Virus record (IMG/VR): IMGVR_UViG_3300036785_000488 | Span: 1-64,000 of that record | DNA from: a virus | Length of the DNA: 64,000 nucleotides | Reading direction: 5' to 3' (one strand) | Part shown: piece by piece, positions 1 to 64,000 of the stretch | Position numbering within the stretch: position 1 is the stretch's first letter | How the letters are laid out: the number at the start of each line of letters is the position of its first letter | Notes under the pieces: generated by a model | Databases searched by the model: none | What the model saw: the letters and a program-made list of their open reading frames with translations, nothing else | Told to the model about the DNA's origin: nothing | Translations under genes and position numbers: made by a program

Positions 1-1
1 C

Positions 2-268
2 GGCGAGTTCACCGGTTGCACCAATGGAGCCGGTCAGATCTTCGTGCCCTTTGGCACCCCGATGGGCACGGTGCAAGCCTTCGTCGCCACCAAGATGCCG
101 CCCGAACAACCCGCCCAGCCCTGCCCACCGTACAACTGGATCGAGGCCCAGATCACTCTGATGGGAGCTTCAGGGTATGGAGCTGTGGTGCAGTTCTCCC
201 ACGACTACTCGTGGCAAGCGGGCATGTGGGTCACGCTGACCTGGATCGCCATCGGGATGTTCAACTAA
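2..268 (+). CDS. C-terminal part of a tail/fibre structural protein (5' end outside window)
   Basis: An open frame runs in from the left edge and stops at TAA 266-268. The visible 88 residues have no enzymatic motif. The last about 50 residues (FVATKMP ... MWVTLTWIAIGMFN) resemble the C-terminus of the next protein (FVFMKMP ... ALVALCWIVMGA), so the two appear to share a small beta-rich terminal domain of the kind found at phage fibre tips. The next gene starts inside this stop codon, so the two are co-translated. The tail-fibre assignment is inferred from that neighbour. Confidence 0.7.
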   Translation, partial: GEFTGCTNGAGQIFVPFGTPMGTVQAFVATKMPPEQPAQPCPPYNWIEAQITLMGASGYGAVVQFSHDYSWQAGMWVTLTWIAIGMFN

Positions 269-1134
269 TGCCAGCCTCGTACCCGGCTTCAATCAAATCG
301 TTCCTCACCTATCAGGACCAGCCTGGACAACCAGGCCACATCGTCTCGGACCCTGAGAAGCCGGGACAGTTACCACCCGCCACCGTCGATCTCACCATCG
401 ACCGGGCCAGAATCACCAATGAGATCCATGAAGAAATAATCGCCATGGAGCAGAACCTCGGCCTGCGCTCTGACTGGGGGAAGTACTACGGCCTTTCCAT
501 AGGCAAAAACATCGACGCGCTTTTCAACGGCAAAGCGAACGGTCACCCAGACCCGACCAACAACGCCATCTACCCGCTACCACCGCCGTCGCACAACCAC
601 ATTCACGCCGAACTCAGCAACAAAAATGCCGACGACCATCCCCAGTACATGCGCGTCGATGGTGCCAGAGGCTTCACCCAACCGGTAGCCGGTCAGTGGG
701 CCACGGCGCTGAACCACCTTGTTCCTCTCGCCCAGGCCCAGAGTGCCAACTTCGTCACCTACAACCAGGTTGAATTCCTCATCTGGACCACGGTGAGCGA
801 GAATTGTCCCTACCCCATCGCCGGTCCACAGTGGACGGCTCAGCGTTATCGCATGACCGGTGGAGTCACTTCCGGGTACACCAACTCCAACGGCATGCTG
901 CGCGTCGACTACAGCGCCGCCAACTTCGGTGGCATCCTCACCTTCGTCTTCATGAAGATGCCCTTCCCTGGAGGGAGTATCGCCTACCCCGGTGCGTACA
1001 CATACCGCTACGAAGAGGATCAATTGTTGCTCTACGAGGTCGACAACAACGGTGCCTGGATCACCTTCCAAGAAGACCTCACGGTGGACCGGCAAGCACT
1101 GGTCGCCTTGTGCTGGATCGTCATGGGGGCCTAA
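268..1134 (+). CDS. Tail fibre/appendage protein
   Basis: 288 aa from ATG 268, which overlaps the upstream TAA (TAATG). A longer in-frame start at 16 would run through the preceding gene and is rejected. The middle contains PPPSHNHIH and DDHPQY, a His/Asp-rich stretch that recurs in phage tail and fibre proteins. The C-terminal 90 residues resemble the end of the preceding protein. The next gene begins directly after the stop. It is probably a virion appendage protein; receptor specificity cannot be read from the sequence. Confidence 0.85.
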   Translation: MPASYPASIKSFLTYQDQPGQPGHIVSDPEKPGQLPPATVDLTIDRARITNEIHEEIIAMEQNLGLRSDWGKYYGLSIGKNIDALFNGKANGHPDPTNNAIYPLPPPSHNHIHAELSNKNADDHPQYMRVDGARGFTQPVAGQWATALNHLVPLAQAQSANFVTYNQVEFLIWTTVSENCPYPIAGPQWTAQRYRMTGGVTSGYTNSNGMLRVDYSAANFGGILTFVFMKMPFPGGSIAYPGAYTYRYEEDQLLLYEVDNNGAWITFQEDLTVDRQALVALCWIVMGA

Positions 1135-3792
1135 GTGGGCGTATACGGCATTGACGTATACAACCAAACGCACTTCGGGCGCGACCCCAGCCTGGTTAGG
1201 CCCGACTTTTCGGTGGCTCCTTTTGAGGCCATGGCCCTCGACTACTCCACCTTGCACCTGACGTGGCAGCAACCGCACTCCACAGTCATCAGTGGACAGC
1301 CCGACTGCACCTTCCTTCGGCTGATCCGCAACACCCACAACCTGTCCCAGGATGAGGACGACGGCATGTATCTGTGGGGCAACAACACGACCACACCGAC
1401 GTACTCGGATTTCGTGCAACGCACAGCGAGTTTCACCGACAGCAAACTGGGTGGGGGCTTCCACTACTACACGATGTGGGGCTGGTCCCAGAGCGAAGGC
1501 ATCTGGGTCCGCTGCTCTGATCTGATCGCCCTGGTACCACTCAACTGGGGCTACGGCTTCCAGCTCTACAACCGTCTCCCCATGGCCTACCGGGACGCCG
1601 ATGTCGTGCTCGTGGATCCGTACAACCCGTGGCCGGTGGACAGTCCTCGACCACCCCTGCAGCGGTACCTGAGCCTCCTGGGCTTCCAGATGGATTTCAT
1701 CCGCACCGAGCTGGAGTCCCTCACGAGCGTCATGGACGCCATGAACTGCTCTGGGGCGCTCTTGCCCCTCCTGGCTCAGGAGCTGGGCCTGACCAACGAG
1801 CCAGCCATCGGCATGCAGCAGGAACGCACGCTGGTCCAGAACGCCATCCATCTCTACAAGCTCAAGGGCAGCCCACGGGGGATCTCAGAGTTCGCTTCGG
1901 TCCTGACGAGCTATCCCATGGCGACGCTGACGCACCACGGCTACAACCTCCTGCTCTCCCGCGACTCCAGCGTCGCTGAGACCAGCGTCGGTTCATGGCA
2001 GACATGGCCCCCGCCGGTCACGAACTTCCCACCGCCGTCACCCCCCAACGCAACCGGTGTCACCGTGACCCGGATCCCGAACCTGTTGGCCGCGTCGCCG
2101 CCTGCGACCAACCCGGTCTCAGAAGGGCCTGGACTAGGTCCGTATCCAGGTGGGCTGCCGGGGAACCTGATCCCGCCCTACAACAACACCGGCATGTCCA
2201 TCAATGCCAGCGGTGCCGGAGACCGCTGGATCACCACGGGGCGCATTCCCATCACCGATTTCATGTCCTCGTCGTACGGTCCCGGTTACATCACCTGGAA
2301 GATCCAGATCTGGTCCTCGGTGGCACGACAGGTCAAGTTGTCGGTCTGGGGCGACGTCGGGAGCGGCACGCCGGTCTCGATCATCCCCGAGACCACCTTC
2401 ACCGAGACCGCCGGTCACTGGACGATCATGACGGTCACCGCTGCGATCAACCCGTATCCGAACGGTCCCACTCAGCAAGCGGCGTACTACTTCGTCCTGC
2501 CGGTCATCCATATCGTCGGAGCCATCCCCACCGACTCTCACTACGTGACGCTGATGGGAATCTGGCCGTGCACGCCGGGAGACATCGGTATCAACACGCC
2601 GGTCTACGACTACCCGCGCGACGTAAAGATCACCCTCAGCCCTCAGAACGCCAATCTGCTGACCAACACGCTGACGAACTTCATGTACGGCTTCGATGGA
2701 CTCAGTCCCGCCGTCGACCCGACCCAGTCGTCCACGAACTTCACCTGTGGTCTCACCATCCACTATGTGAGCTATGAGGATCCACCTGGGTCCACCGTCA
2801 ATGGTGCCGGGTACCTTCAGGTGGCGACGACCAATCCCGGAGCCACGGTGTGGTTCGGCATCTCCAACTCGTTCACCCAGCCACTACCGACTCAGCCACT
2901 GGGGTGGTTCTCCAGCCCAGCTACGACCTGGCCTCCGAGTGGTGATGCCGGTGACTGGTTCCCCAACGAGGTGATGACAGCCCAGGCGGCGAACTGGTTC
3001 GACCCGGTCATGGGCTGGTTTTTTGAGTCCCCTTTCTTCGGAACATCGACGTTGGTCAACATGGTGGCTACTTCGTCAATGGGAGTGAACAGCGCACCGG
3101 CACCACCACCAACCACCGACTTGTACTTCACTCAAGGCACACCCGTCCCCCAGGGCAACTGGTTCCCTGTCGCCACCCAACCACCGCTGAACGGAAACCT
3201 CGCGCCCTTCACGGTTCCGGCGAACCAGCCGTTCAACTTCAGCGTCTACGCCGACTACCTCTCAGTCGTGGACCCCTCCAACGCCGTCATGCAGATGGGC
3301 TTCCGGTGGTATTACCCCGACGGCACCTGGCAGGAGATCTCTACCCAGTACGTCCTGACCAACACGCTGACCCGGTACTCGATCCCACCCGACGTCTCCC
3401 TGGGATTCCCGCCTAACGAGCCGTACACCGGGATCCAGCCGACGACGATGTACCCCTTCGTCCGCTTCCCCTACGCCCAGTCGTCACTTTTCGGACTGAA
3501 CTCAGCCATGCTGTCGCCGGGAGTGACTCTGACGCCCTACTTCGACAGCACCATGTTCCCTGGGAACCATGACTACGTCGAAGACTCCCACGGCGGGAGC
3601 TACTACTACCGACAACGATCACCTCGGACGCTGCGCCTGGAGTCAGTGCTCTATAAATGGATCCCCATGGGAGCCAGTCACACCGAGATTTTTGGAGCTG
3701 GCGGGGCGCTCACCCCGCTCGACCCGACAATGTGGACCCACCCGGCCATGGCCTTCATCGGAAACTCCGGCCTGACCGCCACGGCGTCGTAG
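1135..3792 (+). CDS. Baseplate/tail-tip protein with P2 gpI-like (TIGR02242-type) domain
   Basis: 885 aa starting at GTG 1135, immediately after the previous stop. Residues about 150-275 match what I know of the gpI-like tail domain: AYRDADVV, then RYLSLLGFQMDFIRTELESL, LLPLLAQELGL and AIHLYKLKGSPRGISEFA. The last is the characteristic YKxKGxxxGI element. The long C-terminal remainder is Pro-, Thr- and Trp-rich and beta-like, suitable for a receptor-facing or fibre-attachment region. The domain usually joins tail fibres to the baseplate wedge. Domain call from memory, not from a search. Confidence 0.85.
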   Translation: MGVYGIDVYNQTHFGRDPSLVRPDFSVAPFEAMALDYSTLHLTWQQPHSTVISGQPDCTFLRLIRNTHNLSQDEDDGMYLWGNNTTTPTYSDFVQRTASFTDSKLGGGFHYYTMWGWSQSEGIWVRCSDLIALVPLNWGYGFQLYNRLPMAYRDADVVLVDPYNPWPVDSPRPPLQRYLSLLGFQMDFIRTELESLTSVMDAMNCSGALLPLLAQELGLTNEPAIGMQQERTLVQNAIHLYKLKGSPRGISEFASVLTSYPMATLTHHGYNLLLSRDSSVAETSVGSWQTWPPPVTNFPPPSPPNATGVTVTRIPNLLAASPPATNPVSEGPGLGPYPGGLPGNLIPPYNNTGMSINASGAGDRWITTGRIPITDFMSSSYGPGYITWKIQIWSSVARQVKLSVWGDVGSGTPVSIIPETTFTETAGHWTIMTVTAAINPYPNGPTQQAAYYFVLPVIHIVGAIPTDSHYVTLMGIWPCTPGDIGINTPVYDYPRDVKITLSPQNANLLTNTLTNFMYGFDGLSPAVDPTQSSTNFTCGLTIHYVSYEDPPGSTVNGAGYLQVATTNPGATVWFGISNSFTQPLPTQPLGWFSSPATTWPPSGDAGDWFPNEVMTAQAANWFDPVMGWFFESPFFGTSTLVNMVATSSMGVNSAPAPPPTTDLYFTQGTPVPQGNWFPVATQPPLNGNLAPFTVPANQPFNFSVYADYLSVVDPSNAVMQMGFRWYYPDGTWQEISTQYVLTNTLTRYSIPPDVSLGFPPNEPYTGIQPTTMYPFVRFPYAQSSLFGLNSAMLSPGVTLTPYFDSTMFPGNHDYVEDSHGGSYYYRQRSPRTLRLESVLYKWIPMGASHTEIFGAGGALTPLDPTMWTHPAMAFIGNSGLTATAS

Positions 3793-4103
3793 TGGGGGTA
3801 GACCTCGGGTACATGGTCCTCATCGCCCTGGGGACCTACAAGCTCACCGAGTTGTACAAGGAGCTATACCGGCGCTACCTGGGGAACCGGCAGGTGGCCT
3901 GGTGGAAGAGCATTGTCAGCCTGTGCTTCGCCGCCGTCCTGACCCTCCTCGTAGTTGATCGCGATGTCCGCACCAAGGTGCTCATAGGAGCTGGTGCCTG
4001 GGGGTTGTCGGCGCTGTTACACGCCCTCGATACAGTGCTCCGCAGCCACCGTGACGACATGGTGGCGAGCGTGTATAACCGGCAAAATGCGCGGCGGCAC
4101 TAG
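3792..4103 (+). CDS. Small two-helix membrane protein
   Basis: 103 aa from GTG 3792, which overlaps the previous TAG (TAGTG). Two hydrophobic segments are visible: about residues 6-18 (GYMVLIALGTYKL) and 43-70 (SIVSLCFAAVLTLLV, then VLIGAGAWGLSALL), separated by a charged stretch, with a basic C-terminus. It is the last gene of the rightward tail operon and is followed by a terminator. The size, membrane segments and position would fit a holin or a tail-associated membrane protein, but no diagnostic motif separates these. Confidence 0.75.
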   Translation: MGVDLGYMVLIALGTYKLTELYKELYRRYLGNRQVAWWKSIVSLCFAAVLTLLVVDRDVRTKVLIGAGAWGLSALLHALDTVLRSHRDDMVASVYNRQNARRH

Positions 4104-4108
4104 ACGTA

Positions 4109-4135
4109 CTGGCACTCATCGTTATACAGTGCCAG
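4109..4135 (+). repeat. 8-bp perfect inverted repeat after the tail operon
   Basis: CTGGCACT (4109-4116) and AGTGCCAG (4128-4135) form a perfect inverted repeat with an 11-nt loop. It lies between the stop codon at 4103 and the strong terminator hairpin. It may be an accessory RNA hairpin or a protein-binding site. Confidence 0.5.
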
Positions 4136-4166
4136 ACACACACCTCCTCACAGCCGGTGTTGGGAG

Positions 4167-4200
4167 AAAAGCGGTCCCATTGGGGACCGCTTTTCTTTTT
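4167..4200 (+). terminator. Intrinsic (rho-independent) terminator
   Basis: A perfect 12-bp stem, AAAAGCGGTCCC (4167-4178) with GGGACCGCTTTT (4183-4194), has the 4-nt loop ATTG and is followed by CTTTTT. This is a textbook terminator for the rightward tail operon. Because the stem starts with A residues, the reverse strand also carries a T-run, so it could work in both directions. Confidence 0.9.
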
Positions 4201-4279
4201 GTCGAACAAAATTCCGCAAATCGACTCATGGAGCTTCACCACGCACTAATAGTGGGTCCTTCCCCCGAAAGGAGCCGCC

Positions 4280-5254
4280 ATGGCGCAGAAGCAAGGTCTG
4301 ACAATCGCCTTCCTCGGCACAGGAAGGATGGACATCAACAACGCCACCGACCTGATCGAGGAGCTAATCGACGCCGTCGTCCCCAGCGAAGACGACCCGG
4401 TCAAGTTCGTCTTCCCGCTCACCACCGCCGAGTTCTCCGAGACGTTGGAAGACCTCGTCAAGATGGCAAAGAAGTCGGAGATCGCCTACGAGGTCGTCAC
4501 GCACACCGAGGACAAGGGGCGGCGCGCCTTCATCGACATCGCTGAGGGAGCGTCGAAGAAGTACCACGTAGCCGACGTGTACACCCAGATCGAGCAGATC
4601 CTCACCGAGGCCCCCACGTCGGTCTTAGAGGTGCTCTGGGACGACAAGCGCGAGGAGGAGCTGACCGAGATCCTCAACGGCTTCCTCGACGCCGGAGTCG
4701 ACGTCAGGGACCTCACCGACGGCAACGTGCCCATGGCCGAGGACGAGGGCGAGGACGTTGCCACGACAGAGCAGATCGAGACTGGAGAAGCGATCCCCGT
4801 GGCCGACGAGGAGACCGGAGAAATCATCGAGGAGGCCCAGCAGATCTTCACCCGCACCGACCTGGAAAAGATGGGGCGCGCCGAGGTACGCGAGATCACC
4901 CTCAAGCTGGGTCTACCGCCCCGCAAGGCGACCGCCGCCATGGTCGAGGCCATCTTGGAGGCCCAGGGCGGCTACCCCCAGGACGAAGCTCCGGTCGAGA
5001 CCCAGCCGGAGATGACGGTCGAGGTTATGACCAGCGAGATAGACCTGACCACCGGCACGCTGACCCAGGCGATCAGCGAGTTCCCCGGCCAGCTCCACGC
5101 CGTGCTCGACCAGTTCCTGACTGACCTCTCTAAGACCATCGAGGGCCTGATCTTCAACCTGATCCCCGAGGAGCCGATGCCGGTCGAGGAGCCGAAGATG
5201 ACCGGCCCGCCGACCAGTGCTGGTACTACGACGGCTCGCCGCCTACGGCGGTGA
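4280..5254 (+). CDS. Acidic two-part protein with SAP/Rho-N-like helical segment
   Basis: 324 aa from ATG 4280, preceded by a good ribosome binding site (GAAAGGAG). Residues 1-90 alternate strands and helices (LTIAFLGTGRM, KFVFPLTTAEFSETL) like a small Rossmann-type alpha/beta domain. The middle is very acidic. Residues about 190-230 (TRTDLEKMGRAEVREI, then LGLPPRKATAAMVEAIL) look like a SAP or Rho-N-type helix-extended-helix that often binds nucleic acid. I do not recognise the full-length family. It is the first gene after the tail terminator and overlaps the excisionase-like gene by GTGA. Confidence 0.85.
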   Translation: MAQKQGLTIAFLGTGRMDINNATDLIEELIDAVVPSEDDPVKFVFPLTTAEFSETLEDLVKMAKKSEIAYEVVTHTEDKGRRAFIDIAEGASKKYHVADVYTQIEQILTEAPTSVLEVLWDDKREEELTEILNGFLDAGVDVRDLTDGNVPMAEDEGEDVATTEQIETGEAIPVADEETGEIIEEAQQIFTRTDLEKMGRAEVREITLKLGLPPRKATAAMVEAILEAQGGYPQDEAPVETQPEMTVEVMTSEIDLTTGTLTQAISEFPGQLHAVLDQFLTDLSKTIEGLIFNLIPEEPMPVEEPKMTGPPTSAGTTTARRLRR

Positions 5255-5475
5255 CCAGACGGCTCGTCCGCAAGAAGCCCGAGCCGTCAGAAGAGGAGAA
5301 GCCGCTACCGCTCCTCTACAACGCCGCCGACGCCTGCTTCATGCTGGGCAAGATCTCCGAGGGGCTGCTGTGGAAGCTCGTGCAGGACGACAAGCTGCAC
5401 CCGATCAAGGTCGGGCGGCGCTCACTGTTCACTCGGGGAGAGCTGGAGCGTTTTGTTCGGGAACGCGCCGGGTGA
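5251..5475 (+). CDS. xis: Excisionase-like winged HTH DNA-binding protein
   Basis: 74 aa from GTG 5251 (GTGA overlap with the previous stop). From about residue 22 it follows the MerR/excisionase HTH_17 pattern: LYNAADACFMLGKIS, LLWKLVQDDKLHPIKVGRR and SLFTRGELERFV. These small proteins bind DNA to direct integrase toward excision or act as repressors. The integrase lies about 40 kb away at 46041, so pairing with it is inferred. The 3' end overlaps a convergent gene by 47 nt. Confidence 0.75.
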   Translation: MTRRLVRKKPEPSEEEKPLPLLYNAADACFMLGKISEGLLWKLVQDDKLHPIKVGRRSLFTRGELERFVRERAG

Positions 5476-5932
5476 AATCACCTTCCGGATCGACAAAAAC
5501 AGGGTGCTCCAAACCGGGCACCCGGACCCAGATGCCATAGTCCAGAACCTCCAGGACGTATCCGGCACCGATCTGTTGCACATGATCACGGCCCTGGGGG
5601 GCGGTTCGGTATTCTATGTACTCCCCCGCCTGGAGGGGGAGGTTTTCCCCGTCCCCCTCCAGGCTCCCCTCATCCTCTTCCTCTCCCCCATCCTCATCCT
5701 CCTCCAGGGCTTCCCACACCCGCGGTGAGCGCGCCTCGGTCGTGGTGACCAGAGAGAGTCCATGCGAGAGCAGCCAGTGCACCAACCCCGGCGGCGGATC
5801 GAAGGCGTCGAGGTTGTCCTCGCCCAGGATCCCAAGCAGGCCCATGATCTGACCGGCCACGGTCTCCACGTCGCTGTCGCGATATTCCTCCAGGAGCACG
5901 CAGAGGTTGTCATAGGTCTGGGCGTAGCTCAC
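5429..5932 (-). CDS. Acidic hypothetical protein
   Basis: 167 aa if it starts at GTG 5932, which overlaps the upstream TGA as GTGA. A longer GTG start at 5980 would overlap the neighbour by 52 nt and is less likely. The centre is an acidic linker (EEDEDGGEEEDEG), followed by a small beta-rich stretch (VLEVLDYGIWVRVPG, VFVDPEGDFTRRV). No family recognised. It is the last gene of the leftward operon and its tail runs 47 nt into the convergent excisionase-like gene. Confidence 0.7.
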   Translation of the reverse strand: MSYAQTYDNLCVLLEEYRDSDVETVAGQIMGLLGILGEDNLDAFDPPPGLVHWLLSHGLSLVTTTEARSPRVWEALEEDEDGGEEEDEGSLEGDGENLPLQAGEYIEYRTAPQGRDHVQQIGAGYVLEVLDYGIWVRVPGLEHPVFVDPEGDFTRRVPEQNAPALPE

Positions 5933-6147
5933 TCTGGGGCACGCACCGGGCCATGGAACTGGGTCATGTGCTTCTCCCACTCCTCACGGGTCTCGTAGAG
6001 ATCCTCAACCTGGTCGCCGCGGAGGCCGAACCGGGCGATGCACAGACGGCAGCCGATCCGGTACGGGCCACCGGACGAGATCGTCACCGGCTCATCCCAT
6101 TCGATGTCCGGATAGCTGTGCCGCAGCTCCGCGTCAGTCGTCGCCAC
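5929..6147 (-). CDS. Small single zinc-finger protein
   Basis: 72 aa from GTG 6147. CRLCIARFGLRG is followed about 20 residues later by HMTQFH, giving a Cys2His2-like set on a mostly acidic protein. This layout (CRLC, then a helix ending HxxxxH) occurs in many short actinophage proteins of unknown role. The start overlaps the upstream stop by 14 nt and the stop overlaps the next start by GTGA, so it is translationally coupled on both sides. Confidence 0.75.
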   Translation of the reverse strand: MATTDAELRHSYPDIEWDEPVTISSGGPYRIGCRLCIARFGLRGDQVEDLYETREEWEKHMTQFHGPVRAPE

Positions 6148-6445
6148 GACTCAACCGTATGCGGATCATGCCCTGGGTCGGATGCACAATGACCATCTCG
6201 TGGGGGTTCATCAACGGGGTCACCAGCTCCAGGTCGTAGGTCTCGATCTTACGAAGCTCCCCGAACTCCTCGACGCTGCCCCCCACGGCCCGCCACAGCC
6301 CCGGATTGCCGTCACGGAAGCCGAAGAGGTAGATGTCCCGCCCCGACGTCAGGTCGCTGAAGGAACCGAGGGTATCGCCGGGGCCGAGCTGGCCGACGGT
6401 GTCCCACTCCTCGCCGTCGCGGGTGAACTCGCAGAGGACCTTCAT
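6134..6445 (-). CDS. Conserved-looking hypothetical protein
   Basis: 103 aa from ATG 6445, chosen because it forms an exact ATGA overlap with the upstream gene; the longer open frame to 6544 lies inside that gene. It is beta-rich (LGPGDTLGSFSDL, DIYLFGFRDG, HEMVIVHPTQGMIRIRL). The family is not recognised. Its position in a coupled leftward operon of small proteins is the main clue that it is real. Confidence 0.75.
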   Translation of the reverse strand: MKVLCEFTRDGEEWDTVGQLGPGDTLGSFSDLTSGRDIYLFGFRDGNPGLWRAVGGSVEEFGELRKIETYDLELVTPLMNPHEMVIVHPTQGMIRIRLSRGDD

Positions 6446-6750
6446 CTCACCCCACTCACCCACTCGACCGGCAGTCCCTCTGACACCATCTGTACTACCC
6501 GGTTGTGCCCTTCCTGCGCCTCTGCGACCGTCGACCACCGCCACAGGTACTCGTCCAACCCACCGCCGAACACCATCGTTTCAAAGATCAAGGGAGGACC
6601 GTGGCCGAAAGAGTGATCGATGCCTAGCCAGACAGTCGAGACCATGACGTCCCCGATAGCGGTCTTGTCGATGCCGTTACCGAAACCGAATGCGACCATC
6701 CATTCCTCATGCTCCATGGGATTGCCGTCACGGTCGTAGTACAGAGCCAC
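6442..6750 (-). CDS. Actinophage conserved hypothetical (WLGxDH / PPLIFETMVFGG type)
   Basis: 102 aa from GTG 6750, which lies 7 nt after the upstream stop. The sequence has LYYDRDGNPM near the start and STVWLGIDHSFG followed by PPLIFETMVFGG, a pattern I know from many actinophage hypothetical proteins with no assigned function. An in-frame extension to 6852 is possible but overlaps the previous gene by 95 nt. The next gene begins inside the stop (ATGA). Confidence 0.75.
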   Translation of the reverse strand: MALYYDRDGNPMEHEEWMVAFGFGNGIDKTAIGDVMVSTVWLGIDHSFGHGPPLIFETMVFGGGLDEYLWRWSTVAEAQEGHNRVVQMVSEGLPVEWVSGVR

Positions 6751-6757
6751 GACGAGG

Positions 6758-7084
6758 TCACCGGTCGTCGGGGTCGGGATCGATGCGATTGCGCTCGTCA
6801 CGCATGCTGTGCACAAACGCCGCTGCGGCGTCTGGAGGCAGTTCGACATCACGCACCAGCATGCCCATCACGACGGCGTCCTGTACTGCTGCCTCGGCTG
6901 AAGCCAAGAAGTTGAGCGCCATCTTGCGGACCTCGTCGGGATCGAGTTGGCCCGACATGAACGAGCCGTCCTCGGCCAGAGCGCGCACGGTAAGGAAGCC
7001 CCGGTACTCACCGCCCTCCCTCTCGGCCAGACCGGACATGACCTCAATCCCCGTCAGACCCTCCCAGTGCTTCGCCATACTCAT
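6758..7084 (-). CDS. Hypothetical protein
   Basis: 108 aa from ATG 7084, inside an ATGA overlap with the upstream stop; MAKHW at 7078 is an alternative. The N-terminal half is beta-like (REGGEYRGFLTVRAL), followed by helices (DPDEVRKMALNFLASAEAAVQDAVV) and an acidic tail. No family recognised. The body resembles small phage proteins that sit beside ssDNA or metabolism genes, but nothing diagnostic is visible. Confidence 0.75.
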   Translation of the reverse strand: MSMAKHWEGLTGIEVMSGLAEREGGEYRGFLTVRALAEDGSFMSGQLDPDEVRKMALNFLASAEAAVQDAVVMGMLVRDVELPPDAAAAFVHSMRDERNRIDPDPDDR

Positions 7085-8037
7085 CGCACCAGCGCCCGCA
7101 CAGTTTCGCGCACCTTGAGCGGCTTGTCCTCGGGACCCTTGACGTATGCCTCGATCAGCTTCGGAGCATGCTGGGCCTTGGACGGGTACCATTGATTCCT
7201 CCAATGCGCTCCCACGAGCCAGCGGTGCGAGTACTCGACCCCTCCCTCCCTCTGACGGGACCCGTGCATCTCTGGCTCTCGCAGCCGGATCACCCGGACG
7301 TCAGGGAGTACCTTGTTCTGTCTCGCGGCCTGGCGCTCCACCTGACGGCTGTAGGGACGCTCTCGTGTCTCGATGGTGATCTTCTGGCTCGCCAGCGCCC
7401 AGAACGTCGAGAGCAGCTTTCGGTCCTCCATCATTGAGACCTTCTTGATGTCGGTCGGAGGGAGCCAGGGGAACTCAGAGGTCATCGCATCAAAGGGCCA
7501 CTCCGAGCCACCGGTCGGCATGAGTCGAGGCGGGTAAAGCTCTCGGAACTTCTCCTGCTCCCGTTCGTTCAAGGTCTGGTAGGCCATGACGGTGTCACGC
7601 CAGGCGTAGGTGGAGATCGACAGTGACGGGCCGAGCTGGAACATGGTCACCGGCCCCCACAGGAACGCCGACGTCCAGATCGTGCGGCCTTCGATGTCCG
7701 AGTCAGTACCGGCGACCGGCTTGGCGAACATGACGAGCGCAGTGTGGACGGGGGGCTGAGGGATCGTGTCGGGGATTGAGGGAGCCAATGTCTCGATCAC
7801 GTCGGTCATCTCAGGCGACACCCAGTACAGCTCAGCCGACTTGAACGCTTCGTGCATCCACCAGCGCATCTCTTCGGCTTCTCGTTCCCTGTCGTGGTTC
7901 CAGCCCTTGGCGACCTTTTCACGACCCTGCATGGCGAAGAGATGCTGCAGCTCGCCCTTCTTCGACCACCAGCGCGTCAGCATGTCGCGGTGGTGCACGA
8001 CGTCTTGGGGATGCAGGGACTGGAGGAACTCAGTCAC
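7081..8037 (-). CDS. Conserved actinobacterial/phage protein with HWRNQWYPS-KGPEDKPL motif
   Basis: 318 aa from GTG 8037. The C-terminal 70 residues carry SHRWLVGAHWRNQWYPS and YVKGPEDKPL, a motif I know as widespread in uncharacterised actinobacterial and actinophage proteins. The N-terminal half is helical and Trp-rich (MRWWMHEAF). Function is unknown; the conserved His/Trp-rich end suggests a nucleic-acid or metal site, which is inference. It overlaps the upstream gene by 8 nt and the downstream one by ATGA. Confidence 0.85.
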   Translation of the reverse strand: MTEFLQSLHPQDVVHHRDMLTRWWSKKGELQHLFAMQGREKVAKGWNHDREREAEEMRWWMHEAFKSAELYWVSPEMTDVIETLAPSIPDTIPQPPVHTALVMFAKPVAGTDSDIEGRTIWTSAFLWGPVTMFQLGPSLSISTYAWRDTVMAYQTLNEREQEKFRELYPPRLMPTGGSEWPFDAMTSEFPWLPPTDIKKVSMMEDRKLLSTFWALASQKITIETRERPYSRQVERQAARQNKVLPDVRVIRLREPEMHGSRQREGGVEYSHRWLVGAHWRNQWYPSKAQHAPKLIEAYVKGPEDKPLKVRETVRALVR

Positions 8038-8239
8038 CGTTCTTCTCCTCCAGGTACTCCTTGCGGCACTTCGGGCACAGGTCGATCTTGGGGGTGCCGA
8101 CGTAGGCCCCGCTCTTGCGGCGCTGGGCGAACACGATGCCGTGGGGGCACTTGAACTCGGCCTCGACCTCGTCAGGCATCGTCGTCCTCTCGTACCAGTT
8201 ATCGGGCCAGCTTTTCACTTCGTACCACTGGAGCTTCAC
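8030..8239 (-). CDS. Small zinc-binding protein
   Basis: 69 aa. The start is GTG 8239: it overlaps the upstream TGA (GTGA) and has an excellent ribosome binding site (CAGGAGGAGC) just ahead. CPHG and CPKC about 27 residues apart can supply zinc ligands, and the C-terminus is charged. The N-terminus contains WYEVKSWPDNWYE, similar to the tail of the next upstream protein (WYEMKAWPEAPP), which suggests a short duplicated segment. Confidence 0.8.
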   Translation of the reverse strand: MKLQWYEVKSWPDNWYERTTMPDEVEAEFKCPHGIVFAQRRKSGAYVGTPKIDLCPKCRKEYLEEKNGD

Positions 8240-8466
8240 GGCTCCTCCTGTATTGGTGGGGCTTCGGGCCACGCTTTCATTTCGTACCAGCCGAGGGCTG
8301 CAAGGGCGGCGCGTTCGGCGTCAGCCTTACTCATGTCCATGTTCGTGATCTGCTTTAGCGCCCTCCTCAGCCGCTCTATCTCTGCTCGTAGCTCCTTGTT
8401 TTCGTCCCGTAGCTCCGAACGCTCTACGAGGTCTTCGGCCTCATTGAGACGATCAGCGTCCATCAC
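8236..8466 (-). CDS. Coiled-coil small protein
   Basis: 76 aa. GTG 8466 overlaps the upstream stop, and an ATG follows directly at 8463; an AGGAGA site serves either. Residues 5-40 (LNEAEDLVERSELRDENKEL and on) form a clear heptad coiled coil, and the C-terminus has WYEMKAWPEAPP. Three consecutive genes (8236-8970) encode such coiled-coil proteins with LRR-like leucine heptads, probably paralogs. Function unknown. Confidence 0.75.
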   Translation of the reverse strand: MMDADRLNEAEDLVERSELRDENKELRAEIERLRRALKQITNMDMSKADAERAALAALGWYEMKAWPEAPPIQEEP

Positions 8467-8654
8467 GGCTTCTCCTGTCGTACAAGCGCACGTATGGTGA
8501 CGTTCGCTTCCTCAAGCTGACGCCGCAGCCGCTCGTTCTCAGCTTCTAACTCATTCCAGGCATTCTCACGGGCCAGCGCCCGGACGCCACCACGGAGCAG
8601 CACCCTGGTCGCTGCCTCCATTTCTTCCTCAGTCGGCAAGTCCTCGTTAGTCAT
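8463..8654 (-). CDS. Coiled-coil small protein
   Basis: 63 aa from ATG 8654, preceded by GGAGGTCTCTTG. The C-terminal half (NELEAENERLRRQLEEANV) is a coiled coil like those of its two neighbours. The N-terminus is acidic. It overlaps the upstream gene by 8 nt and the downstream gene at its stop. A regulatory or scaffolding role is possible; no family recognised. Confidence 0.75.
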   Translation of the reverse strand: MTNEDLPTEEEMEAATRVLLRGGVRALARENAWNELEAENERLRRQLEEANVTIRALVRQEKP

Positions 8655-8970
8655 CAAGAGACCTCCAGTCCAGGGCCTCCAGGGCAATCGCGATGGCATG
8701 ATCGCCCCGGTTGCCCGCCACTCCCGCTATGCGCTTGAGCGCCGCCCGCAGCCGCTCGATCTCTGCATCGGCTTCCATGCCCAGGCGCACGTTTGTTTCG
8801 ACCAGGGGGGCCAGATAATCGACCCGTGCCCGCAGCCGCTCGTTCTCTTCCACCAACTGTTTGTTCTGTGCGACGAGGTGGGGCAGTGCGTCCTCAGAGG
8901 CATGCTTGTAGCCCTCCACGTAGTTCGCCAGGTCTCGGATGTCGTCGTTATTCACTGGGGAATCGGCCAT
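8647..8970 (-). CDS. Coiled-coil protein
   Basis: 107 aa from ATG 8970, supported by a GAAGGA site; GTG 8955, which makes a GTGA overlap with the upstream stop, is the alternative. Heptads run through LVAQNKQLVEENERLRARV and again through EADAEIERLRAALKRI. The third of three related-looking coiled-coil genes. No enzymatic motif. Confidence 0.75.
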   Translation of the reverse strand: MADSPVNNDDIRDLANYVEGYKHASEDALPHLVAQNKQLVEENERLRARVDYLAPLVETNVRLGMEADAEIERLRAALKRIAGVAGNRGDHAIAIALEALDWRSLDD

Positions 8971-9779
8971 GCGTCCTTCGTCATCGAGGTGTAGTTCCAC
9001 TTGAGTGTCTGGACCGTGCGGCCCTCACGCCAGATGTTCCACGCCTTGAGCACGATGGCGACGTAGCGGTACGTCGGAGCGCGCCCCCGAGAGTGCCGCA
9101 GGCGGGCGTCGTTGAGACACCACTCACGCAAACGCCAGATGGGATCGTTCTTGTTCAGGCCCGCGCCTTCCTGCCAGTTCTTGAAGAAGATCTCGGCCTC
9201 CTCCTCATCGATCAGGCGCAGCCGGTGGTAGATCGCCAGTGTTGGACCTGGTCTGACTTTGGTGTAGTAGACGAGCTTGTTGATCTCCTTGGCCTCGTCC
9301 TCCAGTTCGGGGTTCCTCTCGTAGAGCGACAACAGCTCGCGCAGAGAGGGCCGCAGGGCCGAACTGGAGTAGTGGACGCTGCCGGTCTCCTCGATGTAGT
9401 TCATCTGCGCCAGCCAGCCCAGTGCGCCCGCCACGACGTTGGGGTACTTGATGCCCCGTCGGTGGAGCTGGTCGGAGAGGTTGCGGCTCAGCCCCTGGTC
9501 CATCACCTCCTGTGCTTTTGAAGGTACCCCCCGAAGGACCAGGAACTGAGCCGTCTTTTTCGCAACAACGACCGCTGTGAGGCGATGCTGGCCGTTGATG
9601 AGAATCTCTTGGTCGTCAAAAACTACCGCGTCGCCCGTCAACTCCCACTCGTCCTCTTGCAACAGACGTGCGAAAAAAAGGACCCGACTCTCCCGCAACT
9701 TGCGGTTGTCCACATTTCCCTGGAGCCACTGCTTGGCCTTGGTCGGAGAAATGCGCTCAATGGTGACCTTGGGTGTCAC
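8952..9779 (-). CDS. ParB-like (ParB/Srx fold) domain protein
   Basis: 275 aa from GTG 9779 (GTGA overlap, GAGGAGGA directly upstream). The N-terminal 100 residues follow the ParB/sulfiredoxin-like layout found in many phages: PTKAKQWLQ, ELTGDAVVFDDQEILINGQH and HRLTAVVVAKKT, with the GQHR signature. The remainder is helical (KLVYYTKVRPGPTLAIYHRL). Such proteins bind DNA or act as nucleotide-dependent enzymes; the phage branch has no settled function. It sits mid-operon among small hypotheticals. Confidence 0.85.
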   Translation of the reverse strand: MTPKVTIERISPTKAKQWLQGNVDNRKLRESRVLFFARLLQEDEWELTGDAVVFDDQEILINGQHRLTAVVVAKKTAQFLVLRGVPSKAQEVMDQGLSRNLSDQLHRRGIKYPNVVAGALGWLAQMNYIEETGSVHYSSSALRPSLRELLSLYERNPELEDEAKEINKLVYYTKVRPGPTLAIYHRLRLIDEEEAEIFFKNWQEGAGLNKNDPIWRLREWCLNDARLRHSRGRAPTYRYVAIVLKAWNIWREGRTVQTLKWNYTSMTKDAWPIPQ

Positions 9780-10063
9780 TCCTCCTCGGACTCTTCCTTC
9801 TTGACCAGCTCCGACAGGCCGTCAAGGGCCGCATCAAAAACGTCACCGCCGTTCCCAGCGGTCATGACCACACTTTCAGCGGCTTCTCGGATCCCCCGCA
9901 AGGAGATCAGTTCAGCCTGGATCCCCTCCCACTCGGTGACCGACATCGAGATCCGGTCCATCTCAAATTGGCCCTCGCGTCCGAGAGAGCCGAGGGTCTT
10001 CCACTCGCGCCCCGAAGCCTCCTGGGGCGTCAGGGGGCGCATCTCGATCTCTTCGTCAGCCAT
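9776..10063 (-). CDS. Acidic hypothetical protein
   Basis: 95 aa from ATG 10063, with GAAGGGA about 7 nt upstream. The protein is acidic at both ends (MADEEIEM, KKEESEEE) with a central helical part (WEGIQAELISLRGIREAAESV). No family recognised. It overlaps the ParB-like gene by GTGA, so it is probably produced together with it. Confidence 0.7.
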   Translation of the reverse strand: MADEEIEMRPLTPQEASGREWKTLGSLGREGQFEMDRISMSVTEWEGIQAELISLRGIREAAESVVMTAGNGGDVFDAALDGLSELVKKEESEEE

Positions 10064-10080
10064 CCAGATTCCCTTCGTTG

Positions 10081-10320
10081 TCAGTCCCCCTCTTTCTTCG
10101 CCGTCGGATAATGCGCCATGAACCTCTCTTCGCCCGAGGCTCGATAGATCTGGGGAACTCCTCCGCACACGGGGCAGGCTGCCCACCGCACGGGTCCGAC
10201 CCATCGGTAAGACCCCTCACAGTAAAGCGAGGCCGGATGCGTCCGCTCACCCGGTGCTCTTGCGTGTGCCCCGAGTAGACCGGGCATTTGCATTTTTTGC
10301 ATGTCCAGATTTTGCCACAT
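10081..10320 (-). CDS. Small zinc-ribbon-like protein (start uncertain)
   Basis: Up to 79 aa. LYCEG, CPVCGG and a downstream FMAHYP give a plausible zinc site, and the frame looks like protein. In-frame ATGs lie at 10320, 10302, 10293 and 10287, and none has a strong ribosome binding site. A competing frame, 10056-10250, starts at GTG 10250 in a GTGA overlap but encodes an unconvincing Arg-rich peptide. I prefer this frame on composition. Confidence 0.5.
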   Translation of the reverse strand: MWQNLDMQKMQMPGLLGAHARAPGERTHPASLYCEGSYRWVGPVRWAACPVCGGVPQIYRASGEERFMAHYPTAKKEGD

Positions 10321-10681
10321 TTTTACTCGCCTTTTTTATCGGCACGACGTTTGCCGCCCTTCTTGTTGCCCCGAGCGCATTGTTGGCTTGTAGCTGCGAG
10401 CGCAGCTTGGTGAACAGATCGTCCTGGAACTCAGCTCGACTGGGAGACTGTCCCTTCTCGTAGAGATAGCCGTCGGGATGGATGTACCTCCGAGAGAGAA
10501 GCTGATAGCTCCCGTACGCCAGGTTGTCGTGGCGTTCAGTCCCACACCTGATGCATCTAAGCGACAGCCTCCAGCCGTACCACGGAGCGTCCAACCCGAC
10601 AGGGTTGAAAGTCGCCCAGGCGTGCATCCGTAGCGCCCGACAGAGATCCTCACCGTCCTGTTTGCGTGTTCTAGTAGCCAT
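10247..10681 (-). CDS. Zinc-binding protein with basic C-terminus, first gene of the leftward operon
   Basis: 144 aa from ATG 10681, which is followed by GCTAC as in many start sites here. LRCIRCGTERHD is a zinc knuckle, followed by RYIHPDGYLYEKG, a pair I know from short actinophage proteins. The C-terminal 40 residues are Lys/Arg-rich (IKKASKNVAKSGHAKNANA), suggesting nucleic-acid contact. A -10-like TACGCT lies 5 nt before the ATG, and an AGGAGG lies 20 nt upstream. It heads the operon that runs to 5429. Confidence 0.8.
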   Translation of the reverse strand: MATRTRKQDGEDLCRALRMHAWATFNPVGLDAPWYGWRLSLRCIRCGTERHDNLAYGSYQLLSRRYIHPDGYLYEKGQSPSRAEFQDDLFTKLRSQLQANNALGATRRAANVVPIKKASKNVAKSGHAKNANARSTRGTRKSTG

Positions 10682-11147
10682 GCCAAAGCGTACAGCAACT
10701 TCCTCCTGCGAGACGTAAAAACCTGCACTGACCTGCTGTTTTGTTGTAGCACCTTCCTTTTCTGCAGTTCGGTACTACTCCATATGCCCAAATGAGTGTA
10801 CTGGCATATGGGGCGGGTACTACGTGGGATTCGGGTTTGAAAGTAAGTCGCCGGTATGGCGGCTGTAGCTGGCCTGGCCTCGTTAAGGGTGGGGGGGTCG
10901 TACTGCACTGGGCTGCACTGAGGTACACAGAGCTGCTGTTCTCCCTGCTCAGGAGCTGTGTCCCTGTAACCTGGTGTTACACGGGGCTGTACTGAGCTGC
11001 ACCTGGCTGCACTGAGCTGCCTGTAGCCACGGCCAGGCTAGGTGGTGTGTAGCTGGTGCCCTGAGTTGCTCACATTGGCCTCTGTATGCCCTCCTGTACC
11101 CCTCTATGACCTGGGGCGATTTCATGGGCCATGGGGTGTGTGGCGGC
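10682..11147. other. 466-bp gene-free interval with direct and inverted repeats
   Basis: No convincing gene on either strand. CATATGCC (10781-10788) and GGCATATG (10803-10810) form an inverted repeat, and GGTACTAC flanks it on both sides (10771, 10816). Further right, CTGCACTG recurs at 10903, 10913 and 11007, and ACTGAGCTGC at 10991 and 11011. TGTAAC/GTTACA make a small hairpin near 10974-10990. The interval separates two leftward operons, so it should hold the end of one and the control region of the next; an RNA gene is possible. Confidence 0.5.
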
Positions 11148-11315
11148 TCATAGGCGGCTGGCTGGGTGGTGCTCTTGGTCGGGGGAGCTGGGGCACACGT
11201 CCTGGGGGCGATCTAGGGCAGCCCAGACCACGTCAGTGGGACTGGAGGCGGATGCCGGGGCGATGTCTTCACCGCAGTGTCGGCACATGGCGATCATGTC
11301 CTTGGGCGGAATCAC
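11148..11315 (-). CDS. 55-aa zinc microprotein (CRHCG type)
   Basis: Short frame starting at GTG 11315 in an exact GTGA overlap with the upstream stop, ending at TGA 11148. The product contains MCRHCGEDIAP, then DVVWAAL, DVCPSSP and EHHPASRL. CxxC near the start and C...HHP near the end match the layout of small actinophage zinc proteins (CRHCGxxI...W...C....H.P). It is below usual gene-calling length. Function unknown. Confidence 0.7.
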   Translation of the reverse strand: MIPPKDMIAMCRHCGEDIAPASASSPTDVVWAALDRPQDVCPSSPDQEHHPASRL

Positions 11316-11728
11316 GACAGCTCCTCCAGCCCGTCGGTGATGACGTTGCCCAGGTACAGGCGGGCTGCCTGCTCGATGATCGAGTCGGCGTCGACGTCAT
11401 CACCGAAGCCGTTCTCCTCGACGTAGGCGAGGGCCTCGTGGAGCTGCTGGGGCGTCGGGGCGGCGGGCACCTGGGGCGACACTGGCGTGGCGCTGAACAT
11501 CTCGGTCAGCTCGGCGTCGGTGAAGGCGACCTGCTCGGGGGCGGGCGTGCCCCAGATCTCGGGCCACTCCCGGGCGCGGAATGCGGTGATGCTGAGTCCT
11601 CCGGTTTCGGTCGGGCCACAGAGCATGCCGGTGGTCCTCTGGGCGTTGTACTCCAGGCGGGTGCATTCCCGGCACGGGCATTCCCACAGGTCGACGTTCG
11701 GGTTGTGGGCGGGGTTCGGGGTGGGCAT
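11312..11728 (-). CDS. Hypothetical protein with CPCREC zinc motif
   Basis: 138 aa from ATG 11728, with GAGAGG about 7 nt upstream. The N-terminus has WECPCRECTRLEYN and MLCGPTETGG, a possible four-Cys site. The C-terminal half is acidic and helical (TPQQLHEALAYVEENGFGDD). A longer open frame to 12046 is a shadow of the neighbouring gene. Co-transcribed with the gene at 11763-12170, 34 nt upstream. Confidence 0.8.
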   Translation of the reverse strand: MPTPNPAHNPNVDLWECPCRECTRLEYNAQRTTGMLCGPTETGGLSITAFRAREWPEIWGTPAPEQVAFTDAELTEMFSATPVSPQVPAAPTPQQLHEALAYVEENGFGDDVDADSIIEQAARLYLGNVITDGLEELS

Positions 11729-11762
11729 GGTGGTTCCTCTCAGGTTGGGTTGGGTGGGCGGA

Positions 11763-12170
11763 TCAGAACGAGACGATGACGGTCTGGCCGGGGTGAGCCG
11801 ACACGAGGGCGAGGGCCTCACGGTACGAGGGCGTCGGGCCGGTGATGACAGCGACCCGGTTGTCGAAGTCGTTGGACATCGAGACGTAGAACTCGGTGCC
11901 TGCGGCCTCCAGAGCCTTGGCGACGACGACGATCTCGGGGCGGTCAGCAATGAGGTTCCACGAGAGGGCCTCGGCGTGGAGGTCCCACACGAGCTGGCGA
12001 CGGGGCTGGTCGGCACCGGGGCGAAGGTTCGTGCAGGAGGCGTCACCGCACTCCTCGGAGAACCGGGGGGCGATGCGGTCGGCCCGACGGTTCAGCTCGT
12101 TCACGATCTCGTGCGCGCTGAGCGTGAGGGTGGCGTGGTGGGTGGGCTGGAGTTGGTATGAGCTGTTCAT
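11763..12170 (-). CDS. Hypothetical protein, leaderless first gene
   Basis: 135 aa from ATG 12170, seven bases after a TACCAT -10 hexamer, so translation probably starts at the mRNA 5' end; ATG 12179 overlaps the hexamer and is unlikely. Features: ECGDASCTNLRPG (two Cys) and an alpha/beta C-terminus (EIVVVAKALEAAGTEFYVSM, TVIVSF). No family recognised. Confidence 0.8.
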   Translation of the reverse strand: MNSSYQLQPTHHATLTLSAHEIVNELNRRADRIAPRFSEECGDASCTNLRPGADQPRRQLVWDLHAEALSWNLIADRPEIVVVAKALEAAGTEFYVSMSNDFDNRVAVITGPTPSYREALALVSAHPGQTVIVSF

Positions 12171-12211
12171 GGAGACCATGGTAGCAGGTTCACACAGGTG
12201 ATTTCGGTCAG
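12171..12211 (-). promoter_or_regulatory. CCTGAC-type promoter for the gene at 12170
   Basis: Reading leftward: CTGACC (12211-12206), a 22-bp spacer, TACCAT (12183-12178), 7 bp, then ATG 12170. Same geometry as the other promoters of this family; see 13955-13994. Confidence 0.8.
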
Positions 12212-12379
12212 GCGGGTGGGTTTTCTTGGTCGGGGTTGGTGGTACGGTCACCCATCTCATTTCGTCCTGAGAGGCGTCTAGAATGCCCTGTGTGCCCCGC
12301 AACAAAATCCGGCCACGTTCCCCCATTCCTGAGCTTTGCTGCCCGCAGCGGGGATCAGCACACCCCTCCCAGGACCGGA

Positions 12380-12423
12380 AACACCCCCACCTACCAGGAC
12401 GAATCCAGGTGAGTGGGGGTGTT
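12380..12423 (-). terminator. Candidate terminator hairpin downstream of the helicase gene
   Basis: AACACCCCCAC (12380-12390) and GTGGGGGTGTT (12413-12423) pair perfectly over 11 bp around a 22-nt loop. It lies 32 nt past the helicase stop (12455) and before the next promoter. The tail after the stem in the leftward direction is only weakly T-rich (TCC), so termination is plausible but not certain. The rest of 12212-12454 shows no convincing gene. Confidence 0.6.
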
Positions 12424-12454
12424 CAAAGGAATGGGGGTTGCGTCTAGCGTGGGG

Positions 12455-13954
12455 TCATCCGGCCTCCTCCTGCCCCTCCCAGCGGGGCGTCGGGAACTTG
12501 GCCCGGAGCTGAGCCATGAGGAGGGCCTTGATGTCGTCCTCCTCGTTCTGGGCGATGCTGCCGTCGGCGGCTGCCCTGAACGTCTCCCACTTCTCAGCGA
12601 TGAGGCGGGCGAGCCAGGTGTCGACGGTGTCCTGGTTGTCCTCGACCACGAGGGTGTGGGCGAAGACGACGTCGGCCTCCTGGCCGATCCGGTTGATCCG
12701 GTCCTCGGCCTGGCTGACCGCACCGGGGTGCCAGGGCTGCTCCACGAAGAGGCAGTCGGTGACGTTGTGACCGTTGCCGACGAAGGTGAAGCCCTCGGCG
12801 TGGGCCTTGAGGGCACACACGAGCACCTCGGTGTCGCCCTCGTTGAAGGTGTCGACCTGAGCCTGCATCTCGGGGGTACCGGTCTTGAAGTCACGCAGGG
12901 CGACCGTGCGGATCTTGGCGGCGTTGAGGGCCTTGGTGATCTCACGCTGCACGTGCTCGTGCATGGCCCACACCACGAGCTTCTTGGAGGGGTTCTCCTC
13001 CCGGTACGTCTTGACCCACTCGACGGCGGCGTCGACCTTGGCGCGCCCGACCTCCTGGCGCAGGGCTGTCATCAGCTCCAGGTGGTAGCTCTGCTCGGTC
13101 TTGGCGACGAAGGTGCGCTCGATCTCGTGGTACCGGTCGAGGCCACCGTTGAGGGACAGCGGCGTCTCGATCCGGTGGGTCTCCTCCATGTCGAGCACCT
13201 CGGAGCGCAGGCGGCGCACGTAGCACGTACCGCGCAGACGCACGTTGAGCAGGTCGAGGTTGGACGCACCGTCCCACTTGGTGCCCCAGGCGTTCGTCTC
13301 ACCGCGGCAGAAGCGGTTCTTGAAGGCGAACTCCCAGTCACGGGGCGTCGGGTTGGCCTTGCCGGTCGGGCGCGGGGCGACCTCCTCCAGGCGACCGATC
13401 ATCATGAGCTGGGTGACCAGTTCGACGGGACGGTTGAGCAGCGGCGTGCCACTGAGGAGGAGCACGGTGCCCTTGCGCGAGCGCACGTCCTCGGAGATCT
13501 TGAGAGCGGCGACGGTGCGAAGCACGGGCGACTTGGCGGTGCCCAGGGCCTTCACGTAGTGGCTCTCATCCACGATCATGGCGTCGAAGCCCTCGCCCAC
13601 CAGGCCGTCGGCCCAGGAGGTGAGGAGGTCGAACTGGATCACGCTGACCTGGGCGTCGGTCTCGTAGGGCACCTTGCCGCCCAGCACCTGGACACTCCAC
13701 TCGGGGGCGCAGCGGTTGATCTCACGCACCCAGTTGGCCTTGAGGCTGGCCTTGCACACGACGAGGATCTTCTGGGCGTCGCGCACCTTGGCGGTCACGA
13801 GAGCCTGGCGGGTCTTGCCCAGGCCCTGCTCGTCAGCGATCAGCGTGCCCTTGCCGTCGGCGGTCTGGACGAGCGCGTAGGCGACACCAGCGTGCTGGTA
13901 GTCGAAGAGCTGCTCACCCTCGGGGAGGTAGCTGTTGAAGTCGATGGTAGCCAT
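12455..13954 (-). CDS. SNF2-family DEAD/DEAH helicase
   Basis: 499 aa from ATG 13954 (leaderless position). Superfamily 2 motifs are all visible: FDYQ (Q-like, about 17-20), Walker A DEQGLGKTRQ (41-50, K47), DESH box (129-132), LLLSGTPLLN (III, about 165-174), LVVWAMHEHV region, and VSQAEDRINRIGQ (VI, 413-425). SNF2 ATPases translocate on dsDNA; phage members remodel or anneal forked DNA or aid replication. The gene two positions upstream in the same orientation carries two HARP-like repeats, which in SMARCAL1 are fused to such an ATPase. Confidence 0.93.
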   Translation of the reverse strand: MATIDFNSYLPEGEQLFDYQHAGVAYALVQTADGKGTLIADEQGLGKTRQALVTAKVRDAQKILVVCKASLKANWVREINRCAPEWSVQVLGGKVPYETDAQVSVIQFDLLTSWADGLVGEGFDAMIVDESHYVKALGTAKSPVLRTVAALKISEDVRSRKGTVLLLSGTPLLNRPVELVTQLMMIGRLEEVAPRPTGKANPTPRDWEFAFKNRFCRGETNAWGTKWDGASNLDLLNVRLRGTCYVRRLRSEVLDMEETHRIETPLSLNGGLDRYHEIERTFVAKTEQSYHLELMTALRQEVGRAKVDAAVEWVKTYREENPSKKLVVWAMHEHVQREITKALNAAKIRTVALRDFKTGTPEMQAQVDTFNEGDTEVLVCALKAHAEGFTFVGNGHNVTDCLFVEQPWHPGAVSQAEDRINRIGQEADVVFAHTLVVEDNQDTVDTWLARLIAEKWETFRAAADGSIAQNEEDDIKALLMAQLRAKFPTPRWEGQEEAG

Positions 13955-13994
13955 GGGTCCATTGTACCGTGTCGGGTGTGACAACACACGTCAG
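13955..13994 (-). promoter_or_regulatory. CCTGAC-type promoter for the helicase
   Basis: Leftward: a T-rich stretch TATTTCTCCTCG, CCTGACG (CTGACG 13994-13989), 22 bp, TACAAT (13966-13961), GGACCC, then ATGGCTAC at 13954. The hexamer at normal -35 spacing (GTGTGT) is not sigma-A-like, whereas the CTGAC just upstream of it is conserved across the family. The small palindrome TAAACCAGACGGTTTA (14013-14028) lies just upstream. Confidence 0.85.
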
Positions 13995-14025
13995 GGCGAG
14001 GAGAAATATGCCTAAACCAGACGGT

Positions 14026-14460
14026 TTATCGGCGGCGCTGCCACTGTCCCTTGAGCATGGCCCCACCCATGACCGCGGCACCCATCCACCGCTCTCGGTC
14101 AGAGGTGAGCGGGTTGGGGCCACGCCTCTTCGGCTTGCCTGAGGGGTGCATGAAGACCCACACGAGGGCCACCAGGATGGCGAGGGCCATCAGCCCGTGG
14201 ACCCACTTGAGACCGAAGCTGTGCCGCCACAGGGGCCACCCGATGGTGAGCACGTACAGGCCGGTGGCTCCCCAGATGTAGCCCTTGGCCGTGGCGAGGC
14301 GGGTGCGGCGTTCCACCCGGTGCTCGTGCACCCAGACGGCGTCACCGCGGCCATGGCAGTACGGGCAGACGTCCTCGGAGAGCGAACCGTCCTCATGCTG
14401 GAGGAAGGTCTTGCCGGTGCCGCGGCACACGTTGCACGGGGTCTCATCCCAGGTGGTCAC
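14026..14460 (-). CDS. DnaJ-type zinc-finger membrane protein
   Basis: 144 aa from GTG 14460 (GTGA overlap). CNVCRGTGK (9-17) and CPYCHGRGD (32-40) are two CxxCxGxG repeats of the DnaJ central zinc domain. Two membrane helices follow: IWGATGLYVLTIGWPLW (about 62-78) and VHGLMALAILVALVWVFMH (about 87-105). The C-terminus is basic. There is no J domain, so it is not a full co-chaperone. It sits between the HARP-like and helicase genes; its role there is unknown. Confidence 0.85.
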   Translation of the reverse strand: MTTWDETPCNVCRGTGKTFLQHEDGSLSEDVCPYCHGRGDAVWVHEHRVERRTRLATAKGYIWGATGLYVLTIGWPLWRHSFGLKWVHGLMALAILVALVWVFMHPSGKPKRRGPNPLTSDRERWMGAAVMGGAMLKGQWQRRR

Positions 14461-15428
14461 GAGATCACCCGCTGGGCGTCGGGGAGCACCTGGGCGAGCA
14501 TGTCCACGAACACGTCAGGCAGCTCACCAGGGTCCTTCTGGCGGCTCACATGCGACAGGACCGTGCGGCGGTCCTCCTCTAAGAGATCAGCCGCCTTGCG
14601 GGCCTCCAGGGCTGCCCTGGCGTTCTCAATGACGGCGACCACGTCGGGGTGCACGTTCAGCCCCAGGCGGGCGGCGAAGGGGAGCACGTCGGGGTGAATG
14701 TCGGCGGTGTTGACGTTGCCCGACACGTAGCTGCGGCCAGGCAGGGCGCGCACGGCGTTGAAGCCCTCCTGGTTCCATGGGCCGGTGACGTTGGTGTCGA
14801 TGACCACCTTGCCGCCACGGGAGTCGAGGGTGATCTCGTGGTGCACCGGCTGCGCCTGGGGGGCCTCACGAGGGGCCTCCAGGACGGCACGAGCGGCGTC
14901 GGTGACGTTGAAGTCGAAGGTCTCGATGAACACGTCCACCTCGTCGGACACGAACACCCGGTTGTTCTTCTGCGGACCACCGAGGTACCGGCGACCAGGC
15001 AGGGCCTGGACTGCGGACAGCAGCTCGGAGAAGTCAGGGTCACGGCCCCACCGGACCACCAGTTCACCGTTCAGCACGTCCACGATGCGGCTGGCCTTGG
15101 CCTTGCCGCGGTACTCGTACCCACGGGCGGTCTGGCGAGCAGCGGTGTTTGTGTAGCTGTCCTTGGCGTCGCGCACCACCTGGAGGGTGGTCACGTCGAT
15201 ACCGGTGTACGTGTTGATCTGCACCTGGTACCGGTTGGCGATGCGTGCAGCCTCTTGGCGCACGTCCTGGGTCCACTGGTCGAAGGGCACCGAGGCGATG
15301 CGGCGACCGAACTTGGTGTCCTGGCCGTTGAAGCCGACACCGTCGTCGGTGATGGCACCGTCACAGTGTGAGGCGACGGCGCAGATGCCCTGGTAGACGA
15401 TTGCGTATTGCTCTTCGGTGGTAGCCAT
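14457..15428 (-). CDS. Protein with two HARP-like repeats, partner of the SNF2 helicase?
   Basis: 323 aa from ATG 15428 (leaderless position, ATGGCTAC). Residues 1-80 are a phage-type segment with DGVGFNGQDTKFG. Residues about 116-184 (VVRWGRDPDFSELLSAVQAL, PGRRYL) and 208-275 (WNQEGFNAVRALPGRSYV) repeat the HARP pattern of SMARCAL1-type annealing helicases: strand, helix, LPGRxY, then a helical end (AARAVLEA / IENARAALEA). HARP domains bind forked DNA. Being in one operon with a stand-alone SNF2 ATPase suggests the two form a split enzyme. The repeat is seen; the function is inferred. Confidence 0.85.
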   Translation of the reverse strand: MATTEEQYAIVYQGICAVASHCDGAITDDGVGFNGQDTKFGRRIASVPFDQWTQDVRQEAARIANRYQVQINTYTGIDVTTLQVVRDAKDSYTNTAARQTARGYEYRGKAKASRIVDVLNGELVVRWGRDPDFSELLSAVQALPGRRYLGGPQKNNRVFVSDEVDVFIETFDFNVTDAARAVLEAPREAPQAQPVHHEITLDSRGGKVVIDTNVTGPWNQEGFNAVRALPGRSYVSGNVNTADIHPDVLPFAARLGLNVHPDVVAVIENARAALEARKAADLLEEDRRTVLSHVSRQKDPGELPDVFVDMLAQVLPDAQRVIS

Positions 15429-15468
15429 GCGTCTATGGTACCAGCTCGGTGTGACGTTCACACGTCAG
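15429..15468 (-). promoter_or_regulatory. CCTGAC-type promoter for the HARP-like gene
   Basis: Leftward: TATTTTCTTTCGA, CCTGACG (CTGACG 15468-15463), 22 bp, TACCAT (15440-15435), AGACGC, ATGGCTAC at 15428. AACCAGATGGTT (15495-15484) is an inverted repeat just upstream, matching the one ahead of the helicase promoter. Confidence 0.85.
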
Positions 15469-15570
15469 GTCGAAAGAAAATATGTAAACCATCTGGTTGA
15501 TCTTTTCTCGTGCAGGGTGAGTCTCTGAGTCCCAGCCCCTGTGGCTTGCGCCAGGGGGTTCCGGGGTCAC
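15433..15570 (-). CDS. Candidate 45-codon leaderless microORF
   Basis: GTG 15570 lies exactly 6 nt after the TACCAT of a CCTGAC-type promoter, the geometry of the real leaderless genes. The frame stays open for 45 codons and its TAG ends inside the -10 element of the next promoter, 4 nt before ATG 15428. The peptide (MTPEPPGASHRGWDSE...) has no recognisable motif. It could be a micropeptide, or a chance frame in a promoter-to-promoter segment. Confidence 0.35.
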   Translation of the reverse strand: MTPEPPGASHRGWDSETHPAREKINQMVYIFSFDLTCERHTELVP

Positions 15571-15610
15571 GAGACCATGGTAGCAGGCTCACACACCAGA
15601 TTTCGGTCAG
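15571..15610 (-). promoter_or_regulatory. CCTGAC-type promoter upstream of the microORF
   Basis: Leftward: CTGACC (15610-15605), 22 bp, TACCAT (15582-15577), GGTCTC, GTG 15570. The TGA stop of the gene at 15607-15774 is inside the CTGACC element. Confidence 0.8.
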
Positions 15611-15774
15611 GTAGGTGGCAAACCGGGAGCAGGCTCAAAGCCGGGGCACTCGTCTAGCTCCAGGTGCTCACCGAGGGCACAGAAGTCACACGCTGCCCTC
15701 TTGGTACCCCTGAAGACTCCGGTGAAGCTGTGGTCATCGGCGTGGTGTCCACAGACACACCAGGAGCCGGTCAT
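15607..15774 (-). CDS. 55-aa zinc-ribbon microprotein
   Basis: ATG 15774 sits in an ATGA overlap with the upstream stop; TGA is at 15607. The product reads MTGSWCVCGHHADDHSF, then AACDFCALGEHLELDECPGF. CVCGHH and CDFC form a classic four-Cys zinc-ribbon layout about 25 residues apart. Too short for most gene callers. Coupling to 15771-16082 supports it. Function unknown. Confidence 0.75.
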   Translation of the reverse strand: MTGSWCVCGHHADDHSFTGVFRGTKRAACDFCALGEHLELDECPGFEPAPGLPPT

Positions 15775-16082
15775 GACCGACGCCGTGGTCCGGTGCGCGT
15801 CGTCTGGAACTCACTCACCCAGTGCTCCTGGGCGAGCTTGAACCAGTGGGCGTCCTGCTCGGGCGTGAGCACGGCCAAGTGCCAACCGGCACCCTTGATG
15901 CCCTTGCCGTCCTTGCGGACCTTGTTGCCCTCGGCGTGGACGGCATGTGCCTCGTCAAGGGTGAGGTCGACCTTGATCCTCTTCACCTCGATGAGGTCAC
16001 CGTTCGGCCACGGGTCCTGGGCGCGGAAACGCTCGTCGGCCTCCAGGTCGAATGTGATGAAGAGTTGAGTGTCGACGTTCAT
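15771..16082 (-). CDS. Hypothetical protein
   Basis: 103 aa from ATG 16082 (ATGA overlap with the upstream gene). It has a beta-hairpin start (MNVDTQLFITFDLEADERF), a charged middle (VKRIKVDLTLDEAHAVHAEG), and ends with LTPEQDAHWFKLAQEHWVSEF and an Arg-rich tail. No family recognised. Mid-operon between two small coupled genes. Confidence 0.75.
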   Translation of the reverse strand: MNVDTQLFITFDLEADERFRAQDPWPNGDLIEVKRIKVDLTLDEAHAVHAEGNKVRKDGKGIKGAGWHLAVLTPEQDAHWFKLAQEHWVSEFQTTRTGPRRRS

Positions 16083-16381
16083 GACTCCCCCCTGGCAACG
16101 CGGTTCAGCTCGTCGGTCGGGATGCGGACCTTGACGATGAGGTTGGTGGTCTCCTTGCGACCGTTGAAGTAGAAGGTGACCGTGCGCGCAGCCTGGTCGA
16201 TGATGTGGTCGGTGTCACGGCGGAACTCCCTCTCCAGGGTGGCGAGGTCGTCGGAGCGACGCACGGTGAAGACAGCGTCACTGCCATCGGCGGCGTCGCG
16301 CACCAGGATGAAGCGGCGGCGGCTCGACACGCGGATCTTCTCTCCGAGAGGCAGCGTGTAGGTGGTTGGGTTCGGGTACAT
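16079..16381 (-). CDS. Hypothetical protein downstream of the structured leader
   Basis: 100 aa from ATG 16381, with AAAGGA 13 nt upstream. Basic, beta-rich N-terminus (GEKIRVSSRRRFILVRDAADG), then LEREFRRDTDHIIDQAA and beta strands (TVTFYFNGRKETTNLIVKVRI). It is the first gene after a 400-nt highly structured leader whose promoter is at 16788-16821, so expression may depend on that RNA. No family recognised. Confidence 0.75.
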   Translation of the reverse strand: MYPNPTTYTLPLGEKIRVSSRRRFILVRDAADGSDAVFTVRRSDDLATLEREFRRDTDHIIDQAARTVTFYFNGRKETTNLIVKVRIPTDELNRVARGES

Positions 16382-16781
16382 GAGTGTGGTCTCTGTTCCT
16401 TTCTGCCAGGCCCGACCATCGGGCTGGCATGGCGCTCTGCTCCGGTCATGATCCGGTGCCGCCTACACGAGGCAGAGCGTGCTGCTCATGAGCTGAATGA
16501 GAGAGTCTGGGCCAGCCCTATCGTCCCCTTGCCATCCCCCATCGATGCACCTCCGGGTTACTCTCCAGGTATTTTCGGGCTGTTCTCCAAGTTCGCTCCC
16601 CTTACCTTTCGCCCTCCACACACGTTCATTCAGGGATCCTCCACCGTTCTCAGGTGGCTGGTGGTCGTTAGCCGTCAGCGTGGTTTCATCGGGTTACTTG
16701 CGAGGGCACCTCCTCGGTCCCAGGCTCTGTCATTCAGCTCATGTCATGTCTTTGAGATGTGGTCTCCTCTCACTCGGTGGT
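16382..16781 (-). ncRNA. Candidate structured ncRNA / regulatory leader
   Basis: A promoter at 16788-16821 points into 400 nt with no convincing ORF. On the leftward transcript, 16742-16730 pairs perfectly over 13 bp with 16500-16488, and continues as AGAG/CTCT and CTGGG/CCCAG separated by single mismatches, giving 22 pairs closing a 255-nt domain. Inside are CAGCCC/GGGCTG (16582-16577 with 16518-16513), a hairpin CCACC/GGTGG (16657-16653 with 16645-16641), CGAGG/CCTCG (16716-16712 with 16705-16701) and purine-rich loops such as GGCGAAAGG. Downstream, CGCTCTGC pairs with GCAGAGCG, and a 10-bp hairpin (16405-16428) sits just ahead of the next gene's ribosome site. I do not recognise the RNA class. 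Confidence 0.7.
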
Positions 16782-16787
16782 GACACC

Positions 16788-16821
16788 ATGGTACCAGGTT
16801 CACACAGTGAATCGTACGCAG
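16788..16821 (-). promoter_or_regulatory. CCTGAC-type promoter driving the structured RNA
   Basis: Leftward: CTGCGT (16821-16816, variant of CTGACN), 22 bp containing TGTGTGAA, TACCAT (16793-16788). Unlike the other copies, no start codon follows at 6-7 nt; instead the structured RNA begins about 16781. Confidence 0.75.
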
Positions 16822-16850
16822 GTGTGCGAGTTTTTTGTTGCAGTTTGGTG

Positions 16851-17738
16851 TCAGCCGATCACCTCCTTGACCAGTGCCCTGGCCTTGGCGACGTTGGCCT
16901 TGGTCTCCACGATGGCCTGGAGGATCTGCTCCTGGCTGAGCCGGAAGGGGTTGTGCTTGGGGATCTTGGAGTCCTTGATGGCCTTCTTGATGGCCCTCTC
17001 GGCCTGAGCAGCCAGCCCGTCACCCAGACCAGCAGCCTGGAGAGCAGGGACGAGCTTGCGGATATGGGCCTCCTCGTCACCCCCGTAGTAGACGATGTTG
17101 CTGAGAAGGTGTGACAGTTCGTTGCGAGCGGCGACCTTGGTACGGAGCACGTTGCCGTCGATCCGCAGCGGCGAGCCGTCGACATCGGTGATGGCCTTCT
17201 CGGCCTTCTCGGCATCCTTGGCAGCCTTCTCGGCGGCACGAGCCGCCTGGGCCTCACGGTCGATGCGTGCGGGCCGGTTGTAGAGCGGGTTGGTCGGGGC
17301 GTCTGGGAAGCACACCGTGCAGGCGCGCTCTCCCCACTCCTCGACCATGGCGTCCTCGTTGCAGTCGGCCAGCTCCACGAGCCACCCGTACACAGTGGTG
17401 GGGAAGCAGGTGCTGCAGTTCATGCCACGGTGGACGTGCCCGTTGTCGTTGCGAACGAGGAAGTAGCGGTTCCACGGGCGGCGGTTGTACTCGACCTGGT
17501 ACGGCACCGAGGCAGCGATCAGCTCGGCGCGCTCGGCCTGGAGGGCCTTGATGTCCTCACGAGCCTTGAGCACCTCGTTGCGGTGGTATTCGGTGTCCCA
17601 CTTGACGAGCCTCTTCTCGGAGTACTCCAGGTGGTTGACCTCCATCATGATGTGCTGCTCAACACGGGCCTGGGCCTCGTAGTTGTCGGAGAGCACCGTG
17701 TCGATCTCGACCGGCGTCATGTCTGCTGTGTTCGTCAT
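16851..17738 (-). CDS. Actinophage conserved zinc-binding protein (FLVRNDNGHVHRG type)
   Basis: 295 aa from ATG 17738 (leaderless position). Residues about 25-70 are coiled coil. FLVRNDNGHVHRGMNCSTCF, about 90-110, then TTVYGWLVEL and GERACTVCFPDAP give His/Cys pairs for zinc. I know this block as conserved in many actinophage and actinobacterial proteins of unknown function. An Ala/Lys-rich linker and a helical C-terminus follow. It is divergently placed from the PP-loop gene at 17887. Confidence 0.85.
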   Translation of the reverse strand: MTNTADMTPVEIDTVLSDNYEAQARVEQHIMMEVNHLEYSEKRLVKWDTEYHRNEVLKAREDIKALQAERAELIAASVPYQVEYNRRPWNRYFLVRNDNGHVHRGMNCSTCFPTTVYGWLVELADCNEDAMVEEWGERACTVCFPDAPTNPLYNRPARIDREAQAARAAEKAAKDAEKAEKAITDVDGSPLRIDGNVLRTKVAARNELSHLLSNIVYYGGDEEAHIRKLVPALQAAGLGDGLAAQAERAIKKAIKDSKIPKHNPFRLSQEQILQAIVETKANVAKARALVKEVIG

Positions 17739-17779
17739 GGGGACCATGGTAGCAGGTACACACAGTGGATCGTACGCAG
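17739..17779 (-). promoter_or_regulatory. CCTGAC-type promoter (variant) for 17738
   Basis: Leftward: CTGCGT (17779-17774), 22 bp, TACCAT (17751-17746), GGTCCCC, ATG 17738. It is nearly identical to the promoter at 16788-16821 over its spacer (ACGATYCACTGTGTG). Confidence 0.8.
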
Positions 17780-17845
17780 ATAGGCGGATTTCTCCAGAAA
17801 AAAGTTTTCGTCTCTGACCTGGACATTCACCTATTTTGACTCATC

Positions 17846-17886
17846 CTGCTGTGTGGTAGGGCATTTTCACCTGTACAGTGTCCTCC
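17846..17886 (+). promoter_or_regulatory. CCTGAC-type promoter (variant) for 17887
   Basis: CCTGCTG (CTGCTG 17846-17851), 22 bp, TACAGT (17874-17879), 7 bp, ATGGCTAC at 17887. It is divergent to the promoter at 17739-17779; the interval 17780-17845 contains only T/A-rich sequence and no gene. Confidence 0.7.
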
Positions 17887-18864
17887 ATGGCTACCGCATC
17901 AACGCTCTACCTGGACGACGGGTTGGGCAACAAGATCCCCGACCTGACCAGGTACCACTGGCTCGTGGTCAACAGCTCGGCTGGCAAGGACAGCCAGGCG
18001 ATGCTCGACTACATCGTCGCCGTGTGTGACCTCCAGGGCGTGCCTCACTCCCGCATCGTGGTCGTGCACTGTGACCTCGGTCGCGTCGAGTGGGCTGGCA
18101 CCAAGGAACTCGCTGCTGAGCAAGCGGCTCACTACGGTCTCCGCTTTGAGGTGGTGGGCCGCAAGGGCACAGAGCACCAGGGACGCATCCTCGGTGACCT
18201 CCTGGAGCAGGTGTGGGAGCGCCACCAGGCGAACACTCGCCAGGGCAAGGAGCAAGAGGTCTCGCCGTGGCCCAATCGTGATAACCGTTGGTGCACCTCG
18301 GACCAGAAGACCTCGCAGGTGTACAAGCTGCACACGCGCCTCGCCGCCGAGTCTCGCAAAGCTGGTGTCGTCGGCCCCGCTCGCATCCTCGACATCCTTG
18401 GCATGCGTGCCGAGGAGTCCGACAAGCGGGCGCAGTTCGCTCCGTACGAGCACCTGGAGAAAAAGGCGTCGAGTGGCAACAAGCACGTCGACCGCTGGCT
18501 CCCTCTCCACACATGGACCGAGGAGCAGGTGTGGGACCGCATCTGGGCCGCAGGCACTCGCTGGCACTGGGCCTACGACAAGGGCATGGAGAGGCTCTCG
18601 TGCGTCTTCTGCGTGCTCGCCCCGGCGCACAACTGGGACATCAGCATCGAGTTCAACCGTGAGCTGGCTGACGCCTACGCCGAGATGGAGCAGGCCACCG
18701 GCCACCCGATGGTCGAGATGGCTCCGAACAAGGCCGAGAAGGCGCAGAGTCGCCCTGGCAAGAGGATCAGCATCCGGAGCACCATCGATGCGTACGACGC
18801 CCGCCACGCGGTCGCCACGCCGGTCTCGCTGAGGCCCAGCCGCTCAGAGTCCCTGGTCGCATAG
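17887..18864 (+). CDS. PAPS-reductase-like PP-loop ATPase/adenylyl-handling protein
   Basis: 325 aa from ATG 17887 (leaderless). VVNSSAGKDSQAML (28-40) is the SxGxDS PP-loop that binds ATP pyrophosphate. DNRWCTSDQKTSQVYK (132-147) and GMRAEESDKR (172-181) are typical of the phosphoadenosine phosphosulfate reductase branch, and CVFCVLAPAHNW (239-250) adds a CxxC pair, as in DndC-like members that carry Fe-S or zinc. Phage relatives are often called PAPS reductase, but the substrate is unproven; a role in DNA or tRNA sulfur chemistry is possible. Confidence 0.9.
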   Translation: MATASTLYLDDGLGNKIPDLTRYHWLVVNSSAGKDSQAMLDYIVAVCDLQGVPHSRIVVVHCDLGRVEWAGTKELAAEQAAHYGLRFEVVGRKGTEHQGRILGDLLEQVWERHQANTRQGKEQEVSPWPNRDNRWCTSDQKTSQVYKLHTRLAAESRKAGVVGPARILDILGMRAEESDKRAQFAPYEHLEKKASSGNKHVDRWLPLHTWTEEQVWDRIWAAGTRWHWAYDKGMERLSCVFCVLAPAHNWDISIEFNRELADAYAEMEQATGHPMVEMAPNKAEKAQSRPGKRISIRSTIDAYDARHAVATPVSLRPSRSESLVA

Positions 18865-18875
18865 TTCTTTTCGTC

Positions 18876-18916
18876 CTGACTGGTATCCGACACAACCGAG
18901 AGGTACACTGACCCAC
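18876..18916 (+). promoter_or_regulatory. CCTGAC-type promoter for 18917
   Basis: TTCTTTTCGTCCTGACT (CTGACT 18876-18881), 22 bp, TACACT (18904-18909), GACCCAC, ATGGCTAC at 18917. Confidence 0.85.
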
Positions 18917-19456
18917 ATGGCTACCACCACCCAAGAACATCACATCGTGATCGAGGCTCGCCAGCGCAAGGACGGCATCTGGCTGTACCGTGCTGTCTCG
19001 CCCGAACTCGATTGGAACACCGCTCAGACCGAGTGGGAGCGCCTGGACGACAGGCGTCGCACCAGGATCCAGGGCGTCACGCCTAGCGACCAGTACTTCA
19101 TGGTCCGCAACGCCAACGACCCGACATGGTCATGGCTCGACATGCCCAGGGTGTTCAAGGCTCGCCAACCCAAGAGCAATGGCAGGGACGCCGACGAGCG
19201 TGCCGCCCGTGCCTTCGCCAAGATCGACCCCCAGGGTGTCGTACGCGGCAACAAGGGCGGCTGGCTCTACCGCGAGGGCCAGCGTGAGCCGGTCGGTCAA
19301 GGCTGGGACAGCTACATGCGGCAGCTCAAGAAGTACCGCGACGTGATCCGTGCGGTGCCAGGCACCACTCCAATCAGTGAGTGGAACCACCAGCCGATGC
19401 CGTACTTCGCCGCCTGGATGATCCTGCCCAGTCTCGCTGAGAGGCCAGGGGCGTGA
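18917..19456 (+). CDS. Hypothetical protein, leaderless operon head
   Basis: 179 aa from ATG 18917. Mixed alpha/beta, Trp-rich (GIWLYRAVSPELDWNTAQ, YFMVRNANDPTWSWL, GGWLYREGQREPVGQGWDSY). No catalytic pattern seen and no family recognised. The stop overlaps the next start as GTGATG. Confidence 0.8.
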   Translation: MATTTQEHHIVIEARQRKDGIWLYRAVSPELDWNTAQTEWERLDDRRRTRIQGVTPSDQYFMVRNANDPTWSWLDMPRVFKARQPKSNGRDADERAARAFAKIDPQGVVRGNKGGWLYREGQREPVGQGWDSYMRQLKKYRDVIRAVPGTTPISEWNHQPMPYFAAWMILPSLAERPGA

Positions 19457-19695
19457 TGGAAGAGCGTTACACGCGCCTGTTCAAGACCATCCGCGACCGT
19501 GTCATCACCGAGTGGGGACGGGGTTGGGACAACCTGGGAGTACGACTACAGCGCGCGCTGCTCGCTGAAGCTCTAGTCGATCTCCTCATTGCCCAGGACG
19601 AGGACGTGTCCGCTGAGCGGGTGCGGGAGATCCTCGACGCAGGCCACGCATGGCTGTGCGAGTGGTACGAGAAGAACAGGGAGAACAACCCCTGA
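19453..19695 (+). CDS. Small helical hypothetical protein
   Basis: 80 aa from GTG 19453 (GTGA overlap) or the adjacent ATG 19456. Largely helical: RYTRLFKTIRDRVITEWG, LQRALLAEALVDLLIAQDED, VREILDAGHAWLCEWYEKN. No motif recognised. Second gene of a two-gene unit; the next promoter follows within 65 nt. Confidence 0.75.
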   Translation: MMEERYTRLFKTIRDRVITEWGRGWDNLGVRLQRALLAEALVDLLIAQDEDVSAERVREILDAGHAWLCEWYEKNRENNP

Positions 19696-19719
19696 AAAAA
19701 ATCCAAGAAATCCGCCAAC

Positions 19720-19760
19720 CTGAACGAAATCAAGAGAGTGAACCTGCTACAATGACATCC
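19720..19760 (+). promoter_or_regulatory. CCTGAC-type promoter (CTGAAC variant) for 19761
   Basis: CCTGAAC (CTGAAC 19720-19725), 22 bp, TACAAT (19748-19753), GACATCC, ATGGCTAC at 19761. Confidence 0.75.
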
Positions 19761-20285
19761 ATGGCTACCAACGACAAACCCGAACTCGCGATCCTCATCA
19801 GCAGCAGCGTGGACCGCAGCTACAACGACCCGTCCCTCAAGATCGAGGCCAACGTCGTGAACGTCGAAGACGGCACCAAGATCCGCAACCTGTCCACCAG
19901 TGGATGGGACCGCCATCCGGCGGCGGGCCTGGGCACGTCGACCTACGCCTACACGACGATGTCCTCGCACTGGGACGTCGAGTACCGCGACACCTACCTG
20001 ATGCGGCTGGAAGAGCTGGAGGCGATGGTCAAGTACCTTCGCAAGGTCTCCAAGGCCCTGGCGCGCATGAACGACCAGCGCGGCTACGCCGAATCCTTCG
20101 CAGAGCAGGTGATGCGGTTCGCTCAGGCTGTCGGGGCGCAGTGGTTCGTCTGGAAGAGGGACTCCTCGCAGACCGCTCTCACCTACGACAACGGCGACTA
20201 CCGGATCACCACCGACGCCACCATCGCTCGCAACCACGTCAACAGCCTGATCGACACCTTCAAAAAGGAGTACACGCAGTCATGA
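19761..20285 (+). CDS. Hypothetical protein
   Basis: 174 aa from ATG 19761 (leaderless). Starts with a beta-rich half (ELAILISSSVDRSY, IEANVVNVEDGTKIRNL), followed by helices (MRLEELEAMVKYLRKVSKAL) and a second alpha/beta part (WFVWKRDSSQTALTYDNG). No family recognised. Heads a four-gene coupled operon ending at 21497. Confidence 0.8.
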   Translation: MATNDKPELAILISSSVDRSYNDPSLKIEANVVNVEDGTKIRNLSTSGWDRHPAAGLGTSTYAYTTMSSHWDVEYRDTYLMRLEELEAMVKYLRKVSKALARMNDQRGYAESFAEQVMRFAQAVGAQWFVWKRDSSQTALTYDNGDYRITTDATIARNHVNSLIDTFKKEYTQS

Positions 20286-20590
20286 CCGACAACAATTACA
20301 TCCACCGCTACGCCGAGAACCTCGGCCACGGGCGCGGCATTATGCGGGTCGACATCGTCGTCCACGGCAAGCTGGTCAACTCTCACCTGGAGGGTTCACC
20401 GGCTCCCATCGAGACTGTGCGCGCCCATGAGAGCAAGCACATGATCGGGGACAAGCTGGCCGACGACCACGGCAACACCATCGCCCAGGAGGGCTGCGAC
20501 CGCTGCTTCTGCGGCTGCAAGTACTGGGAGTTCGACCGCTGTGTCGACTGCGGCACGCACATCTCCGAGATCAACAAGGAAAACCGATGA
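20282..20590 (+). CDS. Cys-rich zinc-binding protein
   Basis: 102 aa from ATG 20282 (ATGA overlap). The C-terminal 35 residues hold CDRCFCGCKYWEFDRCVDCG, at least six cysteines arranged as two CxxC-type pairs, enough for one or two zinc sites. The N-terminal part has no motif. Coupled to both neighbours by ATGA overlaps. Confidence 0.8.
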   Translation: MTDNNYIHRYAENLGHGRGIMRVDIVVHGKLVNSHLEGSPAPIETVRAHESKHMIGDKLADDHGNTIAQEGCDRCFCGCKYWEFDRCVDCGTHISEINKENR

Positions 20591-21060
20591 ACACTCGTAT
20601 CTTCCAAGAGACCACCGAGGAGTACCTCGACGCACATCACCCCGGCGTCTTCAACATGCACCGCATGGGTGAAAACCTCTGGTCCACGCTTTGCACCATG
20701 GCCGAGAAGGGCGGCTGGCGCGACGGCTCAGGCTGGATCTGGTCGAACCGTTCGACCCAAATCAAGATGTGCCAGTCGCTGGTCAAGCGTGGCTTCGTCA
20801 CCGTTGACGAGACCAATCCACAGCACCCACGGTTCACCACCGATCCCATCATCATAGGGATCTACCAGAACAAAGAGCGTGAGCTGGCGCGTGAACGTGC
20901 GGCGGCACGACGCCCCCAGGAGATCGCCAACGCCCTGGCAAGCCAACACACCAAGGCCCACCATTACGCCGTCGACCTGCTCATCTGGTTCCACCAGGTG
21001 GAGTACGACGAGTTGATGCAGCAGTACAAGGACGAGCACCCCGTGGAGGCGAACGCATGA
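20587..21060 (+). CDS. Winged-helix-like hypothetical protein
   Basis: 157 aa from ATG 20587 (ATGA overlap). Residues about 45-80 (GSGWIWSNRSTQIKMCQSLV, then KRGFVTVDETNPQHPRFT) look like a helix-turn-helix followed by a beta wing, as in small DNA-binding proteins. The C-terminal half is a charged helix. The wHTH reading is by eye only. Confidence 0.75.
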   Translation: MNTRIFQETTEEYLDAHHPGVFNMHRMGENLWSTLCTMAEKGGWRDGSGWIWSNRSTQIKMCQSLVKRGFVTVDETNPQHPRFTTDPIIIGIYQNKERELARERAAARRPQEIANALASQHTKAHHYAVDLLIWFHQVEYDELMQQYKDEHPVEANA

Positions 21061-21497
21061 GCACCACTCTCGGCTTCGTCTACAAGTACGAGAACCGGGC
21101 AGTGGCTGTCCATGCCGTGATCGACGGCAAGCCACTGTGCGGCACCGAGGTGGATATGACATCCTTTGAGACCTACCTCGGACAGCCCGACGACATCACC
21201 TGTCGTCGGTGCAAGATGTCAGTCAGCCACCGTGGGCACACGGTCGAAGAGCCTGGCGCGCAGGCAAGTGCTGACACAGTCCCGCAAACGCGTGAGCGGG
21301 ACACCTTCACCGACCTCCTGGGGCACCTGCGTGCCTTCCATGGCATGCCCGACTGCTTCAGGGCGGTCGACGGCGTCGAGGACAACATCCGTGAGCTGCA
21401 TGCCAAGTACCACCAGACACAGCCACCTGGGGCGAACTTTGGCAAGACCGCCCCTCCCCACTCTGCGGGAGATCTCACATATTTCTCTTCGCCCTGA
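21057..21497 (+). CDS. Hypothetical protein with zinc knuckle and C2H2-like end
   Basis: 146 aa from ATG 21057 (ATGA overlap). GKPLCGTEVD and DITCRRCKM supply three cysteines in a CxnCxxC pattern close to HRGH; later LLGHLRAFHGM resembles the helix of a C2H2 finger. The final 15 codons overlap the T-rich part of the next promoter. Function unknown. Confidence 0.8.
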   Translation: MSTTLGFVYKYENRAVAVHAVIDGKPLCGTEVDMTSFETYLGQPDDITCRRCKMSVSHRGHTVEEPGAQASADTVPQTRERDTFTDLLGHLRAFHGMPDCFRAVDGVEDNIRELHAKYHQTQPPGANFGKTAPPHSAGDLTYFSSP

Positions 21498-21534
21498 CTT
21501 GCATCTGTCACAACCATCCTGTACCCTTATGGAC
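21494..21534 (+). promoter_or_regulatory. CCTGAC-type promoter for ardC
   Basis: ATTTCTCTTCGCCCTGACT (CTGACT 21494-21499), 22 bp, TACCCT (21522-21527), 7 bp, ATGGCTAC at 21535. The stop codon of the preceding gene (TGA, 21495-21497) is inside the element. Confidence 0.85.
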
Positions 21535-22473
21535 ATGGCTACCACTACCAAAACCAAGAGCACCAGCTCTCCCAGGGACACCTACGCCGACGTGACAGCA
21601 CGAGTGCTTGAGGCTCTCGACGCTGGCACGGTCATGTGGCACAAGCCCTGGGTCAGCACCGACGGCGGGCCGGTCAACATCGATTCCAACCGCCGGTACC
21701 GGGGCATCAACGTGTTCCTGCTTGAGTTCACCGCCATGGAGAAGGGCTACAGCTCGTCTCGCTGGGGCAGCTACAAGCAGATCGCCGCTCGGGGCGGGCA
21801 GGTCCGCAAGGGCGAGAAGGGCACGCTGGTTGTGTTCTGGAAGATCCTTCGCAAGGAGGACAAGGTCGACGGCGAGACGCAGGTCAAGAAGATCCCCTTC
21901 CTGCGCCACTACACCGTGTTCAACGAGGACCAGGCTGACTGGGACGACCCCGAGACCGACAAGCGGCGCAAGCCTGCTGAGCGCGTCGAGCGCGACCCCA
22001 TCGAGGCGGCGCAGGAGCTGCTCACTGAGTACCTCGCCACCGGCCCCTCGCTGAGCCACGGGGGCGACAGGGCCTTCTACGTGCCGTCGTCCGACAGCAT
22101 CCGCCTGCCGCACATCGGTGACTTCAAGAGTGCTGAGCACTACCACAGCACCCTGTTCCACGAGGTGACGCACAGCACCGGCCACAGCAAGCGGCTGGCG
22201 CGTGACGGCATCGCCCAGGGCAGCTTCGGACGGTTCGGGGACGCGGTCTACTCCAAGGAGGAGCTGATCGCTGAAATGGGTGCAGCCATGCTCTGCGGCG
22301 TCGCTGGGATCGACCAGGCGGCGACCATCCCCGAGACCGCCGCCTACTTGGCGCACTGGCGTGACGCCCTGCGGGCCGACAACAAGCTGATCGTGCAGGC
22401 GGCGGCGCAGGCGCAGAAAGCTGCGGACCTCGTCCTCGGCACCACGTTCGACACCAACAAGGAGGAGTCATGA
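21535..22473 (+). CDS. ardC: ArdC-like antirestriction protein (ssDNA-binding N-domain plus zincin metallopeptidase)
   Basis: 312 aa from ATG 21535 (ATG 21529 is in frame but overlaps the promoter). Residues 12-135 follow the ArdC N-terminal domain: PRDTYADVTARVLEALDAG, WHKPW, YRGINVFLL, WGSYKQIAARGGQVRKGEKG. Residues about 195-290 form the zincin part with STLFHEVTHSTGHSKR (H209, E210, H213, possibly H217) and ELIAEMGAAMLC. ArdC proteins protect incoming DNA against host restriction. Phage copies are common; proteolytic targets are not established. The next gene begins in the stop (ATGA). Confidence 0.92.
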   Translation: MATTTKTKSTSSPRDTYADVTARVLEALDAGTVMWHKPWVSTDGGPVNIDSNRRYRGINVFLLEFTAMEKGYSSSRWGSYKQIAARGGQVRKGEKGTLVVFWKILRKEDKVDGETQVKKIPFLRHYTVFNEDQADWDDPETDKRRKPAERVERDPIEAAQELLTEYLATGPSLSHGGDRAFYVPSSDSIRLPHIGDFKSAEHYHSTLFHEVTHSTGHSKRLARDGIAQGSFGRFGDAVYSKEELIAEMGAAMLCGVAGIDQAATIPETAAYLAHWRDALRADNKLIVQAAAQAQKAADLVLGTTFDTNKEES

Positions 22474-22714
22474 ACACGATCCAGCGCGCCGTTCACATGA
22501 TGGACTGCGAGGACAACGTCAAGCGTGCCGTCACCACCTGGGCTGAGCTGATCCCAACAACCCACACAAGCTCTTCACCTTCGGGACCGAGGGCGACCTC
22601 TGGCGTGCGCGCTGCTACTGCGGCTGGGACAGCGAGTGGTTCGACACCAAGAAGGAGGCCCGTGAGGCACAGGTCGAGCACGACCTCTCAGAGCGTCTGA
22701 AGGGTTGGACATGA
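22470..22714 (+). pseudogene. Small zinc-finger gene broken by a -1 frameshift
   Basis: The frame opens at ATG 22470 in an ATGA overlap with ardC and reads MNTIQRAVHMMDCEDNVKRA up to about 22552. Beyond that point the clearly protein-like sequence is in the -1 frame: NNPHKLFTFGTEGDLW, RARCYCGWDSEWFDTKK and so on, ending at TGA 22712-22714 in another ATGA overlap with the next gene. The total length, 245 nt, is one base short of whole codons. CYCGW...H is a known actinophage zinc-finger layout. One deleted base (real or sequencing) or a programmed shift near 22550-22560 would explain it. Confidence 0.65.
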
Positions 22715-23229
22715 GCACCAAGGTGGTGACTGCTGATGACCTGCGCCCCGGCGACCATGTGGTTGCCGTGGGCGACGAGGCCGTCGACTTCAAGGTGCTG
22801 ACTGTCCACACGCACACGCACACCCGTGGCGGTGGGGTCACCATCGACCTGTACACCACCCGTGACCCGTGGCCCAACATCTACCTGGATGCGGAAGAGC
22901 TGGTGACCATCACAGTGAATGACCCGGTCCCAGTCGTACAGCACCAGGAACTGACCTGGCAGGAACGACAACGGTGGGGCCGGGACTCGCAGTGGCGTTG
23001 GTGGTACCACCCACCGGGCAGCCAGACCGGCTACTTGGTGACCGGTGAAGGCAGCAAGGAGCGACTGCTCCCGAAGAAAGACTGGCGCAAGCTGCCTCCG
23101 GTCAGCACCGGCTTCCACCGCATCCCCGACGATCCTGAGACCGGCAACCGCATGTGCGCCTGCAACAAGTGCGGCAAGGAGATGACCACACTGTCCATCG
23201 GCTACCACCGACAGAACACAGGTCACTGA
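22711..23229 (+). CDS. Hypothetical protein with C-terminal zinc site
   Basis: 172 aa from ATG 22711 (ATGA overlap). N-terminal beta-rich part with GDHVVAVGDEAVDFKVLTV and a His-Thr run (HTHTHTRGGG). A Trp-rich middle follows (WGRDSQWRWWYHPPGSQTGY). The C-terminus has MCACNKCGKEM, a three-to-four-Cys knuckle followed by His residues. No family recognised. Confidence 0.78.
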   Translation: MSTKVVTADDLRPGDHVVAVGDEAVDFKVLTVHTHTHTRGGGVTIDLYTTRDPWPNIYLDAEELVTITVNDPVPVVQHQELTWQERQRWGRDSQWRWWYHPPGSQTGYLVTGEGSKERLLPKKDWRKLPPVSTGFHRIPDDPETGNRMCACNKCGKEMTTLSIGYHRQNTGH

Positions 23230-23252
23230 CATGACACATCTTTTCTTTCGTC

Positions 23253-23292
23253 CTGACTTGTATCCAGACCCCCAAGGTGGTATCTTCTAGAC
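23253..23292 (+). promoter_or_regulatory. CCTGAC-type promoter for 23293
   Basis: TTTTCTTTCGTCCTGACT (CTGACT 23253-23258), 22 bp, TATCTT (23281-23286), CTAGAC, ATGGCTAC at 23293. Confidence 0.85.
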
Positions 23293-23679
23293 ATGGCTAC
23301 TGACACCGAACACTGGTTCATCAATCACGACAACCTCGTCATCACGGCGAGCTGGATGGCCGACAACGGCTACTCAGCCGGAGCCGTCGCACGCATGATC
23401 GAGAAGCCCTGGACGTACGAGGATGAGTTCAAGGCGGCTCGCATAGAGCTGGGCGAGAGTGCCGCCAAGCCGACACCTGGACAGGGGGACGAGCTGTTCC
23501 CTGAGGGTCGCCAGGTCTGGTACGAGGGCGATGACCCCAGGGGGTTCCTCGTCGCCATCAAAGAGCGTTTCGACCTTGAGCTGGAGCTGAAGGAAGACCA
23601 GTCGGGCTTCGCCTTCTTCTGCCCGCCTGGGTACGTCGATGCCATCGTCTACACCAATGAATGGCCTATCGGAACATGA
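23293..23679 (+). CDS. Hypothetical protein, leaderless operon head
   Basis: 128 aa from ATG 23293. Begins MATDTEHWFINHDN; helical middle (GAVARMIEKPWTYEDEFKAA) and a beta-rich end (FLVAIKERFDLELEL, GFAFFCPPGYVDAIVY). No family recognised. It heads an operon of at least nine coupled small genes running to 25724. Confidence 0.8.
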   Translation: MATDTEHWFINHDNLVITASWMADNGYSAGAVARMIEKPWTYEDEFKAARIELGESAAKPTPGQGDELFPEGRQVWYEGDDPRGFLVAIKERFDLELELKEDQSGFAFFCPPGYVDAIVYTNEWPIGT

Positions 23680-23930
23680 CCAAGAACGAGCGCAAGGCCC
23701 TGGAGCAGTGGCGCGAGTTCCTCGCCGGTCCCTGCGACGACAAGTGCCCGTCGCCGCCGCCGTACAACGGCCACAAGCACTACTCGGCGTGGTACGAGAA
23801 CAACCGCTCGACGGTGGTTGGACTGAACCACCTCTTAGAAGGCTGGGATCTCAGCTACTTCGCCAGGCTGCGTGAGCTGCAACCCACGCTTGAAGAGATC
23901 GACGCTGAGAACAAGGAAGAGTACGCGTGA
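23676..23930 (+). CDS. Small hypothetical protein
   Basis: 84 aa from ATG 23676 in an ATGA overlap (ATG 23661 is an upstream alternative). ALEQWREFLAGPCDDKCPSP has two Cys; then YSAWYENNRSTVVGL and a helical acidic tail. No family recognised. Confidence 0.75.
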   Translation: MTKNERKALEQWREFLAGPCDDKCPSPPPYNGHKHYSAWYENNRSTVVGLNHLLEGWDLSYFARLRELQPTLEEIDAENKEEYA

Positions 23931-24100
23931 GCACCATCATCCGCTACACCAACCCAGAGCGTCGCCCCAACGGTACGTACCGCTGCGTCGCCTGCCTGAC
24001 CATCCACACCAACGCCGACGACGCCCGGAACTGCGCCGTCGCTGACCATGAGAAGAAAGCCAAGGCTGTGAAAGCAGCGAAGAGAGGAAAGAAGAAGTGA
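23927..24100 (+). CDS. 57-aa zinc microprotein with Lys-rich tail
   Basis: GTG 23927 overlaps the upstream TGA (GTGA) and the stop at 24098-24100 overlaps the next start the same way. Product: YRCVACLTIHTNADD, then NCAVADHEKKAKA and KAAKRGKKK. CVAC plus C...H gives a probable zinc finger followed by a basic tail, suggesting nucleic-acid binding. Below typical gene-calling length but well supported by double coupling. Confidence 0.75.
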   Translation: MSTIIRYTNPERRPNGTYRCVACLTIHTNADDARNCAVADHEKKAKAVKAAKRGKKK

Positions 24101-24396
24101 GGGAAGCAACTGACAACCACGTCTACGAGGTCGAGCCTCGCCTGGGGGACAAGCGTGCCCTCATGATCGAGGCGTCCAAGGGCAAGGGCCGCGGCAAGGA
24201 CCAGGACACCAGCGCGCTGCTGCGCTCGGCGGTCGCCTTCGCCGTCGCGTTGATGGAGGACCCCACCCTCAACCCCGAGTGGGACGACGACCCCGAGTGG
24301 ACGAGCATGGGCGTGTACCACACGTACCCCAAGGCGGGGCCGGTGCGCCGCTACGTCGGTGAGGTCAAGGACGGTCGTTTGGTGCGGCCCTCATGA
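24097..24396 (+). CDS. Hypothetical protein
   Basis: 99 aa from GTG 24097 (GTGA overlap). Basic linker KGKGRGKDQD, a helix SALLRSAVAFAVALMED and a C-terminal beta part (RRYVGEVKDGRLVRP). No family recognised. Coupled on both sides. Confidence 0.75.
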   Translation: MREATDNHVYEVEPRLGDKRALMIEASKGKGRGKDQDTSALLRSAVAFAVALMEDPTLNPEWDDDPEWTSMGVYHTYPKAGPVRRYVGEVKDGRLVRPS

Positions 24397-24653
24397 GCTT
24401 CGCCGTACAGCGGTTCACGATAGAAGGCAGGTGGGAGGACGCGGGGGAGTACCCCAACACGGCGTCCACCACCATCACCCACGCCCGTGAATGCACCAAG
24501 CACTACGGCACGCCGTACCGTGCCATCGTGCGTGAGACCGACCAGGTGCTCGCTGCCTTTGAGAAGGTGGAGGTGTCTCCTGGGCACGAACGGCATACCG
24601 GCAAGGTCCGTCGCTGGAAGGACGAAGAGAACACAGAGGGTGAGGATCAGTGA
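24393..24653 (+). CDS. Hypothetical protein
   Basis: 86 aa from ATG 24393 (ATGA overlap). FAVQRFTIEGRWEDAGEY, then ITHARECTKHYGTPYRAIVR; an alpha/beta layout without catalytic motif. Charged C-terminus. Coupled by GTGA to the DUF6283-like gene that follows. Confidence 0.75.
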   Translation: MSFAVQRFTIEGRWEDAGEYPNTASTTITHARECTKHYGTPYRAIVRETDQVLAAFEKVEVSPGHERHTGKVRRWKDEENTEGEDQ

Positions 24654-25033
24654 TCCGCAAACAACCATGCTCAAGCTGCCCCTATCGCCAGGACGCGCCA
24701 TCGGGCCTGTGGTCCGCTGAGACCTACGACAAGCTCATCCCCTACGACGAACCGACCTGGGGGCAACCCGTGGCACCCTTCGCCTGCCATGCCACGCCGG
24801 AGCACGAGTGTCACGGCTGGGCCGTGTGCCACTCCAACCGGGGCGCTGAGAACGAGCTGCTCGCTCTGCGATTCGCAGGAAGGGCGAACGAGGAGATCCC
24901 AGAGGCGGCTGTGCCGCTGTTCAGCTCGGGCACCGAGGCGGCAGAGCACGGCAAGCGTGACCTTGAGGAACCCTCCCAGGACACCAAGGACGCCGCTGCC
25001 AAGCTCATGAACAAGTACGACAGGCTTCGCTGA
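24650..25033 (+). CDS. DUF6283-like zinc-binding protein
   Basis: 127 aa from GTG 24650 (GTGA overlap). The opening KQPCSSCPYRQDAPSGLW, then AETYDKL, PFACHATPEHECHGWAVCH match the DUF6283 pattern: PCxxCPYR, a FxCH element and CxGW, giving four Cys and several His for metal binding. The family is frequent in actinophages and has no known function. The C-terminal half is helical and acidic. Confidence 0.85.
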   Translation: MIRKQPCSSCPYRQDAPSGLWSAETYDKLIPYDEPTWGQPVAPFACHATPEHECHGWAVCHSNRGAENELLALRFAGRANEEIPEAAVPLFSSGTEAAEHGKRDLEEPSQDTKDAAAKLMNKYDRLR

Positions 25034-25137
25034 TGTGGTGGCAAGTAGTCGGATGGATCACGAGCACCACCGGTTTCGTCATTATCGGCTGGTGGCTGCG
25101 AGGCAAATGGGAGGGACGCAATGTCCAAGTTCACTGA
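25033..25137 (+). CDS. 34-aa single-pass membrane microprotein
   Basis: ATG 25033 overlaps the upstream TGA (TGATG). The product MWWQVVGWITSTTGFVIIGW continues with WLRGKWEGRNVQVH: one hydrophobic helix followed by a basic tail. It overlaps the next gene by 17 nt. Short phage membrane peptides of this type are common; this one is supported by coupling and composition only. Confidence 0.55.
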   Translation: MWWQVVGWITSTTGFVIIGWWLRGKWEGRNVQVH

Positions 25138-25324
25138 TGCTCAGAACGACCCCGAGTTCCGGGCACGCGCCATCGCACGGGGCAAGCGCACCGTCTTCCT
25201 GGACGTGTCATGCCCGTGCGGATCGAACCTCTTCGCTGAACCTGGGACCGGCGAGACTGTCTGCGACAAGTGTGGCCGACACTTCATCCGTTTCGGACGT
25301 CGCTGGGTCGTCCAGGAGAACTGA
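25121..25324 (+). CDS. Zinc-ribbon protein
   Basis: 67 aa from ATG 25121, preceded by GGGAGGGA. SCPCGSNLF and VCDKCGRHFIRFGRRW form a four-cysteine ribbon with a basic end. Small zinc ribbons like this may bind RNA polymerase or DNA; no closer assignment possible. Confidence 0.8.
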   Translation: MSKFTDAQNDPEFRARAIARGKRTVFLDVSCPCGSNLFAEPGTGETVCDKCGRHFIRFGRRWVVQEN

Positions 25325-25385
25325 CAACGACATCATGGACTGGTCGCAGAAGGTCAAACGGCTCACATCCCCAGGAGGACCCCCA

Positions 25386-25724
25386 ATGGACATCGACATC
25401 AAGCTGCAGTGGCACTCGCCTGAGGAGATGTTCGCCGCCATCTTCATGCGTGACGGCAAGGAGTGGTACCTCGACGGTGCGCTCGTGGGCTTGGACGGCG
25501 ACCCAGGCGACGCTGTGAAGGATCTGATCGAACTCGCTATTCACCTGGTGACCGAGGGCGAGAACTTCCTCACCAACGGACCCATCTCCCTGGAGGACCG
25601 TGTCTGGCTGTTCAAGCTGCTCGACCAGGGGACCATCGCAGCCTCGGACGAGAGCAAGATGTATCTCGCCATACGCTATGCGTGCGGCGACATCGACCCC
25701 TACCAGTTCAGACTCGTCAAGTAG
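25386..25724 (+). CDS. Conserved actinophage hypothetical protein
   Basis: 112 aa from ATG 25386, chosen because AGGAGG lies 7 nt upstream (ATG 25335 is in frame but weaker). DIKLQWHSPEEMFAAIFM and EWYLDGALVGLDGD, followed by helices, is a pattern I have seen in several actinophage genomes without assigned function. It is the last rightward gene of the block and its end overlaps the convergent gene by 8 nt. Confidence 0.8.
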   Translation: MDIDIKLQWHSPEEMFAAIFMRDGKEWYLDGALVGLDGDPGDAVKDLIELAIHLVTEGENFLTNGPISLEDRVWLFKLLDQGTIAASDESKMYLAIRYACGDIDPYQFRLVK

Positions 25725-26043
25725 CAGGCTCGTCGGTCACCAGGAGCACCGCCGTCTGGTCATCCTCGCTCAGCTCAGGCTCGCTGTCGCTCGCTGCTGA
25801 CTGATCGCATGCCGTACACAGTGTGGACTCCGGCATCGAGTACGAGCCGACGAGCACCGGCACGACGAACTGACGGGCGCAGAGCAGGCAGGGCACGCTG
25901 ATCGTCACGACCTCGCTCTGCAGATCCTCCAGGGAGAGCTTGAGAGCGTCGCAGGGGATGCCTGCGCTCTCCATGGAACTGCACGCGCGCTCCAGGTCGT
26001 ACAGAGCATTGCGCCTACGAATCAGCTCGGACTTGGTCGTCAT
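25717..26043 (-). CDS. Zinc-binding hypothetical protein
   Basis: 108 aa from ATG 26043. Helical start (TTKSELIRRRNALYDLERAC), then VPCLLCARQFVVPVLVG and LCTACDQS, giving two CxxC pairs about 25 residues apart, as in a small zinc ribbon. Acidic tail. Last gene of the leftward block 25717-28238. Confidence 0.8.
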   Translation of the reverse strand: MTTKSELIRRRNALYDLERACSSMESAGIPCDALKLSLEDLQSEVVTISVPCLLCARQFVVPVLVGSYSMPESTLCTACDQSAASDSEPELSEDDQTAVLLVTDEPAT

Positions 26044-26224
26044 CGATCCTCCTCACGTACACCTCGACGTGCTTGTCGGGACAGGGACACAGCTCTGAGT
26101 GGACGTCGCCGTAGCTCTTCTCGCCACGCTTGATCTTGCGGTCGGGGTAGGCGACGTCGGGCCGGTGGATGCCGATGATGCTGGCGTGCGTGTAGCCGAT
26201 GAAGATCATGTGCCGCTTGATCAT
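26015..26224 (-). CDS. Small hypothetical protein
   Basis: 69 aa from ATG 26224 (ATGA overlap). KRHMIFIGYTHASIIGIHRP, then KIKRGEKSYGD and CPCPDKHVEVYVRRI; two Cys and His could bind metal. It overlaps the next gene by 29 nt. No family recognised. Confidence 0.7.
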   Translation of the reverse strand: MIKRHMIFIGYTHASIIGIHRPDVAYPDRKIKRGEKSYGDVHSELCPCPDKHVEVYVRRIDDDQVRADS

Positions 26225-26571
26225 GGGAACCCCCTCACTTGTACCCAGTGCCACACCATCACTGCACTGGCTCGGTAGCTGCACCCACCGTCGGGGTCAC
26301 ACTTCTCGTTGCACCAGTAGTCGTGGTTCTCCAGGTGGCCGATCCCACCGATCACAGCTCGCAGCGAACACTCGCGGTGCACCGGCCCGTAGTGCGGCTT
26401 GCCGTTGGCCGGGATCGCACCCATGAACGTGCCCTGGTCGCCGTCGTTGATCTTCTCGGTACAGAGCACGCAGGGATCACCCACAGGGGTCGGCACCTGG
26501 ATGTTGTTCTCACAGATGTCCGACGGCCACGGTTCACCGAAGTACGTCTCCCACCATTCCAGGTCGCTCAC
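26221..26571 (-). CDS. Actinophage conserved zinc-binding protein
   Basis: 116 aa from GTG 26571 (GTGA overlap). GDPCVLCTEKINDGDQG, HYGPVHRECSLRAVIGGIGH, WCNEKCDPDGGCSYR: the CxxC, HxEC, GGIxHL and CDPDGG elements match a family I know as very common in actinophages (often next to small Cys-rich genes). It should bind two or more zinc ions. Function unknown. Confidence 0.85.
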   Translation of the reverse strand: MSDLEWWETYFGEPWPSDICENNIQVPTPVGDPCVLCTEKINDGDQGTFMGAIPANGKPHYGPVHRECSLRAVIGGIGHLENHDYWCNEKCDPDGGCSYRASAVMVWHWVQVRGFP

Positions 26572-26909
26572 CGCAGCTCGGGCGACGCTGTTGACTCCAT
26601 CAGCTCAATGCTCTGGATGGTGATGAGTGAGTACCTGTTCTTCTTGTCATGGTCGAGGATCAAGTACGCAGAGTCAGAGCTGGGGTGGCTGTTGATCTCG
26701 GTGAGCCTGCCAGCTACCGGCTCACGATCACCGTTGAACGTGAGCCGCACGAGCTTGCCCATGTATTGCGCCGCCTGGCCGACGTCAGGTTGTCCCATGG
26801 CGTCACGCGCTGCTTTGATGAACTCCTCCTGGAGACGAGGAGCCGCGACATTGCTGGCCCCACTGCGACGCACTGGGGTGGCCTCGATAGGGACGATCTC
26901 GTCAGACAT
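26568..26909 (-). CDS. Hypothetical protein
   Basis: 113 aa from ATG 26909; the long frame upstream to 27233 is a shadow of the neighbour. Helix APRLQEEFIKAARDAMGQ, then beta-rich GKLVRLTFNGDREPVAGRLT and AYLILDHDKKNRYSLITIQS, a small beta-barrel-like (Sm-like?) appearance. No family assigned. Confidence 0.75.
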   Translation of the reverse strand: MSDEIVPIEATPVRRSGASNVAAPRLQEEFIKAARDAMGQPDVGQAAQYMGKLVRLTFNGDREPVAGRLTEINSHPSSDSAYLILDHDKKNRYSLITIQSIELMESTASPELR

Positions 26910-27312
26910 CGGGTGTCTCACCGGAGTAGTCAGGGTGCTGTGTTGCCATGTGGCGCTCGACATTGGCGAAGTGGCGATTGCAGCACGGACACACTCCCTT
27001 GCCGATCCTTCGCTTGAGCTTGGTGATCTGTCCCTTGGTAGCGGAATGCGAACGACGTTCCCGTTCCACCTCTTCACGCAACCGTCGTGTGCGTGTCTGT
27101 TCAGCGTCGAGCTGAGCGGTAAGACGCTGGGCACGGCTTTGACCGGCTGGCGTGTGTTGATGGCCGAGAGGACAATAGATGAAGTACGACCGTCCGTCAT
27201 CGTGCTCTCGTTGTTGGAAGTTACGAAGATCACTCGGCACGGCGTGGTTGATCCCGCACCAACACGTCATCACGACCAGAGTGTCGGTGAAACTTACGGT
27301 CAGTTCACTCAC
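26902..27312 (-). CDS. Actinophage zinc-finger protein (GVCPCCNRxFxNxxRHM type)
   Basis: 136 aa from GTG 27312 (8-nt overlap, GAGGTGG upstream). TCWCGINHAVP and YFIYCPLGHQHTPAG form an N-terminal Cys/His set; residues about 60-95 are coiled coil; the end GVCPCCNRHFANVERHMATQ is a near-C2H2 finger (CPCC...HM..QH). I know this architecture as a widespread actinophage family without assigned function; DNA binding is likely. Confidence 0.85.
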   Translation of the reverse strand: MSELTVSFTDTLVVMTCWCGINHAVPSDLRNFQQREHDDGRSYFIYCPLGHQHTPAGQSRAQRLTAQLDAEQTRTRRLREEVERERRSHSATKGQITKLKRRIGKGVCPCCNRHFANVERHMATQHPDYSGETPDV

Positions 27313-27466
27313 TGGGCACCACCTCATGAATCACCGTCACGGCTCTGCGTAGCTCTTCCATGGCCTCCCACAGGTCATTGGACGAGTGACTTTTTTCCGC
27401 TTGTAGTTCGGCGTCCCAGGCGTGCAGTACATGCCTGGCGGCAGCAAGCAGCTCTCGCTCACTCAT
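27305..27466 (-). CDS. Short helical protein
   Basis: 53 aa from ATG 27466 (ATGA overlap). ERELLAAARHVLHAWDAELQ and EAMEELRRAVTVIHEV make two amphipathic helices. No motif. Coupled to both neighbours. Confidence 0.65.
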   Translation of the reverse strand: MSERELLAAARHVLHAWDAELQAEKSHSSNDLWEAMEELRRAVTVIHEVVPSE

Positions 27467-27870
27467 GAAAAAACTACGTCTTGTCGGTACGACGCAGCAG
27501 TGCGAAGGCCGCGGGCGAACTGCTGAGTGAGCAGCAACCACGATGGCGATTTTTCTGGGCTGTGTTCAGACATCATCTTCATCTCCAGCTCCTCCAGCCG
27601 ATGAGCCAAGAATGGACAGTGCGTGTGCTTGATGAGGCCCTTATGCTCCTCGTGCGCCAGCAAGATGATCAGCGGATCTTCTGGTGCACCGTTGGGCCAT
27701 TCACCCAGGAGATCGGCATCACTGAAGAGGTCGTAACGAAGGTCTGGAAAGACCGGCCCACCGGTATTGCGATAATCCAGTAGGTCGTACCCACCGTAGA
27801 GCGCCCACAGCAGTCGTAAGGCATCGAACTGCTTGGCGGGTCCGGTGAAGCAGCCATGACTGACGTTCAC
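27463..27870 (-). CDS. Hypothetical protein
   Basis: 135 aa from GTG 27870, immediately next to the upstream stop. Tyr/Leu-rich N-terminal half (LLWALYGGYDLLDYR), DPLIILLAHEEHKGLIKHTH in the middle, helical C-terminus. No family recognised. Confidence 0.75.
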   Translation of the reverse strand: MNVSHGCFTGPAKQFDALRLLWALYGGYDLLDYRNTGGPVFPDLRYDLFSDADLLGEWPNGAPEDPLIILLAHEEHKGLIKHTHCPFLAHRLEELEMKMMSEHSPEKSPSWLLLTQQFARGLRTAASYRQDVVFS

Positions 27871-28026
27871 TTATTTCCCCTCATAGTCTTCCCAATGTAC
27901 CCCCACAAGCTGTGGTTGGGCAGGGTTAGGTTTCTCGGGGAAGAGCAGAGCGGCGAGAGCTGCCTTTAGGTCAGTCAGCTCCTCGCGCAACCGCGCGTTC
28001 TCAACAACAAGTTGCTGGTCGTTCAT
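27871..28026 (-). CDS. Short coiled-coil protein
   Basis: 51 aa from ATG 28026 (TGATG overlap). MNDQQLVVENARLREELTDL continues as a leucine-heptad coiled coil, then a Pro-rich end. Similar in style to the coiled-coil genes at 8236-8970. Confidence 0.65.
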   Translation of the reverse strand: MNDQQLVVENARLREELTDLKAALAALLFPEKPNPAQPQLVGVHWEDYEGK

Positions 28027-28238
28027 CAATGCGCCAAGGGAGAGACCGTGATGCTGGCGACCTGTGAGTCGAGAAGGTCGACCCAACCGAACAGTGTCTG
28101 AATGTGATACGTCCCCCCGTTATACGGGTAGGGACTAGCCGGGACCGCAGGCGCTGGGGGGGCGTAGGACGCCATGCGGTAGCTCACTCCTTGGATCACA
28201 CGACCATCGGTAGTGATGACAGTGGCTTGTACAGGCAT
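28026..28238 (-). CDS. Small protein downstream of the LamG gene
   Basis: 70 aa from ATG 28238 with AGGAGG 6 nt upstream. Beta-like with a Pro/Tyr-rich middle (APPAPAVPASPYPYNGG), then QTLFGWVDLLDSQVASITVS. Probably structural, given its position 2 nt after the LamG protein; no family recognised. Confidence 0.75.
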   Translation of the reverse strand: MPVQATVITTDGRVIQGVSYRMASYAPPAPAVPASPYPYNGGTYHIQTLFGWVDLLDSQVASITVSPLAH

Positions 28239-28240
28239 AG

Positions 28241-31090
28241 TCAACCTCCTGTGGCTTTGAAGTGTGCGGCGAGTTCGTTGATCGACAGCGCACGGTTGTA
28301 GATAGCGACGTGCGCCAGGTCTCCGGTCATCCACTGCGTCGTGCGCGCGCCGCGGCCCATGCGCCAGTACAAGGCTGCTTGAGCTTGACGCGCTGTTAGC
28401 TGAGTAGTGGTTCTCAGTGCACCATCTCGGTAGATGTAGAGATTCGTACCGTCAAAGATGAAGGCACCGTGGTGCCAGTTACCGTCAGCGGTGCTTGCAA
28501 CATCTTGAGGAGCGTTCTGCGGCCCGCCCCAACAGATTCCGTTCAACAAGCCAGTGGTCGGCCATGAACTCAGCGATGCGTTATACGTCCCCGTTGGAGT
28601 ACCGGTGGTCGAACTGTTCAACTCCACCATAACGCCGCCTGTCGAAGTCGATTGAATGCGGTACCACAACTCGATGGTGAACGGCGTGCCGTAGACGACT
28701 GTCTCTGCGACTGTCTCGACCAGTGAACCACCCGTACCGTCGAAGTGCGCCGATCCAGGACTAGCTCCCCAGGGATCAGCACCACCGAAGATGACGACGC
28801 CGTACAACTGAGCCGTCTTGCTTGCACCCGAGGAGTCAGCAGCAGTGGTCGAGTGGAGTGCTTCGTTGAGCTTCCAGTACGCAGCAGGGGCTGACTGTAG
28901 GACGGCGGCACTGTACGAAGTGTTGAGGTTCGTCACCTGCATGCCCGCCTTGACGTTCATGGCAATCGAGTTCGTCGGGACCCCTCTGCCGGTGTTGTAG
29001 TGCTGTGCGATCTCAGTCGGAGTCAGAGGGCGGTTGTAGACAGCCATGTGCGACAGACTGCCGAGAAGTGACCCCCACTGACGGTTTGAGTACCCGAGTC
29101 GCCAGTAGCCCATAGGCATCGTGAACGGTTGCTGACCGGCGAGAGCCTGCTGCGCCCGCAGTGATCCGTTCCGATAGATCTGTCCTGTTGTCGTCGCAGC
29201 GTTGTACACGTACACCAGGTGGTACCACTGATTGTCCGAGGAGACTTCACCCGCCCCAGCGATCCCTGAACCGGTGGAACCGAAGATGTATCCGTAGGAT
29301 CCTCCCGACCACAGACCAGTCGTGGCTGAACGTACAGCGTTATTGCTCGGGTTGTTGGCAGGGCTGGCGACGGTCGGACCTTCGGGGAGGAAGTCCATGA
29401 ACCCGGTACCGATTGTGTTGCTCCTGAACCAACACTCGATGCTGAACGAGTTGGGTATCTGTTCCTGGTAGTTCCTGACGATCTGGTTCGACGCAGCGGC
29501 ACCTGTCCCAGTCACAGCGTCCGTTGTGCTCCAAGGATCGGTTGCGCCAATGGTGAGCGTTGAACCGATGACCGTTGTGCCTCCAGGCGGCTGTGTATTG
29601 AGCCGCCAGTACAGATCGGGGTTCGATGACCGCACGGCGCTGGCGTAGAGCGCAGCGGTTGGGAGTGGGGGAGCAGCGGTGTAGTGGCTGATGATCTCGG
29701 CATACGGGAGCGCCCGACCGTACGCCGCCACGAAGCACAGGTTCCCCATGAACGGGTTCGCCGCTCCCTGACTCACTCCCCGACCGACATGCCAGCAGCC
29801 CTGGAATGGGACAGGCACCGTGGCGTTCGTTGCCGAGGCAAGTACACCGTCGACATAGAACGACCACGTCTGAATACCGTCGTACGTGGCAGCAATGTGA
29901 TGCCAGCCACCGTCACCCGCTGTGGCGGGGCCGATCTGAGGGCCGAGAACGGAAGCACCGCCACCACCTGTTCCAGACGGGGGATTAACGCGGGCGAACG
30001 TGTTCACTCCTACACCCGGTCCCTGGAGAAGGATCGACGGTCCATAACTGGGATTGCTGGTTGGGAATCCGGTGGTGTCCACGTTGAACTCCATCGGTAC
30101 GGATGAGATTGACCCAGTAGTCGCCGGGTTGGTCTGCATCCAGAACTCCATGGTGTATGCGCCACCACGGGGCCAGGGCTGGGTCGGATTCTGGAGAAGG
30201 TGACTGATGTTGGGGGCGGCACCTGTCCCGTTGAAGTACGCCGCACGGTGACCGCCCCACGGGTCCAGGGCAGTACCGAAGGCCACGGTGCCGAACACCT
30301 TGGCGTCAGCCGGTGCGACGTTCAGGGGCCAGAACAACTGGTTCGGGTTCGACGCTTGCACCGCCGCCTGGTAGACCGACCAACCGTCGACCATTGCCAC
30401 AGACAGGCTGGACGTGGCAGCCATGTTGGGACCGTTGGACCACCAGTCGTCCGGTTCGGGATCCAGGATCGACTCACTGACGAGATCGACCTCGGGGAAC
30501 CAGTCGGCCTGGGAGGTCACCACGGTCTCACCGGTCATGATGACTGTGGCCTGCACCAGGTCGTCGGCGGTGACACTCATGTCACCCTCTCCAACGAGAG
30601 TGACGCTCGGCGTGGTGGTGATCGGGATCGTGTCGGGCGTGAGCGTCGTGGTGGCCTGCATGCCGACCTGGACGGCCACATCAGGTGTGAGCGGCGGCGG
30701 GGGCAGGGGCGAAGGCGCGGGGGTGTACACCTCCCCGGTGAACTCAAAGATCCAAGCAGTGTCCCAGGCGTCGGCTGGCCCAGCGACGAGCGGACTCTGG
30801 CCGACCAGTGCGTAAACCGCTTGGAGGCCCTGAGACAGCACAGTATCTGCCGGGGCGTTGGGATCGAAGTTCTGCCGAGACGGCACGTTGAAGAGCACCT
30901 CGGTGCCAGGAACCAGCGGCACCATCTCGACCACCTGACGCTCACCGTCGAGCGGGCCGTCCTGGAGGAGCATCATCACCGGAGTGCCGACCGGGCCGAC
31001 ATGGGCGGCGGCGAAGAGCGTCGAGCTGGCAGCGAGGTTGACCGACACGACATTGAGAGCCGAGGTCGCAGCCAACGTGACCGTGGTCAT
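28241..31090 (-). CDS. Large LamG/concanavalin-like repeat protein (virion appendage)
   Basis: 949 aa from ATG 31090. After about 245 Thr/Ala-rich residues (TLAATSALNVVSVNLAAS...), three LamG-type jelly-roll domains follow at roughly 248-470, 478-700 and 730-949. Each starts xxxWxLN (QLFWPLN, DLYWRLN, AAYWKLN), carries DPWG/DPWS, FxxxFWMQTN/ECWFRSN/ELWYRIQ, WHH or WYHLVYVY, and ends GxLxxxAxYxRxLxxxEI. LamG domains bind carbohydrate; here the likely target is the host envelope. A -10-like TACACT lies 7 nt before the ATG. Confidence 0.9.
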   Translation of the reverse strand: MTTVTLAATSALNVVSVNLAASSTLFAAAHVGPVGTPVMMLLQDGPLDGERQVVEMVPLVPGTEVLFNVPSRQNFDPNAPADTVLSQGLQAVYALVGQSPLVAGPADAWDTAWIFEFTGEVYTPAPSPLPPPPLTPDVAVQVGMQATTTLTPDTIPITTTPSVTLVGEGDMSVTADDLVQATVIMTGETVVTSQADWFPEVDLVSESILDPEPDDWWSNGPNMAATSSLSVAMVDGWSVYQAAVQASNPNQLFWPLNVAPADAKVFGTVAFGTALDPWGGHRAAYFNGTGAAPNISHLLQNPTQPWPRGGAYTMEFWMQTNPATTGSISSVPMEFNVDTTGFPTSNPSYGPSILLQGPGVGVNTFARVNPPSGTGGGGASVLGPQIGPATAGDGGWHHIAATYDGIQTWSFYVDGVLASATNATVPVPFQGCWHVGRGVSQGAANPFMGNLCFVAAYGRALPYAEIISHYTAAPPLPTAALYASAVRSSNPDLYWRLNTQPPGGTTVIGSTLTIGATDPWSTTDAVTGTGAAASNQIVRNYQEQIPNSFSIECWFRSNTIGTGFMDFLPEGPTVASPANNPSNNAVRSATTGLWSGGSYGYIFGSTGSGIAGAGEVSSDNQWYHLVYVYNAATTTGQIYRNGSLRAQQALAGQQPFTMPMGYWRLGYSNRQWGSLLGSLSHMAVYNRPLTPTEIAQHYNTGRGVPTNSIAMNVKAGMQVTNLNTSYSAAVLQSAPAAYWKLNEALHSTTAADSSGASKTAQLYGVVIFGGADPWGASPGSAHFDGTGGSLVETVAETVVYGTPFTIELWYRIQSTSTGGVMVELNSSTTGTPTGTYNASLSSWPTTGLLNGICWGGPQNAPQDVASTADGNWHHGAFIFDGTNLYIYRDGALRTTTQLTARQAQAALYWRMGRGARTTQWMTGDLAHVAIYNRALSINELAAHFKATGG

Positions 31091-31097
31091 TGAACCG

Positions 31098-31238
31098 AGT
31101 GTACGAAGCCCTCAGTGCTCAACCGAGGACACGCGTGAAAAAAATTTCTCGGAGCTACCTACGCCGTCTGATCATGAGCGTGCTCACCACAATCCAGACC
31201 GCCAGGCCCAGAGCAAGGATGACGATCAGGAGATGCGC
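31098..31238 (-). other. Short gap with T-run and orphan membrane-peptide frame
   Basis: Between the Pro-rich gene and LamG gene. A leftward frame directly after the TAA at 31239 encodes LLIVILALGLAVWIVVSTLM then RRRR and stops at TAG 31155, but has no ATG/GTG/TTG start before its helix. A 7-nt A-run (31138-31144, T-run on the transcript) follows, resembling a weak terminator. Confidence 0.35.
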
Positions 31239-31781
31239 TTACTTGACCGGCGAGACGTACTCGGGTGGGCTGAACGGCGGCAGGTTGCCCGTCAGGAACG
31301 CCACCAGCTTCTCCTTCAACTCGTCGGTCCACTCACCGTCACCACCGTCGCCGCCCAGCGGCGGCAACACGATGGGGTGCGCCGGAACGACCGGGATGTA
31401 GATCGGGTGCTCAGGGCTGAGTCCTGAGTCGGGCGGCGGCGGCACCGGGATGTAGATCGGCGGCGTCGGGAAAGGCTCGTTGGCCCCGCCCCAGGTGCCC
31501 AGTGGCGGCAAGCCACCAGGTGCAATCGGGTGCGACGGCCCCGGCTGTGGTCCCGGCCCACCGATGTCGACGTACTCAGGAGGCTGACCACCCCAGGTAC
31601 CCAGCGGCGGCAGCGTCGGGAAGTAGATGGGCGGTGTCGGGAACGGCTCGTTTCCACCACCCCAGATACCTGGAGGGAAGACATCAGGCGGCGGGTCTAC
31701 CGGCAGATAGATCGGGGGCATGGGGTGGGCGTCAGCGGGGGCGGGGACGTACGCCTCAACGACTACGAACTGCTTGGGCAT
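31239..31781 (-). CDS. Proline-rich repeat structural protein
   Basis: 180 aa from ATG 31781, with GAAAGGA 9 nt upstream. Repeats of the type EPFPTPPIYxPxxPPLGTWG occur at least twice, with PPPD and HPIYIPVVPAHPIVLPP, giving an extended polyproline rod; the last 35 residues are helical (DELKEKLVAFLTGNLPPFSP). Similar Pro-rich proteins accompany tail or head genes in actinophages. A virion role is inferred. Confidence 0.8.
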   Translation of the reverse strand: MPKQFVVVEAYVPAPADAHPMPPIYLPVDPPPDVFPPGIWGGGNEPFPTPPIYFPTLPPLGTWGGQPPEYVDIGGPGPQPGPSHPIAPGGLPPLGTWGGANEPFPTPPIYIPVPPPPDSGLSPEHPIYIPVVPAHPIVLPPLGGDGGDGEWTDELKEKLVAFLTGNLPPFSPPEYVSPVK

Positions 31782-31840
31782 GGGCTGGTCCTTTCGTTCA
31801 GGCTCAGTCTTACAGGCGTGGCTTAACGCAGCGTGACCAC

Positions 31841-33313
31841 TCAGTCCATGGTCCGACGAACCGCATCCTCGGCACGGTTGGGGTCCACTTTTCGGAGGCC
31901 CTCGGCCCGCTCGGCCCCGAAGAGCCGCGCCAGCACGCCCGCCTGGGTGCGTCCCTCGACGGTCACCTTCAAGAAGTCTCGGTTGTCCTGGATCTCCTTG
32001 ACGCTCTGCGTCATCCGCATGAATCGGTCCAATTCGGACGACAGGTTGGCGTCGGGGTAGCCGCCCTGGAGCTGCTCGGAGAAGAAGCCGAAGGCGACCC
32101 GCTGGCCCTGCATCTCCAAGAGGCTGTGCAGAATCGACATCAGTTGATCACGATTCCGTATCTGAATCGGGATCGAGTACTTGCACGACGAGCCAAGTTC
32201 AAAGAGAGGACACACTGCGGCGAGCGAGCACGAGTCGCATTGACGCAGCCCAGCTCCATTCATGACGGCGACGTCGTTGGTGACCTCGACAGTGCCCGTC
32301 CCGTTCGGATTCTCCATGACGGTGGTGTGCGGGCGGAAATCGAACACCGGCAGAGGCCGGATGACGTCGGGCAGGTGCGACCCGTTTGAAGCGGGTTCAG
32401 GAGCTAAGTGATCAACTGCCTGTTCGGGCAGAGGCGCAGTTTCCGGGGGAGTCGGATGTCCATTTGCAGTTGATCCATTACGTCGTTTGAGCAGCTTGGC
32501 GCGTTGCGGCCCCTCCATGGACTGCTCCATTTGCCGCCAGGCCCATACCGTGTAGCGGGCGACCTCGTCGGAGTCGTCGTTGACAATTTTGTCAGCGTCG
32601 AACCCGGCGGCAGTGAAGTGGCTGCGGTGCCGACGGCGGATCTTCTCCTTGTCGTCAGCCGGATACCGGCGCAGCCGGTTCTCATCCCAGATCATGGTTT
32701 CTCCAAAGCGCGTAGGAGAAATCCACGAGGACGAGACGAGCGTCGAGTACAGCCCTCCTGGGGCGTCGTAAGGGTGCGAGAACGACAGCCCATGCAGGTT
32801 GATCTTGGTCCGACGCACGAGGGACGAGAGCACGTTCTGGGTCCGGTCCTCAACCGGCGGGACGCCGAGATTGGGGTGCTTCTCGACCATGGTTCGGAGA
32901 AGAGGCGCGCCCCAGTCCTCGTGCCATACCGGGACGAACTTGTCGTCGGCCACACCCGCCCAGACCTCACGCTGGCGCAGCACCCAGTCCAGACCCAGGC
33001 TCCCGGCGTCGTATTCGGTGAAGAAGGCGATCCTCTCCAGGTTGTCCTGGACGAAGCCCAGGTAGGCCGAGAGGAACTCCTCGTGCTCGGTCTGGCTCCA
33101 GTTCTTGCGCTCGGTCGCAGAGCTGCCCGACATGACGAAGATCTTCTGCTCATCGGGGAAGACGTCAGCTAGTAACCAAGGTTGTTTAGTGATTCGTGGC
33201 TGGAGGTGGAGGTAGTTGACGGCGACGTGCGGCACGCCCTCGGCGGCGAGGAGCTTGCGCCAAGCCGGGGTCTCGGCCCCGGCGAAGTACAACTCAAGAT
33301 GACGCAGGCTCAT
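31841..33313 (-). CDS. Conserved actinophage protein, TIM-barrel-like N-domain and Cys-cluster C-domain
   Basis: 490 aa from ATG 33313 (ATGA overlap). The first 260 residues (LRHLELYFAGAE, KIFVMSGSSA, FTEYDAGSLG, FVPVWHEDWG, SSWISPTRFGETMIWD) have the spacing of the TGT/DpdA-like barrels that phages use for 7-deazaguanine insertion, although the family is not certain. A Pro-rich linker is followed by CDSCSLAAVCPLFELGSSC, a four-Cys cluster, and a helical end (MQGQRVAFGFFSEQLQGG). No other deazapurine genes are visible here. Its place in the virion-associated block is unexplained. Confidence 0.75.
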   Translation of the reverse strand: MSLRHLELYFAGAETPAWRKLLAAEGVPHVAVNYLHLQPRITKQPWLLADVFPDEQKIFVMSGSSATERKNWSQTEHEEFLSAYLGFVQDNLERIAFFTEYDAGSLGLDWVLRQREVWAGVADDKFVPVWHEDWGAPLLRTMVEKHPNLGVPPVEDRTQNVLSSLVRRTKINLHGLSFSHPYDAPGGLYSTLVSSSWISPTRFGETMIWDENRLRRYPADDKEKIRRRHRSHFTAAGFDADKIVNDDSDEVARYTVWAWRQMEQSMEGPQRAKLLKRRNGSTANGHPTPPETAPLPEQAVDHLAPEPASNGSHLPDVIRPLPVFDFRPHTTVMENPNGTGTVEVTNDVAVMNGAGLRQCDSCSLAAVCPLFELGSSCKYSIPIQIRNRDQLMSILHSLLEMQGQRVAFGFFSEQLQGGYPDANLSSELDRFMRMTQSVKEIQDNRDFLKVTVEGRTQAGVLARLFGAERAEGLRKVDPNRAEDAVRRTMD

Positions 33314-33519
33314 GGCTTCTTCAGACTCTCAGACGCCTGGATGAACGCCTTGGACAGGTAGCGACGGGCGGTCTCCTTGGCTGAGACCCGCATCTCCTCA
33401 CGGGCTGCCCGCACCGCTTCTCGGAGGTCCTTTGCCACCTGGTGGGCCTCCCTGGTGGCCTGCTCTAAGGCAAGCCGCTCTGTGGTGATCGCCATCACTT
33501 CTTCTGGGTCAGGACTCAT
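33310..33519 (-). CDS. Short coiled-coil protein
   Basis: 69 aa from ATG 33519 (11-nt overlap); ATG 33495 is an alternative with a GAAGAAG site. ATREAHQVAKDLREAVRAAR continues as one long charged helix. No motif. It lies between the tagged effector-like run and the barrel protein. Confidence 0.65.
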   Translation of the reverse strand: MSPDPEEVMAITTERLALEQATREAHQVAKDLREAVRAAREEMRVSAKETARRYLSKAFIQASESLKKP

Positions 33520-33970
33520 GGAGCGGATCCCGGTGTACGTCGGCCTTCACTGAAGGACCGTAATAGCCAAATTCATTGAGGTCATCCCCGGCAAAGCGGA
33601 CGTGGTGAGCGGGCACCTGGGCCTTGAGCGTGGGCAGATCCTGCTTCGGATCGTCGGGATGCTTGGCGTGCTCGGCGGCGTACCGGGCACTGAGCGTCAC
33701 CCAGTCCCCGTGGTTAATGTGACCGACGCCCCTGGGGGCGGCTCGGTAGATGGTGGCGGTGTGGTCGGGGTTGCCGCGGGCGGCACGGATCTGGCGGATC
33801 GACTCCTGGGGGTGTGCTGTCCCGGTGAAGTGGTGGGGCTTCTCGTAGACATCGAGGCCATGCATGAAGTTGCCGGGTTCGGTCAGGTCGTGCAGTGGCG
33901 GGCCATCAGAGGTCGGGATGTGCCCGCCCTGGTAGTCCTCAAACTGCTCCCCTAGAGCTTCTCGGCTCAT
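33509..33970 (-). CDS. Tagged ADP-ribosyltransferase-like protein (MuF-tail type)
   Basis: 153 aa from ATG 33970 (ATGA overlap). N-terminus MSREALGEQFEDY is a diverged copy of the MSHRALSxEQF tag shared with upstream genes. The body ATIYRAAPRGVGHINHGDWV, TLSARYAAEHAK, VRFAGDDLNEFGYYG follows the ART-like domain that often ends phage head-morphogenesis (MuF) proteins: YRA, GDWVTxSxxYA and a final GDxLNEFGY. Predicted NAD-dependent modifier or its degenerate relative; activity not established. Confidence 0.8.
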   Translation of the reverse strand: MSREALGEQFEDYQGGHIPTSDGPPLHDLTEPGNFMHGLDVYEKPHHFTGTAHPQESIRQIRAARGNPDHTATIYRAAPRGVGHINHGDWVTLSARYAAEHAKHPDDPKQDLPTLKAQVPAHHVRFAGDDLNEFGYYGPSVKADVHRDPLHES

Positions 33971-34311
33971 TCGTAATCCTCAGACCGAGGGCGTCTTCCT
34001 TCAGCCACAAGCGAGAGGCGCGAAGACTTCACAGGATCATGTGTCTTATAGCTCTTCCATCCCTGCTTTTCTGTCTGTGCCAATGCCAGATCCCCCTCCA
34101 CCGTTTCAAAACCAGGATCACGATGAAGTTTCAGTCCTTGCGTGTGGACTTTCCAAACATCTACACCCGTATGGCTTTTGAGCGGCTCCGTCGACATAAA
34201 GACAGCATCCCCCACTCCTTTGCGAAGACCCTGACGTTGAATGCTCTCTCGATTCGTCGGATAAGAGATGTGGTACATGAACTGCTGTGGACTGAGTGCT
34301 TCGTGACTCAT
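33967..34311 (-). CDS. Tagged KptA/ART-fold-like protein
   Basis: 114 aa from ATG 34311 (ATGA overlap). The tag MSHEALSPQQF leads into MYHISYPTNRESIQRQGLRK, GDAVFMSTEP and DVWKVHTQGLKLHRDP. The H-x-S, xxIxxxGL and S/T-rich strand order is that of ART-superfamily proteins such as KptA or DarT-like toxins. NAD-dependent chemistry is a reasonable guess; the catalytic set cannot be confirmed by eye. Confidence 0.8.
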   Translation of the reverse strand: MSHEALSPQQFMYHISYPTNRESIQRQGLRKGVGDAVFMSTEPLKSHTGVDVWKVHTQGLKLHRDPGFETVEGDLALAQTEKQGWKSYKTHDPVKSSRLSLVAEGRRPRSEDYE

Positions 34312-34688
34312 GCCGGTTCCCAGTCCCCTGCTGTGGCATCGATCCGCAGCCGTTTGGGCAACCGCTCACCCAATGAACGCGCCCAGGCTTCACCCTCCCC
34401 CGTCCGGTCGGACGAATGCCGAGGAGGGCGCACACCACGGGTCTCGGCGGCGATCCCCTGGGCATGACGGTACACAGCGGTGGCGATGCCCTGGCGTCGC
34501 ACCTCTGGGGAGGTCGCGATGTTGCCGATCTCCCCGGTCTTGTGATGCCACATGATCATGCCCACGTTCGTCGCACCGCCGCCACCGTACGCCCGCACCT
34601 CATGATGAGAGCTACCCCCCATCTCCCTGGGCGTGGCCTTCTTGAAGACGTAGTGAAACTGCTCCGGGTTCAGAGCACGGTGGCTCAC
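34308..34688 (-). CDS. Tagged GNAT-type N-acetyltransferase
   Basis: 126 aa from GTG 34688 (GTGA overlap). The tag MSHRALNPEQFHYVF precedes a GNAT core: VGMIMWHHKTGEIGNIATSP, then EVRRQGIATAVYRHAQGIA, where R-R-Q-G-I-A is the acetyl-CoA pyrophosphate loop (Q/RxxGxG/A). The C-terminal part is helical. Likely transfers acetyl groups to a host or phage target; substrate unknown. Upstream is a small membrane protein. Confidence 0.85.
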   Translation of the reverse strand: MSHRALNPEQFHYVFKKATPREMGGSSHHEVRAYGGGGATNVGMIMWHHKTGEIGNIATSPEVRRQGIATAVYRHAQGIAAETRGVRPPRHSSDRTGEGEAWARSLGERLPKRLRIDATAGDWEPA

Positions 34689-34888
34689 ACCGGCTGGCGC
34701 GGTCCCCGTGCCCTGCCGTCAACGAGGTAGAAGGCCCCGATGGCGATGTCGACCAGGAAGCTCAGGAACGCCGCCATGAACCATGTGTACCACCAAGTGC
34801 TCCAAAGCTGGCCGGTGGCCGACGCACTGGCGATGATGCCCAGGACGACGAGCACGATGGCTCCTACAATGAAAAGTCGGAAATACAT
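34685..34888 (-). CDS. Two-helix membrane protein
   Basis: 67 aa from ATG 34888 with AAAGGAG upstream. FRLFIVGAIVLVVLGIIASA and WYTWFMAAFLSFLVDIAIGA are two membrane helices joined by a short polar loop; the C-terminus is basic. It lacks the MSHRAL tag and interrupts the run of tagged genes. Holin-like size, but position among effector-like genes could also mean a delivery or immunity membrane partner. Confidence 0.8.
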   Translation of the reverse strand: MYFRLFIVGAIVLVVLGIIASASATGQLWSTWWYTWFMAAFLSFLVDIAIGAFYLVDGRARGPRQPV

Positions 34889-34900
34889 CCCGGCTCCTTT

Positions 34901-35449
34901 CTATTTCTGCAATCGATGTACGACCGTGCGGTGGTGGCCCTCGGCCAGCCAGCGGGTGCCGCCGTGTTCATAGTGCTCGGGCAGATACGGGATGCCTTCT
35001 GGGTGTTCCTCTACGGGCTGGGCGTAGAGGCTGCCACCGGCAGAGCGTTCCTCTCTCACCCGTCGAGCAGCCGGATGCCCGAAGTCTTCAAAATGCTCGG
35101 GCGGTCCCTCCTCGGCGTAACGGCGCAGCGTCGGCGTGTGCAGGTGGCGCTGCGAGGTCATCACCCGCCCACGGGGATAGCTGAAGTCACTCTCCTGCTG
35201 CTCCTGGTAGCCCTCGGTGGCGATGTGTGGGGCGTCAACACCTCGTTTGGTTTGATGAATATCGGCCCGGTGCATGACGTGCTTGGCGACGCGTCCGGTG
35301 ATCACCTTGGGCACCTCTGATCCTCCGAGGGAGGGATGCAGCCCCATCTCATGCGCCACCGGACCCAGGTGCTCCTTGCCCTCATCGATCTCTGAAATGT
35401 CCTTCATGATGAGGTGGAACTGCTCGGCGTTCAGTGCTCGATGACTCAT
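34901..35449 (-). CDS. Tagged protein with C-terminal ParB-like GHHR motif
   Basis: 182 aa from ATG 35449 (ATGA overlap). The tag MSHRALNAEQFHLIM is followed by a poorly conserved His/Glu-rich middle; the C-terminus IPYLPEHYEHGGTRWLAEGH then HRTVVHRLQ carries the GHHR signature of ParB-like nuclease/CTPase folds. A similar GHHR protein with a variant tag is at 37487-37759. Nuclease activity is possible, not shown. Confidence 0.75.
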   Translation of the reverse strand: MSHRALNAEQFHLIMKDISEIDEGKEHLGPVAHEMGLHPSLGGSEVPKVITGRVAKHVMHRADIHQTKRGVDAPHIATEGYQEQQESDFSYPRGRVMTSQRHLHTPTLRRYAEEGPPEHFEDFGHPAARRVREERSAGGSLYAQPVEEHPEGIPYLPEHYEHGGTRWLAEGHHRTVVHRLQK

Positions 35450-36072
35450 CGCAGATGCGGGTACTCCTTCCGCACATGCTCGGGGATCTGCTCCCCGCGC
35501 TGGTGAGCTTCGGTGACGTAGTCCTCATGCGTCTTGAAACCAGACCGGTGAGGGACGATGGCCGAGATGTGTTCTCGTTCGTCCTCGGGCTTGTATGCCC
35601 CCTCGGCGGCGTTGACGTAGAAGATGCCCCGGCGCATTTTCTGGCCTTTGGCCTTCAACCCTGCCTGCACCGCATTGGCCCGGACATCGGACATCGGCTC
35701 CGTGGAGCTACGGCGAGGCCAATCGGCCATCTCCCCGCGAGGGATTCCTTCTCGGATATTCCAGTCTGTCCCTGGTCCGCGAGAGGGATGAATGCGGGGA
35801 GTGTTCGTCATGGGGGCGGTGATGTGACCGCCGTAGAGTTCGGCAGTCGGGGAGTCTTTGATGCGTTGCTCTCGCGTCTCAGCCACATTGTGACCAGCGA
35901 TGCGCGCCGAAAGAGCATCAACGGCTGCCTCACGGGTCCCCACATGGAAGGGCTGATCCTGGTGGCCGATGATCCCCGTCGGTGTGCCGTGGAACCATGT
36001 ACCGGGCTGCGACTCAAACTCCTGGCGAGTCATCTCATGGAACTGCTGAGGGCTAAGAGCGCGATGACTCAC
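35446..36072 (-). CDS. Tagged ART-like (HGT-type) protein
   Basis: 208 aa from GTG 36072 (GTGA overlap). Tag MSHRALSPQQFHEM, then TWFHGTPTGIIGHQDQPFHV and GTREAAVDALSARIAG, the opening of many phage and polyvalent-toxin ADP-ribosyltransferase folds, and later RRGIFYVNAAEG and EHISAIVPHRSG, which can form the remaining core strands. A predicted NAD-utilising effector; the catalytic Glu is not certain. Confidence 0.78.
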   Translation of the reverse strand: MSHRALSPQQFHEMTRQEFESQPGTWFHGTPTGIIGHQDQPFHVGTREAAVDALSARIAGHNVAETREQRIKDSPTAELYGGHITAPMTNTPRIHPSRGPGTDWNIREGIPRGEMADWPRRSSTEPMSDVRANAVQAGLKAKGQKMRRGIFYVNAAEGAYKPEDEREHISAIVPHRSGFKTHEDYVTEAHQRGEQIPEHVRKEYPHLR

Positions 36073-36227
36073 TTGTACCGCTCCGGGTCAAAGAGGGTTT
36101 GCTGCTCCTCGATGGGATGAAGAGGCCCAGCCTTTCTCAGCCATGGGGCTTCTTCGTAGAGATGGTGCTCCTCACAGTAAGGACAATGCTGCCCGAACTG
36201 CTCTGAACTAAGAGCGCGATGACTCAC
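36069..36227 (-). CDS. 52-aa tagged zinc microprotein
   Basis: GTG 36227 to TGA 36069, joined to the next gene by GTGA. The product is MSHRALSSEQFGQHCPYCEE then HHLYEEAPWLRKAGP and on. After the tag only a CPYCxxHH zinc motif and a charged tail remain, so it is close to the tag alone. Its first 20 bases are identical to those of the gene at 36072. Confidence 0.75.
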   Translation of the reverse strand: MSHRALSSEQFGQHCPYCEEHHLYEEAPWLRKAGPLHPIEEQQTLFDPERYK

Positions 36228-36495
36228 GGTGCTTCTTCACGTTGTGACGCTGCATGCGCTGCTCTTGATGACGGCGTGCCTCGGCCTTGATCGGCCTCAG
36301 AGCACGGTTCCCTTCTTCCTTGGAGTAGGCCAACGGAGGGTTATCGGGGTTGAACAGACGGCCCTGTCGGAGGCCCTCGTTCTCCTTCTCCGGTTCAACC
36401 ACCTGAGGGTTGGTTTCACGCATACGTTGCTCAAGCGACGACCCCGGTACCGGCGTGGTGGCGAACTGCTTGGAGAGGACCCAGTGCTGTGTCAC
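36208..36495 (-). CDS. Tagged (LSKQF variant) basic protein
   Basis: 95 aa from GTG 36495, preceded by GAAGGCG. Starts MTQHWVLSKQFATTPVPG, a variant of the tag, followed by a Pro/Glu-rich linker (NPQVVEPEKENEGLRQGRLF) and a basic helix (IKAEARRHQEQRMQRHNVKK). No enzymatic motif. Overlaps the next gene by 20 nt. Confidence 0.7.
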   Translation of the reverse strand: MTQHWVLSKQFATTPVPGSSLEQRMRETNPQVVEPEKENEGLRQGRLFNPDNPPLAYSKEEGNRALRPIKAEARRHQEQRMQRHNVKKHRESSRS

Positions 36496-36502
36496 TGCGC
36501 CT

Positions 36503-36712
36503 TCACGCCTCTTCTTCTTCCTCACCAGGTTCAGTACCTGAGGGCTGCCGGTGCTCGGCGGTGTAGTCGTGAGAGAAAGCGGGCCGATACACGTTCGACG
36601 TCAGGTTCTGAATGCCACGCACGCGCGCTGCCAGCCCGTCCATGTTCCCCTGACCGATGATGTTCTGCTCGGTGTAGAACTGCTTGTTCGACAATGCTTC
36701 ACTGGCGCTCAT
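36503..36712 (-). CDS. Tagged (ALSNKQF) small protein
   Basis: 69 aa from ATG 36712 (ATGA overlap). MSASEALSNKQFYTEQN carries the tag core shifted by two residues. The body (MDGLAARVRGIQNLTSNVYR) is short and ends in a poly-Glu tail. No domain recognised. Confidence 0.7.
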   Translation of the reverse strand: MSASEALSNKQFYTEQNIIGQGNMDGLAARVRGIQNLTSNVYRPAFSHDYTAEHRQPSGTEPGEEEEEA

Positions 36713-37230
36713 GATGTGTCTGGCTCCATTTCGTTGAGGCGCGGATCTGAGATCTTCAGCTCGCGCTGACGTGTCATCTCCGCATCGATGTCTTCCCAGG
36801 GCTTCGGCAAGCGTTTGCGGTCGGGCCGATATTCCGCCCAGCGATACGTCGGGTTGACGAAAAAAAGACAAGGGAATCCGTTGGCACTGACAGCAAGGAC
36901 AGCCTCGGGATCCGAAGAGACCACCAGGTTCAGATCGTGTCCTGCAGCTCGGAGCTGACCGGCATGTGCCACCAGGAGAGCCGGGTCCGAGTAGTCAGTC
37001 CGCTGAGTGTCCCGATGCAAGAGATCCTCGTAGAAGCCCGGACGGCCCATGCCGTTGATGCGGCACCAGAACTCGACCGAATGCTCGTCCTTCTCGGTGG
37101 TGGAGAAGACGATCTGGTACCCGGAGCGCAGGGCCTTGGCGAGCCTGACGCCCTCGACCACCGGCTGAAAGCCGTGGACAGTGCTGTGTTCGCCCAGGAC
37201 CCCCTCAACGGTGATCAGGGCGGTGCTCAT
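36709..37230 (-). CDS. HAD-like protein lacking both catalytic Asp residues
   Basis: 173 aa from ATG 37230 (TGATG overlap). MSTALITVEGVLGEHSTVHG, IVFSTTEKDEHSVEFW, LNLVVSSDPEAVLAVSANGF, PCLFFVNPTYRWAEYRPD follow the HAD phosphatase order: motif I (normally DxDGVL), S/T of motif II, and the C-terminal strand. Here motif I reads T-V-E, so phosphotransfer is unlikely; it may be a binding or regulatory pseudoenzyme. It has no tag, though embedded in the tagged run. Confidence 0.75.
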   Translation of the reverse strand: MSTALITVEGVLGEHSTVHGFQPVVEGVRLAKALRSGYQIVFSTTEKDEHSVEFWCRINGMGRPGFYEDLLHRDTQRTDYSDPALLVAHAGQLRAAGHDLNLVVSSDPEAVLAVSANGFPCLFFVNPTYRWAEYRPDRKRLPKPWEDIDAEMTRQRELKISDPRLNEMEPDTS

Positions 37231-37490
37231 CAGCTTGAGTACTGGGAAGCCCTGGCTCCCCGGTTCTGCATGTTGTCGGGACCGTAGGGGGCGGGCTGCG
37301 TCGGCTCGTTCTCTCTCAGCTCCCATGCCTCCCTCAGGAGGGACGGCCACTGGCCGGGATCCCGACCGGCCAGGGTGCCGTCGAAAAATGACGACCAGTT
37401 GGTGGCCTTCGGCGTGCGGCCAGCCGCCTTGGTCGTCACGCGCAGCGCCGGAGCTGCGCTAGGGACCGCCGGAGGTCCTGAGCGCCTCAC
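37230..37490 (-). CDS. Hypothetical protein
   Basis: 86 aa from GTG 37490 (GTGA overlap). Pro/Ala/Arg-rich N-terminus followed by SSFFDGTLAGRDPGQWPSLL and a polar end. The FFDGTLAG stretch is the only distinctive element. No tag visible. Translationally coupled on both sides. Confidence 0.65.
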   Translation of the reverse strand: MRRSGPPAVPSAAPALRVTTKAAGRTPKATNWSSFFDGTLAGRDPGQWPSLLREAWELRENEPTQPAPYGPDNMQNRGARASQYSS

Positions 37491-37759
37491 TTCACCCTCT
37501 TGACCGTCATGTGGGTGTCCCCGCGCTCGATGGCCCCGGCCACCCGGTGATGGCCGTCACCGACGTAGTACCGGCCCTGGTACGGGTGCACTAGGGGATC
37601 GGTGGAGATGTCACCGGGATCCTGGCGGGCGATATCGGCCACCTTGTCCTGGTTGACGTAATTCTGCGTGGCGACCACTTTGTCCAGGCGCACTTTTATG
37701 CGGGGCATGCGGGGGTTGGGTTTTTCTGCGAACTGCTTGGTCGACAGCGGCACTGACAC
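37487..37759 (-). CDS. Tagged (LSTKQF) ParB-like protein, first gene of the leftward block
   Basis: 90 aa from GTG 37759, six bases after a TAAGCT -10 element. Starts MSVPLSTKQFAEKP, a variant of the N-terminal tag. The body IKVRLDKVVATQNYVNQDKV, then PYQGRYYVGDGHHRVAGAI is a compact ParB/Srx-like domain with the DGHHR signature. The small size suggests a single-domain nuclease or NTP-binding protein. Confidence 0.8.
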   Translation of the reverse strand: MSVPLSTKQFAEKPNPRMPRIKVRLDKVVATQNYVNQDKVADIARQDPGDISTDPLVHPYQGRYYVGDGHHRVAGAIERGDTHMTVKRVK

Positions 37760-37814
37760 GCCACGAGCTTAGGTGGCTCGGGTTGGCGCACCTGGGCCAC
37801 TTATGCTGGTCCCG
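37760..37814. promoter_or_regulatory. Divergent start-proximal -10 elements between the tagged block and 37815
   Basis: Leftward: TAAGCT (37771-37766), CGTGGC, GTG 37759. Rightward: TATGCT (37802-37807), GGTCCCG, ATG 37815. Both keep the 6-7 nt spacing of the leaderless promoters but lack the CCTGAC element, so they may be a separate (for example late) class. Confidence 0.5.
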
Positions 37815-38108
37815 ATGACGACGACTACACCTCAGAAGGGCTTCTGCTTCCAGTGCGGGACCGAGGTCGACGGCGACATCTTGGAGCACACCTCGACGCA
37901 CTCACCGGCTGCAGAGAAGCCCAAGACGGCGATCAAGACACGACAGCAGCGTCTTGACGACGTCGTCGGGGCGATCAAGAGGGTGAGCGAGGAAACTGAC
38001 GTAACCGTCCAGACCGAGATCCTGGACCGCGAGGTCATCATGGAGCTGTACATCGTCCGGGCGAGCCTCACCCAGAGCAGGCGGCGCGCCGCCGAAACGG
38101 AGGAATAG
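37815..38108 (+). CDS. C2H2-type zinc-finger hypothetical protein
   Basis: 97 aa from ATG 37815 (leaderless position). KGFCFQCGTEVDGDILEHTS then THS is one finger (CxxC ... H..TH). The rest is a helical, charged segment (RQQRLDDVVGAIKRVSEETD). Divergent from the tagged block. Function unknown. Confidence 0.75.
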   Translation: MTTTTPQKGFCFQCGTEVDGDILEHTSTHSPAAEKPKTAIKTRQQRLDDVVGAIKRVSEETDVTVQTEILDREVIMELYIVRASLTQSRRRAAETEE

Positions 38109-38110
38109 AA

Positions 38111-38485
38111 ATGGGAGTTTCCGACTGGAGGGCCTGGACCACGCAGAACGGCGGCACCCTGCCCACCGCCCCGAACCCACCTGGTACGCCCTGGATCCCG
38201 AACTCACCGTTCCCTGGAGTGGGGCCGATTCCCGACCTCATCAGCGGCTCGACCTCGATCCCGACGTACCCGAACACCCCGACGACCGTGAATGCCGTCG
38301 ACCCGTTCTACGTGGGCACGTACGCGACCGGCGGTGGCTGGGTGAACGTCATGGAGCGGTACATCGTCCCCTCCCCCGGCACCGCCGGGACCCAGACCGT
38401 TGCCTGCTGGCCTGCCGGGTCTCCTGGAGCGAGCGTGCCCGCAGGGCCGATCATGAGGCCGGTCGTAGCGGGGATCACCTCCTAG
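38111..38485 (+). CDS. Pro/Gly-rich hypothetical, probably structural
   Basis: 124 aa from ATG 38111 with GGAGGAATAGAA directly upstream. WRAWTTQNGGTLPTAPNPPG, SIPTYPNTPTTVNAVDPFYV and AGSPGASVPAGPIMRPVV are extended, Pro-rich segments typical of virion proteins. No domain recognised. Confidence 0.7.
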   Translation: MGVSDWRAWTTQNGGTLPTAPNPPGTPWIPNSPFPGVGPIPDLISGSTSIPTYPNTPTTVNAVDPFYVGTYATGGGWVNVMERYIVPSPGTAGTQTVACWPAGSPGASVPAGPIMRPVVAGITS

Positions 38486-38491
38486 CTCCAC

Positions 38492-39007
38492 ATGGCCCGA
38501 AATTACGCCGAGGAGTACCGCGCTCGGTCGGAACGCGCACAAGGACGGGGCTTCACCGGCTACACCCACCAGGAGCGTGAGCGTCGGCGGCTCCAGGCCA
38601 TCGAGCAACACCCGCTGGGACACGCGCTGCGTCCAGGCTTCAGACGCCCCGGCGACATCCCAGTCGATCATGGTCTCCAGGGGCCGTTCAGTCCCAGCCC
38701 GGACACCGACCCCACGACAAACATTCCGGACTGGGACTATTACTGGCCTACCAGAACGATCAACCCACCGCGACCCAGAACTCTCCAGGCGCGCTACTCA
38801 GCTCGGGCGCAACGGATCGAAGTCATCTTCCGTGCCGGATCACCGGCCAGTCCCGATGCCACCTGGCACTACAACGACATCCCTCCGCAGATCTGGACGG
38901 CGTTCAAGCGCAATGAGTCACCAGGGCGGTTCATTAACGCAGTACTGAACGGTTGGGACGGGACCAACGGAGGTCCGGGGGGATGGGGAACCCTTGTCGG
39001 GCAGTAG
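38492..39007 (+). CDS. KTSC-domain protein
   Basis: 171 aa from ATG 38492. An Arg-rich N-terminal half (RNYAEEYRARSERAQGRGF) is followed by a KTSC domain at about 98-160: ARYSARAQRIEVIFRAGS, WHYNDIPPQIWTAFKRNESP, GRFINAVLNG, with the typical Y-P-x and SPGRFxN elements. KTSC domains occur at the ends of lysyl-tRNA synthetase relatives and many phage proteins; function unknown. Confidence 0.85.
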   Translation: MARNYAEEYRARSERAQGRGFTGYTHQERERRRLQAIEQHPLGHALRPGFRRPGDIPVDHGLQGPFSPSPDTDPTTNIPDWDYYWPTRTINPPRPRTLQARYSARAQRIEVIFRAGSPASPDATWHYNDIPPQIWTAFKRNESPGRFINAVLNGWDGTNGGPGGWGTLVGQ

Positions 39008-39171
39008 AGCAAAAAGGCGAGAATCTCGTCGGGCGCATTGACGCTCTCATTGCCGACATCGATCAGTCCCTGAAAGAAAACACCCTCAATGTTCCTCGGA
39101 AGCGACTACGAAGACCCGGAGGAGAACGAGTGGGTACTACCCGAAGTTCCAAGCCCCGACTCGGTTCCTGA
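38983..39171 (+). CDS. Short ORF, possibly the 5' part of the next gene
   Basis: 62 aa from ATG 38983, with GGAGGT 8 nt upstream. The first 40 residues look natural (KGENLVGRIDALIADIDQSL) but the end is Arg-rich and overlaps the next gene by 83 nt in another frame. The two could be one gene split by a frameshift near 39080-39110. Confidence 0.45.
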   Translation: MGNPCRAVEQKGENLVGRIDALIADIDQSLKENTLNVPRKRLRRPGGERVGTTRSSKPRLGS

Positions 39172-39430
39172 CAACACCACTTGCCACGGGCCTCTGTATT
39201 TTTGGCGAGGCGAAGCCAACCCGAGGCAGACCCTATTCTCGGTGGCGATCACCCGAGAGATCACAGCTCCCTGGCGGCGAGGACTGGGGCTGACCCTGCG
39301 TAAGGGAGCAACTGCCAAGGCAGTCGGGCTGTGGTTCCGGGGCCGACCTCCTCGGATTCTGGGTGAAGCCCCAGTTGAGAAGGACTGGAAAAAGGTCGTA
39401 AAACGCTCTGGAGAGCTAAGCGAGCTGTAG
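39089..39430 (+). CDS. Hypothetical protein
   Basis: 113 aa from ATG 39089 (no strong ribosome site). SDYEDPEENEWVLPEVPS, GPLYFWRGEANPRQTLFSVA, GLTLRKGATAKAVGLWFRG. Beta-rich body of unknown family. If fused in frame with 38983-39171 the product would gain an N-terminal helix. Confidence 0.65.
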   Translation: MFLGSDYEDPEENEWVLPEVPSPDSVPDNTTCHGPLYFWRGEANPRQTLFSVAITREITAPWRRGLGLTLRKGATAKAVGLWFRGRPPRILGEAPVEKDWKKVVKRSGELSEL

Positions 39431-39443
39431 TATTTTTCCTGGG

Positions 39444-40346
39444 GTGGCTCACAAGTGTGAGATCCCTCATCATCCGAACCTCGTCAGTTTTCTGTGTAGC
39501 TGCGGACAGCATTTTGTGCGTGATGACACCGGAGCGATGGTCAAAGAAAGCAGGAAGACAGCAGTGGCGACTGAAGCCGTAGAGAAGGTCTGGGACAAAA
39601 TTCAGCCGGATCATCGAAGCGGGAGCATTCCCGTCTACAACGGAAGTGAGTGGAGGGTTTTCCGGAACACTCAGACGATCTATGCCGGTGCCGAGACTGC
39701 CATCGACCCGGCTAAGGCCGATGTACTACGTCAGAACGTCGTAGACCTCCTCGGTCATTACCCCAAGACCGTTCAACAGCTAGAAAAACTGGGGGTCCGA
39801 GTCCGATCACTCCTGAACCACCGCATCGAGAGCTGCGACGATGTCGTTGCCTGGGGCGAGTCATTCTTCAACTACGGGCCTCCTGGCATTCGACCGGCAC
39901 ACGCCCAGGACACCATGGACCTGGCGTACGACGACATCATCATCGAGGTCAAGAGAGGCAGAGATCCCTTCTACGTAGTGCCTGCAACTACGAGAGGAAC
40001 TGGAGTCTCAGAGACGGTCGACTTCTCCTGGCCGGGGGCGAAGAGACGGTACGGCTCTCGTCACCCCTTCACAGAGCGGGCCTTCTCCATCCAAGAGCCG
40101 AAGGCACCCAAGCCACCCCGGTACCGGGGCAAGACGGCAGAAGGCGAACCACAACGTCCTCGTGGGCGTCCGCGCAAGGACGGACTGGCAGCCGGATCCA
40201 AAGAGGCCAGAGCTGCCGACCGCAAGAAGGAGCGCGAGCGTCAGGCCAAGCGCAAGACACGTCAGGCCAAGAAGGAGGCGACCATCACCGAGTTGCCCCG
40301 GCGGCGGCTCGTGCGGATCAGGGACGAGCGCAAAGAGGCGTGGTGA
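39444..40346 (+). CDS. DNA-binding protein with zinc finger and AT-hook
   Basis: 300 aa from GTG 39444; TATTTT lies 7 nt upstream, so a leaderless start is possible. N-terminus KCEIPHHPNLVSFLCSCGQH is a Cys/His finger. The middle contains a helical segment (QNVVDLLGHYPKTVQQLEKL) of wHTH style. About residue 235, RPRGRPRKDG is an AT-hook, followed by a Lys/Arg-rich helix (EARAADRKKERERQAKRK). Probably binds AT-rich DNA; regulatory or nucleoid-type role inferred. Confidence 0.82.
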   Translation: MAHKCEIPHHPNLVSFLCSCGQHFVRDDTGAMVKESRKTAVATEAVEKVWDKIQPDHRSGSIPVYNGSEWRVFRNTQTIYAGAETAIDPAKADVLRQNVVDLLGHYPKTVQQLEKLGVRVRSLLNHRIESCDDVVAWGESFFNYGPPGIRPAHAQDTMDLAYDDIIIEVKRGRDPFYVVPATTRGTGVSETVDFSWPGAKRRYGSRHPFTERAFSIQEPKAPKPPRYRGKTAEGEPQRPRGRPRKDGLAAGSKEARAADRKKERERQAKRKTRQAKKEATITELPRRRLVRIRDERKEAW

Positions 40347-40595
40347 GTGGCCTCAGCTCTGAAGACCTGGCGGCAGTCCAGACGTGAAGCTCAGTTCTGG
40401 CAGAAGGCTCAGGCGAGATCGGTCAGCCTGGCGAAGGGCGAGGTGGTCAACAGCATCGACCTCACTCTCATGTCTGCCGGTCAAGCGATCAGCCGGTACC
40501 GAACACTGGTCGATCCAGAGATGAAGACCGACCAGCTCTTTGAGCTGAGAATGCAGCTAGAGGCAGCTCTCGGAATGCTCGACAATCTTCTCTGA
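40347..40595 (+). CDS. Small helical protein
   Basis: 82 aa from GTG 40347, directly after the previous stop. WRQSRREAQFWQKAQARSV, QAISRYRTLVDPEMKTDQLF and a helical end. No motif. Its last 39 nt overlap the convergent gene at 40557. Confidence 0.7.
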   Translation: MASALKTWRQSRREAQFWQKAQARSVSLAKGEVVNSIDLTLMSAGQAISRYRTLVDPEMKTDQLFELRMQLEAALGMLDNLL

Positions 40596-40793
40596 CTGCT
40601 GCCTACCCCAGCTCTGGGCGTGCAGCACAGCTCGACGCTTAGCGACGTCCTCGGTCTCGTAGGGCTTGGCGAGGATGCCGCACACCGTGCAGCGTGCGAC
40701 CCAGCGAGGGCCTGACTCCTTATTCACCAGGCGGGCGCGCTGAACAGAGCAAGCGTGCGGTACTACCTCAGTCACCTCAGACACCTTGCTCAT
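40557..40793 (-). CDS. Zinc-binding hypothetical protein
   Basis: 78 aa from ATG 40793 (GTG 40775, 1 nt after the upstream stop, is an alternative). HACSVQRARLVNKESGPRWV then ARCTVCGILAKPYETED: three Cys plus His can bind zinc. The tail is a charged helix. Tail-to-tail overlap of 39 nt with 40347-40595. Confidence 0.72.
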   Translation of the reverse strand: MSKVSEVTEVVPHACSVQRARLVNKESGPRWVARCTVCGILAKPYETEDVAKRRAVLHAQSWGRQQSEKIVEHSESCL

Positions 40794-41115
40794 CTTCGAC
40801 CACTCCCTCGATGCCGGAGAAACACTCCTGGCACAGCGAGGTGGGCGTGTCACCCAGCGTCACCGCACGAGCGACGGGGCGCTTGTGGCAGTTGTCACAG
40901 AGCTGCTGTTCCTTCGGGGTCACTCTGATGCTCCACACCAGTTCGATACCGCTCCCTTTGGACACAGGTCTCATGTCCCAGTCGACGTTGACGAGGCCAG
41001 CAGCCTCCAATGCCTCGATGGGTCGACGGGCGATTCCGTTGTACTTGCGTCCCTTGGAGCCTGCTTCAGTCACCTGCTCCAAGATCCGCTTCTGTGCTGT
41101 GGTCAATGTAGCCAT
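40777..41115 (-). CDS. wHTH-like protein with zinc knuckles, divergent to the GHKL ATPase
   Basis: 112 aa from ATG 41115 (leaderless, ATGGCTAC). Residues 1-60 (TTAQKRILEQVTEAGSKGRK, GIARRPIEALEAAGLVNVDW) look like a winged helix; residues 72-100 hold CDNCHKRP and LCQECFSG, a four-Cys ribbon. A small transcription regulator is a reasonable guess, given its divergent placement beside an inverted pair of promoters. Confidence 0.78.
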   Translation of the reverse strand: MATLTTAQKRILEQVTEAGSKGRKYNGIARRPIEALEAAGLVNVDWDMRPVSKGSGIELVWSIRVTPKEQQLCDNCHKRPVARAVTLGDTPTSLCQECFSGIEGVVEDEQGV

Positions 41116-41154
41116 GGAGTAATTATACACCCTCCACAGAGCAATGCAAGTCAG
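41116..41154 (-). promoter_or_regulatory. CCTGAC-type promoter for 41115
   Basis: Leftward: TTTTCCTTCGACCTGACT (CTGACT 41154-41149), 21 bp, TATAAT (41127-41122), TACTCC, ATGGCTAC at 41115. This is the best -10 match of the family. Confidence 0.85.
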
Positions 41155-41178
41155 GTCGAAGGAAAATGTGTGACATAG

Positions 41179-41217
41179 GTGACTGGCATTCTGCTGTGCA
41201 TGGTGTATACTCTTCCC
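41179..41217 (+). promoter_or_regulatory. CCTGAC-type promoter (GTGACT variant) for 41218
   Basis: GTGACT (41179-41184), 21 bp, TATACT (41206-41211), CTTCCC, ATGGCTAC at 41218. Divergent to the promoter at 41116-41154, with 24 bp between the two conserved boxes, so one regulator could serve both. Confidence 0.75.
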
Positions 41218-42675
41218 ATGGCTACCAACCCAACCAGCTCGACCACCGGCCAGCCGTGGATCGAGATCGACATCAAGGGCTTCGCCCAGATCCTTCGCAA
41301 CAAAGGGATCGCACGCATCGCCCTGGAACCCATCAGCAATGCCTTCGACACCGAGGCAACCGAGATCAACGTGACCTTCTCCCAGCGGGATGGCAAGGCG
41401 TTGCTCATCGTCATCGATGACGACCCGAACGGCTTCGCTGACCTGCGCGACGCTTACATGCTGTTCGCCCCGTCAAACCGACGGGAGGACCCCAGCAAGC
41501 GCGGTCGCTTCGGTCAAGGCGAGAAGGAACTGATTGCCGTCTGCTTCGACGGCGGTCACGTCCACGTGATCTCCACCACCGGAGCAATCCACTTCGACCA
41601 AACCGGTCGAAGCAAGTCGAACAAGAAGACGAAGACCGGTACCGAACTCGCCGCCGGGTTCAAGTGCAACAAGACCCAGGCGGCTGAGTTCGAGTCGCTG
41701 GTCCGCTCGCTGATCGTCCCCGACGGGGTGAAGCTCACCTTCAACGGCGAGGTGATCGAGCAGCCGACGCCGGTCAAGATCGTCCGCGAGACCCTGCCCA
41801 CCAAGATCGTGGACGACGAGGGGAACCTGGCCGACACCCGGCGGCTCACCTTCGTTGAGCTGTACGAGCCAGCCTCCGGTGAGGCTGCCTTCATCTACGA
41901 ACTGGGCGTGCCTGTGGTCGAGCACGACGGGCGCTGGCACATCAATGTCATGCAGAAGGTGCCGCTCAACACGGCCCGTGACAACGTGACTCCCAGCTAC
42001 CTCAGGAGACTCCGGGAGATCATGCTGAACGAGACGCACGACCTCCTCACCTCTGTCGACATGAAGTCGGCCTGGGTGACCGAGGCTCTGCCTGGGGCGA
42101 ACGAGGAGGCTCTCACGAACGTGGTCACCTCCATCCACGGCAAGAACGCCGTCATCGCAGACCCGTCCAACCCCGAGGCGACCAAGCGTGCCATCGATCA
42201 AGGTCGCACCATCATCCAGGGCAGGCAGTTCACCACCGACACCTGGAGCCGGATCCGCGAGCACAGCATCTTCAAGCCCGCCGGTCAGGTCATCGAGACC
42301 GGGATCCCGTCGTCACCAGGCGGCGTGCCGCCAATGTCCAGAGACAAGTGGACTCCTGAGATGAAGCACTTGGAGAGCTACGTCCACAAACTGGGCAACC
42401 ATCTTCTCGGGTTCCCAACTACCGTCGAGTTCATGAACGTGCCCGTCCAGGGGGCGAGGCGGGCTGCAGCCTGGTGGGGCGTCGGGACGATCACGTTCAA
42501 CCTGTGCCGCCTGGGCAAGAACTGGCCTGCCACTGCCTCCCAGGAGAAGGTCGACGCTCTGGTGATCCATGAGTTCAGCCACCACACCGACGAGGATCAC
42601 TTCTCGGACGGGTTCATCCACAAGCTGGCCGAACTCGGGGCGAAGCTACGGTCATGCAAAGCGAGGTTGCGCTGA
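41218..42675 (+). CDS. GHKL-type ATPase fused to a C-terminal HExxH domain
   Basis: 485 aa from ATG 41218 (leaderless). The Bergerat ATP-binding fold is clear: ALEPISNAFDTEATEINV (N-box, 36-53), IDDDPNGFADL (G1, 66-76), KRGRFGQGEKELIA (G2, 94-107). Such ATPases include Hsp90, MutL, MORC and sensor kinases; the EPISNAFD form is closest to MORC/phage types. The last 110 residues end with VIHEFSHHTDEDHFSDGF (H451, E452, H455), a zincin-like motif, so the protein may couple ATP-driven conformational change to proteolysis or metal binding. Confidence 0.88.
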   Translation: MATNPTSSTTGQPWIEIDIKGFAQILRNKGIARIALEPISNAFDTEATEINVTFSQRDGKALLIVIDDDPNGFADLRDAYMLFAPSNRREDPSKRGRFGQGEKELIAVCFDGGHVHVISTTGAIHFDQTGRSKSNKKTKTGTELAAGFKCNKTQAAEFESLVRSLIVPDGVKLTFNGEVIEQPTPVKIVRETLPTKIVDDEGNLADTRRLTFVELYEPASGEAAFIYELGVPVVEHDGRWHINVMQKVPLNTARDNVTPSYLRRLREIMLNETHDLLTSVDMKSAWVTEALPGANEEALTNVVTSIHGKNAVIADPSNPEATKRAIDQGRTIIQGRQFTTDTWSRIREHSIFKPAGQVIETGIPSSPGGVPPMSRDKWTPEMKHLESYVHKLGNHLLGFPTTVEFMNVPVQGARRAAAWWGVGTITFNLCRLGKNWPATASQEKVDALVIHEFSHHTDEDHFSDGFIHKLAELGAKLRSCKARLR

Positions 42676-43085
42676 TGAGTACCAAGAAGATTGACGAACT
42701 GAGAGAGGTTCTCAACGCTGCCTGCGACGTCGTGACGGCCCCAACCATTGCGGCGTACAAAGCAGGCAGTTACGAGAAGCGTGTGCCACGGCCCCGCATG
42801 AAGCGGCTCATTAAGGCACTCATCAACTCCGGTGCGTTCACCGAGGAGTACCAACAGACACTGATCCAACGCTTGCGTGCGGTCGAGGCAGCCGAGCAGC
42901 GCAGCAGAGAGTGGGCTGAGGGTGAGGAAGAGCGAGTACAACAGCGCAGAGCCGCAGTCGATGCACAGCGCCACCCGTTCACTGCGAAAGAGGGTCCTGG
43001 GTACATGCTCTGCACTGTCTGCAACTCCACGATAAGCAGCACCCTCCATTACGACCGGCAAGGGAACCTGCTGACCAATGACTGA
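42675..43085 (+). CDS. Hypothetical protein with terminal zinc knuckle
   Basis: 136 aa from ATG 42675 (TGATG overlap with the ATPase). Helical throughout (MKRLIKALINSGAFTEEYQQ, AVEAAEQRSREWAEGEEERV), ending GYMLCTVCNSTISSTLHYDR, a CxxC pair with a nearby His. Translational coupling suggests it acts with the GHKL protein. Confidence 0.75.
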   Translation: MSTKKIDELREVLNAACDVVTAPTIAAYKAGSYEKRVPRPRMKRLIKALINSGAFTEEYQQTLIQRLRAVEAAEQRSREWAEGEEERVQQRRAAVDAQRHPFTAKEGPGYMLCTVCNSTISSTLHYDRQGNLLTND

Positions 43086-43938
43086 AGAGCTGACCGAGAC
43101 AGACCTGGACCTCATGGCCCGGATGCACTGCACGATCCCGCCCAAGAAGGCGGGACGGCTGGAGCTGGTGAAGTTCACCATCACCGACGAACCCGACCCC
43201 GCCGCTGAGTTGCACTACGGCGTCCGGTCAGCCACACCGGGTGAGTACACCAAGCTCCAAGAGCGCGTCTCCGGTAAACCCCTAGAGGGCACGCTGTGGA
43301 TGAGCGACACGCCTGCCGAGCTGAAGGACCACCTGCCGGTGGCCCGGAAGATCGCAGACCCGAACTGCAAGCGTGTGCTGATCATGGGACTGGGTCTCGG
43401 CTGCATCATCAAACTGGCGGCGAGCTTCGACCATGTCGAGGACATCTACGTGGTCGAGCAGGACTCCAGGGTGATCAAGCTCGTCGGGCGTTGGTTCGAC
43501 AAGGAGTACGCCGGTCGCGTGCACGTCATCGAGGGCGATGCGTACGAGCAGCCCGTCGGTCCCCGTGAACACTGGGACGTGGTCTGGCACGACATCTGGC
43601 CGGACATGGGCGAAGACAACCTGGCCCCCATGCACTTCCTCCACCAGAGGTACCGGGACCACTGCACCTGGCAGGGACTGTGGGCCTTGGAGTTCTGCAT
43701 GATGCAGCAGGACGTGACGCGCGAGCTGGTGCAGCGCGTCGAGAGAGTGGACGGCAAGAAGATCGACGTCACGCACACCCTGTGGAAGGAGTACAACGAG
43801 TTCCTCGACCTGGAACCGCACTACAAGTACTTCGCGCAGCAGGGTTACGTCGCTGCCTCTCGTCACGGACACAACACAGTCCTGGATGAGCTGGACGGCA
43901 AAATCCCGAAGAACAAGACGATTTTCGGGGTGCTATAA
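43078..43938 (+). CDS. SAM-dependent methyltransferase-like (spermidine-synthase-like fold)
   Basis: 286 aa from ATG 43078 (8-nt overlap). Class I methyltransferase motifs: VLIMGLGLGCIIKLAASF (motif I, about 101-118), IYVVEQDSRVIKLVGRWF (acidic end of strand 2), VHVIEGDAYEQP, HWDVVWHDIWPDMGE (motif IV region). GLGLG and the D-I-W-P pattern resemble spermidine-synthase-like proteins. Substrate unknown; DNA target recognition motifs (DPPY/NPPY) are absent. Confidence 0.85.
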   Translation: MTEELTETDLDLMARMHCTIPPKKAGRLELVKFTITDEPDPAAELHYGVRSATPGEYTKLQERVSGKPLEGTLWMSDTPAELKDHLPVARKIADPNCKRVLIMGLGLGCIIKLAASFDHVEDIYVVEQDSRVIKLVGRWFDKEYAGRVHVIEGDAYEQPVGPREHWDVVWHDIWPDMGEDNLAPMHFLHQRYRDHCTWQGLWALEFCMMQQDVTRELVQRVERVDGKKIDVTHTLWKEYNEFLDLEPHYKYFAQQGYVAASRHGHNTVLDELDGKIPKNKTIFGVL

Positions 43939-43996
43939 ACCAGCGCGAGCACCAGGAGATGGAGCGCCTGATGGCAGAGGAGGAGCAGGCCCAGCA

Positions 43997-44218
43997 ATGA
44001 GGGGGTTCTGGGGCATGCACTGCTTCAACGGACTCAGCCCTGCCCAGCAGGTGAGGCTGATCGGCTGGGGCAACCTGCCCCTGGGCTTCCAGCCCGAGGG
44101 GAAGTGCCAGGAGCCAGCGGCGGTCGCCATCGAGACCGAGGCCGACGCTGCTCCTGGTCCCCGGTTCTACTGCTGGGACTGTGCCCTGCTACCTGGGAGA
44201 ACTCCGGGATGGAGTTGA
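43997..44218 (+). CDS. Small zinc-binding protein
   Basis: 73 aa from ATG 43997. RGFWGMHCFNGLSPAQQVRL, GKCQEPAA and RFYCWDCALLP give four cysteines in a C...C...CxxC order. This (CFNGLxPxxxxRL ... CxxPA...YCxxC) is a pattern I have seen in small actinophage proteins. The upstream interval 43939-43996 contains a 13-codon frame ending in an ATGA overlap that may only be a chance coupling. Confidence 0.72.
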   Translation: MRGFWGMHCFNGLSPAQQVRLIGWGNLPLGFQPEGKCQEPAAVAIETEADAAPGPRFYCWDCALLPGRTPGWS

Positions 44219-44244
44219 TCAGTTACCGCAGATTTCTCCTCGTC

Positions 44245-44284
44245 CTGACGTGTCACACACCTGAGTTCCCGCTATACTGATGTC
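44245..44284 (+). promoter_or_regulatory. CCTGAC-type promoter for 44285
   Basis: ATTTCTCCTCGTCCTGACG (CTGACG 44245-44250), 22 bp, TATACT (44273-44278), GATGTC, ATGGCTAC at 44285. Confidence 0.88.
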
Positions 44285-44788
44285 ATGGCTACTTACAACG
44301 AACCTCAACTAGATGCGGCAGGGCCACCACCCCTCGACGCAGCTCCCCCACCCGAGGCGGATCCCTTTGAGGATCTGCGGATCGCATCCCAGAACTACTG
44401 GGCTGGGCGCACAGGGCGGGAACGTCCTCCGGCACCCACGTTTCGCCTGGTAGGGGACAAAAAGCTCCTGGGCCGGTACATGGATCCCTACGGCTGCCAG
44501 GCCCACATGCAGGCACGGCGGCAGCTCTGGGAGAAGTGGTACACCGGCTTCTTCATCTCCTGTGGGGTGACCCTGATCTTTGCCGAGGTCGACTGGGTGC
44601 TGATCTTTCTCGCACTCCCGGCCTATGCCATCTGGTACTTCTCGGTCAAGGCGAAGCACCGCAGGCAGTATGACCTGTACTACGGAGTGCAGGAAAAGAT
44701 CCTCACCACCGGGGAACCAGAGTGGGTCCCCTACGACAAGGAGCGGCTCAAACTGCTCGACCGCAATCCCATGGCAGTCTGGCCGTGA
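44285..44788 (+). CDS. Membrane protein with acidic/Pro-rich N-terminus
   Basis: 167 aa from ATG 44285 (leaderless). Residues 1-40 are Pro/Ala/Asp-rich and probably disordered. Two membrane helices: WYTGFFISCGVTLIFA (about 85-100) and VDWVLIFLALPAYAIWYFSV (about 102-121), followed by a basic cytoplasmic segment (KAKHRRQYDLYYGVQEKI). Expressed from an accessory promoter next to the integrase region. Superinfection-exclus­ion or lysogenic-conversion roles are conceivable, but nothing specific is visible. Confidence 0.8.
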   Translation: MATYNEPQLDAAGPPPLDAAPPPEADPFEDLRIASQNYWAGRTGRERPPAPTFRLVGDKKLLGRYMDPYGCQAHMQARRQLWEKWYTGFFISCGVTLIFAEVDWVLIFLALPAYAIWYFSVKAKHRRQYDLYYGVQEKILTTGEPEWVPYDKERLKLLDRNPMAVWP

Positions 44789-44814
44789 CACCGACGACAA
44801 ACAGAAAGGAACCC

Positions 44815-45033
44815 GTGGCCCCCAAGACCCTGACCACCAAGACCCTGAAGAGGGTGAAGCTAGACGACAACCGAGAGGTCAGGATCTCCCGGATTCCGAC
44901 CGGCTTCGGTGAGCATCTGATCCGCGTGGGCATCAACACCCTGCCCGACGGCGACAACATGAGCGGCGCTGTCTTCCCTGAGAGCAAGCTGAATGACGTG
45001 ATCACCGCCCTCCAGGGGGCCAGGAATGCCTGA
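44815..45033 (+). CDS. Small beta-rich hypothetical protein
   Basis: 72 aa from GTG 44815, with AAAGGA 5 nt upstream. APKTLTTKTLKRVKLDDN, VRISRIPTGFGEHLIRVGIN and a final helix (ESKLNDVITALQGARNA). No family recognised. Next gene overlaps by 8 nt. Confidence 0.72.
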   Translation: MAPKTLTTKTLKRVKLDDNREVRISRIPTGFGEHLIRVGINTLPDGDNMSGAVFPESKLNDVITALQGARNA

Positions 45034-45322
45034 CGACGACGAGCTGATGGAGATGCGGTGCCGCACGTGCGGCATCCTCCTGGGCGTCCGCAAGCGTCAG
45101 GGACCCTTCGTCTTCTGGTGCTCCGACGAGTGCGCCGACACGGTCAACGCCAAGTCCGAGCGGGACCAGGTGAGGGACGAAGTCGCCGTCGAGCTGTACC
45201 TGGGCGGCGTCGGCATCATGGAGGTCGCCCGGTTCACCGAGACCCCGTACACCAGGATCCAGCAGCTCCTGTACCGGCGGAACATCCCCCTGGTCCGACC
45301 GGCCAGGAAGGTGCCTGCCTGA
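45026..45322 (+). CDS. Zinc-finger/HTH DNA-binding-like protein
   Basis: 98 aa from ATG 45026. MRCRTCGILLGVRKRQ and FWCSDECADTV make a four-Cys (treble-clef-like) finger at 10-38; VAVELYLGGVGIMEVARFTE then TPYTRIQQLLYRRNIPL is a helix-turn-helix of the resolvase/homeodomain type. A zinc finger plus HTH next to the integrase region suggests a DNA-binding regulator or recombination accessory; inferred. Confidence 0.8.
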   Translation: MPDDDELMEMRCRTCGILLGVRKRQGPFVFWCSDECADTVNAKSERDQVRDEVAVELYLGGVGIMEVARFTETPYTRIQQLLYRRNIPLVRPARKVPA

Positions 45323-45339
45323 GCGGTACCCTGGGGCTG

Positions 45340-45422
45340 CAGACGGCCCCCAACGTCCACACCTTTCTCACACTGGGTTCACATAGTGGACGGGGACCAC
45401 ACTGTTGCGATGGGGCCGTCTG
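45340..45422. repeat. Nested inverted repeats in the intergenic region near int
   Basis: CAGACGGCCCC (45340-45350) and GGGGCCGTCTG (45412-45422) are a perfect 11-bp inverted repeat; within it CAAC/GTTG and GTCCAC/GTGGAC pair further. It lies between the ends of two convergent genes. Could be a bidirectional terminator, a structured RNA or part of an attachment site; it lacks the cloverleaf spacing of a tRNA. Confidence 0.55.
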
Positions 45423-45446
45423 CCACCATCCTCAAGATCTCCTGGG

Positions 45447-45791
45447 TTATCCTGGGACCTCATCCTCCTCTCGGCTTGGTAACCCGGTTGGAGCGCAGTA
45501 GCCATGTGATCGAGGCCCCCCTTCGTGGGGGGCCTCGACGCGTCCAGTGGCATACATGGTGATGTGCTGGTGGCCGAGCCGCTGGTGGGTGTCGACGTCG
45601 CAGCTCCAGGTGATGCCCCGACCCTGGAACCACGAGACCGCCCAGGCGACGGCCCGATACGGCGTGCGCTCATAGTGGATGGTCTTGGGGAACGCATCGT
45701 CCCCGATGTAGAGGTCGACGGGGACCCAGCCCCCGTGGGCGTCTGCGAGGCCCCAGTCGACCCGCAGTCTGAATGGTGGTAGTGGTTCCAT
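45447..45791 (-). CDS. Hypothetical protein next to the integrase
   Basis: 114 aa from ATG 45791. LRVDWGLADAHGGWVPVDLY, YRAVAWAVSWFQGRGITW, HQRLGHQHITMYATG. No family recognised. Upstream on its strand is TTGACA (45824-45819) with TTATAT 19 bp further, the only sigma-A-like -35 noted here, so it may be expressed in lysogeny. Its 3' end contains an 11-bp perfect hairpin (45511-45537), which raises the possibility that the true product is shorter. Confidence 0.6.
   Translation of the reverse strand: MEPLPPFRLRVDWGLADAHGGWVPVDLYIGDDAFPKTIHYERTPYRAVAWAVSWFQGRGITWSCDVDTHQRLGHQHITMYATGRVEAPHEGGPRSHGYCAPTGLPSREEDEVPG
45511..45537. repeat. 11-bp perfect hairpin CGAGGCCCCCC/GGGGGGCCTCG
   Basis: Stem 45511-45521 with 45527-45537, loop TTCGT (UUCG-like). 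It has terminator-grade stability but no T-run follows on either strand. It overlaps the end of the leftward frame 45447-45791. Confidence 0.6.
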
Positions 45792-46000
45792 ACCTCATAT
45801 AAGGACGACACCATCCCGATGTGTCAAAAATAATTCGGGTATTGTGGCGACGTTCACGGTCCCGGCGTCAGTCACGATGACAAGCCCGTTGGCGGTTAAT
45901 GACCGGGGGAAACCGCTCCCGTAATCGGTCGCGGAAACTACGCCCGCAGGGGACCGGGCAAGAGCCGGTCAAGTCCCCGAGCTACATTTTTCTCCTCGCC
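45792..46000. other. Gene-free region upstream of int, candidate attP region
   Basis: No gene seen. It contains GACCG/CGGTC (45901-45905, 45926-45930), and GGGGAC/GTCCCC (45949-45954, 45973-45978) with an inner CCGG pair. An A/T-rich patch (TGTCAAAAATAATTCGGG) lies at 45820-45838. Integrase-adjacent gene-free DNA with small inverted repeats is where attP arms would be expected, but no core can be identified without the host sequence. Confidence 0.4.
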
Positions 46001-46040
46001 CTGACATGCGGCATGGCCCCAAGGCCGGTACAATGGGGCC
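46001..46040 (+). promoter_or_regulatory. CCTGAC-type promoter for int
   Basis: TTTTTCTCCTCGCCCTGACA (CTGACA 46001-46006), 22 bp, TACAAT (46029-46034), GGGGCC, ATG 46041. The integrase is therefore wired to the same regulator as the accessory genes. Confidence 0.85.
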
Positions 46041-46973
46041 ATGCCACGAGCCAAGACCTACACCACCGGGGGGTGGATCGACCACTGGCTGGCCCAGGTC
46101 AAGCGGAAGGTCGAGCTGTCCACGCACACCGACTACACCCGATGGACGAGGCTCTACGTCAAGCCCACGGTGGGGGCGATCCCGCTCGATACCCTCGACG
46201 CCGACGACGTGGACGACATGATGAACGACTTGGCTGAGCGGGGCCTGTCCCCGTCCACGGTGCGCCTGGCCCGCACCCTGCTGATCTCAGCCCTCGACGC
46301 CGCCGTCAAGCGGAAGAAGATCCCGTCCAACGAGGCCCGCCTGACCGACCTGCCCAAAAAGACCAAGGCCCGGATCAACGACCGGCTCGACGCGGAGCAG
46401 GCCAAGGCCGTGCTCGATGCCCTCTCAGAGGACCGGCTCTCTGCCCTCGCCGTCGTCGCCCTCTCCCTGGGGGTGCGTCCCGGCGAGCTGTTCGCTCTCA
46501 AGTGGAGCGCCGTCGACCTGGAGGCCAAGACGATCCGGATCCAGGCCGGTCTCAAACGGAACGCCGACGGGTGGTATCTCAAAGGCCCGAAGACCGATGC
46601 GGGCAAGCGCACGCTGCCACTCCCCGAGTTCGTCGTCACCGCTCTCCAGGCCCACCAGGACCAGATGATCGCTGAAGATCTGCATGGCCCAGACAGCTTC
46701 GTCTTCTGTGACACAGCCGGGGAGCCGCTCAAGGCCCGTGACGTCCTCACCTGGTGGCACAAGGCCACGCTACGAGCTGGCGTGGGGCGGCGACGGTTCT
46801 ACTGCTCCCGGCACACTGCGGCCACGCTCATGCTGAACAACGGGGTCGCCCTGGAGGTGGTCTCCAAGATCCTGGGGCACTCCGGCTATGCCATCACCTC
46901 GGACGTGTACGCCGAGGTCCAAGAGGAGCTGCAGCGCGACGCCGCCGACGTCATGGACGGTGTCCTGGGGTAA
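46041..46973 (+). CDS. int: Tyrosine recombinase (phage integrase)
   Basis: 310 aa from ATG 46041 (leaderless). An N-terminal SAM-like arm/core-binding part (GWIDHWLAQVKRKVELSTHT) precedes the catalytic domain from about residue 112. Catalytic positions: R146 (LGVRPGELFAL), K184 (KGPKTDAGKRTLPL), R257 (CSRHTAATLML), H280 (ILGHSGYAITSDVY) and nucleophile Y290. The residue normally His three before R257 is Y254, an unusual but tolerated change. It would catalyse site-specific integration at an attB I cannot identify. Confidence 0.95.
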   Translation: MPRAKTYTTGGWIDHWLAQVKRKVELSTHTDYTRWTRLYVKPTVGAIPLDTLDADDVDDMMNDLAERGLSPSTVRLARTLLISALDAAVKRKKIPSNEARLTDLPKKTKARINDRLDAEQAKAVLDALSEDRLSALAVVALSLGVRPGELFALKWSAVDLEAKTIRIQAGLKRNADGWYLKGPKTDAGKRTLPLPEFVVTALQAHQDQMIAEDLHGPDSFVFCDTAGEPLKARDVLTWWHKATLRAGVGRRRFYCSRHTAATLMLNNGVALEVVSKILGHSGYAITSDVYAEVQEELQRDAADVMDGVLG

Positions 46974-46987
46974 GGGGCCGGGGCCGG

Positions 46988-47000
46988 TAAGACTCAAGGT
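46988..47000 (+). promoter_or_regulatory. Start-proximal -10 element (TAAGAC class)
   Basis: TAAGAC (46988-46993) then 7 nt and GTG 47001. The same GGTAAGACT occurs ahead of ATG 50818 with the same spacing, and neither has the CCTGAC box, which suggests a second promoter class for structural genes. Confidence 0.45.
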
Positions 47001-47597
47001 GTGCCCCAGGACAAGTACAACCCCTACGAGTTGCCCGCCGACACGCTGGCCTACCTAAGCATCACCAAGATCAGCCCCCAGATAGTGGACGAAACCGTTG
47101 TGCTACCCGACCTCACCCAGGCTGTCGCCATAGAGCACATCCAACAGGCTGTCGCCTGGCATGCCTCTCTAGGTACGACCGTGGTGGACCCACGACTTGG
47201 TCCTCCTGGCAGTCCCATGTTCACCAGCTTCGACCCGCTGTTCAGTGACGGGCTGGCCGACACCTCGCTCTGGATCTACGGGAACGGTCTCACTGCGCCC
47301 TACCCAGCCGCTCCCTTCGTATTAGAGACAGCAGAATGTGCGCCGGGGTTCAGCGCAGGGAGGGGCGGCGGGACCATCAACATCACGGGTACCGATTTTC
47401 TGGATCCCAACACGCCAGTGAGTGTCTTCATCATCAATGATGAGTATTTCTACAACCTCGTCGGCTCAACGATCACCGACACGACGTGTGCCTTGGTAAT
47501 CGCGCCTCCTATTCCTGTCGGAGAAACCACGATTAGAGGACAAGACGGCCCCGGCGTGTGGTCCTCCAACGCGATCCCACTGGTGATCCCGCAATGA
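47001..47597 (+). CDS. Structural protein with IPT/TIG-like Ig domain
   Basis: 198 aa from GTG 47001. It starts PQDKYNPYELPADTLAYLSI; a similar NPYxLP/NPRELPAN opening recurs in the proteins at 50818 and 51320. The C-terminal 90 residues (ECAPGFSAGRGGGTINITGT, DFLDPNTPVSVFIINDEYF, GQDGPGVWSSNAIPLVIP) fit an IPT/TIG Ig-like domain. Probably a virion decoration or fibre-base protein. Its stop overlaps the next start (ATGA). Confidence 0.8.
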   Translation: MPQDKYNPYELPADTLAYLSITKISPQIVDETVVLPDLTQAVAIEHIQQAVAWHASLGTTVVDPRLGPPGSPMFTSFDPLFSDGLADTSLWIYGNGLTAPYPAAPFVLETAECAPGFSAGRGGGTINITGTDFLDPNTPVSVFIINDEYFYNLVGSTITDTTCALVIAPPIPVGETTIRGQDGPGVWSSNAIPLVIPQ

Positions 47598-49261
47598 ACA
47601 CAGTGATCCCCGGCAACGAGTACTGCTTGGTGCGGCAGATCGCCATCGCCAACTATCCAGGAGCCAAGTGGCTCCCGACGATGTTCGGACAGACCGGAGC
47701 GCCGCCCGCAGTACCGGACGATCTCCTCTACGTCACAACGCAACCGGACACAACCGACTGGCCGTTCGACTCCACCCATTTCACTTGTTTCATGCCGACA
47801 TGGAGTAACGACTTCCCGATGGACTGTTACGTCACGGCGATCTGGTTGATGCCCGACAAGTACGGGAGCCAGGATCCGAACGACACTCAGTTCACCGACA
47901 TACCAGGCACCTTCACCTGGACCGGCAACAACCTGCCACCTCCACCCATTCCGGTTGAGTTCACCATCGTCGGTCATCTTCCAGCCACCGGAGGAACCGT
48001 CACACTCGTAGCGCAGACAAACGACTTCACACAAGTAACGGGGTCCATCGGCTGGGGTGCTGGATCCACCAGTGGAGGAGCATTGTCGTGGGCGCTCATT
48101 GACCCTTGGGACATCTCGGCCACCTTTGATGACTTCACACAGTTCGGATTCGACACCGGAACGACGGTGACCATCTATCTCTACGACCAGTACAACCAAG
48201 AGATCGGTCAGCAAGACACGGTGTTGTCCTATGGAACCCTCCCAGGAACAGTCACGTTGGCGGCGACATCATCCCTGACGTTGGCAACGACAACAACGCC
48301 GGGACCAAAGGTGACGATGGCTGCGTCAGCCGGTCTCATGATGGCTGCGACAACAGCGCCACCACCCCCTATCTTCACGGCGACACCGACGACGATGCCG
48401 ATGGGCGGCGGCACGATGACACTGACAGCAACAGGCGGGAACGACTTCAATGCGGTGAACTGGGTCGGCTACAGCAGTACCCCCGACGACACCGGATCAA
48501 AGGGAGCCATGGTGTCGTGGCAGTACATCGACACAACACACATCACTTGCGTCCTACCGAACCTCGGTTACACCACGACACTGTGGGTGGAGGTGGAGGG
48601 TCTCGGTTGGAACGAGGCGTTCTCAGTAAACCAGGTGGCAGTGACAAGTGATGCGGTCAAACTGAGTTCCATCTCACCAACCATCGGTCAGGAAGGCGAC
48701 GCCCTCACACTCACCGGTACCGGGTTTCTCAGCTTGCCACTCGATGCTGGTGGCAAGCCGCTCGTCTACTTCCTATCCGGTTACGGCTATCCAGAGACCA
48801 GTCCGGATGATGTGACCGTAGTCGAGGTCAACGACACCACGATCACATGCATAATCCCGTATCTGGATCCGTTCTACGACACACCGAACACCTATTACGT
48901 CGGCCTGCTATCCGCTCAGTGGGATGGTGTTGGACCGCCACCGGTTATTCCTTCTCCACAGCCACTGATACCAACTGCCTTCACGGTCTCACCGACGACG
49001 ATGTCCGCTGCTGCTGGCGGCACGTTCACTCTCAGCGCAAACCTAAACGTAGGCAACTTCACTCAGGTCACCGACGTGCAGTGGATCGGCGTTTCAGTGT
49101 CGGGTGAGGGTGCACCGTCGAACTGGACGCTCGTCAACCCAACGACGATCACAGCGTCGTTCAATAACTTGCACATCCTCAGCCCAGGAGCCGTGATCGC
49201 TCTCCAAGTAACGATCAGCGGTCAAACGATTATTGGTGAGCCGTACGTGATACTGACGTAG
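47594..49261 (+). CDS. Multi-domain IPT/TIG Ig-like virion protein
   Basis: 555 aa from ATG 47594. Several Ig-like repeats with the pattern P-x-T-M-x-x-x-G-G-T-x-T-L and an N-x-T-x-I-T-x-x-x-P/F turn: PATGGTVTLVAQTNDFTQVT, PTTMPMGGGTMTLTATGGND, PTIGQEGDALTLTGTGFL, PTTMSAAAGGTFTLSANLN. A Thr/Ala linker (LAATSSLTLATTTTPGPK) resembles the N-terminal region of the LamG protein at 31090. Likely a fibre or decoration protein that touches polysaccharide. Confidence 0.85.
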   Translation: MNTVIPGNEYCLVRQIAIANYPGAKWLPTMFGQTGAPPAVPDDLLYVTTQPDTTDWPFDSTHFTCFMPTWSNDFPMDCYVTAIWLMPDKYGSQDPNDTQFTDIPGTFTWTGNNLPPPPIPVEFTIVGHLPATGGTVTLVAQTNDFTQVTGSIGWGAGSTSGGALSWALIDPWDISATFDDFTQFGFDTGTTVTIYLYDQYNQEIGQQDTVLSYGTLPGTVTLAATSSLTLATTTTPGPKVTMAASAGLMMAATTAPPPPIFTATPTTMPMGGGTMTLTATGGNDFNAVNWVGYSSTPDDTGSKGAMVSWQYIDTTHITCVLPNLGYTTTLWVEVEGLGWNEAFSVNQVAVTSDAVKLSSISPTIGQEGDALTLTGTGFLSLPLDAGGKPLVYFLSGYGYPETSPDDVTVVEVNDTTITCIIPYLDPFYDTPNTYYVGLLSAQWDGVGPPPVIPSPQPLIPTAFTVSPTTMSAAAGGTFTLSANLNVGNFTQVTDVQWIGVSVSGEGAPSNWTLVNPTTITASFNNLHILSPGAVIALQVTISGQTIIGEPYVILT

Positions 49262-49270
49262 TCTCTGGGT

Positions 49271-50536
49271 ATGCCCCGCTTCAGTGTCTTCACCCCCAGC
49301 CACCGCCCCCAGTACCTAGACGAGTGCCTCGACAGTCTCCGACAGCAGACCGAGCAGGACTGGGAATGGGTGGTGATACTCGACGGGACGGTGTGGCGTC
49401 CCCCCTATACCGACCAACGAATCCGGGTGATGCGCGCACCGGGCAATGTCGAGGGAGTCGGGGCGCTCAAGCGACTGGCGTGTGAGGAGGCACACGGTGA
49501 GATCCTGGTCGAGCTGGATCACGACGACATCCTGGCTTCCTCAGCTCTAGAGGACATCGGAACGGCGTTCAACAATGAACCCGATGTCTCGCTGGTGTAC
49601 AGCCACACCGCACAGATCAGCCCAGACGGCACCCGTGACGACTCACGCTTTGACGAAGCACACGGCTGGGTCTACGAGGACATGACTGTCGATGAGCTAG
49701 AGGTGCTGTGCTTCAAGGCGATGAACCCGACTCCGCACAACGTCAGCTACATCTGGTACGCCCCCAACCATGTGCGCGCCTTCCGCAAGAGTGCGTACGA
49801 GAAGGCGGGCGGCTACGACGCCGACCGGCGTGTACTAGACGACCAAGACCTCATGTGTCGGCTGTATCAGGTCGGGCCGTTCAAGCTGATCGACAAGTGC
49901 TTGTACCTCCAGCGGATCCATCCGACGAACACGCAGAGCGAACCGGACACCAACGCCTTCATCCAAGAGGAGACCGTGCGGCTCTACGACCTCTACATGG
50001 AGGCCAACTGCCTCGCCTGGGCGAAGCACTGGGGCCTCGCTGCACTGGACCTGGGGGCGGCACACAACCACCCCGACGGATACCTCGGTGTCGACAAGGT
50101 GCGCGGACCCGACACCGACATCGTGGCTCAGTTGCCGTGTGGATTGAGCGAAATACCAAGCAGTTCCGTTGGCGTCATCCGTGCCGTCGATTTTCTTGAG
50201 CACGTAGGCGAGAAGGTGGCTCTGATGAACGAGATCTACCGACTCCTCGCCCCAGGTGGACTGCTGCTGTCACAGACACCGAGCACCGATGGCCGGGGCG
50301 CATTCCAGGACCCGACACACGTCAGCTTCTGGAACGAGAACTCCTTCTGGTATTACACCGACCTCAACTACCGGAACTTCGTCCCCGAGATCGAGGCCAG
50401 ATTTCAGACCTCCCGACTGGTGACATATTTCCCCACTGAGTGGCACCAGGAGCACGACATCTCCTACGTAGCGGCGAATTTGATCGCGCTGAAGGATCCA
50501 ATGCCCCGCAACGGCGGGCAGATTTTCTGGGGTTAG
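49271..50536 (+). CDS. Family 2 glycosyltransferase fused to a methyltransferase
   Basis: 421 aa from ATG 49271; TAGTCT lies 6 nt upstream. Residues 1-220: GT-A fold with FSVFTPSHRPQYLDECLDSL, VVILDGT, EGVGALKRLACEEAHGEIL, VELDHDDIL (DxD), and RVLDDQDLMCRLYQVGP. Residues 250-400: LDLGAAHNHPDGYLGVDK (SAM motif I-like), VIRAVDFLEHV and LLAPGGLLLSQTPSTDG, a class I methyltransferase. Phages use such enzymes to glycosylate virion proteins or DNA; location within virion genes favours capsid/tail glycosylation with sugar methylation. Confidence 0.9.
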   Translation: MPRFSVFTPSHRPQYLDECLDSLRQQTEQDWEWVVILDGTVWRPPYTDQRIRVMRAPGNVEGVGALKRLACEEAHGEILVELDHDDILASSALEDIGTAFNNEPDVSLVYSHTAQISPDGTRDDSRFDEAHGWVYEDMTVDELEVLCFKAMNPTPHNVSYIWYAPNHVRAFRKSAYEKAGGYDADRRVLDDQDLMCRLYQVGPFKLIDKCLYLQRIHPTNTQSEPDTNAFIQEETVRLYDLYMEANCLAWAKHWGLAALDLGAAHNHPDGYLGVDKVRGPDTDIVAQLPCGLSEIPSSSVGVIRAVDFLEHVGEKVALMNEIYRLLAPGGLLLSQTPSTDGRGAFQDPTHVSFWNENSFWYYTDLNYRNFVPEIEARFQTSRLVTYFPTEWHQEHDISYVAANLIALKDPMPRNGGQIFWG

Positions 50537-50760
50537 CCCCAGGAGCTGACGGGCACGCCACCTTCTGATCCAGTCGTCTGAGGGGTCGTGGCGTCGTTGA
50601 AATCACGCACCGCATTTCTGACTGGCTTGGTCACGACCTCGGCACCGTGGGCGACGCTCGCGGCCCGACCGATCCCTCCCAGAGTCCCGGCAAGACCACC
50701 GGCCTCACCAGCCTCGGCACCGATGCCCAGGATCTCGGGTAACGCTGCAAGAAATACCAT
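50533..50760 (-). CDS. Small Ala/Gly-rich hydrophobic protein
   Basis: 75 aa from ATG 50760; TACTCT lies 6 nt upstream on this strand, divergent to 50818. VFLAALPEILGIGAEAGEAG then GLAGTLGGIGRAASVAHGAE is a hydrophobic Gly-rich stretch, ending in a polar tail. A rightward frame over the same DNA (50588-50923) looks unnatural. It overlaps the end of the glycosyltransferase gene by 4 nt. Confidence 0.6.
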   Translation of the reverse strand: MVFLAALPEILGIGAEAGEAGGLAGTLGGIGRAASVAHGAEVVTKPVRNAVRDFNDATTPQTTGSEGGVPVSSWG

Positions 50761-50804
50761 GCCCCGAGAGTACCGGGTGGCCCAGGTTGGCCCCTGCCAC
50801 CGGG

Positions 50805-50817
50805 TAAGACTTTGGGC
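50805..50817 (+). promoter_or_regulatory. Start-proximal -10 element (TAAGAC class)
   Basis: GGGTAAGACTTTGGGC then ATG 50818: TAAGAC (50805-50810) with 7-nt spacing, as at 47001. Confidence 0.45.
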
Positions 50818-51330
50818 ATGCCTGAAGACACAGATGACACATATGAGGCGTTTACCGTCGAGGAGCTGCGCGAGGAACTCCGAGCCAGGGATCTCCACAC
50901 GTCTGGCAACAAGGACGAGTTGATCACCAGGCTGGAGGAAGACGACGCTGCTGCCGAGGGGGGCGAAGCCGGAGCCACCGAGACCTCCACCGAACTCGCT
51001 GAGGTCGAGCAGACCGACGAAGAGGAGGCCCCGCTCATCGATCCGCCCAGGGTGTACAGCCCCTACGAGCTGCCGTCGAACACCGCAGCCGCCCAGGCGT
51101 TCGTCGCCGCCCACCCTGACGCTGTCGACCCCGAGTTGGTCCTCGACCCGCCTGAGCGCCACGAAATGGCCCAGGCCAACATCCAGGACCACGTCGACCA
51201 GATGGCCGAACTGGGCGTGACGGTCGAAGACGTTCGCCTGGAGGGGTACACGCCCCCGCCACCACCTCCTGAGGAGGAGCCTGCCGCCGTACAGACCGAG
51301 ACTGAGGAGGAACAACCCAGTGCCGTATAA
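50818..51330 (+). CDS. SAP-domain acidic protein
   Basis: 170 aa from ATG 50818 (the TTG at 50812 overlaps the -10). Residues 12-41, FTVEELREELRARDLHTSGN then KDELITRLEE, are a canonical SAP motif, which usually binds DNA. The rest is acidic and disordered with a NPYELP-like YSPYELPSNTAAAQ and a Pro-rich end. A virion or scaffold protein carrying a DNA-binding tag is plausible. Confidence 0.85.
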   Translation: MPEDTDDTYEAFTVEELREELRARDLHTSGNKDELITRLEEDDAAAEGGEAGATETSTELAEVEQTDEEEAPLIDPPRVYSPYELPSNTAAAQAFVAAHPDAVDPELVLDPPERHEMAQANIQDHVDQMAELGVTVEDVRLEGYTPPPPPPEEEPAAVQTETEEEQPSAV

Positions 51331-51919
51331 CCCGCTCGCCAACCCGTACATCATCAATCCAAGAGAGCTGCCCGCCAACCAGACAGCGGCGGCAGCGGTT
51401 CCGGCCTGGAACATCGGCACGGCGAACCAATGGTGCCAGTCACCGTTCACCACACCGAACTGGAGCGATGAATCCCAGCCGGTGGGATCGGTTGCCGCAC
51501 AGTCGAAGAGTCCAAGCTCTGTGCCTTCGGTGAACGATCCGGACGCTGTTGTTGCCGCCCGTGACGTGAACGCACAGAACAACCTCGCCGCTGAGAAAAC
51601 ACGGCAGACAGCGATCCAGACAGCGGCGACGAACGCCATCACCGCCATCAACAACTTGACCGGCGGCGCACCTGGTGTCTTCTCGGTCAACCCGGCGTCT
51701 GTTGTCCACGGTGTCGCCACACCCGTCACGATCATGGGTTCTGGTTTCACCGGGGCGAGCAGCGTCACCATCGGCGTGGCCTGCACAGGCGTCACCGTCG
51801 TCAACGACGGCGAGATCACCTGCACCACCGCAGCCACGACAGTGGCCGGGACGTTCAACGTCGTGGTCGTGGCGACGGGTGGCACCGGTACCGGCGTGGG
51901 ATTGATGACGTATACGTGA
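51320..51919 (+). CDS. Structural protein with C-terminal IPT/TIG domain
   Basis: 199 aa from GTG 51320 (11-nt overlap). N-terminal PYIINPRELPANQTAAAAVP echoes the neighbouring virion genes; a helix (AAEKTRQTAIQTAATNAITA) may trimerise; residues 115-199, FSVNPASVVHGVATPVTIMG then SGFTGASSVTIGVACTGVTV, form an IPT/TIG Ig domain. Probably a decoration protein. Confidence 0.85.
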   Translation: MPYNPLANPYIINPRELPANQTAAAAVPAWNIGTANQWCQSPFTTPNWSDESQPVGSVAAQSKSPSSVPSVNDPDAVVAARDVNAQNNLAAEKTRQTAIQTAATNAITAINNLTGGAPGVFSVNPASVVHGVATPVTIMGSGFTGASSVTIGVACTGVTVVNDGEITCTTAATTVAGTFNVVVVATGGTGTGVGLMTYT

Positions 51920-52140
51920 GCGTCCAGCGCGGTGTCACGACACCGCAGCAAATCCCTATGTCACCTCGACGCTTCCTGATCGACGGCAGTCCCCCACCGT
52001 GTTATCGCGACCGGTGGGGGGACTGGCAGTGCGGGCACAATCACGATGAGCTAGACCTTGTGCCGCTCCAGGACATCTACCACTGGGTGGAAGGCTGGAC
52101 AACACAGAGAGAGGAAGGAACGCCTATCGAGATTCAATAG
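51916..52140 (+). CDS. Small hypothetical protein
   Basis: 74 aa from GTG 51916 (GTGA overlap). PMSPRRFLIDGSPPPCYRDR, WGDWQCGHNHDELDLVPLQD; two Cys and two His in CYRDRWGDWQCGHNH could bind zinc. No family recognised. Confidence 0.68.
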   Translation: MSVQRGVTTPQQIPMSPRRFLIDGSPPPCYRDRWGDWQCGHNHDELDLVPLQDIYHWVEGWTTQREEGTPIEIQ

Positions 52141-52203
52141 GGTTCGGGTCGCTGACACAGACCTGTTCCCGCTCCGCAAGTCGCCTCGCAAAAAAGGAGA
52201 CCC

Positions 52204-52836
52204 ATGAAGCGACGAACAAGCCTGACATTTTTTATCGGGTGTGCCGCACTCTGCGGCACTTTTCTTTTATTGACCAGCAGTACCGGCGAAGAGGAGATCA
52301 AGGGCGTCAGCCCTCGGTTGGTTCCGGCCAGTGGTACTCCCCCGAGAGTTGTCCATACGCCGGTCGGCAGGGTGACCGACACCCTCGTACCGACCAGCGC
52401 ACAGACCTCCCGGACGCAGCTACCACATCCGAATCTGATTCACGACATGAATCAGGTCATCACTATCGCGCCAGCGCCAACGCCTGTGCCGCCACCGGCA
52501 GCCCCTGTGGCCGCACCAGCACCGCCGCCGCCTCCTCCCGCTCCAATACCCACCACCACTACCACGACACAGCCGCCTGCTCCAGCAGCGCCCGTTGTCA
52601 ACGACGGTGGCTGGCAGCAGGTGGCGATCTGCGAGGAGGGCGGGTCGAACAGCCCGACCTACGGCTACTTCGGCATCATGCCGTCAAGCTGGGCTGCCTA
52701 CGGTGGCACGGCGTACTCAGCGACGGCAGGCGGGTCAAGCTGGGCTACCCAGGTGATGATTGGTGACAAGATCAATGGAGGCAACGCCCCCTACGCACCT
52801 TCCGGGTGCGCTGCCGCGGGCTACGGGGGCTGGTGA
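52204..52836 (+). CDS. Secreted Rpf/transglycosylase-like cell-wall hydrolase
   Basis: 210 aa from ATG 52204 with AAAAGGAGACCC upstream. Basic start and hydrophobic helix (SLTFFIGCAALCGTFLLL) form a signal sequence or anchor. A long Pro/Ala/Thr linker (80-130) follows. Residues 136-210 match the transglycosylase-like/Rpf fold: GGWQQVAICEEGGSN, YGYFGIMPSSWAAYGG, a helix and a closing C/W-rich end; E145/E146 would be the catalytic acid. Targets peptidoglycan, consistent with lysis or entry in an actinobacterial host. Confidence 0.85.
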   Translation: MKRRTSLTFFIGCAALCGTFLLLTSSTGEEEIKGVSPRLVPASGTPPRVVHTPVGRVTDTLVPTSAQTSRTQLPHPNLIHDMNQVITIAPAPTPVPPPAAPVAAPAPPPPPPAPIPTTTTTTQPPAPAAPVVNDGGWQQVAICEEGGSNSPTYGYFGIMPSSWAAYGGTAYSATAGGSSWATQVMIGDKINGGNAPYAPSGCAAAGYGGW

Positions 52837-52885
52837 CGTAAGCTGTCGATGTCCATTGAGTGTGGGCATCTCGCTTGTGGAGTGG

Positions 52886-52912
52886 CCCCCTGGTTGTCAG
52901 CCAGCCAGGGGG
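52886..52912 (+). terminator. Hairpin CCCCCTGG/CCAGGGGG
   Basis: 8-bp perfect stem (52886-52893 with 52905-52912), 11-nt loop, 50 nt after the stop of the cell-wall enzyme gene. No T-run follows, so it probably works together with the larger hairpin just downstream. Confidence 0.55.
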
Positions 52913-52926
52913 TCGCTTCGCGAATA

Positions 52927-52965
52927 CCGGGTCAGTCTGGAGGGGGAATCAAGAGACTGACCCGG
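52927..52965. terminator. Bidirectional terminator hairpin between convergent operons
   Basis: CCGGGTCAGTCT (52927-52938) and AGACTGACCCGG (52954-52965) pair perfectly over 12 bp with a 15-nt loop. It lies between rightward 52836 and leftward 52976, the natural place for a shared terminator, although only CCCTTGAATTCT follows. Confidence 0.7.
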
Positions 52966-52975
52966 CCCTTGAATT

Positions 52976-53251
52976 CTACTGAGCCTTCTCAGGCTCCCCT
53001 TGATGCTGGAGCTGATGGGCGATCTGGGCCTGGAAGCTCAAGATGGCCTCGGCTGTCTTGATCGCCTGGTAGTCGGCCAGGGCATTCGCCAGGGCGGGGT
53101 ACACGTCCGCTGAAGTGGCGAGCCGCTGGGCCGTGAAGCGGGCCTCAGGATCGAGCACGACCCGACTCTGGCCGTTCTGGTCGAGCACCACGATGAAGAG
53201 GCACTGGACCTCGTGGCCCTGCTGTGCTTCGTTGCCGTTCGTCTCGGTCAA
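52976..53251 (-). CDS. Hypothetical protein with TTG start
   Basis: 91 aa. TTG 53251 is supported by GTAGGAGGACAGA directly upstream and by a TTGA overlap with the HNH stop. EVQCLFIVVLDQNGQSRVVL, then helices (LANALADYQAIKTAEAILSF). I recognise a loose likeness to small phage tail-module proteins beginning with FxVVLxxDGxxxV, no more. Last gene of the leftward tail module. Confidence 0.75.
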   Translation of the reverse strand: MTETNGNEAQQGHEVQCLFIVVLDQNGQSRVVLDPEARFTAQRLATSADVYPALANALADYQAIKTAEAILSFQAQIAHQLQHQGEPEKAQ

Positions 53252-53643
53252 TCTGTCCTCCTACGACACCTCAGACGGTTGCACTCCCGGCACTCCCGGC
53301 GTCCGTGGTGGATGAGCGCGTCTTCCAGGCTGTGACCGTGCTTGCAGTGAGTCTTCGACCCCAGCGCCCCTCTCCGAACGTTCTCACGGCGGGTGACCGG
53401 CTCCAGGTGATCAGGACGGCAACAAGCCCTGTTCCGGCACAGGTGATCCAGCTCCAGGCCATCCGGCACCGGCTGTACTAGCAGCTCGTAGAGAACCACA
53501 TGAGCAAGGAGATCCTTCCCAAGGTGATTGAGGTGACCATAACCATTGGGGTACCTAGCGGCAGTCCAGGGCCAGCAGTCGTCAGCGACGAGGAACTTGT
53601 CCTCCAGTCGCTCAAGAAGTGATTTGGCATCACTCCTAGTCAA
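53248..53643 (-). CDS. HNH endonuclease
   Basis: 131 aa, start probably TTG 53643 (the only start codon available after the upstream stop). HNH_3-type core: DCWPWTAARYPNGYGHLNHL, LELDHLCRNRACCRPDHLEP, VTRRENVRRG, where D-H...C..N...H gives the metal site; the C-terminus CKHGHSLEDA plus CRECNRLRCRRR adds a second zinc finger, as usual for this family. A free-standing homing-type or DNA-processing nuclease inserted in the tail module. Confidence 0.9.
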   Translation of the reverse strand: MTRSDAKSLLERLEDKFLVADDCWPWTAARYPNGYGHLNHLGKDLLAHVVLYELLVQPVPDGLELDHLCRNRACCRPDHLEPVTRRENVRRGALGSKTHCKHGHSLEDALIHHGRRECRECNRLRCRRRTD

Positions 53644-54199
53644 CCTCGCCTGGCTCCTTTTTGTACATGCCTTTTCTGTGTCGGATCTCGGTGACCACAG
53701 TACTCGTCACGACGCAGAAATCGCAGAGATAGACCTCCTGGCCCTTCCAGCTTTCGGGAGTGAGTCGCTTGCGATCAGCTCGCCAGTCGATGCAGTCGGT
53801 GCCCTTGGGTCGACGGTGCAGGTTGTAGCACTTCCCGGCATCCTCTTTGTACGTGTCCTTGGTGGCGTAGAACTCGGGGTGGAAGCCGGTCCAACGCTCC
53901 CTCAGACCCTTGAGGATCTCGTCACGGTGGCCCTCCCAGAAGGTGTGCGGACCCCGGATCGTGGAGCGCCCCACGCGCTTGCCCTGGGCGTTGACCGCAT
54001 CCTTCTCACCACAATGACAGGGGTCCTCCGGCGCGACGAGGAGAGCTGCCGAGTCAGACTTGACGTTCCCGTGCTTCTGGACGTGACGCCGCACGAGCTG
54101 GTCGAGGATCGGGTCCTGAGCCTCAAGCTCCTTGGGGCCGTCGTAGAGCGGCAGCTCCTCGATGGTCTGACACTCTCTACATACAAGAAGCCGAGGCAC
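53636..54199 (-). CDS. Cys-rich hypothetical protein
   Basis: 187 aa from GTG 54199 (TAGTG overlap). LLVCRECQTIEELPL (N-terminal CxxC), DPCHCGEKDAVN, KCYNLHRRPKGTDCIDW and VYLCDFCVVTSTVV give four Cys pairs for about two zinc sites. Located among tail genes; I know similar proteins (CRxCxTxEELPxYxGP...C....H..P) from actinophage structural modules, function unknown. Confidence 0.8.
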   Translation of the reverse strand: MPRLLVCRECQTIEELPLYDGPKELEAQDPILDQLVRRHVQKHGNVKSDSAALLVAPEDPCHCGEKDAVNAQGKRVGRSTIRGPHTFWEGHRDEILKGLRERWTGFHPEFYATKDTYKEDAGKCYNLHRRPKGTDCIDWRADRKRLTPESWKGQEVYLCDFCVVTSTVVTEIRHRKGMYKKEPGEVD

Positions 54200-54426
54200 T
54201 ACCGGCAGTAGCGTCCATCCGGTGTTCTCTTCTCACCGCCGTCGATGCCAGCCTCAAACACGCCGTACCCGTTGCCGCCCCGATTCAGGTTGCGCCGGTC
54301 GGCCAACTGGAGGAGGTGGTCAGGGTCGGGGTAGTTGGAGCGGTCGATGCAGATGCGCTTGTAGGTCCCGTCGACCGTCCCCTCAAGCAGCTCAGATTCC
54401 ATCGAGCGGTCCTTGATTGCCGTCAT
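54199..54426 (-). CDS. Small hypothetical protein
   Basis: 75 aa from ATG 54426 with AAAGGAGAGCC upstream. ESELLEGTVDGTYKRICIDR, LLQLADRRNLNRGGNGYGVF. No family recognised. Tail-module context. Confidence 0.7.
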   Translation of the reverse strand: MTAIKDRSMESELLEGTVDGTYKRICIDRSNYPDPDHLLQLADRRNLNRGGNGYGVFEAGIDGGEKRTPDGRYCR

Positions 54427-54435
54427 GGCTCTCCT

Positions 54436-54681
54436 TTAGACCTGGACAGGCTGGCCCTGATCGGACCCCTGCGTGGTCATGGTCGCGCTGTCGTCGTAGT
54501 CCTTCGCCGCCTTCTGCTGGTTCTCCCAGCGTCTGATCAGTCCACTAGCGACCACAGGACCAGCGTCAGCGGCGATGCTGGTGGCGGCTCTGAAACCAGG
54601 CACGTACGCCTGGAAGCCCCCCCAGTGACCGATCTGCACACCACCAGTACTGACCGGCTGAGGCCCTTGCTGCTCTGCCAT
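54436..54681 (-). CDS. Small virion-module protein
   Basis: 81 aa from ATG 54681 with AGGAGAG upstream. AEQQGPQPVSTGGVQIGHWG, GFRAATSIAADAGPVVASGL, then a charged helix (RRWENQQKAAKDYDDSATMT). No motif. Probably a minor tail component by position. Confidence 0.7.
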   Translation of the reverse strand: MAEQQGPQPVSTGGVQIGHWGGFQAYVPGFRAATSIAADAGPVVASGLIRRWENQQKAAKDYDDSATMTTQGSDQGQPVQV

Positions 54682-54691
54682 GGCGACTCTC

Positions 54692-55069
54692 CTACCAGAC
54701 GTCTTCCACGCCCACGTTACGCGCCGAGGACTGTGCGCCTGCGACACCCCCGGACAGCTCGTAGCGAGCGTTGGGGTAGAACCGGTCGACTTTGAAGGCC
54801 ATGTCGATACCGGGCTGGCGGTCGGGGTAGTCGGGGTAGCCGAACCGGGGCGGGAAGGGGATGATCTGGGGGAGCGGGGGGCGCACCGTGGCCTGGATGA
54901 CGTCGCCTGGAATCGTGGCCGTCATGAGCGAGGCCGTGACCAGAGCCTCCTGGGAGGCGTAGGTTGGGCCAGCCTCGTAGTAGACGTCGCCGCTCGATAT
55001 TTGCTCCTGGTTGTCCGGTGGGATCACCGGCATGTACGGCTGGTTGCCGAGGGTCCTCCGAGGAGCCAT
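54692..55069 (-). CDS. Tail-module hypothetical protein
   Basis: 125 aa from ATG 55069; CATAAT lies 5 nt upstream, and TTG 55075 is an alternative. PPDNQEQISSGDVYYEAGPT, ALVTASLMTATIPGDVIQAT, PQIIPFPPRFGYPDYPDRQP; an extended, Pro-rich sequence typical of virion proteins. No family recognised. Confidence 0.75.
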   Translation of the reverse strand: MAPRRTLGNQPYMPVIPPDNQEQISSGDVYYEAGPTYASQEALVTASLMTATIPGDVIQATVRPPLPQIIPFPPRFGYPDYPDRQPGIDMAFKVDRFYPNARYELSGGVAGAQSSARNVGVEDVW

Positions 55070-55085
55070 GCTCAATTATGCCCCG

Positions 55086-55586
55086 CTACGCGATCTGGAT
55101 TGCGACGTAGCCGGTTCCAATCGCCCCGCCAACGACACCACGCCTGAGGTATCCGCTCGATCCCCCCACTCCAATAGCCTGGAGAGCAAGCGCCCCAGGA
55201 GCCGTGATGTTTGCGAAGCATGTAAACGACAGGGGGTAGGTATTCGCTGCGATCTGACCAGCCGCGCCCCACAATATCTGCGTACCGGTGGGACCAGAGA
55301 AAGAACCCGCAGCAGTCCCGATGACAACCTGGACAGTAAGGGATGAGTTTTGGCCCAAAGGCATATATCCCTGACCGGTGAAGGTGACCATCCACAGACC
55401 TACCGCCAGTGAGCCGGTCGAGAGAAAGGTCTGCATTGCTGTTGTTACGTTGAAGTCGGCACCGATAACGCCCGCCACCTGATTTATCCCTATCCCTGGC
55501 GGTCCCTGAGGCCCGGCGGGACCGGGGACACCAGTCACAGCAACGTAAGCACTCGTTCCTACATCCCAATACTTGAGAACAGCCAT
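55086..55586 (-). CDS. Short collagen-like protein with C1q-like head
   Basis: 166 aa from ATG 55586 (TAATG overlap with the big fibre gene). AVLKYWDVGTSAYVAVTGVP is followed by one short collagen stretch (GPAGPQGPPG) and a 130-residue beta-rich head (LAVGLWMVTFTGQGYMPLGQ, LTVQVVIGTAAGSFSGPT) of C1q/TNF-like appearance. A miniature of the fibre encoded next door, so probably an accessory tip. Confidence 0.85.
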   Translation of the reverse strand: MAVLKYWDVGTSAYVAVTGVPGPAGPQGPPGIGINQVAGVIGADFNVTTAMQTFLSTGSLAVGLWMVTFTGQGYMPLGQNSSLTVQVVIGTAAGSFSGPTGTQILWGAAGQIAANTYPLSFTCFANITAPGALALQAIGVGGSSGYLRRGVVGGAIGTGYVAIQIA

Positions 55587-58500
55587 TAGCCCGTCCCTAA
55601 GTAATCCACGAATACGAATGTGATGTTACGGCCAGTTTGCCCAGCCCAAGCCGCAGAAGCCGAGCTTGCTATCCGAAACTGATCACCGGCATTAGCTCTC
55701 ACACTCTGATTGACTACGTGTGAGACCCCTCCTCCGCTATTAGTGTTTGAAATGGTGTATTGCTGAAAAATAGTGGCTCCGTTCCCCGACTCCATGTTAA
55801 GCCATCCTTGTTGAGCTGCCCCCGTCGTAACACCACGTACTTGTGCTCCGATACGCCAAACTCCTGCTATAGGTGCCGTGATCAAACCGTTGGCGATGTT
55901 GTAAAGGTTGTAGTCGTCGTACACCTCAGTGTCGAAGGTGACTAAGCCATTGGTGGTGGGCCACGTAAAAGCGGCGTTGCGGTAAGCACTGGCATGTAAA
56001 ACATCGCGAGCCTTTTTCCACGCACCACCGTTCAAAGACACCCAGACCTCACCTGATGTGTCCGTGAAGAAGTTGACCCCGGAGGGTGGCGGTACTTGTG
56101 GCGGAATGTATGGAACGCTCCCCGGTGTCGGTGTGCTGGTATCAACCCAGAGCAAACCTGCGGGCGGGGCGATGGTCGGTGCGTTCGACGGTGGTGCAGT
56201 CGAGGCCACCTCTGCGTAGGCCACTGATGTAGCAAGAGGCCAAGGAAGATTCGCTATCCAGTTCGGTGAGATCAACAACGCATTGTTGGCCCATGCCGTA
56301 GTGGGCATGGCGCTCTGATTCGCGATGTAAGCACCAGTGCCGAAGAGAAGCGTGACGTGACCACCAGGAGAGTTGACGTTTGACGCCTGAGTTTGAATGC
56401 CAACCGTGGCACCCGCCGGGGAGGATGGACTCCAAATCGTGAACATATACGGATGATTTGCCAACACGTTGATCGGAGTCTGGAGTGTGATCGTGTTCCA
56501 CGCACCAGGCGTCACCGATGCCGGGTTACCTACTGCAAGCTGAGTGGTAGTTGCCGGGTCCCACACCTGTACTTGCCAGCCAGCCGTTGTCAAACCACCA
56601 GTGTTTGCAGCATCGCAATACCAGTCGACACTGCTCACCCAACCAGCAGTACTGAACTGAAACCGAAGTCCGATGTTGTAGCCCGATAGCTGCTGGCCGG
56701 AACCCTCTGTCAGATGGATGTTGTCAGCCGCTGCTGCAACACCTTTGGGGCCGTAAAGCAGGTCGTTCTGGGTATTTAAGTAGAAATCACCCGTTACTCC
56801 CTGATTGGCTGGTAACCCCGCTCCGCTCCAGACCGTGCCACCACCACTACCCGAAGATCCCTGGGCACCCTGTGCTCCTGCTGCTCCTTGCGCGCCAGCG
56901 GCTCCCTGAGCACCAACATTGCCTGCGATGCCAAGAGTCCAAGCGGCATACGTTCCGCTGCCTGCCACGGTGTCGATGTTGATCGTGAGCGAGGTGCCTG
57001 AATATGCCGTAACGGCACCTTCCATGTAGTTGGTCGGCGTGGTCGTATAAGCGGCACGTACACGCGCACCGACCCCATAAGCGAGACCGGCTTGAGTTAC
57101 GAAGACTTTTGATCCGACGCCAATCGCGAAAGAAGTTGCCGATGTAGCGGTGTAACCCGCACCTTGTGCGCCTTGCGCTCCTGTCGTCCCCTGAGCACCT
57201 GCTGCGCCTTGAGGACCCGTACTACCGGTTGCTCCAGCCGCACCCTGTGCTCCTGTTGTTCCTGGAGCACCGGTCGCGCCTTGTGCGCCTTGTGCTCCTG
57301 TCCCCGTCGCTCCTTGCGGACCTTGCGGTCCCGTGCTACCCGCAGCACCAGTAGCGCCCTGAGGCCCTGCACCCCCAGTCGCTCCTGTTGCGCCTTGCGG
57401 ACCTGCCACACCAGTCGCACCGGTAACACCTTGTGTACCTTGTGGTCCCTGTGCTCCTGTCCCTGTTGCACCTTGAGTACCTGTTGCTCCTTGCGCTCCT
57501 GTCGAACCTTGGGCACCAGTTGCTCCCTGCGCTCCCGCTGCTCCTTGCGTCCCCTGTGGGCCGCGCAGCGTCGTGATGTACGTCACCGTCACCGAGGTCT
57601 GTGACTGCACCGAGGTCACGTTGCCGTAGAAGCCCAACGAGTTGGCGTTGGTCGACATCACGTTGTCGCCAACCTTGATCGTGCGACCGGCGACAGCAGT
57701 GGGCACGATGGCTGCGGTGGTACCCGAGCCGTTCATCTGCGTGACGGTGGTCCAGTTGTCCAGGCCCTCTAGACCCTGCGGTCCTTGTGCTCCAGCGGCT
57801 CCCTGCGCGCCCGCCGCCCCTTGTGCCCCAGCAGCACCTTGAGCACCAACAGAACCCTGGGCACCCGTCGCTCCTTGAGCACCAGTACCCGTCGCACCCT
57901 GAGCACCTTGCGGACCCGTACCGCCGGTAGCTCCCGTCGATCCCTGCGGACCTATACTGCCAGTCGCTCCGACTGCGCCCTGCGCTCCTTGAGCACCCTG
58001 CGCTCCTGTACCGGTCGCGCCCTGAAAACCTTGCGGGCCTTGAGCACCCGTCGAACCGGGAGCACCGGCTGCACCTTGTGCCCCAGCAGCACCTTGTGGT
58101 CCGGTAACGCTTGCGCCTTGAGCGCCCTGAGGCCCAGTGCTACCAGTCGCACCAGTTGCACCCTGAGGTCCAGCGCCACCAGTGGCACCGGTTACGCCTT
58201 GAGTACCCGTCGCTCCTTGCGCTCCTTGCGCTCCTGTACCTGTGACTCCCTGGGGACCTTGAGCACCCGTTGCGCCCTGCGTGCCCTGAAGACCCTGAGG
58301 GCCTTGGACTCCAACCTGGCCCGCGATCCCAATGTTCCATGAGACAAAGGTGCCGGTACCCATGGTCGTGTCGACATTGATCGTCAGCGTCGTACCCGAG
58401 TACGCCGTGACGGCACCCTCCATCCAGACAATCGCTGTATTGCTCGCGCGTGCTCGATCACCGACCAAGTACGCCAGTCCAGCTTGCGTCGTGAACGTCT

Positions 58501-59992
58501 TCGATCCGGTACCGATGACGTTGCTCGTAGTCGAAGTAGCGGTGTAGCCAGCCCCCTGCGGACCCTGTGTACCGGTCGCACCTTGCGCGCCCGTGGTTCC
58601 TTGTGCCCCGGTGGAACCTTGCGCTCCAACAGCGCCCTGCGGACCTGTGCCACCAACGGCACCCGTAGCTCCTTGCACGCCCTGAGGACCCGTCGATCCA
58701 GTTGCCCCCGTCGATCCCTGGGCACCGGGCGATCCCTGGGGGCCGGTTACCGATGCGCCCTGTGCTCCCTGTGGTCCTTGCGTGCCGGTGGCACCTGCGG
58801 CCCCAGTCGTACCTTGCGGACCCGCCGCTCCTATGACGCCCTGGGTACCCTGTGGGCCGGTCGATCCGGTTGCCCCGGTGACTCCCTGGGTCCCTTGGGG
58901 ACCGGTCGACCCCTGGGGACCGGCGGAACCCTGTGGTCCCGGCACCGAGGACGGCGCACCCTGAGCGCCCTGAGCACCAGGCGCACCGGTTGCTCCCTGC
59001 ACCCCTTGGGGACCAGTCGAACCAGTCGTGCCGGTGGCACCTTGCGGACCCGCTGCACCTTGTGGTCCCGTGCCCCCGGTCGCACCGACTGCTCCCTGCA
59101 CACCCTGCGGTCCCGGCACAGTCGAAGCTGCACCCTGCACACCCTGAGGACCGGTCGCACCGACAACTCCCTGTGTCCCCTGAGGACCGGTCGGGCCGGT
59201 TGCCCCGACGACGCCCTGCGTCCCCTGGAGGCCCTGAGGCCCCTGGGTGCCAGTAGCTCCCGTGGCACCCTGTGTGCCGGTCGAGCCTTGCGGGCCTGCT
59301 ACACCCTGAGTGCCCTGGGGGCCAGCAGCCCCGGTCGTTCCAGTTGATCCGGTGAGTCCCTGGAAGCCCTGCGGACCCTGACTACCCTGCGCCCCGGTGA
59401 CTCCCGGTGGACCCTGCGCGCCCTGCGCCCCGGTCCCCGGCGGTCCCTGGGGACCTTGTGATCCGGTCGCTCCCTGCGGGCCTGCTGCGCCCTGAGCGCC
59501 GGTCCCTGATGGCCCCTGCGGCCCGGTTCCTCCCGTCGCACCTTGAGAACCCTGGGGGCCTGCTGGTCCCTGTGCTCCGGTCCCCGCCGGTCCCTGGACA
59601 CCCTGAGTTCCCTGCGGACCCTGAGTCCCTACAGCTCCACTATTGCCCTGCGGACCCTGTGTTCCAGGTGAGCCAATGGCACCCTGGGCACCCGGAGATC
59701 CCTGAGCGCCTTGAGGGCCTTGGGTACCACCGCCGCTGCCCTGGGGAGTGGGCGGGAGGTACGTCGGGTAGGCCGGATCACCGCCCTGAAAGATGCACCA
59801 GACGACGGCACCGACAGCCGGTGTCGAACTCGTCGTCGTGAGCGGAGGTGCCCAGATCTTGACCGGCATGGTCCCGTAGATCTGGGGGATATACATCTGA
59901 ATGCGATGCGTCTTGGACGGATCATTGGTCGCGTAGACCTTGGCCGGGTAGACGCCGGGGTACTGCGAGCTGCCGTTCGTACTAACAGACAT
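55586..59992 (-). CDS. Giant fibre: gp5-like OB domain, collagen-like stalk, DUF4082-like and C1q-like head
   Basis: 1468 aa from ATG 59992 (11-nt overlap with the hub gene). Residues 1-82 ([57 protein letters not shown]) are a gp5/VgrG-type OB fold. About 85-1047 is Gly-X-Y collagen repeat ([14 protein letters not shown]) broken by three globular inserts near 480-556, 741-811 and 943-1021; the first and third are near copies (AGYTATS...GIAG). Residues 1075-1215 resemble DUF4082 and 1330-1468 a C1q/TNF-type trimer head. It would make a trimeric spike-anchored fibre. Confidence 0.93.
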
Positions 59993-61172
59993 CGATGTTG
60001 GAGGCGTATGCCGCCCGCCAACGATTGTTGACCAAGGTGGTGGGCGGGGCGTTGGAGATCGAGTAGGCGAACGGATTGGTGGGGGAAAAGGCGACAGCAG
60101 TGCCTTGGATGGCGCGCACTCCTTTGTCCCCAGTGGAATCGCGCCCAAGAGAAAGGTCGAGGGAGTAGCTCCACGACTCGATCTTGTGGACCACACACTG
60201 CACCCACCAGATACCGTCGTTGACGGCATCGATGCCGGAGATCACTACGGGCACCCCCTGGCGCACGGTGGTGAGACCACTGACGGTAGCGATGGCCTGG
60301 TAGACCCAGCGGTTGGAGTCAGCTATGCCCTGAAGAGTGGCCTGAGCTGCACCCTGGTTGACGACCACGGTGTCGGAGATCTGTTGACCGAAGAACGGGT
60401 AGTTCTGGTCCCGACCCAGAGGGATGGAGTTCGTGGCGTCGTTGTTGGCGCTGAAGATCTGACCGGTTCGGAGATCCAACCCACCGATGTTCCGCACTGC
60501 CTTGGTACCTCCGGCGTAGCTAGAGTTCGACTCACCGGTCAAGGAATGGAACACACTCATGGTCTGTTGCAGTCCATTCGGAGCAGCATTACGAGACACG
60601 AAGATCGGCATGGTGGACCAATACCGCTGCATGGAGAGATCGACCGACACAAAGCGAATTCTGGTCTTGTTGCACGCCAGGGAGTAGCCGGTCTTCGCAG
60701 ACAACTGTGTCAGATAAGACCACGCCGAATCACCAGTACAAGAAAGTTGCGGCCATATTGGATCATCGTCCTGAACAACCGAGGCCAAGAAGTACTGACT
60801 CGCAATCTGTTCCACCAAGGATGATGCCTGGACGGTCGACCATGCTCCGATGAAGGGGTCCTTGAGGGTATAGCTGGCTCCGATACAAACCACATCCTCA
60901 AGAGCTGAGAGGTCGGAGATGGTGCGGTCGTAATGGTTTTCAATGTGATCGACGTATCCATAGAAGTAGTCGAGATCGAGAGGTTGCCAGCCGTACTGCA
61001 TCTTCACCGGAGTACCAGGCTGCAGCTCAGGAACCGAAGTGTTCTCGCCGCGCAGTGTGATGATGGCGGTGTCGTGCATCCCCTCAGTCTGGACGACCTT
61101 GACATTGCTCACCGTCTTGATGGCAGCACGGCCCGCAGGGTCGAAGATCGGTAGGGCGTACGCCTTGATCAT
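59982..61172 (-). CDS. gpD/XkdQ-like baseplate hub protein
   Basis: 396 aa from ATG 61172 (ATGA overlap). [72 protein letters not shown] and later [13 protein letters not shown] follow the order of phage late control protein D/gp27-like hubs, with a beta-barrel domain 1 and a later ring ([20 protein letters not shown]). It sits between LysM and OB-fold spike genes, exactly the hub slot. Confidence 0.88.
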
Positions 61173-61447
61173 TGGGATGGGAGCCTGATGATCGAGCCGA
61201 CGACGAGGTTGTCGGGATAGAAAATCTCGGGGTTGGCGTAGGCGATCTTGTACCAGTAATCGGGGATGCCGTAGAGATCACTGGCGATGGTGTCCAGGCG
61301 ATCACCCTCGACCACGGTGTAGTACACGAAGTTGACCACGGGTGCGGGAGGTGGACCGTAGACAGCGGCGGCGTACGCCTGTTCGTCAGGATCGTTGAGG
61401 ACCGTGACCACCGGCTGACCCATATAGCGAGATCCGTTGACGATCAT
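61169..61447 (-). CDS. LysM-domain tail protein
   Basis: 92 aa from ATG 61447 (ATGA overlap). VYYTVVEGDRLDTIASDLYG, IPDYWYKIAYANPEIFYPDN, LVVGSIIRLP is a LysM domain in the version found in phage tail proteins (T4 gp53/XkdP type), which caps the hub or contacts peptidoglycan. Confidence 0.9.
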   Translation of the reverse strand: MIVNGSRYMGQPVVTVLNDPDEQAYAAAVYGPPPAPVVNFVYYTVVEGDRLDTIASDLYGIPDYWYKIAYANPEIFYPDNLVVGSIIRLPSQ

Positions 61448-62775
61448 TTCGTGAACGGCTTTCCGTTGGGGAGCTTCTGTGGACCACCCTGACCCGACGT
61501 GGTGATCAGTTGGCTGACGAGGTCGGCACCAGACTCCGAAGGGTTCCAGACACGCATGACCTGGATCTGCGCCCAGGCTTCAACCGGGATCATGTCGGAG
61601 GAGAACAGAGTGAAGGCGTAGTTCAAGCTCGTCATGAAGCCCTGGAACTGAATGGAGTTGCCAGCTCCGAAGACAACCTGTACCGGCAGCATGGATGCGG
61701 CGTAGCCACCCCACCCGTTCGATCCGAGACCTGTAGCACCGCCACCTTTCACCGATGCATCGAAGAGACCATATAGTCGCTCTAAAGCGCGGATGTCCCA
61801 ACGAGTTCCTTCATCGGATGGCCCAGGGATGTTCCCCTGCCATACCTCGTACATCCGGTTGAAGTAGATGGTGAAGTTGATGGTCTGGTTCTGTGCCATG
61901 TACCCGCCAGATTGGAACATCTCATTGGACTGCATCTGGAACGGATTCAGATGTGCCTGGTCGATCTGGAGGTTCATGTCAATCTCCAGAGGGTTCATCA
62001 TGAAGTAGCACTTGAACTGTTTCGCCACCAGCTCGCCTATTCCTCCGCGCACGAGGTGCGTGATCGGGGCAAACTCCGGTGCTGAACCGAAAGGGGCGAC
62101 CCTCATGCTGCCACTGCCTTTGACCGAGGGAACATTCTGTCCCTGGAAGAGAGCAGAGAAGGGGAGGTTGTTGCGAGGGTCTTTCAGGGCCTCGATGTTC
62201 TTCTTCAGGTCGGCCATCTGCTGCGGGTTGAGTCCCGTGTTCGTGCTGCTGCTGTTGCCGCTGCCGCTACCTGACCCCGACCCAGGGGAAATAGTGGCGC
62301 TGCCAGAGGCACCGGTCACCCGCTTCACACCTCGGAAGGGTTCAGATGCGTCACCGATGAGGTCAACTTGCGCCATCTTGACCACATCACCGCTGTGCGG
62401 TGCTTCGATGGTCTGCCCACCTCCGGCGTACATCTTGACGTGCGCGTTCTGCCCACTGTTCCCAGGCTGGAAATACAACAACAGATCACCGACGACTAGG
62501 TCACCAGCGGTAAGGCCCGACTGCTTCAGGGCGTCGTACGCCGTCGTCAAGGTGGTGTTGTTGCCCCACTCGGTGTCTGTGGTCCAGCCGACATCGATGT
62601 GCGGGCCATTGAGATAGGAGTAGTTCATCAACCCGGAACAGTCGAAAGCGCCCGGTCCATGTGCCCCGTAGACGTATGGCTTGCCGAGCTGTCGCTTGGC
62701 AACCGCGAGAGCTGCATCACCGGGTCCCGTCGTCTGGGACGTGACGTTCTCCATGGGGCTGAGGAAGTCAGCCAT
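61444..62775 (-). CDS. NlpC/P60 endopeptidase fused to tail-tube/baseplate domain
   Basis: 443 aa from ATG 62775 (TAATG overlap). Residues 18-150: NlpC/P60 cysteine peptidase with GKPYVYGAHGPGAFDCSGLM (C46), GDLLLYF and NAHVKMYAGGGQTIEAPH (H112). A Gly/Ser linker (SGSGSGSGN) separates residues 215-443, which contain FKCYFMMNPLEIDMNLQIDQ and FQGFMTSLNYAFTLFSSDMI, typical of tail proteins next to tape measure. It would cleave cell-wall peptides during DNA injection. Confidence 0.92.
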   Translation of the reverse strand: MADFLSPMENVTSQTTGPGDAALAVAKRQLGKPYVYGAHGPGAFDCSGLMNYSYLNGPHIDVGWTTDTEWGNNTTLTTAYDALKQSGLTAGDLVVGDLLLYFQPGNSGQNAHVKMYAGGGQTIEAPHSGDVVKMAQVDLIGDASEPFRGVKRVTGASGSATISPGSGSGSGSGNSSSTNTGLNPQQMADLKKNIEALKDPRNNLPFSALFQGQNVPSVKGSGSMRVAPFGSAPEFAPITHLVRGGIGELVAKQFKCYFMMNPLEIDMNLQIDQAHLNPFQMQSNEMFQSGGYMAQNQTINFTIYFNRMYEVWQGNIPGPSDEGTRWDIRALERLYGLFDASVKGGGATGLGSNGWGGYAASMLPVQVVFGAGNSIQFQGFMTSLNYAFTLFSSDMIPVEAWAQIQVMRVWNPSESGADLVSQLITTSGQGGPQKLPNGKPFTK

Positions 62776-64000
62776 TACGTGGACCTCACTCCTGCGATGA
62801 TGGTGCGCTTGGATACTGCACCAACAAACTGAGTGGCGAGATTCTCCATGTCCTGTGCTGACGCGCCACTCGGAACTTGCAGCACGACCGATCCCTGGTT
62901 GAAGTTCAAGTGTGTGACCGGAGCACCTCCACCACCCATGCCGCCGCCACGGTTATAGGGGGAGCGGGAGTAGTTGTCCGCTGCCGGAAGCACAGCTTCG
63001 CCTTGGTGGAGGAGAGCGAGCTGGGTGCGAGCGACGAGCTGGGAACCACGCGCCAGTGAGCTGTAGCCACCGCCCGACCATGTGCTCAGACCCTTGTACG
63101 AGGCACCGGACAGACCCTTCCCGGCCTGGAGAGCACCGACGATGTCGCTATAGGAACTGGATTTCAACGTGTCGACTGTGGCTTCCAGTCCCTGCTGCCA
63201 GCTCGTGTATGCCTGGACGCCTTGTCCCCCGCCCAGATTGTTCATGTTGGAGGACCCTGGCATCGGGTACGTCGTGTTCAGTGGGTTGTACTTCGCCGTG
63301 TTGTGCCAGTTGCCGCCCTCGCGGTTCTCCCACGTCACGATGGAGTTGACGTTGGAGGAACTGGTAGGCGCACCGATGGCGGCCAGGAGGGCCTGCGCCC
63401 AGGTGGTCTGGTTGTAGTCACCACCCGCCGGGATGGTCCCGGAGAAGGCACCGGTATTCCCCGCACCAGAAGCGGAGCCAGCGTTACCACCACCGGTTGA
63501 GCTTGAACCTCCTGAGGAACCTCCTGAGGTCTGCGTTACCTTGAACATTCCGGATGCATCAGAAGTGGTGGACAGATTGCCGCGAGTGAGGAACCCAGTT
63601 ATTGGGCCTCCCACACCACCACCAGCTCCTGGCATACCAGTGCCGGATCCTTTGCCACCAGTGAGTCCAAAAACCAGAGCAGCGGCGAGCGTGTTCTGCC
63701 CCTTTTGAACTGGTTGGGTGAGAGCGTAGAGAACGCTGTCGCGGGGCGGCTTCTCCAACAGATGGTGTGCCGAGGTCTTTTCCGCCGTCTTGGGCTGGCT
63801 GTGCTTCGGTTCCGCAGCACCAGCAGGCGTACCTCCGAGGAGACCACCAAGGAAGCCACCGATGTGACCACCAATGCTGCCGAGCATGTGACCAGCACCG
63901 CCAAGGAGGTGACCGGCACCCCCACCACCGAGAAGTCCCATAGGGCTGAGTTTGAGAAGACTGCCAAGTCCACCGCCGCCGCCGAAAAGGCTGCCAAGTC
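62775..64000 (-). CDS. C-terminal part of the tape-measure protein with lysozyme-like domain (5' end outside window)
   Basis: The frame remains open to the window edge, so ATG 63941 is internal. A Gly/Leu-rich membrane-like stretch (GGHIGGFLGGLLGG) is followed by a linker and then TWAQALLAAIGAPTSSSNVN, IVTWENREGG, NPLNTTYPMPGSSN, GVQAYTSWQQGLEATVDTL, a lysozyme/glucosaminidase-like tail domain common in actinophage tape measures. The end (LLHQGEAVLPAADNYSRSPY, NRGGGMGGGG) is a typical tape-measure C-terminus. Confidence 0.88.
   Translation of the reverse strand, partial: LGSLFGGGGGLGSLLKLSPMGLLGGGGAGHLLGGAGHMLGSIGGHIGGFLGGLLGGTPAGAAEPKHSQPKTAEKTSAHHLLEKPPRDSVLYALTQPVQKGQNTLAAALVFGLTGGKGSGTGMPGAGGGVGGPITGFLTRGNLSTTSDASGMFKVTQTSGGSSGGSSSTGGGNAGSASGAGNTGAFSGTIPAGGDYNQTTWAQALLAAIGAPTSSSNVNSIVTWENREGGNWHNTAKYNPLNTTYPMPGSSNMNNLGGGQGVQAYTSWQQGLEATVDTLKSSSYSDIVGALQAGKGLSGASYKGLSTWSGGGYSSLARGSQLVARTQLALLHQGEAVLPAADNYSRSPYNRGGGMGGGGAPVTHLNFNQGSVVLQVPSGASAQDMENLATQFVGAVSKRTIIAGVRST

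Follow-up and report, generated by a model that had tools for sequence, protein, structure and literature searches.

A 64,000-nucleotide window (positions 1 to 64,000 of the 85,071-base IMG/VR virus record IMGVR_UViG_3300036785_000488) was examined. On the minus strand, a gene of unknown function (P0002), a promoter-like element, an intergenic region with predicted helices, and a further gene (P0001) follow one another, and the features of this locus are collected in the table below. Elsewhere on the minus strand, the window encodes a SNF2-type helicase with relatives in Gordonia, Arthrobacter and Caulobacter phages, a protein with three lectin-like stretches, and a relative of phage queuine tRNA-ribosyltransferase that is possibly a DNA-modification (DpdA-type) enzyme.

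Features of the RNA locus and of other regions of the window (window coordinates)
Position	Strand	Feature	Observations
16787..16806	-	Promoter core TGTGTGAACCTGGTACCATG (extended -10 TGnTACCAT)	Predicted start of RNA about 16781
16488..16742	-	Conserved structured RNA, outer closing helix to outer closing helix	Covariance model core 16497-16731; 174.6 bits, E about 1e-41; one copy in the 85-kb record
16730..16742	-	P1 outer, 5' strand	Pairs with 16488-16500, 13 bp; long closing helices of unrelated sequence in homologues
16488..16500	-	P1 outer, 3' strand	
16719..16723	-	P1 inner, 5' strand CTGGG	Pairs with 16507-16511; covarying helix
16507..16511	-	P1 inner, 3' strand CCCAG	
16713..16717	-	P2 5' strand CCGAG	Pairs with CTTGG 16587-16591; 92% paired, all 5 pairs with double changes
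16587..16591	-	P2 3' strand	
16679..16683	-	P3 5' strand CCACG	Pairs within 16616-16624; all 6 pairs with double changes
16661..16677	-	Motif 1, UGACGGCUAACGACCAC	Near-invariant internal-loop strand
16638..16660	-	P3b, variable hairpin	Excised interior 9 to 97 nt in relatives
16625..16638	-	Motif 2, GAUCCCUGAAUGAA	Near-invariant internal-loop strand
16577..16582	-	P5 5' strand CAGCCC	Pairs with GGGCUG 16513-16518
16513..16518	-	P5 3' strand GGGCUG	
16538..16557	-	P6 hairpin CCC-GGA-GGUGCAUC-GAU-GGG	96% paired
16544..16551	-	Self-complementary 8-nt loop GGUGCAUC	Proposed homodimer kissing loop
16442..16456		Hairpin with GGATCATNACC	Loop UCAUGA is also a palindrome
16405..16481		Hairpins	Present in the sequence but not part of the conserved RNA
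16851..17738	-	Upstream gene P0002	phrog_15500/phrog_2433; leaderless start probably 17738
16079..16381	-	Downstream gene P0001	No relative in phages
12455..13987	-	SNF2-type helicase	Pfam PF00176, phrog_62
28241..31090	-	949-aa protein, three Laminin_G_3 stretches	Similar to a virion structural protein family
31841..33313	-	Relative of phage queuine tRNA-ribosyltransferase	phrog_887, E 3e-44

The first-pass annotation had proposed that this region specifies a structured RNA of 400 nt with its own promoter. Four copies of the promoter family TGTGTGAACCTGSTACCATG were detected in the window, all on the minus strand (12177, 15576, 16787 and 17745), with 0 expected by chance. Three of these copies drive apparently leaderless genes with an ATG or GTG start codon 6-7 nt after TACCAT, while the copy at 16787 has no such codon, as the annotation had claimed. 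The 13-bp closing helix and the CTGGG/CCCAG and CAGCCC/GGGCTG helices were likewise present where the annotation had placed them. Folding z-scores were -3.0 for the closed 255 nt and -2.4 for the 400 nt. However, the claim that pairing density was far above that of the surrounding coding sequence was not confirmed, as the raw folding energy (-96.0) was at the 49th percentile of 320 equal-sized pieces of the window (mean, -95.8), and hence structure had to be judged by comparison of homologues. A search of the window with Rfam 15 families detected no match at the curated gathering score, there was no meaningful match in 16200-17000 at E values up to 10, and ARAGORN detected no tRNA or tmRNA in the window.

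In order to identify relatives, a blastn search of phages was performed with the 1.4-kb region at an E value of 1e-5, and nothing was found. A shorter query at a loose E value detected weak collinear pieces in intergenic gaps of Mycobacterium phages, and side-by-side reading of these gaps revealed shared motifs. Blastn hits in Erwinia and Microbacterium lay inside annotated genes and were due to chance. The motif 1 pattern TGACGGYTAACGACCAC was found in 39 stretches of viral contigs, of which 38 also carried the motif 2 sequence GAYCCCTGAAYGAA with 0-1 mismatch, although motif 2 was not used in the search; the remaining stretch was cut off by the contig end. Nine hits in 84,980 bacterial and archaeal genomes carried no motif 2 and scored at most 15.7 bits with the covariance model described below. 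Two further patterns added six members, while relaxed two-motif patterns gave no new members and a pattern search for P0002 in viral contigs found nothing. Overall, relatives were present in about 190 named Mycobacterium phages (Bixzunavirus, Myrnavirus), as detected by blast with other members, and in about 40 IMG/VR contigs; none was found in bacterial genomes or plasmids. All named hosts are M. smegmatis. Sixteen relatives were compared with Rfam, and the only match was a tmRNA elsewhere in one contig (L026).

An alignment of 20 sequences, from which the interior of the variable P3b hairpin had been cut out, was analyzed with RNAalifold, and 43 pairs were found, of which 36 had double changes. 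For 40 named pairs (36 intramolecular and 4 in the palindromic loop described below), 91.9% of cells paired, with 216 double-change cells against 66 after shuffling. Covariation was 0.727, against 0.205 for shuffled alignments and 0.05-0.13 when the structure was slid by 1-3 columns. A covariance model (R1) found all members, with scores of 46-203 bits and E values down to 1e-48, and phages held out of the model had E values of 1e-19 to 1e-22. Alignments made with such a model lean towards the model structure. In the 19 sequences not used in building it, 91.1% of predicted pairs held, against 58.4% after shuffling, with 187 double changes against 52. The elements occur in the following order: the P1 closing helix; P2 (CCxxx/xxxGG); P3, flanking an internal loop made of motifs 1 and 2 and capped by P3b; a purine-rich GGAGGGCGAAA..GAGxGAA region with isolated covarying pairs; P5 (CAGxx/xxCUG); and P6. 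These results indicated that the region is a structured RNA gene whose fold has been conserved, and that the closing stem covaries, a test that the first-pass annotation had proposed. The conserved RNA ends at the closing helix, so the core is about 235-255 nt in the window rather than 400 nt.

The genomic context of the RNA was then compared. All of the 35 whole records examined contained the RNA, which was present as a single copy in 33, the second hits in the other two being split fragments at the same locus. No downstream gene recurred among 40 homologous loci. Relatives of P0002 occurred in only 10 of 35 RNA-bearing records, so this gene is not a strict partner. A tRNA or tmRNA was detected in only 5 of 45 loci, including tmRNA genes 0.8 and 0.4 kb downstream of the RNA in contigs L026 (10221-10616) and L041 (284-609) and a tRNA-Tyr at 77 nt. 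The hairpin with GGATCATNACC that follows the RNA in the window was also observed in Phabba (locus L007, about 2850-2865) but in no other of the 40 loci. In several Myrnavirus RNAs (L007, L008, L013 and L033), an insert between P2 and P5 contains an additional GGGGAGUCAUGACCCC-like hairpin that carries a second palindromic loop (UCAUGA). In many Bixzunavirus records, short hypothetical genes are annotated on top of the RNA (for example, ValleyTerrace gp65; L009, 1013-1276), and these are probably misannotations.

The P6 loop reads GGA-(8 nt)-GAU, and the 8-mer was GUGCGCAC, GUGGCCAC, GGUGCAUC, GUUGCAAC, GCUGCAGC, GUCCGGAC or GGUGCACC. All 32 canonical members had a self-complementary 8-mer when G-U pairs were counted, and 27 did so by Watson-Crick pairs alone, against a mean of 6.2 and a maximum of 15 in 2000 column shuffles. 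The loop of the window copy is self-complementary only with G-U pairs. The two central bases are adjacent and cannot pair within one chain, yet these were GC in 11 and CG in 9 of the 20 training sequences. Two members, L063 and L065, were 96.7% identical over 366 aligned positions but differed in the loop by GUGGCCAC/GUCCGGAC. On a tree made without these columns, the palindrome changed 14 times among 31 members, hardly fewer than the 16.5 changes of random labels, although the alignment was short and the tree is uncertain. As the 8-mer occurs once per RNA, no second identical internal site explains this pattern. Seven divergent members lacked the canonical 14-nt loop; by eye, most carried shorter palindromes near the same place. 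These results indicated that the loop is under selection for self-complementarity and suggested homodimerisation by a kissing loop. The same reasoning has been applied to OLE L9.3 and GOLLD L21a, for which cryo-EM shows the loops paired between chains (PMC12286853).

The actinobacterial rRNA operons examined carry TTGAGAACTCAAYAG-type elements in the 16S leader and the spacer. When these were used as an independent template, 18 of 39 family members matched at 11 or more of 15 positions upstream of the core, against 1.1 expected, and the matches lay 57-82 nt before motif 1. By its position and apparent agreement with the consensus, this TTGAGAACTCAATAG-type element, located just before or within a long closing helix, was interpreted as the rRNA boxA. 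The window copy has no boxA, and the core of the RNA is unrelated to rRNA. In the members with this element, host Nus factors probably keep RNA polymerase on the template, as for pre-rRNA, and the resemblance of the leader-trailer helix to that of pre-rRNA suggests nuclease trimming; antitermination, trimming and a high abundance of the RNA are inferences.

Although there are no expression data, we consider it likely that the locus encodes a stand-alone noncoding RNA of about 225-380 nt, transcribed from its own promoter and folded into a branched structure closed by a long helix, and we propose that it acts as a scaffold that pairs with a second copy of itself through the palindromic loop of P6. 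A less probable alternative is a monomeric RNA that binds a host protein complex (6S-like or Ms1-like RNA polymerase binding, or ribosome binding), with the loop contacting a symmetric protein. The near-invariant unpaired motifs 1 and 2 look like a binding or tertiary module, and highly expressed noncoding RNAs of unknown function occur in actinobacteriophages (PMC10986025). Palindromes could in principle serve a symmetric protein, but a protein site would keep its sequence, while this loop keeps only self-complementarity as the sequence switches, and there was no match to 6S or any other Rfam family.

The other possibility raised in the first-pass annotation, a regulatory leader of the downstream gene, was not supported and appears very unlikely. 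In the window, this gene follows within 110 nt of the closing helix on the same strand, with further hairpins in between, but downstream genes were unrelated across the 40 loci, P0001 has no relative in phages, and in Phabba and Myrna the next gene is 200-300 nt away. A DNA-packaging RNA of the phi29 pRNA type is equally doubtful. Both are phage RNAs with an intermolecular loop contact, inferred in the present case, but phi29 pRNA appears to use two different complementary loops to form a ring, whereas one self-complementary loop favours a two-fold dimer; furthermore, no Rfam match was obtained and no packaging gene recurred beside the RNA. There was also little reason to suspect a self-cleaving or self-splicing ribozyme with motifs 1 and 2 as the catalytic core, as no Rfam ribozyme or intron match was detected and no interrupted gene was seen around the RNA.

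GOLLD and ROOL are also large, highly structured phage or prophage RNAs of unknown function that form homo-oligomers with symmetric kissing loops, one of which shows palindrome switching in GOLLD (PMC12286853). The present RNA is about half to a third of their length (about 225-380 nt against about 660 to over 800) and is not systematically located beside tRNA genes. OLE RNA is a homodimer with a kissing loop that switches between palindromic tetranucleotides. The D29/cluster A and Rhodococcus WC1 RNAs are, similarly, intergenic actinobacteriophage noncoding RNAs of unknown function (PMC10986025), but model R1 found nothing in the whole D29 genome (NC_001900). No description of the present family was found in the open-access literature, although a 2022-23 survey of over ten thousand candidate structured RNAs in viruses and phages (Fremin and colleagues) could contain it unnamed.

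The role of the RNA may be takeover of a host RNA-binding machine (ribosome or RNA polymerase) during infection, but this is a guess. A further, tentative view is that these RNAs form a class that assembles into RNA-only dimers or larger particles, made through an rRNA-style boxA pathway, whose dimerisation loop keeps switching sequence so that the RNA of each phage recognises only itself. The fast switching of the palindrome would fit selection for such self-specific pairing, for example during mixed infections, although this is speculation. Few natural RNAs are known to assemble with themselves, and the large phage ones (GOLLD, ROOL) have no known function; the family described here is small, has been found so far only in phages, and is carried by about 190 sequenced phages of M. 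smegmatis, including phages such as I3.
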